DNA of 22,307 bases from a virus. This document shows positions 1-22,307 of this stretch, piece after piece. Position 1 is the first letter of the stretch. The number at the start of each line of letters is the position of its first letter. Where the stretch lies: positions 1 to 22,307 of the IMG/VR virus record IMGVR_UViG_3300020439_000090. One strand, written 5' to 3'. The notes under the pieces were generated by a model. That model was not told the origin of the DNA. It did not search any database and worked only from the letters and a program-made list of their open reading frames with translations. A program made the translations under genes and the position numbers.

Positions 1-153
1 TCACTCGATGGTAAGTATGTTTCCAAAGATGATGATGACCTTGAGCCATACTTCATGATCGATACGCCTGATGGTGTTGGATACATCTATCCATACGCAT
101 TCGTAGCACTACCTAAGAAGGGTGGTGGACATAGTATAGTGAGGATGGACTGA
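1..153 (+). CDS. C-terminal end of an unrecognised small phage protein (partial)
   Basis: The reading frame is open from the first base of the window and stops at TGA 151-153, giving the last 50 residues of a protein whose start lies to the left. The visible part is acidic near its beginning (a KDDDD run) and then rich in aromatic residues and proline (PYFMIDTPDGVGYIYPYAF). I see no catalytic motif. Its stop codon overlaps the start codon of the next gene by one base (TGATG), the same coupling used throughout this gene train, which supports it being real. Function unknown. Confidence 0.7.
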   Translation, partial: SLDGKYVSKDDDDLEPYFMIDTPDGVGYIYPYAFVALPKKGGGHSIVRMD

Positions 154-347
154 TGAATTTTAACTGTACTATACAAATGGACAATGATGCTTTCAGTCAT
201 GACCCATTGCTTGAAGTAGCTAGGATACTTAACAAATTGTCTAATGACTTGGATGATACATACACAGACGGTGACACTTATACAGATGGTTACTTAAGAG
301 ACACAAACGGTAACAAGGTTGGTTACTACAAAGTAGAGAAAGGATAA
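153..347 (+). CDS. Small conserved phage protein, 64 aa
   Basis: A 64-residue acidic protein starting MNFNCTIQMDNDAF and ending in a DTNGNKVGYYKVEKG-type tail. This pattern (short N-terminal beta strand, helix around residues 18-33, then a 'R-D-x-N-G-N-x-V-G' strand) resembles a small hypothetical protein common in phages, but I know no function for it. The linker carries a tandem duplication of TYTDG (DDTYTDGDTYTDG, residues 35-47). The start is coupled to the preceding stop (TGATG), with a GAGG ribosome-binding site just upstream. Confidence 0.75.
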   Translation: MNFNCTIQMDNDAFSHDPLLEVARILNKLSNDLDDTYTDGDTYTDGYLRDTNGNKVGYYKVEKG

Positions 348-351
348 ACTA

Positions 352-606
352 ATGTATGACTTTGACGATGACCCAAAGAGAATAAAGGACAAGTTGTTCT
401 GTAGCATGAGCGCACACTTCTTGACTAACGAACTACCAGTCGAGGCTATCGATTGGGATGAGGACAGAATAGAGGAATGGTGTAAGGAAAATGTTTGGGA
501 ACCATTCGAGTACTGGGAAGCTTCAGATGTTATGGAACTCATCGAGAGTGCTGCTTGGCATGGCTACCGATTTATGAAAAACAATTGGAAGGAGTTGAGC
601 ACATGA
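352..606 (+). CDS. Acidic hypothetical protein, 84 aa
   Basis: An 84-residue acidic, tryptophan-rich protein that I do not recognise. It has six Trp residues (within DWDED, EWCKENVWEP, YWEAS, AAWHGY and NNWKE), no predicted membrane segment and no metal-binding cysteine pattern. A GAGAAAGGA ribosome-binding site lies about nine bases before ATG 352. Its TGA overlaps the next ATG (ATGA), indicating translational coupling. Small, acidic, Trp-rich proteins in the early part of phage genomes are often host-takeover factors, but that is only positional inference. Confidence 0.7.
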   Translation: MYDFDDDPKRIKDKLFCSMSAHFLTNELPVEAIDWDEDRIEEWCKENVWEPFEYWEASDVMELIESAAWHGYRFMKNNWKELST

Positions 607-773
607 AAGAATACTACATACATTTGAAGTACGATCTAAATGTCGATACAACTATCAAACTATTTATTAAAGCTTATAACAAGGAGCAACTTGAAGAACA
701 GCTTGGTGATGATTATTATATAGTGTACATAAAAGAAGTAAAAGACATGATCAAAGAGGAGACTGAAGAATGA
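603..773 (+). CDS. Hypothetical protein, 56 aa
   Basis: A 56-residue protein starting MKEYYIHLKYDLN. The frame is open further upstream (to 495), but ATG 603 is preferred: it overlaps the stop of the preceding gene (ATGA) and follows a GGAAGGAG ribosome-binding site at about 589-596. The N-terminal half looks like two beta strands (YYIHLKY and TTIKLFIKAY) around a short loop, and the C-terminal half is charged and helical (EQLEEQL, EVKDMIKEE). This could be a small alpha/beta fold. Function unknown. Confidence 0.7.
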   Translation: MKEYYIHLKYDLNVDTTIKLFIKAYNKEQLEEQLGDDYYIVYIKEVKDMIKEETEE

Positions 774-1030
774 AACAGACACAGATAACTAACTCGACTG
801 ACTATGAGTACGATCTACCTCATATGATGGTGGACAAGCAAAGACCAAGAGTATTTTATGATATAGTCACAAAGTATTCTGATGAACCAAATGAAAGGAT
901 AAAAGCAACAGTAGGAAGTGAAAGCAGATATTGTGAAGACATACTTGGTATGTTCGATGAGCCTAAGCTTGAGTATATACGAATAGAGTTATCAACATTT
1001 TGGAAAAGCAAACGTGATAATGGCCTATAA
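770..1030 (+). CDS. Hypothetical protein, 86 aa
   Basis: An 86-residue soluble protein, not recognised. ATG 770 overlaps the preceding stop (ATGA), and GAGGAGACTGAAG supplies the ribosome-binding site inside the upstream gene. The sequence mixes acidic and basic patches and ends with a basic stretch (TFWKSKRDNGL). There are no cysteine clusters, signal peptide or nucleotide-binding loop. The last 11 bases overlap the next small gene at 1020. Confidence 0.65.
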   Translation: MKQTQITNSTDYEYDLPHMMVDKQRPRVFYDIVTKYSDEPNERIKATVGSESRYCEDILGMFDEPKLEYIRIELSTFWKSKRDNGL

Positions 1031-1130
1031 AAATAAATACATTGGGTATGGTAAGGATGGTAAGATACTTATCATTTCCAGGAATAAGCGAATTGTTAAA
1101 GCATACTTAGAAAAGAAAGGAGAGAACTGA
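1020..1130 (+). CDS. Very small basic protein, 36 aa
   Basis: A 36-residue frame: M-A-Y-K-N-K-Y-I-G-Y-G-K-D-G-K-I-L-I-I-S, then a basic helix (RNKRIVKAYLEKKGEN). It starts inside the end of the preceding gene (11-base overlap), and its TGA overlaps the next ATG (TGATG). Without it there would be a gap of about 100 bases in an otherwise gapless operon, which argues that it is a gene. The strongly basic, Gly/Tyr-rich composition would suit nucleic-acid or protein binding. Function unknown. Confidence 0.6.
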   Translation: MAYKNKYIGYGKDGKILIISRNKRIVKAYLEKKGEN

Positions 1131-1327
1131 TGGTAATTAATGAGACAAATAAACAGATGATACGAGATATCATAGTAGAACTATTCAAAGAGGTAGCATC
1201 CAAGCAAACATTTGGAGTCAGTGATGACGTGCTACAACTAGATGAACACCTACATGATTGGGTTGGTGCAAAGATAGACAAGTACAAAATAAATGTGTAC
1301 GGTGCAACACTAGAGGAGAAATACTAA
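1130..1327 (+). CDS. Hypothetical protein, 65 aa
   Basis: A 65-residue, mostly helical acidic protein (MVINETNKQMIRDIIVELFKE...), not recognised. A good AAAGGAGAG ribosome-binding site (about 1115-1123) precedes ATG 1130, which overlaps the previous stop. Its own stop overlaps the next ATG (TAATG at 1325-1329). There are no cysteines or membrane segments. Confidence 0.7.
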   Translation: MVINETNKQMIRDIIVELFKEVASKQTFGVSDDVLQLDEHLHDWVGAKIDKYKINVYGATLEEKY

Positions 1328-1545
1328 TGCAACCGAAAGGACTTCACGCTCACGCTAGAATTAAGTATACACCAACGTATATACAGAACCAGTTAGAGTG
1401 CAGACTATTCGGTAAGACATTCAGAAGTGTAGCTGAAGCAGCTAGATATTATGGACTAGCCCCTTCGACTGCTTATGAATACCACCACCAAAGACTACAT
1501 AGAGAAACATTCCCTAACAGAAAGAGATGGAACAAATGGAAATAA
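1327..1545 (+). CDS. Small basic helix-turn-helix-like protein, 72 aa
   Basis: A 72-residue, very basic protein. The frame stays open upstream to 1258, but ATG 1327 fits the stop-start overlap (TAATG) and the GAGGAG ribosome-binding site in the end of the preceding gene. Residues about 28-55 (FGKTFRSVAEAARYYGLAPS, then TAYEYHHQRL) have the spacing of a NUMOD1-type or homing-endonuclease-associated helix-turn-helix: a sensing strand, helix 'S-V-A-E-A-A-R-Y-Y', turn 'G-L-A-P-S', recognition helix. It probably binds DNA, either as a regulator or as a stand-alone remnant of an HNH-endonuclease binding domain. No HNH motif is present. Confidence 0.7.
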   Translation: MQPKGLHAHARIKYTPTYIQNQLECRLFGKTFRSVAEAARYYGLAPSTAYEYHHQRLHRETFPNRKRWNKWK

Positions 1546-1661
1546 TTATTGATTGTGATAACAAAGAACTTGCAAAAGCTATAGCTGATAAACTATCTAA
1601 GGATACAGGTGTAGACAGAGAAAAGTTTAAGGAGAACACTGATGAAACTGTACAAAAATAG
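1536..1661 (+). CDS. Tiny hypothetical protein, 41 aa
   Basis: A 41-residue frame (MEIIIDCDNKELAKAIADKL...), with a beta strand followed by an amphipathic helix and a charged tail. It overlaps the preceding gene by 10 bases and the next by 20. An in-frame ATG at 1527 would add three residues, but 1536 leaves better room for the AAAGAG ribosome-binding site. It fills what would otherwise be a roughly 100-base gap. Function unknown, and the smallness makes the call moderate. Confidence 0.5.
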   Translation: MEIIIDCDNKELAKAIADKLSKDTGVDREKFKENTDETVQK

Positions 1662-1968
1662 TGACGGTGTTTGGGCAGGTACACAACTGGACGCACGTAA
1701 GATGTGCGGTAAAGGATACTCGACAGTCGATGTGCCTACCGACAAACCTGGATTGTTAAAATTTCTTAACTTGAATAAGGTAGGTTCTCTTACTGATAAC
1801 GATAAGCAACAAGAGGTTTCCGATGACGGTGACCTCAACCAAAAGGCAATGTCATACTTCTCATGGGGATACGACAAGCTATGCAGTGGGCAATACAGTG
1901 AGGGTAAAGACCTCATTAGAAAAGCTTTGCTCTATAAGAAGACACATGATATACATGAAGGAGAATAA
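1642..1968 (+). CDS. Conserved phage protein, 108 aa
   Basis: A 108-residue protein. The N-terminal half (residues 1-45: MKLYKNSDGVWAGTQLDARK ... VDVPTDKPGLLKFLN) matches a small beta-hairpin motif I have seen in many phage hypothetical proteins ('M-K-L-Y-x-N ... G-T-Q-x-D-A-R-K ... V-P-T-D-K-x-G-L-x-x-x-L'). The C-terminal half (68-103) looks like one TPR-like helical hairpin (MSYFSWGYDKL, YSEGKDLIRKALLY). An AAGGAG site at 1628-1634 precedes ATG 1642 with ideal spacing. No biochemical role is known to me. Confidence 0.75.
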   Translation: MKLYKNSDGVWAGTQLDARKMCGKGYSTVDVPTDKPGLLKFLNLNKVGSLTDNDKQQEVSDDGDLNQKAMSYFSWGYDKLCSGQYSEGKDLIRKALLYKKTHDIHEGE

Positions 1969-1972
1969 CTAA

Positions 1973-2128
1973 ATGTACAGATACAGAGTAGAGATGTTTG
2001 ATGAAAGTAATGATGTTTTGATTTGTACCAGAGACTTTCAGTTCAAACCAGAAGCAGATACCTATAGTAAAACTATTAATAATCTCAAAGGTATATTAGC
2101 TAAAGTTAAAGTAAGAAAGGATAGGTAA
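1973..2128 (+). CDS. Hypothetical protein, 51 aa
   Basis: A 51-residue frame starting MYRYRVEMFDESND and ending in a basic tail (AKVKVRKDR). GAAGGAGAA at 1957-1965 is a good ribosome-binding site. The first two thirds alternate as beta strands (YRYRVEMF, DVLICTRDFQF), and the rest is a basic helix. It is the last clearly coupled gene before the non-coding patch at 2202-2370. Not recognised. Confidence 0.6.
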   Translation: MYRYRVEMFDESNDVLICTRDFQFKPEADTYSKTINNLKGILAKVKVRKDR

Positions 2129-2129
2129 T

Positions 2130-2201
2130 TTGACATATGAGTTAGTATCGATAGGAGTAAATCTATTGTTTTGGTTTGCTGTTTATCTGATGAATATTTG
2201 A
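2130..2201 (+). CDS. Possible 23-aa membrane peptide with TTG start
   Basis: A 23-residue frame with a TTG start reads (M)TYELVSIGVNLLFWFAVYLM-NI and is essentially one hydrophobic transmembrane helix. AGAAAGGA at 2113-2120 could serve as its ribosome-binding site with about 9 bases of spacing. Very short, non-ATG frames arise by chance, so this is only a possibility. Tiny membrane peptides do occur in phage early regions, and two similar ones sit at 10803-11041. Confidence 0.3.
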   Translation: MTYELVSIGVNLLFWFAVYLMNI

Positions 2202-2235
2202 TGAGCACTTGAAATTTGAAAGGAGATTTCTACGT

Positions 2236-2317
2236 AATACTTCTAGTACTACTGTAAGAATACTAATAGTCTTTTTATTCTTATAGAAAATAAAATACTA
2301 ATAGTACTAGAAGTATT
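2236..2317. repeat. Nested inverted repeat / long hairpin
   Basis: The outer arms AATACTTCTAGTACT (2236-2250) and AGTACTAGAAGTATT (2303-2317) are perfect 15-bp complements, extendable by one more A-T pair inward (2251/2302). Inside them a second stem pairs CTGTAAGAATA (2252-2262) with TATTCTTATAG (2276-2286), with one G-U in RNA, leaving a 13-base loop and a 15-base AT-only bulge on the right side. No T-run follows the outer arm, so it is not a typical intrinsic terminator. It could act as a cruciform at an origin or as an RNase III-type processing hairpin. Confidence 0.75.
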
Positions 2318-2327
2318 TACTAATAGT
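2262..2327 (+). repeat. Three direct copies of ACTAATAGT
   Basis: ACTAATAGT occurs at 2262-2270, 2297-2305 and 2319-2327, with start-to-start spacing of 35 and 22 bases. The first two copies share the longer match AATACTAATAGT. Copies one and two lie inside the nested hairpin and the third just outside it. Iterated short sequences in an AT-rich gap are typical of protein-binding sites or origin iterons. No binding protein can be named from the sequence. Confidence 0.6.
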
Positions 2328-2370
2328 GATATAACTACAGTGTCTCTGCATTTAATAAAAAGGAAAAGAA

Positions 2371-2595
2371 ATGACTGAAGAAAATATAGACTACACGCAG
2401 TATGACTTTGATGGTATAGAAACTATTGAAGAATACTTTGATAAGTTTTGGAACAACAGAGAAGCGATAGAACATTTAGTAAATTTATTTGTCGATCAGG
2501 TGTATGATCTTCAGGAGTTTATAAGTGATCGAGGTTTCAAGGAAGAGGAGTTTTTGGAATGGCAAAAGAAAAAGATGGAGAAGTTCTACCACTAG
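2371..2595 (+). CDS. Acidic helical hypothetical protein, 74 aa
   Basis: A 74-residue, strongly acidic and aromatic protein (MTEENIDYTQYDFDGIETIEEYFDKFW...), predicted to be mainly helical with a basic C-terminal tail (EWQKKKMEKFYH). AAAAAGGAAAAGAA directly upstream gives the start. It is the first gene after the hairpin patch. The charge pattern, an acidic body with a Lys-rich tail, is reminiscent of small DNA-mimic or host-binding phage proteins, but no family is recognised. Confidence 0.7.
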   Translation: MTEENIDYTQYDFDGIETIEEYFDKFWNNREAIEHLVNLFVDQVYDLQEFISDRGFKEEEFLEWQKKKMEKFYH

Positions 2596-2750
2596 TAGTA
2601 CCAGTGAATGAGTACTTGAAACAAACCCAAAGAGAGAAGGACGATTTGGAATGGGATGGTTGTTTCGAAAAGTCACAGATGCTACAGCAAACGATAGATG
2701 AACTAATTGAATTACGTGACGAGGGTGAGGTTTGGTATCCCCTATTCTAG
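2559..2750 (+). CDS. Hypothetical protein, 63 aa
   Basis: A 63-residue protein overlapping the preceding gene by 37 bases, the largest overlap in the train. GAGGAG at 2545-2550 is well placed before ATG 2559. The central part (residues 18-53) is a helical, charged segment (EYLKQTQREKDDLEWDG, MLQQTIDELIELRDEG) that could form a coiled coil. The TAG stop is embedded in the ribosome-binding site of the following gene (TAGGAG). Function unknown. Confidence 0.65.
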   Translation: MAKEKDGEVLPLVVPVNEYLKQTQREKDDLEWDGCFEKSQMLQQTIDELIELRDEGEVWYPLF

Positions 2751-2759
2751 GAGACAGGC

Positions 2760-2960
2760 ATGGACGATTATAAGTATGTACAGTTAATGATATCACCTGA
2801 CGCTTTACGAAAGATAAAGCAGATACTAATAGCTAAGAAGATGGCTAACAATATTGATACCCTTGATAACCAGTGGGGTAAGATCATTGACGGAATCCAG
2901 GATAGGAAAAATTCTATTACGATAGAGACTAAGAAGGATAAAGAGAAGGAAGGAAAGTAA
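2760..2960 (+). CDS. Basic hypothetical protein, 66 aa
   Basis: A 66-residue basic protein with a helical body (SPDALRKIKQILIAKKMANN) and a Lys/Glu-rich tail (ETKKDKEKEGK). AGGAGA at 2749-2754 precedes ATG 2760 at about five bases. No motif recognised. Composition fits a small nucleic-acid- or protein-binding factor, but nothing specific can be claimed. Confidence 0.65.
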   Translation: MDDYKYVQLMISPDALRKIKQILIAKKMANNIDTLDNQWGKIIDGIQDRKNSITIETKKDKEKEGK

Positions 2961-2961
2961 C

Positions 2962-3135
2962 ATGATGTGGATATTAGTTTGGATGCAGCTAGTCACTAGC
3001 CAAGGCGTTGAATACTACCAGCTAGGCACGTTTACCAAAGAGGCTGACTGCCAAGAGGCACTGTCTAAAGCTGTGGTGTTAGTCAACACTAGCGCAGAGA
3101 TGTTAGCTTGCTTAGAAGTGGATACGAGACAATGA
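2962..3135 (+). CDS. Small exported two-cysteine protein, 57 aa
   Basis: A 57-residue frame whose N-terminus (MMWILVWMQLVTSQG) is a short hydrophobic segment like a signal peptide or membrane anchor, followed by a compact domain with 'Y-Q-L-G-T-F-T-K-E-A-D-C-Q-E-A-L' and a second Cys near the end (MLACLEVD). The two cysteines could form a disulphide in the periplasm. AGAAGGAAGGAAAG upstream is the ribosome-binding site. It overlaps the next gene by 4 bases (ATGA), and the two encode similarly built proteins. I recall such small proteins in other marine phages but no assigned function. Confidence 0.65.
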   Translation: MMWILVWMQLVTSQGVEYYQLGTFTKEADCQEALSKAVVLVNTSAEMLACLEVDTRQ

Positions 3136-3353
3136 ATTGGTTAATACTGGTGACCTTAACTTTTGGTGATTCGTTCTTAGTGTTTAACAAAGAGTTCGAA
3201 CATGAGAATGCTTGCGTTGAATACGTCAACAATCCTGACAATTATGATACACTAGCTATCGAAATAATAGCAGTCGCAGGATTCAATGACCCAGTGACGG
3301 ACATCATTTGTATCCCAGAGTATGAAGAATCAAAGGAAGGAATAGATGGATGA
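3132..3353 (+). CDS. Small exported two-cysteine protein, second copy, 73 aa
   Basis: A 73-residue protein. ATG 3132, coupled to the previous stop by ATGA, is chosen over the upstream in-frame ATG at 3108. It begins MNWLILVTLTFGDSFLVF, a hydrophobic leader, followed by 'F-x-x-E-x-x-x-A-C-V-E-Y-V' and a later Cys (DIICIPEYEE). The order of hydrophobic start, F-x-x-E-x-x-C-x-E and a second Cys repeats that of the gene before it, suggesting an old tandem duplication. Probably membrane-anchored or periplasmic. Role unknown. Confidence 0.65.
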   Translation: MNWLILVTLTFGDSFLVFNKEFEHENACVEYVNNPDNYDTLAIEIIAVAGFNDPVTDIICIPEYEESKEGIDG

Positions 3354-3667
3354 AATATGCAGTGATGATTGATGTAGATGGTGACTTGATTTATGTTCCA
3401 AATAGTTTTCCTGTTAAAACTATACATGATGATCCTAAATTATTTAATACCATCGAAGACGCTGAACAAGAGTGCAACAACTGGAACACTGGAACAGTCG
3501 TTGAGTATGTGACTAGTAAGGACATCAGACCGATGGATGAATCAGAAAGAAACAGAGCGAGGGTAAGGAGTATAAAAAACCAAAGTAACTTAGAGTTTGA
3601 CAAAGCTCTTAAAAAGTTGTACGAGGGTGATGATTGGGATAATTGGTGTGACGGAGATGCAACATGA
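3350..3667 (+). CDS. Conserved small phage protein, 105 aa
   Basis: A 105-residue protein beginning MKYAVMIDVDGDLIYVPNSF, followed by 'P-K-L-F-N-T-I-E-D-A-E-Q-E ... W-N-T-G-T-V-V-E-Y-V'. This layout (strand, strand, helix with 'T-x-E-x-A-E', strand ending V-V-E-Y-V) is one I recognise from many phage hypothetical proteins located near replication genes. Residues 61-105 are charged and helical. It is coupled at both ends by ATGA overlaps, to the exported protein before it and the primase-helicase after it, so it is probably co-translated with the replication genes. Confidence 0.75.
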   Translation: MKYAVMIDVDGDLIYVPNSFPVKTIHDDPKLFNTIEDAEQECNNWNTGTVVEYVTSKDIRPMDESERNRARVRSIKNQSNLEFDKALKKLYEGDDWDNWCDGDAT

Positions 3668-5286
3668 GCACAGCAGAAGACAAAAAGTTTGATATGGAGA
3701 GAGTAGCTTGCCCCTACAAAGAATGTGGCAGTTCGGATGGATTCTACTACAACACAGAAACCAAGTCAGGATTCTGTCATGTATGTGAAACCAAGACAGG
3801 AAAGGTGGGAAAATATCCTAGACCTAACTTCAGGAATGATATTGCTGAGTGGGCAGAGGAAACTTACCCAGTAAATGCAATGAAACCACCAGTTCATTTA
3901 AGACAGATAGACTCAGCAACCTACAAAGGTATTCGAGGATTAGATCAGGACGTATGTAAACTGTACAGCATACAGCTACAGATAGATGGTGAGGGAGATC
4001 CTGTCAGGTATGCTTTCAAGTATCCTTCCAATGTAAAGTATCGAGGCTTCGAAGAGAAGAAGTTTTGGACTGAGGAGAAGGGTGCATTGCTAGATCTTTT
4101 TGGCCCGGATTTTAATGCAGGATCTAGTAAGCGTATCTATTTGACAGAGGGTGAGTTCGATGCAGCTTCTCTCTATCAGGCACTAGGTAAAAGTTTCCCT
4201 GTTAAATCAATACCTTCTGCGTCACTGTCAGATAAGTTCATCAAAAGAAACTATGAGTATCTCAATTCTTTCCAAGAGATTGTGTACGCAGGTGAACAAG
4301 ATGAGGCAGGTAAAGGTGCAGCCACCAGACTCTACGAATTATTTCCTGAGAAGTTTTATTATGTGCCTCTGACTAAACACAAGGATGCTAATGCTTTCAT
4401 CGAGGCAGGTGACCAAGAGGATCTCAAGTGGGCTGCTGTTAAACCTCAGCGATTCTCACCAGATAATTTCTTTGTTGGTGACATCGAGGTAGAGAAAGCA
4501 ATCAAGACTGAGAATCCATATGAGTATGTTCCTACTGGTCACACTGGACTGGATGATAAGATCAGAGGTCTAGTTAAAGGTGGTCTGACTTTTATCAAGG
4601 CTCTTCGAGGACAGGGTAAGACAGAACTGATTCGATACTTCGAGGTTGGACTCCTGAAGTCTGACACCAAGATTGCTTTGCTTCACATGGAAGAGATGAA
4701 GTCTACAACGTATCGAGCAATGGCTACCTATCAGCTAGGCTGTAACGTCAGAACAAAAGAAGATGCTGCAGAGAATGGTGTCAGTGAAGACGAGGTTATT
4801 GATGCGGCAAAGGTAGCAGCACAAGATGACAAGACAATTATCTTTGAGATGCAAGCGCATGATGATCCTATGAAGCTACTCGACTATGTGAGACTTGCAG
4901 CTACAGTCTACGGTGCAAGCTATATCTTTATCGATCACGTACAGAGACTAGCTTACCTATCTAATGCAGGGGTTGAGGGTGCTACCAGTACACTGACAAC
5001 TCTTGGTGCTCGAATGGCACAGCTTGCCAAGGAACTAAACATTGGTGTGATCTTTATCTCGCAGGTCAATGACGATGGGCGTACCAAGTATGCTGCTTCC
5101 CTCGAAGAAGAAGCTATCGTCTGTGTCAAACTGAATCGTGATACAGAAGCTGAGGAAGAGATAGAGAGAAACACAACCTACTTTATCGTAGATAAGAATA
5201 GACCGTTTGCTAAGTTAGGTAATGCAGGTTCAGTCTACTATGATCCTGATACAACAATCCTAGAAGAGGTTTCTTACAGAGTATGA
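3664..5286 (+). CDS. T7 gp4-like DNA primase-helicase
   Basis: A 540-residue bifunctional enzyme: the N-terminal half makes RNA primers and the C-terminal half is a hexameric replicative helicase. The zinc-binding domain has C16, C21, C38, C41. The TOPRIM core follows, with the acidic 'TEGEFDAAS' (161-169) and 'GEQDEAGKGAA' (210-220), which corresponds to T7 'FDMDEAGRKAV'; here the first Asp of the DxD is Glu. The RecA-like helicase has Walker A 'ALRGQGKT' (313-320, Ala in place of the first Gly), Walker B 'YIFIDH' (420-425), the 'FISQ' strand (464-467) and the 'DDGRTKYAASLEEEA' loop (470-484). T7 gp4 is about 566 residues, so the length is normal. The ATG overlaps the preceding stop and the TGA overlaps the polymerase start. 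Confidence 0.95.
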   Translation: MSTAEDKKFDMERVACPYKECGSSDGFYYNTETKSGFCHVCETKTGKVGKYPRPNFRNDIAEWAEETYPVNAMKPPVHLRQIDSATYKGIRGLDQDVCKLYSIQLQIDGEGDPVRYAFKYPSNVKYRGFEEKKFWTEEKGALLDLFGPDFNAGSSKRIYLTEGEFDAASLYQALGKSFPVKSIPSASLSDKFIKRNYEYLNSFQEIVYAGEQDEAGKGAATRLYELFPEKFYYVPLTKHKDANAFIEAGDQEDLKWAAVKPQRFSPDNFFVGDIEVEKAIKTENPYEYVPTGHTGLDDKIRGLVKGGLTFIKALRGQGKTELIRYFEVGLLKSDTKIALLHMEEMKSTTYRAMATYQLGCNVRTKEDAAENGVSEDEVIDAAKVAAQDDKTIIFEMQAHDDPMKLLDYVRLAATVYGASYIFIDHVQRLAYLSNAGVEGATSTLTTLGARMAQLAKELNIGVIFISQVNDDGRTKYAASLEEEAIVCVKLNRDTEAEEEIERNTTYFIVDKNRPFAKLGNAGSVYYDPDTTILEEVSYRV

Positions 5287-7244
5287 AGATAGCAGTCAGT
5301 GACATAGAAACAAATACCTTGGTGGGTAGTGACAAGCTGTGGCTCTGTGGTGGTAAGGATCTACAGACAGGTGAGGTCTACCAGTTCGAGAAGTGTCATG
5401 AAGATCCAGTGGCTAAGGCTGCTGCTATCGAGTGGTATAAATCTCTGGACTATATTGTTGGACACAACTTTATACAGTTTGATGCACCAGAACTAAACAG
5501 ATTATTAGAACCAAAGACGATAGACCCAAAGAAGATAATTGATACACTTCTTATATCGAGACTGATAAACTATGACATCGAAACACCTAAGGGTGCTAAG
5601 AGTCCACACAGTCTACAAGCTTGGGGTATTCGACTTGGTGTACACAAAGGAGACTTCTACAACTTCGAAGAGTTCTCAGATCAAATGGTTGAGTACTGGC
5701 TTGGAGATCTAGATACAACAGAAGCTTTGCATGATCGCTTTGCTAGATACATCTACGATCCTGACTGGAAAAAATCTATGAGGGCTGAACATGATCTACA
5801 AGTAGAGTTGGTACGTACAAAGTATTATGGATTCGCATTTGATTCTAACAAGGCTGAGTTCTTACTGAACGCTATCCAAACTCAGATGAAGATACTTGAA
5901 GAACAATTCCAAGTAGACTTCCCACCTAAGCTTACACCTGTCAACACAATCAAGTACAGGCTCAAGAAAGATGGGGAAGAGATGTCTTCTGTCAAGAATG
6001 CTAGAGAGAAGTATGCTCTGGTGGATAGACAGGGTGATGATCTTATCTGCTACAACTGGATAGATTTCAAACCTGCTTCACCCAAGGATAGGATCGATGC
6101 TCTATGGGGTGCGAAGTGGAAACCAGTAGACAAAACCAAGACACATATCAAGTTCGACAGGCTGTCTGTTGGTGATCCATACGGTACATCTATAGCATCA
6201 ATGACCAAAGATTTCTATGATGAAAAGAAGAAGCACCTCGAACACTACGGATGGACTGTTTCAGAGGATAATCTTGGTACACTGCCTGAGGACGCTCCTG
6301 AGGGGGCTAAAGCTCTAGCCAAGTGGTTGACCCTTGAAGGTAGGAGATCCTCACTGGTGGAGTGGCTAGGGCAGGTAGGAGAGGATGGACGTATTCATGG
6401 TACGATAAACAACATCGGAGCGTGGACTGGTAGGTGTGCTCACAAAGCACCTAACACAGCGAACATACCATCTGCTTTTCATGGTGAAGCAAGGTCAGCA
6501 GTAGAAGAAGTAAAGAAGCAGTATGACTCTCACCTCAGATCCTGTTGGACTGTGCCTAGTGGATCTTTCCTAGTGGGTACAGACGCTGACGGAATCCAGT
6601 TGAGGGTACTAGCTGATTATCTTTGGAGATACTTTGATGCTGATCAGTATGCCAGAGCTATCATGGAAGGTAAGAGAGAAGACGAGACAGACATACACAA
6701 TATTAACAAACGTGCTTTAGGTATCAACCATGCCACCAGAGATATGGCTAAGACTTTTATTTATGCTTGGCTACTAGGGGCAGGGGTTGCCAAGACTGCA
6801 CAGATACTCAAAGTCAATCATCAACAGGCTAACGAAGCTAGAGAAAACTTTGTTAGATCTATCGATGGCCTGTCTCAACTAAAGAATAAACTTATACCTG
6901 CTGTTGGAGAGCAAGGATACTTCACTGGCTACGATGGACGTAAGGTTAAAGTACCATCAACACACAAGGCTCTGGCAGGTATGCTACAGTCAGCAGAAAG
7001 TATTCTCATGAAGCACACACTTTTGAGGTGGACTTCTGAGGCAAGGAAGCTAGATATAAACTTTAAGCTAGTAGGATTTATACACGATGAGTATCAAACA
7101 GAGGTGATAGGAACAGAGGAAGAAGCAAAAGAGTTAGGAAAGATACAAGCGGATTGTATGCTTGCAGTAGGAGAGGAGTTAGGCTTCAAGATACCTACTC
7201 CAGGATCTTACGACATTGGAAGAAACTGGCTTGACACACATTAA
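5283..7244 (+). CDS. Family A DNA polymerase, T7 gp5-like
   Basis: A 653-residue replicative polymerase with proofreading. The 3'-5' exonuclease domain shows Exo I 'VSDIETN' (D7, E9), Exo II 'HNFIQFD' (61-67) and Exo III 'YWLGD' (138-142). The polymerase domain shows motif A 'GTDADGIQLR' (D434), motif B 'RDMAKTFIYAWLLGAG' (R486, K490, Y494) and motif C 'FIHDEYQ' (H601-D602-E603). The C-terminus 'GRNWLDTH' resembles that of T7 polymerase. Slightly shorter than T7 gp5 (704), consistent with a reduced thumb insertion. All catalytic residues are present. Y494 aligns with E. coli Pol I F762; aromatic residues here are associated with fast virulent phages. It is coupled to the helicase gene by a 4-base overlap. 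Confidence 0.96.
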   Translation: MKIAVSDIETNTLVGSDKLWLCGGKDLQTGEVYQFEKCHEDPVAKAAAIEWYKSLDYIVGHNFIQFDAPELNRLLEPKTIDPKKIIDTLLISRLINYDIETPKGAKSPHSLQAWGIRLGVHKGDFYNFEEFSDQMVEYWLGDLDTTEALHDRFARYIYDPDWKKSMRAEHDLQVELVRTKYYGFAFDSNKAEFLLNAIQTQMKILEEQFQVDFPPKLTPVNTIKYRLKKDGEEMSSVKNAREKYALVDRQGDDLICYNWIDFKPASPKDRIDALWGAKWKPVDKTKTHIKFDRLSVGDPYGTSIASMTKDFYDEKKKHLEHYGWTVSEDNLGTLPEDAPEGAKALAKWLTLEGRRSSLVEWLGQVGEDGRIHGTINNIGAWTGRCAHKAPNTANIPSAFHGEARSAVEEVKKQYDSHLRSCWTVPSGSFLVGTDADGIQLRVLADYLWRYFDADQYARAIMEGKREDETDIHNINKRALGINHATRDMAKTFIYAWLLGAGVAKTAQILKVNHQQANEARENFVRSIDGLSQLKNKLIPAVGEQGYFTGYDGRKVKVPSTHKALAGMLQSAESILMKHTLLRWTSEARKLDINFKLVGFIHDEYQTEVIGTEEEAKELGKIQADCMLAVGEELGFKIPTPGSYDIGRNWLDTH

Positions 7245-7259
7245 AGATTATGATAAAAG
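7231..7259 (+). promoter_or_regulatory. Possible sigma70-type promoter for the SSB gene
   Basis: A perfect -35 hexamer TTGACA (7231-7236) in the very end of the polymerase gene is followed 17 bases later by TAAAAG (7254-7259), a weak -10; TATGAT (7249-7254) is a better -10 but only 12 bases away. Transcription from here would give a leader of about 30 bases before the SSB start, and this is one of the few gaps in the operon. An extra promoter for abundant SSB is plausible but unproven. Confidence 0.3.
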
Positions 7260-7298
7260 CCGAATCAGTTCATAACGTCATAAACATAAGAGGGTAAA

Positions 7299-7853
7299 AT
7301 GGCAAAAGAATCTAAAACACAAATCATAGAAGTCTTCGGCACATTAGAGTGGGCTAAGGTCTTCGAACACAATCGAGATCGTGCCGCTTGGAACGAAGAG
7401 AAAGATGGCGAGTACAAAGTTACTGTCATCATGGACGATGAGAATGCAACTAAACTAAAAGAGTCTGGTTGCGCTAAAGCAATGCACGAGGTAGAGGGTG
7501 GTACTAAGGTAACTTTAGCTCGTCCACATAAAGGTAAGTTCGACTGGCAAGGTGGAGCACCTAAGGTTGTAAACATCAAGGGTAAGCCTTGGGATTTCGA
7601 TATGGATGGTTACATCGGTAACGGATCTACAGGTGTTGTTCGAGTAGCAATATACCCTGCTGGAAATTCTGGACGTATTGGCTCACGTCTTGAATCTGTA
7701 CAGGTTGTTGATCACGTTGAGTTTGAATCAGAAGGTGGTGGATCTTCTGGTGGTTTCAACGATCTGTCTAGTTACTCCTCAAAAGAAGCCAAACCAAAGC
7801 CTAAGAAATCAGCAGTAAAGAAAGCTGTTGATGGGGAAGCTGTACCCTTTTAG
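7299..7853 (+). CDS. T7 gp2.5-like single-stranded DNA-binding protein
   Basis: A 184-residue protein with an OB-fold-type body (residues about 8-145; strands such as TQIIEVFGTLEW, EYKVTVIMDDENA, GTKVTLARPHKG, GVVRVAIYPAGN) and a flexible Gly/Ser/Lys linker (146-175). It ends in 'DGEAVPF', a short C-terminus finishing in phenylalanine like the gp2.5 tail that contacts T7 polymerase and helicase, although less acidic. It coats single-stranded DNA and coordinates the replisome. AAGAGGGTAAA upstream is the ribosome-binding site. It sits right after the polymerase, as expected for its role. Homology is judged from family recall and context rather than a catalytic motif. Confidence 0.85.
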   Translation: MAKESKTQIIEVFGTLEWAKVFEHNRDRAAWNEEKDGEYKVTVIMDDENATKLKESGCAKAMHEVEGGTKVTLARPHKGKFDWQGGAPKVVNIKGKPWDFDMDGYIGNGSTGVVRVAIYPAGNSGRIGSRLESVQVVDHVEFESEGGGSSGGFNDLSSYSSKEAKPKPKKSAVKKAVDGEAVPF

Positions 7854-7884
7854 GCAATTCCTTTTTGTTGTGTTGTGTGAGAAT

Positions 7885-7910
7885 GCCCCTTCCCTTAGTT
7901 GGGTGGGGGC
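7885..7910 (+). terminator. GC-rich hairpin after the SSB gene (terminator-like)
   Basis: GCCCCTTCCC (7885-7894) pairs with GGGTGGGGGC (7901-7910) around a TTAGTT loop: eight G-C pairs, one G-U and one mismatch. There is no T-run afterwards (AACAAATC follows), so it is not a full intrinsic terminator. It lies between the SSB and nuclease genes and may dampen read-through or stabilise the SSB mRNA 3' end. Confidence 0.5.
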
Positions 7911-7931
7911 AACAAATCAAAAGAGGATAGA

Positions 7932-8816
7932 ATGAAAAGTATAGACACATTAGTACATGACATCGAGCAGACAATCATTGGTAACAATGGTTGGGATAAT
8001 ACTCTTGGTGATGCTATGTCTACGAGTATATCTCGTATGGCAGAGCAAAGGTTTTCTAAACCACAGGAGCCAAGAGGATACCTATCGTTGTCTGCTCTTG
8101 GTACTAAGTGTGAAAGAAAACTTTGGTATAAGATAAACAAAACAGGTGAGGGTGAGGTATTACCACCGTCAGCATTACTGAAGTTCTTCTATGGTGATAT
8201 CATTGAGGAGTTAGTTCTAACTATAGCTGCTGTGTCAGGACACAGTGTTACTGGTATGCAGGACAGACTAGATGTTCATGGTATCAAAGGACACAGGGAT
8301 GCTGTGATCGATGGTATGACTGTTGATGTTAAGTCTGCATCACCTTACTCATTTAAGAAATTCAAAGAAGGTAACCTTCGAGAGGATGATCCCTTCGGAT
8401 ATATCTCTCAGTTATCTTCCTACGTCTACGCAGCCAAGGATGATCCTAAGGTAACTAATAAAACTGAGGGTGCATTTCTTGTTATTGATAAAGTAAACGG
8501 ACACGTATGCTTAGATGTCTATGACTTTACTGATGAACTTAAGACAAAAGAAAAAGAGGTCAACCACCTTAAGGATATGATCACTTGGGAGCAGCCACCA
8601 GATCGAGGGTTTGATCCTGTGCCTCAGTCTTCCAAGAATCCTAAAGGTAATAAGAAACTAAGCAGTGCCTGTTCGTATTGTGATTTTAAGAAGGAGTGCT
8701 ATCCTGGATTACGTAAGTTTATTTATTCTGATCGTCCTGTTTTTCTAACTAAGGTTGTAAAGAAACCTATGGTTCCTGAGGACTTGGAGTTTAACAGTGA
8801 CCTTCACCAAGAATAA
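7932..8816 (+). CDS. Cas4/RecB-like PD-(D/E)XK exonuclease with Fe-S cysteines
   Basis: A 294-residue nuclease. ATG 7932 is preferred over an upstream in-frame TTG at 7899 because AAAGAGGATAG precedes it. The core reads 'GHRDAVIDGMTVDVKSAS' (120-137): D123 and the D132-x-K134 pair are the metal-binding residues of the PD-(D/E)XK fold. 'QLSSYVYA' (160-167) is the QxxxY motif typical of RecB/Cas4 nucleases. One Cys in 'LGTKCERKLWY' (C60) and three at the C-terminus in 'CSYCDFKKEC' (C247, C250, C256) match the four ligands of the Cas4/AddB-type 4Fe-4S cluster. It probably replaces T7 gp6 exonuclease for host DNA breakdown, primer removal and recombination. It overlaps the endonuclease I gene by 20 bases. 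Confidence 0.88.
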   Translation: MKSIDTLVHDIEQTIIGNNGWDNTLGDAMSTSISRMAEQRFSKPQEPRGYLSLSALGTKCERKLWYKINKTGEGEVLPPSALLKFFYGDIIEELVLTIAAVSGHSVTGMQDRLDVHGIKGHRDAVIDGMTVDVKSASPYSFKKFKEGNLREDDPFGYISQLSSYVYAAKDDPKVTNKTEGAFLVIDKVNGHVCLDVYDFTDELKTKEKEVNHLKDMITWEQPPDRGFDPVPQSSKNPKGNKKLSSACSYCDFKKECYPGLRKFIYSDRPVFLTKVVKKPMVPEDLEFNSDLHQE

Positions 8817-9207
8817 ATTAAGAGGTATACAAGCAGGGTACAGGTCTGGTCTTGAAGAAGACATGGCTAAGTATCTAAAGAAGTGTAAGATAAAGTTTAC
8901 TTATGAGAAAGAAAAGATTAAGTGGGTAGACTTGAAGATAAGAACTTATACTCCTGACTTTGTATTAGAGAATGGAATAATAATAGAAACGAAAGGAAGA
9001 TTTATATCAGTCGATAGACGCAAGCACAAAGAAATAAAGAAACAGTTTCCAGATCTAGACATACGATTTGTTTTTAATAATAGTCGATCTAAACTTTACA
9101 AAGGTGCTAAGAGTTCTTATGGTGATTGGTGTAAGAAACATGGTTTCAAATATGCAGACAAGACAATACCAAAAGAATGGCTGAAGGAAGTAAAAGATGA
9201 GCGATAA
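8797..9207 (+). CDS. T7-type endonuclease I (Holliday-junction resolvase)
   Basis: A 136-residue homologue of T7 gp3, which cuts branched DNA, resolves junctions and helps degrade host DNA. The recognisable blocks are 'YRSGLEEDMAKYL', 'YTPDFVLENGIIIETKG', 'LDIRFVFNNSRSKLYKGAKS' followed by 'SYGDWCKKHG', and 'ADKTIPKEWLKE'. The catalytic set is complete: E20, D54, E64, K66 (T7: E20, D55, E65, K67). Length is close to T7 (149), lacking some of its basic C-terminal tail. The start is GTG 8797, inside the end of the upstream nuclease gene, with GGAG at 8786-8789 as ribosome-binding site. Alignment with the T7 N-terminus supports this start. Confidence 0.96.
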   Translation: MTFTKNKLRGIQAGYRSGLEEDMAKYLKKCKIKFTYEKEKIKWVDLKIRTYTPDFVLENGIIIETKGRFISVDRRKHKEIKKQFPDLDIRFVFNNSRSKLYKGAKSSYGDWCKKHGFKYADKTIPKEWLKEVKDER

Positions 9208-9472
9208 ATTTGTTCCAGTCGTAGAAATAATTGAAGTTATACGTGGCCCTTACGATGATGAAGAAGGTAACATATGGAATCTTTGTCTGACTAGGAGCGT
9301 ATCTGACTTGAAAGAGTCTGAAGAAGAGTACTACTATCGTACTATGAAAGACGCAATGGATGATGTTGACAGGCTACATAAGACAGGTCCGTTTGTAATA
9401 GACGAATGGGGTAACTCAGAGCAAGATCATACACATAAGCAAACCAGAAAGGTGATAGAACATGTCCAGTAA
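9197..9472 (+). CDS. Hypothetical protein, 91 aa
   Basis: A 91-residue acidic protein between endonuclease I and the phosphoesterase, overlapping each by 11 bases. AAGGAAG at 9184-9190 precedes ATG 9197. Residues 5-40 alternate as beta strands (VPVVEIIEVIRGP, IWNLCLTRSV), followed by a charged helix (YYYRTMKDAMDDVDRLHK) and a His-rich tail (DHTHKQTRKVIEHV). There is no recognisable active site. It may cooperate with one of its neighbours, but this is only context. Confidence 0.65.
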   Translation: MSDKFVPVVEIIEVIRGPYDDEEGNIWNLCLTRSVSDLKESEEEYYYRTMKDAMDDVDRLHKTGPFVIDEWGNSEQDHTHKQTRKVIEHVQ

Positions 9473-10238
9473 AACAGCAATAATATTTAGTTGTGCTCAT
9501 ACAGATCCAAGTATACCTAACGATAGGTTCGATCTACTGGGTGAATTAATTTACGACATCAACCCTAACTATGTTATAGACCTAGGTGATGGTGCTGACA
9601 TGAAGTCATTAAATAGTTTTGATACTAGATATCCTGAAGCTATTGTCTCTCAGAACTATGAGCAAGACATCGAACATTACAACGAAGCTATGGAACGACT
9701 ACGTAAGAAACCTAGTATCAGAAAATATAAGAAACCATTTTGGATTGGATTCGAGGGCAACCATGAAAACAGAATTAAAAAAGCAATCGCCCATGACCCC
9801 CGACTACAGGGAGAAAAATATGGGATATCCTTTGGGCATCTTCAAACGGATCACTGGTTCGATGAATACCACGAGTATCAGCACTCAGCACCTGCAATCG
9901 CTGACTACGATGGGATATCATATGCTCATTTCTTTTCTAGCGGTAACTATGGCACAGCTATGTCTGGTGTTCATCATGGTTACACCTTACTACAAAATAG
10001 AAACCATTCTTCTACCTGTGGTCATAGTCATAAACGTTCTATTTACTTTAAAGATTCTGCACACCCTAATTCGATTATCGGTTTGGTTGCAGGATGTTTC
10101 AAAGGTGGAAGCGAAGGATGGGCTGGACAATCTAATTTAGAATGGTGGAAAGGTTGTGTCATCAAGAGAGAAATAAGGGATGGTGTATACGAACCAGAAT
10201 TTGTATCTCTTGAAAGATTACAAAGAGAATATGGTTGA
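9462..10238 (+). CDS. Calcineurin-like metallophosphoesterase
   Basis: A 258-residue member of the two-metal phosphoesterase fold. Motifs in order: 'IIFSCAH' (7-13), where the usual D-x-H reads C-x-H; 'VIDLGDGAD' (38-46, G-D-x-x-D); 'FEGNHENR' (97-104, G-N-H-E); 'SGVHHGYT' (168-175); and 'TCGHSHKR' (185-192, G-H-x-H). All metal ligands except the first Asp are present. Such genes are frequent in marine podoviruses next to replication genes. The substrate is unknown; nucleic-acid ends, cyclic nucleotides or phosphoproteins are possible. It overlaps the preceding gene by 11 bases with AAAGGTGA as ribosome-binding site. The Cys substitution could weaken or alter metal site 1. Confidence 0.85.
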   Translation: MSSKTAIIFSCAHTDPSIPNDRFDLLGELIYDINPNYVIDLGDGADMKSLNSFDTRYPEAIVSQNYEQDIEHYNEAMERLRKKPSIRKYKKPFWIGFEGNHENRIKKAIAHDPRLQGEKYGISFGHLQTDHWFDEYHEYQHSAPAIADYDGISYAHFFSSGNYGTAMSGVHHGYTLLQNRNHSSTCGHSHKRSIYFKDSAHPNSIIGLVAGCFKGGSEGWAGQSNLEWWKGCVIKREIRDGVYEPEFVSLERLQREYG

Positions 10239-10276
10239 TTTATTTATTTGTTTGAATATAACTAGAGGTTCTTGTT

Positions 10277-10438
10277 ATGAGGTATGAGATAAGAATGACG
10301 ATAGCTGTAGATCCTGAAGCTAACTTCATAGAGGCAGATCTATCAGACATGCCTAGAGTTGTTCAGGAACTTGTATCAACAGCCATGTATGATATAGACG
10401 ATGTAATTGTAGAGGAGTGTGAAGTAGAAGAATGCTAA
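10277..10438 (+). CDS. Small acidic phage protein, 53 aa
   Basis: A 53-residue acidic frame (MRYEIRMTIAVDPEANFIEA ... VVQELVSTAMYDIDDVIVEE) ending in 'CEVEEC'. The arrangement strand - helix - 'Y-D-I-D-D-V-x-V' strand looks like a small ferredoxin-like or alpha/beta domain that I recall from other phages without function. ACTAGAGG upstream (10260-10267) is a moderate ribosome-binding site. It overlaps MazG by 7 bases and carries that gene's GAGGAG ribosome-binding site in its 3' end. Confidence 0.65.
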   Translation: MRYEIRMTIAVDPEANFIEADLSDMPRVVQELVSTAMYDIDDVIVEECEVEEC

Positions 10439-10806
10439 ACAAAACTGATTTAGAAGCGTGGGAATACTACAACGAAACTTATAAGAATAAAGATATGAGT
10501 TTGAATGAGTATCAGAGTGCAGCAGCTAAGACTGCTGTGTACAAAACAGCACATCAAATACTTTATCCTGCACTTGGACTAGCAGGTGAAGCAGGAGAGG
10601 TAGCAAATAAAGTAAAGAAGATGCTACGTGATAATGACTTTGATCGTGATGCTATCGTTGCTGAGATAGGTGATGTCCTTTGGTATATTGCTGCCTTGTC
10701 CAGAGATCTTAATGTTAATCTTCAAGATATTGCTCTAGCTAATATTGAGAAATTGTATGGACGTAAAGAAAGAGGAACACTACAAGGCAGTGGAGACAAA
10801 CGATGA
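10432..10806 (+). CDS. mazG: MazG-like nucleoside triphosphate pyrophosphohydrolase
   Basis: A 124-residue all-alpha enzyme of the MazG/dUTPase-2 superfamily that hydrolyses NTPs or dNTPs to monophosphate and pyrophosphate. The core is 'LGLAGEAGEVANKVKKMLR' (48-66) and 'EIGDVLWYIAALSRDL' (78-93). The metal-binding ExxE...ExxD residues are E53, E56, E78 and D81. The single-domain length is normal for phage MazG. Phage MazG has been proposed to tune ppGpp or to clean dNTP pools; with the RNR two genes downstream, a nucleotide-pool role is likely here. ATG 10432 is chosen because GAGGAG (10411-10416) precedes it; the in-frame ATG at 10495 has no ribosome-binding site. Confidence 0.92.
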   Translation: MLNKTDLEAWEYYNETYKNKDMSLNEYQSAAAKTAVYKTAHQILYPALGLAGEAGEVANKVKKMLRDNDFDRDAIVAEIGDVLWYIAALSRDLNVNLQDIALANIEKLYGRKERGTLQGSGDKR

Positions 10807-10886
10807 CAGATATTTATATGGCAATGTTCATCCTGTTTTGTATAATAGCAGGAGCAATCTGGGTCTTTACGAGGAATTATAAATGA
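10803..10886 (+). CDS. Tiny single-span membrane protein, 27 aa
   Basis: A 27-residue frame, M-T-D-I-Y-M-A-M-F-I-L-F-C-I-I-A-G-A-I-W-V-F-T-R-N-Y-K: one hydrophobic helix (residues about 5-22) with a basic end, predicted N-out/C-in by the positive-inside rule. It is coupled by ATGA to MazG before it and by ATGA to the next small membrane gene. The precise double coupling argues that it is translated. Function unknown. Confidence 0.6.
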   Translation: MTDIYMAMFILFCIIAGAIWVFTRNYK

Positions 10887-11041
10887 ACAACTACTGCACA
10901 ACTAAAGGTTTGATATGGCCTTTTCTTTTCTGTGTGTTTGTGATATGTGTTCTTCCAGTGTTACTGGTGGATAACAAAAAGTATTGTAAGCAAAGTATTG
11001 TGCCATGTTATCCTTGGACAGATTTGGGAGAAAATAAATGA
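10883..11041 (+). CDS. Small cysteine-rich membrane protein, 52 aa
   Basis: A 52-residue frame with a short N-terminus (MNNYCTTKGLIW), one membrane span (residues about 11-29, PFLFCVFVICVLPVLLV) and a polar tail with Cys 35 and Cys 42 (NKKYCKQSIVPCYPW). Five cysteines in 52 residues is unusual. It overlaps its neighbours by 4 bases on both sides (ATGA), so it is translationally coupled to the RNR gene, and its tail contains the RNR ribosome-binding site (GGGAG). A link to RNR function is not established. Confidence 0.6.
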   Translation: MNNYCTTKGLIWPFLFCVFVICVLPVLLVDNKKYCKQSIVPCYPWTDLGENK

Positions 11042-12933
11042 GTAACTATTTACCGACTGACTACCAGTCATTTATACATAAGTCACGTTACGCAAAGTAC
11101 TTCGATGGTAAGGGCAGGGAGTCTTGGCCTGAGACAGTAGGGCGTTATGTCTCTGAGGTTGTACACACAAGAGTTGAAGAGCATGTTGCTAATGAGATAG
11201 AACAAGCTATCCTCAGCCTTGAGGTAATGCCAAGTATGAGAGCAATGATGACTGCTGGTCCTGCTCTCGAAAGAGATAACACTGCAGGATATAACTGTAG
11301 TTATCTACCAGTCGATGACCCTAAGTCATTCGATGAAGCTATGTTTATTCTATTGTGTGGTACTGGTGTGGGTTTCTCAGTGGAGAGACAGTTCGTAAAG
11401 AAACTACCAGAGATACCTAAGTTGTATGATAGCGACACAACTATCGTAGTTAGAGACAGTAAAGAAGGTTGGGCTAAGGCTTTCCGTCAGCTACTAGCTT
11501 TACTGTGGGCAGGTGAGATACCTCAGTGGGATGTCTCTCGTGTACGTCCTGCAGGTGCAAGGTTAAAAACATTTGGTGGTAGAGCCAGTGGTCCTGCTCC
11601 TCTTGTTGACTTGTTTAACTTTGCAGTAAAGATATTCAAAGATGCACAGGGGCGTAAGCTATCTTCTATCGAGTGCCATGACCTCATGTGTAAAGTCGGT
11701 GAGGTAGTTGTAGTAGGCGGTGTTAGACGCAGTGCTATGATCTCTCTGTCTAACTTAAGTGATGACCGTATGCGTCATGCTAAGTCAGGTAAGTGGTGGG
11801 AGAATGAACCACAACGTGCACTGGCTAATAACTCTGTGTCTTACTCAGAGAAACCAGATGGCATTTCTTTCATGAGAGAGTGGATGGCATTAGTAGAATC
11901 AGGAAGTGGAGAACGTGGTGTATTCAATCGTGAAGCATCTAAGAAACAAGCTGCAAAGTATGGTAGACGTGACCCTAATTATGAGTTTGGTACTAACCCC
12001 TGTTCAGAAATTATCTTACGGCCTTACCAATTTTGTAACCTCACTGAAGTCGTGGTTCGAGCTACAGATACAATTGATGATCTTAAACGCAAAGTACAAT
12101 TGGCAACAATTCTTGGAACTATTCAGTCTTCTTACACTAAGTTCCCATACCTGCGAAAAGTGTGGCAACGAAATACCGAAGAAGAACGACTGTTGGGTGT
12201 GTCGCTCACTGGAATAATGGACAACCCATTGATGACTTCTCACAATAAGGGTCTAGACAAAACACTAGAACACTTACGAGAGGTAGCTGTACTAACAAAT
12301 AAAGAGTGGGCTATGCGGTTGGGTATACCTGAGTCTGCTGCTATCACTTGTGTCAAACCATCTGGTACAGTGTCACAGCTAGTGGACAGTGCTAGTGGTA
12401 TACACGCTAGACACTCCCCTTACTACATTCGAACAGTTCGAGGAGATAACAAAGATCCTATTACTCAGTTCATGAAAGATCAAGGGATACCTAGTGAACC
12501 AGACATAATGAAACCTGACAATACTACCGTGTTTAGTTTCCCTATCAAATCACCAAGAGGATCAGTTGTTACTTCAGACATGTCTGCAATTCAGCAGCTA
12601 GAAACTTGGTTAATCTATCAGCGTCATTGGTGTGAGCATAAACCAAGTGTGACTATCAATGTTAAAAAGAATGAGTGGTTCGAAGTAGGAGCTTTTGTGT
12701 ATGAACACTTCGATGAAATGTCTGGTGTATCTTTCTTACCTTATGATGAACATACCTATCAGCAAGCACCATACCAAGACTGTACTAAAGAAGAGTACAA
12801 AGAGTTACTTAAACTAATGCCAAAGAAGATCGACTGGTCTAAGCTTGGTGACTACGAACAAGAAGATAACACTGTAGCTATGCAGACAATGGCTTGCTCT
12901 GGAGATGTTTGTGAAGTTGTAGATCTAGTTTAA
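11038..12933 (+). CDS. nrdJ: Class II (adenosylcobalamin-dependent) ribonucleoside-triphosphate reductase
   Basis: A 631-residue reductase that makes dNTPs from NTPs in the cytoplasm using vitamin B12 coenzyme instead of an iron-tyrosyl subunit. Blocks resemble the monomeric RTPR type: 'GYNCSYLPVDDPKSFDEAMF' with redox Cys C87; 'GWAKAFRQLLALLWAGE'; 'RPAGARLKTFGGRASGP' (170-186); 'GTNPCSEIILRP' (318-329) with thiyl-radical Cys C322 and E324; C333 in 'QFCNLTEV' as the partner redox Cys; and 'CVKPSGTVSQL' (438-448). The C-terminus 'ACSGDVCEVVDLV' supplies the C620-x4-C625 relay that is reduced by thioredoxin. Every catalytic Cys is present. Shorter than the Lactobacillus enzyme (739), as is common in phages. 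No other RNR subunit is nearby, as expected for class II. Confidence 0.95.
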   Translation: MSNYLPTDYQSFIHKSRYAKYFDGKGRESWPETVGRYVSEVVHTRVEEHVANEIEQAILSLEVMPSMRAMMTAGPALERDNTAGYNCSYLPVDDPKSFDEAMFILLCGTGVGFSVERQFVKKLPEIPKLYDSDTTIVVRDSKEGWAKAFRQLLALLWAGEIPQWDVSRVRPAGARLKTFGGRASGPAPLVDLFNFAVKIFKDAQGRKLSSIECHDLMCKVGEVVVVGGVRRSAMISLSNLSDDRMRHAKSGKWWENEPQRALANNSVSYSEKPDGISFMREWMALVESGSGERGVFNREASKKQAAKYGRRDPNYEFGTNPCSEIILRPYQFCNLTEVVVRATDTIDDLKRKVQLATILGTIQSSYTKFPYLRKVWQRNTEEERLLGVSLTGIMDNPLMTSHNKGLDKTLEHLREVAVLTNKEWAMRLGIPESAAITCVKPSGTVSQLVDSASGIHARHSPYYIRTVRGDNKDPITQFMKDQGIPSEPDIMKPDNTTVFSFPIKSPRGSVVTSDMSAIQQLETWLIYQRHWCEHKPSVTINVKKNEWFEVGAFVYEHFDEMSGVSFLPYDEHTYQQAPYQDCTKEEYKELLKLMPKKIDWSKLGDYEQEDNTVAMQTMACSGDVCEVVDLV

Positions 12934-12965
12934 AGTTGACTATTGTTTAAAAAGGAAGTATCATT

Positions 12966-13313
12966 ATGAGTAAGACTTGTGAACATTGTGGATACTTATT
13001 AGACGATGATAACCACTGTTATGAGTGCGAACAAAGACGTGAAGAAATTGGTAATCTTATAGACCTAGCAGGAAGAAAAGAGATAATGGATAAAAAGAAG
13101 TTTGATTCAGTAGACAAACCTATACACTACAATGCAGGTGGTATCGAAGCTATTGATGCTATCCTGGCTGCAACAAATGATTTAAGTGAAGGTTATTTAC
13201 AAGGTAACATTCTTAAATACGTGTGGAGATACAGGTACAAAAATCGTATAGAAGATTTAAAGAAAGCACGTTGGTATTTAAATAAGTTAATTGAGATCTA
13301 TGAGCATAAATAA
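12966..13313 (+). CDS. Zinc-ribbon plus DUF3310 (T7 gp1.7-type) protein
   Basis: A 115-residue two-part protein. Residues 5-21 form a small zinc ribbon (C5-x2-C8 ... C18-x2-C21). Residues about 48-112 match the DUF3310 family: 'VDKPIHYNAGGIEAIDAI', 'GYLQGNILKYVWRYRYKN' and 'EDLKKARWYLNKLIE'. T7 gp1.7, a dGMP/dTMP kinase, is associated with this type of domain, so a nucleotide-metabolism role beside RNR and MazG is reasonable but inferred. The N-terminal zinc ribbon is an addition not found in the shortest family members. AAAAAGGAAG precedes ATG 12966. Confidence 0.82.
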   Translation: MSKTCEHCGYLLDDDNHCYECEQRREEIGNLIDLAGRKEIMDKKKFDSVDKPIHYNAGGIEAIDAILAATNDLSEGYLQGNILKYVWRYRYKNRIEDLKKARWYLNKLIEIYEHK

Positions 13314-13518
13314 TAAAAGAAAAACCCTTGAGCAAGAAGCCCAAGAGTTTCTAATGAAAGGCAAAGAAGTTATTCCCCAAGGATCTATAAAGCTTGGGGA
13401 TTACTTTGCTGGATGCGCTCTGTCTGGTTTGATAGCATCTGGCAAGTACCTACGGTCTGACGAGATTGTGGATGAAGCTTACAAGTATCGAGACAGGATG
13501 CTTAAAGCCAATAAATAA
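13300..13518 (+). CDS. Small conserved phage protein, 72 aa
   Basis: A 72-residue protein. The first ATG is at 13300; a TTG nine bases earlier is in frame but not needed. It overlaps the preceding gene by 14 bases. The central block 'LGDYFAGCALSGLIASGKYL' followed by 'EAYKYRDRML' resembles a short helical protein seen repeatedly in phages ('D-Y-F-A-x-x-A-L-x-G-L-L-A ... A-Y-x-x-A-D-x-M-L'), of unknown function. It is the last plus-strand gene, ending about 20 bases before the convergent terminator. Confidence 0.75.
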   Translation: MSINNKRKTLEQEAQEFLMKGKEVIPQGSIKLGDYFAGCALSGLIASGKYLRSDEIVDEAYKYRDRMLKANK

Positions 13519-13535
13519 TAACACTCCCACAAACT

Positions 13536-13570
13536 AAACCCCTAGCTGATCACTAGGGGTTTTTCTTTTA
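13536..13570 (+). terminator. Intrinsic terminator between convergent blocks
   Basis: AAACCCCTAG (13536-13545) and CTAGGGGTTT (13553-13562) form a perfect 10-bp stem with a 7-base loop (CTGATCA), followed by TTCTTTTA: a textbook Rho-independent terminator for the plus-strand operon. Read on the minus strand, the same stem is followed by a weaker AGTTTGTGGG tract, so it may also partly end the late transcript, whose last gene stops only a few bases away (13568). Confidence 0.9.
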
Positions 13571-16500
13571 GTAAGGTTCGTTATCCTGTACTTGAGGTAC
13601 AATACTTAGGAGCCTAAGTCTTCTGTTTATTTCCTGTTCAACAGTCTCTGAAGAAGATATCATACTGTCTGCACTTTCATATCCCATCTTCATTGCAGCA
13701 GCATCAAATACCTCAGCCCCTTCTCTATTTTTAATTATTACATAGTTGTTTCTTATAAACCCTCTAGCTTGCAAAGTCTTAGTAGCAACATAAGCGTTAA
13801 ACATATTTTCTACACGTTCACGCTCTTGGTTTATACGCTTCTTGATCCAACCTTCTAGTACTTCTTTCTTTTCTTTAGAGGATATTCTAGGATCAACTAC
13901 AATCTCATTGTAAGTCATAGTTCCAAATCTTTTGGAGGCTGGAGCATTTTCACGCCAGTCTGCAAACTCCTCAGATAAACTTGGCTCACCTGTCTCTGGT
14001 ATACCTTTAGCTAATCTCTGTCTTAGTATAAGATCAATGTTAGCATTCGGAACATTTCTTTTACTGTAGATCTCATAGTCTTTTAACTGCATCTTGTTCA
14101 TCTCTTCTTCAAGACCAGTTAGTGGTGGCTCATCAGAAGAACCATAGATTTGTTTTATTACTGGATTGACTGTACCAATAGCTACTGGATTAGAGAACCT
14201 GTAGTACTGTATATCATTCTCACCATTAAAAGACTGGGTATACTGCAGGAAGTCAGTGTCCATCAACATACGAGTAGACTGACCAGCTATAACTCCTGAT
14301 GTTGAGAACTTAGTTCCTTTTGTATTTACTTCTGATGTTAAAGCTAAGTCACGAGTGAAGGGAGAGCCAGCAGCATCTACATCAAGTTGACCCATCATAT
14401 CCCTAGCTAATGTCTGAGGGTATGTGAAGGTAGATAGTACATTACCTAGTTCTTTTTCAAAAGCCTCTGAGTCACCTGTCTTAGCATAATCAACGAGTGC
14501 TGAACCAACAGCTATATCAAAACTAAACTCTGGTATACCACCTAGTATTTCTAGAACTTCTTTTTTATCTAGTTCTGCTGGAAGTCCATTCTCTTTACGC
14601 CAAGCGTAGTCACCTATATACATATGTAGAAGTGCAGGACCAAGGTATTGCTTCATGTCCTCAGTCATACCTTCAGAATTTAACATAGTATTTCTTAGAG
14701 TAGCGTAGTCAGATTCACCTTGTCTTAATTCCGCTACTTTATATCCACCGAAGATCATCATAGCACCAGTCATTTGTCTGGCATATCTTAAAGAAGCATC
14801 TTCCGTTTTAGAAGTTATGTTAGTCTGTTGCAGTATTTCACCAATAATAGGTGTGTACTCAGCTACCATTTGTAAATGGTTACCTACATACCTAGGAAAT
14901 GGAACACCTAAACCCTCTGATATCATAAAAGGATATCGTCTATTTAAATCCACTAATCCTTTTGTTGCTTTACCTAGAGCAGAGTCATCATCTCTAAACG
15001 TTCTCTGCATAGTAAAACGGTTAGCGTCTTCTATAGATTTCTCAAGATTTATTTCAGGTGGTAGATCATCTAAACTTTTGTTAGCTCTTAACCAATCTGC
15101 TAAAGTGGTATTGTATTTTTCTCTGAATTGTCTATCAAGAGATCCGTAGAACATACCCTCTTTAAGAACACTGTCTGTTGCTGTGTTGAAAGTATTAACG
15201 AAGCGACCTGCTTTAGCCATAATACTTTGACCTTCAAGACCAACATCAACACGCATCGAGTCATTAAACAAACGCTTGTACTGCTCACCACCCTCTTCAA
15301 AAAGTATTTCTCTTATCACTGAGGCTTCAGCTTTATTAAAACTGTATCCTCTCAGGATAGCTGTCATGTTAGGTAGGAAGTCTCTTATAGCTTGAGTCTC
15401 ACCTTTAACTATACCTCTATACAAAGCTCTGTTTGTTTGATCTACAATGTCTGTAGCTACAAGTATACCTGAGTTACGAAGGTTTCTCATAGTTGTTACA
15501 GGCTGAGATGTCATGAAAGATATACGCATAGCGTCTAGGTCTTGAAGAAAGTTCCTAGCTTTATTTGTAAGTGTAGGATCTGACCCTCTTCGGATAGCTT
15601 CCTTACCCATCATTACCATCTCATCAGATGACATAGAGGAAGCTCCCTTTTCAAAGAGAGTATCAAGACCTGATAAGTTAGCACCTCTCTTTACAGCACT
15701 AGCAAAACCAAGAGTTTGACCAGCCCGGGAAACTTCTGATAAGTATATCAAAGAGAACTCATCCCTTGATAACCCATACTTAGATCTAACTTCGTTTAGT
15801 ACATCAAAGACTTCACCTGTCTCATCATTTCTTATAGCATCTGCGATACCTTGGGTAATACGTTCACTGTCTTTTATATCTAACCTGTCTGATTTCATCA
15901 GGTCTATACTAGCTGCTGCAATTCTACGCATTGTATCTGAAGATAGACCAGACTCAAAGATAACATCTGCACTAGGATCTGACATAGCTTTTAAGAGAGC
16001 TTTACCTTTTGCTACTCTCTCAGGATCTAATTTACCTTTTAGTTTAGCTCCTTTGACTCCTGCTCTAGCTGATAGAACTTCTTCTAAGTCCGACACTCTA
16101 GACAAAGCAGCTTTCTTCTCTGCATCCGTAGCACTCTTGATAGTATTCATAGCCTGTCTAGACTTAACTTGTCTTTCAGCTTTGAGCATATCTTTACGCT
16201 CAAGCAACATGTCATCAGCTTTTATTCTATTCTTTCTACCGATAGTACCACCAAGGTAACCTAGACCAGCACCCATAGCTCCTTCAGTAACACCACCAAT
16301 AGTAGCATCAAACAGGAGATCTTTTCCTGTGTATTCGTAACCGTCAATTACTTCTTCTCTAGTTTCTCCTTGTGCTCCTGCCTGTACAGCACCAATAGAT
16401 GCACCAGTAACAGCACCAGTAGCAGCGTCCTTGAGAGCCTGTTGTTTTACGTTACGTTTAAGACCAGTGCTAACAACATTCTTCTTAAGGTGATCTTTAA

Positions 16501-16951
16501 GACCATACCGTACAGCTAACTGAGTAGCTTTAGTAGCAGCCTTAGCTCCTAGCTTACCTACACCAAAACTACCTAGACCAACGTAGGTAGATGGCGCAGT
16601 GAATATAGCTCCTGCAAAATCTCCAACACTATCTCCGAAGCCTTGACCAGCAGACTCTGAGTTATCAAATGCTTGCATAAGTCTACCGAAAGCTTCTTTA
16701 CCTTTCGGGTTGTAGTCTTTGCTCTTTACATAGTTGAGATCACGTACAGCTTCTACTTCATTCCAAGACTGGTAACGCATGTGGGTTATGAAGTCTTTTG
16801 CTAAACCATCAAAGCCTTTATCTAACATCTCTTCTTTGGAGTACTTATACCTACCACCTGAAAAGAATTTTACTAGATCAGCTTTAAACTCATCATCTTC
16901 AACAAGGGATACAAAGTCAGTCTCTTCTGCTCTTTGTGTATAGTCTACCAT
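13568..16951 (-). CDS. Large internal virion (ejection) protein, 1127 aa
   Basis: A 1127-residue protein, the last and longest gene of the late block. By size, position and composition it is a counterpart of the large podovirus internal core proteins (T7 gp15/gp16 class) that are ejected to build a channel for DNA. Three Gly/Ala-rich, weakly hydrophobic stretches (about 103-138, 176-195, 215-238, e.g. AATGAVTGASIGAVQAGAQG) look like glycine-zipper membrane-inserting segments. The remainder is long, charged and helical. No lysozyme or transglycosylase motif is present; that activity is a separate gene at 18507-19379. GAGGTAACC-like sequence just before the ATG is the ribosome-binding site, seven bases after the preceding stop. 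Family assignment is by context. Confidence 0.75.
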   Translation of the reverse strand: MVDYTQRAEETDFVSLVEDDEFKADLVKFFSGGRYKYSKEEMLDKGFDGLAKDFITHMRYQSWNEVEAVRDLNYVKSKDYNPKGKEAFGRLMQAFDNSESAGQGFGDSVGDFAGAIFTAPSTYVGLGSFGVGKLGAKAATKATQLAVRYGLKDHLKKNVVSTGLKRNVKQQALKDAATGAVTGASIGAVQAGAQGETREEVIDGYEYTGKDLLFDATIGGVTEGAMGAGLGYLGGTIGRKNRIKADDMLLERKDMLKAERQVKSRQAMNTIKSATDAEKKAALSRVSDLEEVLSARAGVKGAKLKGKLDPERVAKGKALLKAMSDPSADVIFESGLSSDTMRRIAAASIDLMKSDRLDIKDSERITQGIADAIRNDETGEVFDVLNEVRSKYGLSRDEFSLIYLSEVSRAGQTLGFASAVKRGANLSGLDTLFEKGASSMSSDEMVMMGKEAIRRGSDPTLTNKARNFLQDLDAMRISFMTSQPVTTMRNLRNSGILVATDIVDQTNRALYRGIVKGETQAIRDFLPNMTAILRGYSFNKAEASVIREILFEEGGEQYKRLFNDSMRVDVGLEGQSIMAKAGRFVNTFNTATDSVLKEGMFYGSLDRQFREKYNTTLADWLRANKSLDDLPPEINLEKSIEDANRFTMQRTFRDDDSALGKATKGLVDLNRRYPFMISEGLGVPFPRYVGNHLQMVAEYTPIIGEILQQTNITSKTEDASLRYARQMTGAMMIFGGYKVAELRQGESDYATLRNTMLNSEGMTEDMKQYLGPALLHMYIGDYAWRKENGLPAELDKKEVLEILGGIPEFSFDIAVGSALVDYAKTGDSEAFEKELGNVLSTFTYPQTLARDMMGQLDVDAAGSPFTRDLALTSEVNTKGTKFSTSGVIAGQSTRMLMDTDFLQYTQSFNGENDIQYYRFSNPVAIGTVNPVIKQIYGSSDEPPLTGLEEEMNKMQLKDYEIYSKRNVPNANIDLILRQRLAKGIPETGEPSLSEEFADWRENAPASKRFGTMTYNEIVVDPRISSKEKKEVLEGWIKKRINQERERVENMFNAYVATKTLQARGFIRNNYVIIKNREGAEVFDAAAMKMGYESADSMISSSETVEQEINRRLRLLSIVPQVQDNEPY

Positions 16952-16958
16952 AGGTTAC

Positions 16959-17936
16959 CTACTGATTTAGTATATTATTATCAATTATAAAACTTGGTGG
17001 GGCAATTACATTACTTGTGTTTGATATGTTGTTCTCATTTTCATCACCTGTAGTAATAGGTTCTACGTTGAAGTCAGCAGTGTTTGTAGAGAAGTCATAC
17101 TGAGTAGCTATCTGATCTAGAGTTGCACCACCTAACAAGAGAGAGTTTACTTTATTAGTAATGTCATCTGTTATATCTCCTATATCTACATCTAGGTATG
17201 GGTCTGCTCTTCTCTCAGTATAATACTCAAGAGCTTTATTTACTATACGACCAGCAGCCGATGGATTGGTCCAATTAAATACTGTTCTACCACCTTCGTT
17301 AGTCATTCCTCCAAAACCTAATAGAGGTGCTAATTGACGTTCTATAAGTTTTTCTGCCTGTGCTTTTTTCTCAGGTGTAAACTCTGTCAGACTAATTAGA
17401 TTTAAACCAAACGGACCTACCGAAGGTAAACTCTCACCAGATATATCACCTATCATACTAGCAGCTTCACCTACTTCTGAAGGAGTAGTCGCAGAGAATA
17501 TAGCATTGATAAGTTTCTCAGCAGTTACTTCTTCACCAGCACCAGAATCGAGAGCATACTCCATAGCTTGTGCAAGCTTTTCTGGTGGTACATTTTCTAG
17601 TATAGCTTTAGACATTTTATTAATGTTTTTTCTACTAATATCCTTATCTGGATCTTCGTCTAGTTTGGTAAGTCTTGTAATAAGAGATTCTAATTGACCA
17701 GACATCTCAAGAGCTAGTGCAGCTTTACTATCGAATCCAAAAGTTTTAGCCTTAGATATTCTAGCTTGGCTTTCTTTTCTTGCATCTCTTATATCTTGTA
17801 GTTTTTTAAGACCAGACTCCATGAGGTACTTCTGCTGTGCTAGAAGTATATCAGCAGCCCTTTGCTTCTTAGCATCCATTTCTGCACTGTATTCTTTAGC
17901 AGCACCAGCTAACATTTGTAGAGGCATTATAGCCAT
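16959..17936 (-). CDS. Helical putative internal virion protein, 325 aa
   Basis: A 325-residue protein. Residues about 5-65 form a long amphipathic helix (MLAGAAKEYSAEMDAKKQRA, then LLAQQKYLMESGLKKLQDIR), 75-160 are helical and acidic, and the C-terminal 50 residues are Asn/Thr-rich and probably disordered (NENNISNTSN). It lies between the 189-residue structural protein and the 1127-residue internal protein, so it is most likely a virion component of the ejected core. The start is ATG 17936 with a GAGAGGATAA ribosome-binding site formed by the last codons of the upstream gene. I do not recognise a named family. Confidence 0.7.
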   Translation of the reverse strand: MAIMPLQMLAGAAKEYSAEMDAKKQRAADILLAQQKYLMESGLKKLQDIRDARKESQARISKAKTFGFDSKAALALEMSGQLESLITRLTKLDEDPDKDISRKNINKMSKAILENVPPEKLAQAMEYALDSGAGEEVTAEKLINAIFSATTPSEVGEAASMIGDISGESLPSVGPFGLNLISLTEFTPEKKAQAEKLIERQLAPLLGFGGMTNEGGRTVFNWTNPSAAGRIVNKALEYYTERRADPYLDVDIGDITDDITNKVNSLLLGGATLDQIATQYDFSTNTADFNVEPITTGDENENNISNTSNVIAPPSFIIDNNILNQ

Positions 17937-17940
17937 ACTG

Positions 17941-18510
17941 TTATCCTCTCGACATTAAACCACGAGGCTGTGGCTTTTCTTTTATTTCACTAGCTACGTC
18001 TTCAACCTCTTCAGGTATATCTCCTGTAGTCTCCTGCTCTACGTCCATAGTAGGTGTTGCTTTTGCAAAGTCTCCAAGCATTTCAAAACCTGCATCACGT
18101 TCATCCTCAGGTGTTTCCTTCATTGCTTTTCGTAGTAGTAGGTTAAGTTTATTTCTTTTTTCTTCTTCTGCTAACTCAGTATTCTTAAAGTCTTCTATGT
18201 AGTTAATACCTGCTTGTTCAGCAGTAACCTTTAAGTATTTATGTATAACAGGGGCAATGATAAGACTAACATCTATGTTATGGATACCTCTAGCAACGGC
18301 TGTAGTAAGAGCAGCTTGAGTTGCATGTTTTATTGGTAGTCCAAACTCTAATGAAAATAATAAATTGTCTAACCTCTCAGGATCAGATAACCTATTCATA
18401 TGCCACAGGACTGCATCATTAGGATCTGTAATCTCAGGCGGTCTTTCATAAGGAGCATTACGTGGAGTTTTAGTCAAAGACTGACCGGGAATAGGCCCAT
18501 CGAATATCAT
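17941..18510 (-). CDS. Conserved marine-phage virion protein, 189 aa
   Basis: A 189-residue protein starting 'MIFDGPIPGQSLTKTPRNAP' and followed by 'YERPPEITDPNDA'. I recognise this N-terminal signature and the later 'G-I-H-N-I-D-V-S-L-I-I-A-P-V-I-H' block (residues 76-91) from structural gene clusters of marine podo- and myoviruses, where it is annotated as a hypothetical or structural protein. The middle is helical and the C-terminal 40 residues are acidic and disordered. It overlaps the transglycosylase gene by 4 bases (ATGA), so the two are translationally coupled. The exact place in the virion is unknown. Confidence 0.75.
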   Translation of the reverse strand: MIFDGPIPGQSLTKTPRNAPYERPPEITDPNDAVLWHMNRLSDPERLDNLLFSLEFGLPIKHATQAALTTAVARGIHNIDVSLIIAPVIHKYLKVTAEQAGINYIEDFKNTELAEEEKRNKLNLLLRKAMKETPEDERDAGFEMLGDFAKATPTMDVEQETTGDIPEEVEDVASEIKEKPQPRGLMSRG

Positions 18511-19379
18511 GATTCACCTCTGTAGTTTTTTATAGCTTTTAAATACTTTGGTACGAAAGGCATAACATTTTTCTTACTCAGAGAAAGACCTTTACCTCCT
18601 AAACCAATTCCGTCATGGTGAAGGGCATACACGTACTCGTTTCCGTACCCTTTATTCCTAGCAGTCTCAAAGTTATCAAGAGTATGATCTACAAGAGCTT
18701 GAACCTGAATGTCTACATTCCACCTGTTTTCATTTGTAATACCGTACTTAGAACCTGTATCATCTATGAATTGTCCAACGCCTGAAGCACTTGAATCAGT
18801 GGATGCAGCATCAGGATTAAAACCTGACTCGGCTCTAGCGATAGCTAATGTATAAGCAATCTCATAGTCAGTCATGCCCATCTTACTACCGACTTCAATA
18901 ATTTTATTTACTACTGTTTGTTGTACTTCAATAGATGCATCACCAGACTTACGTGAGTTTCCTCTTAGGCCACCTTCTATAAGTTCAGTATTAAAGTAAG
19001 ATTGTTCTACAGGCTCTCTATCTTTTCCACCTTTCTTACCGTACAGATCTTCTGTTAGTTTTAAAGGATCGTAGTCTTCATCTAGTTTATCTTTTGCTTC
19101 TTTAGCTATTCTTTCTTCTTCAGTAGAAAACAATTCCATCCAAGGTGACATGCTATCTTCTTCTGGTCTTATAGTATTCCTAGCAAATATACGTTGAACA
19201 CCTCTACTGGCATCGTCCATACCAATCTTCATGTCTGTAATCTTCTCTTGTCCTTGAGATAACATCTGTTGAGTTCTCTGTCTAGAACCAAGACCAGCTT
19301 TACTTTCTGATTGAATACTTTGTTCTTGCTTTGGTAAACGTTCTAACTCATTTAATTTTTTTAGGTGATTAAAAGCCAT
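18507..19379 (-). CDS. Virion-associated lytic transglycosylase (SLT fold)
   Basis: A 290-residue protein with a C-terminal lysozyme-like domain. Residues about 150-285 carry the soluble lytic transglycosylase motifs: catalytic Glu E184 in 'IARAESGFNPDAAS', then 'SASGVGQFIDDTGSKYG' (197-213, the G-L-M-Q-type motif) and 'YALHHDG' (251-257). The first 145 residues are charged, low in hydrophobics and probably extended, an attachment region rather than a signal peptide. It would cut peptidoglycan during genome ejection. In T7 this activity is fused to gp16; here it is a stand-alone gene in the internal-protein cluster. The start is ATG 19379, 11 bases after the preceding stop, with an AAGGGATAC ribosome-binding site. 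Confidence 0.9.
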   Translation of the reverse strand: MAFNHLKKLNELERLPKQEQSIQSESKAGLGSRQRTQQMLSQGQEKITDMKIGMDDASRGVQRIFARNTIRPEEDSMSPWMELFSTEEERIAKEAKDKLDEDYDPLKLTEDLYGKKGGKDREPVEQSYFNTELIEGGLRGNSRKSGDASIEVQQTVVNKIIEVGSKMGMTDYEIAYTLAIARAESGFNPDAASTDSSASGVGQFIDDTGSKYGITNENRWNVDIQVQALVDHTLDNFETARNKGYGNEYVYALHHDGIGLGGKGLSLSKKNVMPFVPKYLKAIKNYRGES

Positions 19380-19390
19380 TAAAGTATCCC

Positions 19391-21193
19391 TTAAAACTTA
19401 TCGAATAGCCACTTAAAGAAAGCACCACCAATTTCTTGGTTAGCTCCTATGTCAGCTTGCAGTTTAGCAGCGTCAAGTGTAGCATCAGCAGCTAGTTTCT
19501 GCAACACAATTGCACTAGATCTATCTTGATCATTCTGATAAGCATTGAATACGTAATCCATCTCATCACGTTCACGCTGCCAGATCTCATCTAGTTCTGC
19601 CTGAGATAAAGCGTTTTGTTCTTTAGCTACATACATGGCCTGTTCATTAGCTGTAGCCTGATTGATAGTAGCTGCTGTCTGTCTCCACTTAGCATTAGCT
19701 TGGGCAACAACTAAACTGTTAGTGACCATGAATTGTCTGAATGCATTATCCTGTGCTACGTTGAACTGTCTAGTAGCATTAGTAGCATTCTTATCAAACT
19801 GTTTCATAGCGTTAGTTTGATCTGTGTTAAACTTAGAAATGTTTGTTTGTAAGTCTGCAAAGAATTGGTTTGTCTGGTTTTCAGAAGCAGCATTAAACTG
19901 AGAGGCAGCATTCTCTGCAGCCTGATCAGTTAGTATTGACTGTATGTTCTGTTGTGCTTTGAACATAGACACTTGCTGTTCGTTATTTAGATTAGTTAGA
20001 TCCATATTAAGAAAAGCCTGAGCATTCTGTACAGCAGCCTGTTGTCTATTATTTAAGTTAGCCATATCTAGTTGTGACAATGCGGCAGCTTCAGCCATAA
20101 CCATAGCCTGATCATTACTTAAGTTAGCTAAGTTCATCGTGTTGGATGCACGAGAGTTCTCTAGAGCTACCTGCTGTTCAGCAGTAAAGTTCATGTTAGC
20201 TATATCACTTACTTTAGATGCGTTAGCTACACGAGATTGAAACTCTTGGTCAAACTCTTGACCCATAAACTCAGCACGTTGCTGTGCTGCAAGCATAGCA
20301 CGTTGTTGTCTGTTTGACAAGTTCTGAGATTCAAATTGTGCTTGAGTAGCTGCATCAGCTTGAGCTATAGGCAATGCTGATTCCATAGCTGCCTGTACAA
20401 CAGCTTGACCTGCAAGGCTAGATGCACCAAGACCTCTAGCAGCCATAGCACTGGTAGCTGCTCTCATAGCACCAGCAGCCCAAGCAGGTGTTTTACCTCC
20501 TTGGAAGTCTTGCATCAACCCATCGAGTTGACCTTGTACTGTAGCTTGTTTAGTGGGAGTGGCTTGTGCCGCTTGGATTTGCTCTGTGAACTGTGCGGCT
20601 TTAGCAGCATCTGCAGCACCAGAAATAATCTCACCCTGTTGTATCTGTCTTTGTACAGGGTTCTGCATCATACTTGCAGCACCTTGAGCAGCCTGTAGCC
20701 CAGAGACTGCTGACTGGTTTTGTTGTGCTGCTGCAACTTGAGCTTGTCCAGAGACTTGCCCTTGTTGAGCTTGGAGTGTTCCTAATTGTTGTCCTACTTG
20801 TTTTTGAGTAGATCCAGCTTGCATAGTAGCAGTCAAAGGAGTAGTGGGTGCAGTGGCTTGTGCTGCTGTTCCTGCAGTAGCTACTTTAGCTGTAGTAGCT
20901 TTTTGATCTTTTGGTTGTGCTATCTCTGTAGTAGCATCTGGTGTAATCATAGCCATATTAGGTTCTGCTACTTTAACACCTTTGGCTTTGGTCATACCAC
21001 CTGGAGCCATACCAACAGGTTCTTTAGTAGGTAAGCCTTGTATCTCTTTTGCTTTACGTGCTAGTCTTTGCACAAGAGATTTAGCATCAGGTTTAGATTG
21101 CATAAATGCTTCCATCTCATCTTTTTGAGAAGATCCAGTGTAACCTGCTGCCTTTAGGATTTTTAACTGTTGTTCGTTATTGAATACTTCCAT
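19391..21193 (-). CDS. Ala/Gln-rich helical repeat virion protein, 600 aa
   Basis: A 600-residue protein with very high Ala, Gln and Asn content. Residues 1-55 are a charged helical head and 56-230 a low-complexity Ala/Gln/Thr linker. From 291 a 22-residue unit repeats: NLSNRQQ (291), EFDQEFQ (313), NFTAEQQ (335), NLSNDQA (357), NLNNRQQ (379), NLNNEQQ (401). Then Phe recurs every 11 residues (433, 444, 455, 466, 477, 488) in units like F-N-x-x-x-x-N-A-x-R-Q. Such hendecad periodicity indicates a long right-handed helical rod or bundle. The C-terminus is aromatic (GGAFFKWLFDKF). It precedes the transglycosylase, so an internal-core or ejected protein is likely. I know similar proteins from marine phages without a proven role. 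Confidence 0.8.
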   Translation of the reverse strand: MEVFNNEQQLKILKAAGYTGSSQKDEMEAFMQSKPDAKSLVQRLARKAKEIQGLPTKEPVGMAPGGMTKAKGVKVAEPNMAMITPDATTEIAQPKDQKATTAKVATAGTAAQATAPTTPLTATMQAGSTQKQVGQQLGTLQAQQGQVSGQAQVAAAQQNQSAVSGLQAAQGAASMMQNPVQRQIQQGEIISGAADAAKAAQFTEQIQAAQATPTKQATVQGQLDGLMQDFQGGKTPAWAAGAMRAATSAMAARGLGASSLAGQAVVQAAMESALPIAQADAATQAQFESQNLSNRQQRAMLAAQQRAEFMGQEFDQEFQSRVANASKVSDIANMNFTAEQQVALENSRASNTMNLANLSNDQAMVMAEAAALSQLDMANLNNRQQAAVQNAQAFLNMDLTNLNNEQQVSMFKAQQNIQSILTDQAAENAASQFNAASENQTNQFFADLQTNISKFNTDQTNAMKQFDKNATNATRQFNVAQDNAFRQFMVTNSLVVAQANAKWRQTAATINQATANEQAMYVAKEQNALSQAELDEIWQRERDEMDYVFNAYQNDQDRSSAIVLQKLAADATLDAAKLQADIGANQEIGGAFFKWLFDKF

Positions 21194-21206
21194 TATTTAT
21201 TTCCTA

Positions 21207-21683
21207 TTACCAAGTGCCTCGGTGTTTACCTATGAAGTATATTATTGCACCAAATATAATAAAGCCAGTTAGCACCATGACAATTCCGATAGCAACGTTT
21301 ATAAGGTTATCTATCTTTTCCTGTCTACGGTATACAGCTTCCTTTTGCATTCTTCTTTGTTCAGCTTCTATCTGTACAATACTTTCCCAAGCTGAAGGTC
21401 CGTAGTAGAGACTAATGTGTTGTCTCAATTCCTCACGCATCTCTTTGGCTTTTTGCTGCGCTGCCCATATTTCAATAGCAGAGGTATCAAACTTAGGGTC
21501 AAGCTTTCTCCACAGTGGTGGATCTTTAGCTTTGTTTCCCATATAGTCTAGGTCAGATACAGCCCTACCAAAAGAGGATATGTCTTTACCTAGCTCTGAT
21601 ATTTCCTTACCAGCAGCAACTGCTTTCTTAATTCCAGAAAAGGCCGTAGTTGCAATAGCAATCGCACTGGCAGGGTCTATCAT
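21207..21683 (-). CDS. Tail-anchored conserved marine-phage protein, 158 aa
   Basis: A 158-residue protein. The N-terminus 'MIDPASAIAIATTAFSGIKK' is an amphipathic Ala-rich helix, followed by 'KDPPLWRKLDPKFD', 'AMQ-like' charged helices (EIWAAQQKAKEMREELRQHI, 71-90) and 'YYGPSAWESIVQIEAEQ'. A single strong membrane segment at 127-151 (LINVAIGIVMVLTGFIIFGA...) lies just before the basic C-terminus. The family is familiar from marine phage late regions, often labelled hypothetical or structural. Topology suggests a cytoplasmic domain anchored in the inner membrane, compatible with a lysis or ejection role. It overlaps the preceding gene by 4 bases (ATGA). Confidence 0.75.
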   Translation of the reverse strand: MIDPASAIAIATTAFSGIKKAVAAGKEISELGKDISSFGRAVSDLDYMGNKAKDPPLWRKLDPKFDTSAIEIWAAQQKAKEMREELRQHISLYYGPSAWESIVQIEAEQRRMQKEAVYRRQEKIDNLINVAIGIVMVLTGFIIFGAIIYFIGKHRGTW

Positions 21684-22000
21684 CTTGCATTGTCATACCT
21701 AGAACTATTTAGAAGATAGTCCAAGGTATTCTCCATTGAATTAATACGAGCTTCCATTTTAATCATTTGAGTATAATAATCATTAACTAGCTTAACCGTA
21801 TTCTTGTCTAAATCTTCTTGTAGTTTTTCATCTACTAGCATAAGATCATCTTCTGTCTCTACTAGTACATCTAATAATATATCTATTTTTTCTGAGTTAT
21901 CAGTTATATCTCTAAGTATGTTTGTACCCCAGTAAACTGCACCTGCTAACTGAGCACCTATAGCGATCACCAATACGATGGGAAGTTTCATGTTTTCCAT
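21680..22000 (-). CDS. Membrane-anchored coiled-coil protein, 106 aa
   Basis: A 106-residue protein with one N-terminal hydrophobic helix (residues 5-25, LPIVLVIAIGAQLAGAVYWG) and an extended acidic coiled-coil-like region (28-97: ITDNSEKIDILLDVLVETED, VDEKLQEDLDKN, MIKMEARINSMENTLDYLL). This build, a type II membrane anchor with a long periplasmic helix, is like an inner-membrane spanin (T7 gp18.5/Rz), but no partner lipoprotein is visible, so that is only one option. It is coupled to the preceding gene by TAATG. An internal ATG three codons in is an alternative start. Confidence 0.7.
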   Translation of the reverse strand: MENMKLPIVLVIAIGAQLAGAVYWGTNILRDITDNSEKIDILLDVLVETEDDLMLVDEKLQEDLDKNTVKLVNDYYTQMIKMEARINSMENTLDYLLNSSRYDNAR

Positions 22001-22182
22001 TACTTTTTAGCTACCTGTGATTTGCGAACCAGAAAGTCTTCCCACATTGGCTTTATCATCTTGTAGTTTTCATCTACCTTATATGACATAAGCAAGACCT
22101 TGGCATTGATTTGGTATATCTGAAGAGCACCCCAACTGAGTATGCCTATACCTACAATACCAATGACTTGCTCAAGTTTCAT
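22000..22182 (-). CDS. Small membrane protein, 60 aa
   Basis: A 60-residue protein with one N-terminal membrane span (residues 5-23, QVIGIVGIGILSWGALQIY) and a charged tail containing 'K-V-D-E-N-Y-K-M-I-K-P-M-W-E-D-F-L-V-R'. I recall this type of small protein from marine phage late clusters, next to the membrane-anchored coiled-coil gene. The start is ATG 22182, overlapping the stop of the partial gene upstream (TAATG), and the stop overlaps the next start the same way. A holin or spanin-related role is possible but unproven. Confidence 0.7.
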   Translation of the reverse strand: MKLEQVIGIVGIGILSWGALQIYQINAKVLLMSYKVDENYKMIKPMWEDFLVRKSQVAKK

Positions 22183-22307
22183 TATGCAGCTTTCTCTTCT
22201 GGTGTATCCAAAGACTTTGTTAGCATGTCAACAAATGCTTGACGTCCTACAGTCAACTGGTCTACGTTAAATCTAGCACTAGATAGTTTACGATCTAAGT
22301 CTGAGAT
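22182..22307 (-). CDS. C-terminal end of a late gene (partial)
   Basis: The minus-strand frame is open from the right edge of the window to TAA at 22184-22182, giving the last 41 residues: helical, with 'L-D-R-K-L-S-S-A-R-F-N-V-D-Q-L-T-V-G-R-Q', then 'DTPEEKAA'. Its stop overlaps the next start (TAATG), so it belongs to the same operon. It is too short for a function. Confidence 0.65.
   Translation of the reverse strand: MSDLDRKLSSARFNVDQLTVGRQAFVDMLTKSLDTPEEKAA

Follow-up and report, generated by a model that had tools for sequence, protein, structure and literature searches.

The element at positions 2236 to 2327 of the window, by which we mean the whole 22,307-base virus record analysed here, is functional and regulatory and not a stray repeat. 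We put at roughly two in three the probability that it serves the replication operon as a promoter-operator array acting at the DNA level, has a counterpart at the late operon and is read by a dimeric protein that is probably encoded by the phage. The element consists of a lattice of short palindromic TACTNNNAGTA sites next to a putative promoter, and complete relatives of the window phage carry a second array of these sites upstream of the late operon. An array of this sort is known in kind, and it is unrecorded for these phages in the literature searched.

Gene layout around the element

The record is a fragment that ends short of its own late promoter. The primase encoded in it shares 91% identity with the primase of Roseobacter phage CRP-13 and 70% with that of CRP-9. 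These two isolates define the CRP-9-type group, in which the replication genes are Cobavirus-like and the structural genes HMO-2011-like (PMC8528129). Judged from its sequence, the window phage is a CRP-9-type roseophage, a marine bacteriophage. Genes run rightward from position 1 to about 13.5 kb and the structural genes run leftward; a strong intrinsic-terminator-like hairpin is found at 13536-13562 between the convergent replication and structural operons, and the GC skew changes sign there. An earlier, preliminary description of this DNA placed the element upstream of the replication module, and this is where it lies, the primase starting at 3664, downstream of it.

The first gene of the downstream replication operon (2371-2595, plus strand) begins shortly 3' of the right arm of the element and encodes 74 amino acids with no assigned function. 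It is preceded by a ribosome-binding-site-like AAGGA (2360-2364, plus strand), read from the sequence, and its homologues sit 3' of the array in CRP-13 (gp11), CRP-9, L082 and L083. The motif CTGCATTTA at 2347-2355, between the array and this gene, recurs near both arrays of CRP-13.

The element had been described as occupying the only real gap in an otherwise overlapping train of genes. The gap is indeed among the larger ones, but another of about 99 bp is present at 1031-1129, and the gap itself begins only at 2202 because its left part is filled by a micro-ORF (2130-2201, plus strand) that has a TTG start and is missing from the ORF list. This left neighbour of the element encodes a 23-amino-acid membrane-like peptide, MTYELVSIGVNLLFWFAVYLMNI, and a frame just 5' of the CRP-13 array, MPTYELISIGATIIFWFVVYLIYKKDE, matches it by eye. 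Unannotated micro-ORFs for a membrane-like peptide are also present in L086 (about 3309-3392) and L087 (about 5074-5146), just 5' of the promoter as in the window.

Palindromic sites in the window and in relatives

The repeats reported in the preliminary description were largely borne out. The outer inverted repeat, said to be perfect over 15-16 bp, is complementary at 16 of 16 positions (left arm 2236-2251 and right arm 2302-2317, both given on the plus strand), with the arms 50 nt apart, and a 16-bp arm was never obtained in 500 dinucleotide shuffles of the gap, the longest shuffled arm being 14. The 11-bp inner stem, formed by 2252-2262 and 2276-2286 of the plus strand, is present, but only 10 of its 11 pairs are Watson-Crick and the odd one is a G.U pair in RNA. 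The three direct repeats are exact copies of TACTAATAGT starting at 2261, 2296 and 2318. What had been called a nearly GC-free context is so only in the core of the element, and the 92-bp region as a whole has 21% GC.

Within these 92 bp lie five exact ACTNNNAGT sites, none assigned to a strand: the first is ACTTCTAGT (2239-2247), the second, third and fifth are ACTAATAGT (2262-2270, 2297-2305 and 2319-2327), and the fourth is ACTAGAAGT (2306-2314), the inverted partner of the first. A degenerate copy, ACTGTAAGA, is added by the site list at 2251-2259, again with no strand, and the two half-arrays are separated by the AT-rich core (2271-2296, no strand), in which 3 of 26 bases are G or C. Five sites were found in none of 2,000 dinucleotide shuffles of the 169-bp gap, and shuffles of the whole window never gave more than three sites per 92 bp. 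The number of motif copies is in other words beyond chance, and the lattice is found again in relatives.

A DNA similarity search with the element region gave no match among annotated phages at E 1e-5, and exact copies of the palindrome's right half are present in just two other viral contigs. The loci of relatives were fetched through the primase, and in many of them a comparable element stands a few kilobases 5' of that gene; removal of near-duplicates left 39 distinct elements, from relatives that are not independent, so that counts among them are not counts of independent events. The array stands at the same place in about 39 distinct relatives. Its arm sequences vary widely (for example, AATACTTCTAGTACTA, AGTATTACTAACAGT, ACTTAAAGTATTACT and GTTATACCTAAAGTAT), and the unit common to all elements is the palindrome (A)TACTNNNAGTA(T), i.e., TACTnnnAGTA, with a commonest spacing of 12-13 bp. 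Two half-arrays face each other around a core that is AT-rich in relatives as well, its sequence itself being loosely kept. A de novo search for clusters of palindromic 4+4 half-sites found nothing in cobaviruses and recovered TACTNNNAGTA in only some of the array-bearing genomes.

The putative promoter next to the array

The array is preceded by what is probably a sigma70-like promoter. In the window it is made up of a -35-like hexamer, TTGAAA (2209-2214, plus strand), followed after 16 nt by a -10-like hexamer, TACGTA (2231-2236, plus strand), which is a weak match to TATAAT and a point against the operator model. The -35 is TTGAMR (TTGAAA, TTGACA or TTGACG) in relatives, with invariant ACTTGA columns in the clade alignment, and 36 of the 39 relatives have it 5' of the array, compared to 4.1 expected under a base-shuffle null. 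The full match to TTGAMR-N16/17-TAnnT/W is present in 20 of the 39 (0.4 expected under the same null), and the hexamers at the matching -10 spacing are TATCTA in CRP-13 and TAACTA in CRP-9. The sites abut or overlap this promoter at fixed spacing, the first of them mostly beginning 27-31 nt behind the first base of the -35 and thus at or just after the -10. In the window, the predicted transcription start is close to position 2243 and falls within the left arm. The searched literature on these phages mentions no promoter.

Hairpin versus sites

The facing arms would also form a hairpin in RNA, and a regulatory RNA was one of the functions suggested in the preliminary description. The put sites of phage HK022 are leader RNA antiterminators just after two early promoters, and the present element resembles them in that two operons of opposite direction each have a hairpin-forming copy immediately behind their promoter. 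The leader transcript could then fold into a long hairpin that serves as an antiterminator like put, as a stabiliser or as a processing site heading each long operon. The predicted fold is strong, with z = -3.5 in the window and a mean sense z of -3.2 over 39 relatives, and the hairpin would lie just downstream of the promoters of two long operons. Moreover, when sites of the two half-arrays of the replication-side element are compared, their middle triplets are inverted matches of each other in 22 of 35 elements (11.9 expected), though the arm sequences differ between clades, while direct, non-inverted triplet matches are at chance, and perfect arms exceed a null that preserves the site skeleton in 27 of 39. 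Looked for in relatives, the palindrome is thus conserved and its arms change in a compensatory manner that keeps the helix, the exceptions being L005, L012 and L020.

Several observations nevertheless make a leader RNA unlikely. The antisense strand of the replication-side array folds as well as the sense strand (mean z of -3.0 versus -3.2), and at the late array the antisense folds better, the sense being more stable in only 4 of 14. In the window and in several relatives the left arm overlaps the -10 and the predicted start, so a transcript from this promoter would lack part of the outer hairpin; in some other phages one of the arms is located, by eye, within the -35/-10 spacer and would not be transcribed from that promoter at all. 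In L005, L012 and L020, which belong to the window's own clade, the sites are kept and the long outer hairpin is lost, the arms being no longer than under the null. Strand-neutral folding, the overlap of arm and promoter and the retention of sites without the hairpin together argue that the sites are primary and that the facing arms are an additional feature at the DNA level, and they set the element apart from put, which is an RNA structure. Rfam gave no match in the window.

The excess of matching across the arms is not needed by a simple operator model and speaks against it in that form. Matching arms of quasi-palindromes can arise by template-switch correction without selection, and the facing arms of the array could come partly from this process. 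They also suggest a foldback or a bridged conformation of the DNA that is secondary to the sites.

A stable stem between two genes is also what would be expected of an intrinsic terminator or attenuator separating the early from the replication genes. The preliminary description argued against an ordinary terminator on the grounds that no T-run follows the right outer arm, and we agree: the T-run is absent, the stem is AT-rich and there is no terminator call at the site, where an ordinary terminator would have a GC-rich stem and a T-run. The fold is also equally good on both strands and a promoter abuts the element, and we regard termination or attenuation here as very improbable.

A second array at the late operon

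The promoter-operator reading draws much of its weight from a second array. The two strongest site clusters in CRP-13 and CRP-9 are one on the replication side, at about 3.4 kb in CRP-13 and 5.2 kb in CRP-9, and one on the late side, at about 54.2 and 55.0 kb. The late clusters are non-coding TACTNNNAGTA arrays on the other strand, directly upstream of the first late gene and hence of the late operon (about 54199-54350 in CRP-13, MW514247; about 54974-55100 in CRP-9, MW514246), and that of CRP-13 is preceded by a perfect TTGACA-N16-TATAAT. The same pair of replication and late arrays was found in most of the long uncultured relatives scanned, which like the two isolates therefore have the sites at more than one promoter per genome. 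When viral contigs were scanned by the site pattern alone, at least 51 AT-rich intergenic arrays were obtained, and among the matches listed, 36 of 51 intergenic arrays had a homologue of the first late gene at most 300 bp downstream, compared to 0 of 28 clusters inside ORFs. A scan of bacterial genomes for prophages with the late module returned one MAG contig; this contig (L357, Blastopirellula) carries the late module and the array and is probably phage DNA binned into a bacterial genome.

The eight HMO-2011-type isolates have no TACTNNNAGTA arrays. In HMO-2011 (about 53219-53340) and CRP-1 (about 53214-53303) there is an array only at the homologous late promoter, and its unit, CACTN2-3AGTG, is related to but different from TACTNNNAGTA. 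This change of unit with the phage group would point to a phage-specific reader, and it makes a host-encoded reader less likely. Yet other repeats are present at the late promoter of CRP-2 and CRP-603.

Possible replication origin or attachment site

The primary replication origin of T7 consists of promoters followed by an AT-rich stretch, and the preliminary description proposed an origin for the present element as well. The lattice could be an iteron-like set of sites bound by an initiator protein of the phage, or DNA synthesis could be primed, as in T7, by a transcript that starts at the promoter and enters the AT-rich core, in which case the two arrays would be two origins. The likeness to T7 is that of a promoter and an AT-rich region upstream of a T7-like replication module, here with primase and a T7-type polymerase, and the lattice with its AT-rich core does have an iteron-like appearance. 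That no phage RNA polymerase was reported for the related cobaviruses CRP-4 and CRP-5 (PMC6918029) is also in favor of an origin.

We find this reading improbable on other grounds. The GC skew, which had been put forward as a check of the origin claim, has no inflection at the element; its cumulative extremes are at operon boundaries, and the cumulative minimum is at the record end, in the divergent region beside the late array, where it is confounded with gene direction. The AT skew at third positions falls gradually from the early to the replication genes with no flip at the element. No switch in strand composition was thus seen there, in a test made weak by its confounding with gene direction. 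The same array at a late promoter is not expected of an origin, and HMO-2011 and CRP-1 have the late array only. Since the array is repeated at the late promoter, neither an origin nor a leader RNA upstream of the replication genes is sufficient as an explanation. The element further differs from the T7 origin in its host-type rather than phage-type promoter, its iterated palindromic sites, its second copy at the late operon and its lack of a skew signal. The earlier proposal of an origin or regulatory element that is not a terminator therefore stands in part: conservation in relatives upholds a functional, regulatory and non-terminator element, whereas the skew, the strand-neutral fold and the late copy go against an origin or a leader RNA, and more of the observations are accounted for by a promoter-operator array.

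G018 and G020, where a tyrosine integrase gene lies downstream of the replication-side array, bring to mind an attachment site (attP) with arm-type integrase sites, as does G017, in which a tRNA-Arg-like sequence comes just after the array. We consider an attachment site extremely unlikely and largely refuted, because nine array-bearing CRP-9-type genomes (CRP-13, CRP-9 and G001-G007) lack a PF00589 integrase. Conversely, the eight HMO-2011-type isolates have an integrase and no such array, and the second array is at the late promoter, far from int. In the three uncultured phages with both an array and an integrase, the array heads the integrase operon, which fits a promoter-operator array equally well. 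The tRNA-Arg-like sequence of G017 is near 6380-6720 of L325, between the array and the integrase operon, and L227 and L262 have a similar tRNA-like start after the array.

Proposed control and candidate readers

In the promoter-operator model, a sigma70-type promoter (TTGAAA at 2209, TACGTA at 2231) would lead into a lattice of palindromic TACTNNNAGTA sites that a dimeric DNA-binding protein, probably of the phage itself, would occupy cooperatively. The bound protein may control whether host RNA polymerase starts or escapes. The overlap of the first site with the start point favors repression, relieved in the course of infection, over activation, and with the late operon having an array of these sites too, the timing of both operons could depend on one protein. 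A bolder version, which we hold to be doubtful, is that of a two-point timing switch shared by a wide set of marine phages, with an undescribed reader and a site that has diverged by group, in which the foldback, as a cruciform or a single-stranded hairpin, would be part of the switch and possibly of the start of replication.

No reader protein emerged from the analysis. Gene content was compared between 9 array-bearing and 12 other genomes, and no common HTH or RHH protein was found among the array-bearing ones. The sole family to track the arrays is a small one resembling CRP-13 gp34 (13300-13518 in the window), present in 8 of the 9 array-bearing genomes and in 0 of the 12 others. An AT-hook-like tail (PRGRPPKKK) is present in some members and absent from the window copy, and the family is not recognisably a transcription factor. 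The winged-helix protein gp06 of CRP-13 is accessory and carried by few relatives, and IS3-orfA-like HTH proteins are present only in G017, G018 and G020. The first late gene (gp74 family, 84 amino acids) is well conserved and adjoins the late array in many phages, making it a candidate, but its predicted fold (pLDDT 86) has no match among solved structures and weak ones to just two viral models.

Relation to known systems

The TACTNNNAGTA palindrome has been described as the operator of the archaeal winged-helix repressor TrmB at the malE promoter of Pyrococcus furiosus (PMC4158304), and a winged-helix regulator can therefore read such a site at a promoter. The likeness is an identical palindromic core, TACT-N3-AGTA, at a promoter (PMC4158304); the TrmB operator is, however, a single palindrome at an archaeal BRE/TATA box, whereas here at least five sites form a lattice at bacterial-type phage promoters. 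No TrmB homologue was found among the early proteins scanned. The operators and stoperators of L5-type mycobacteriophage immunity are asymmetric 13-mers scattered over the genome and bound by one phage protein (PMC9283540). They are similar to the present sites in that a phage genome has many copies of a short site, at promoters and between genes, for what would here too be one phage protein. They differ in being asymmetric and scattered, while the sites described here are palindromic and packed into two arrays at two promoters, in phages without an integrase.

HMO-2011-type phages and cobaviruses have been reported to be dominant groups among ocean phages (PMC8528129); CRP-9-type phages combine modules of both. 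The element provides a concrete control site, of defined motif, for their replication and late operons; it also connects phage groups with shared late modules and could be used as bait for isolating the regulator that times the infection cycle. Apart from the two arrays, the divergent region 5' of the early genes has several copies of a palindrome, GTTTAANNTTAAAC (L088:5660-5800, L089:6400-6560 and L176 near 5900), with TGTGATCACA in some phages, and these are possibly control sites of the early promoters.
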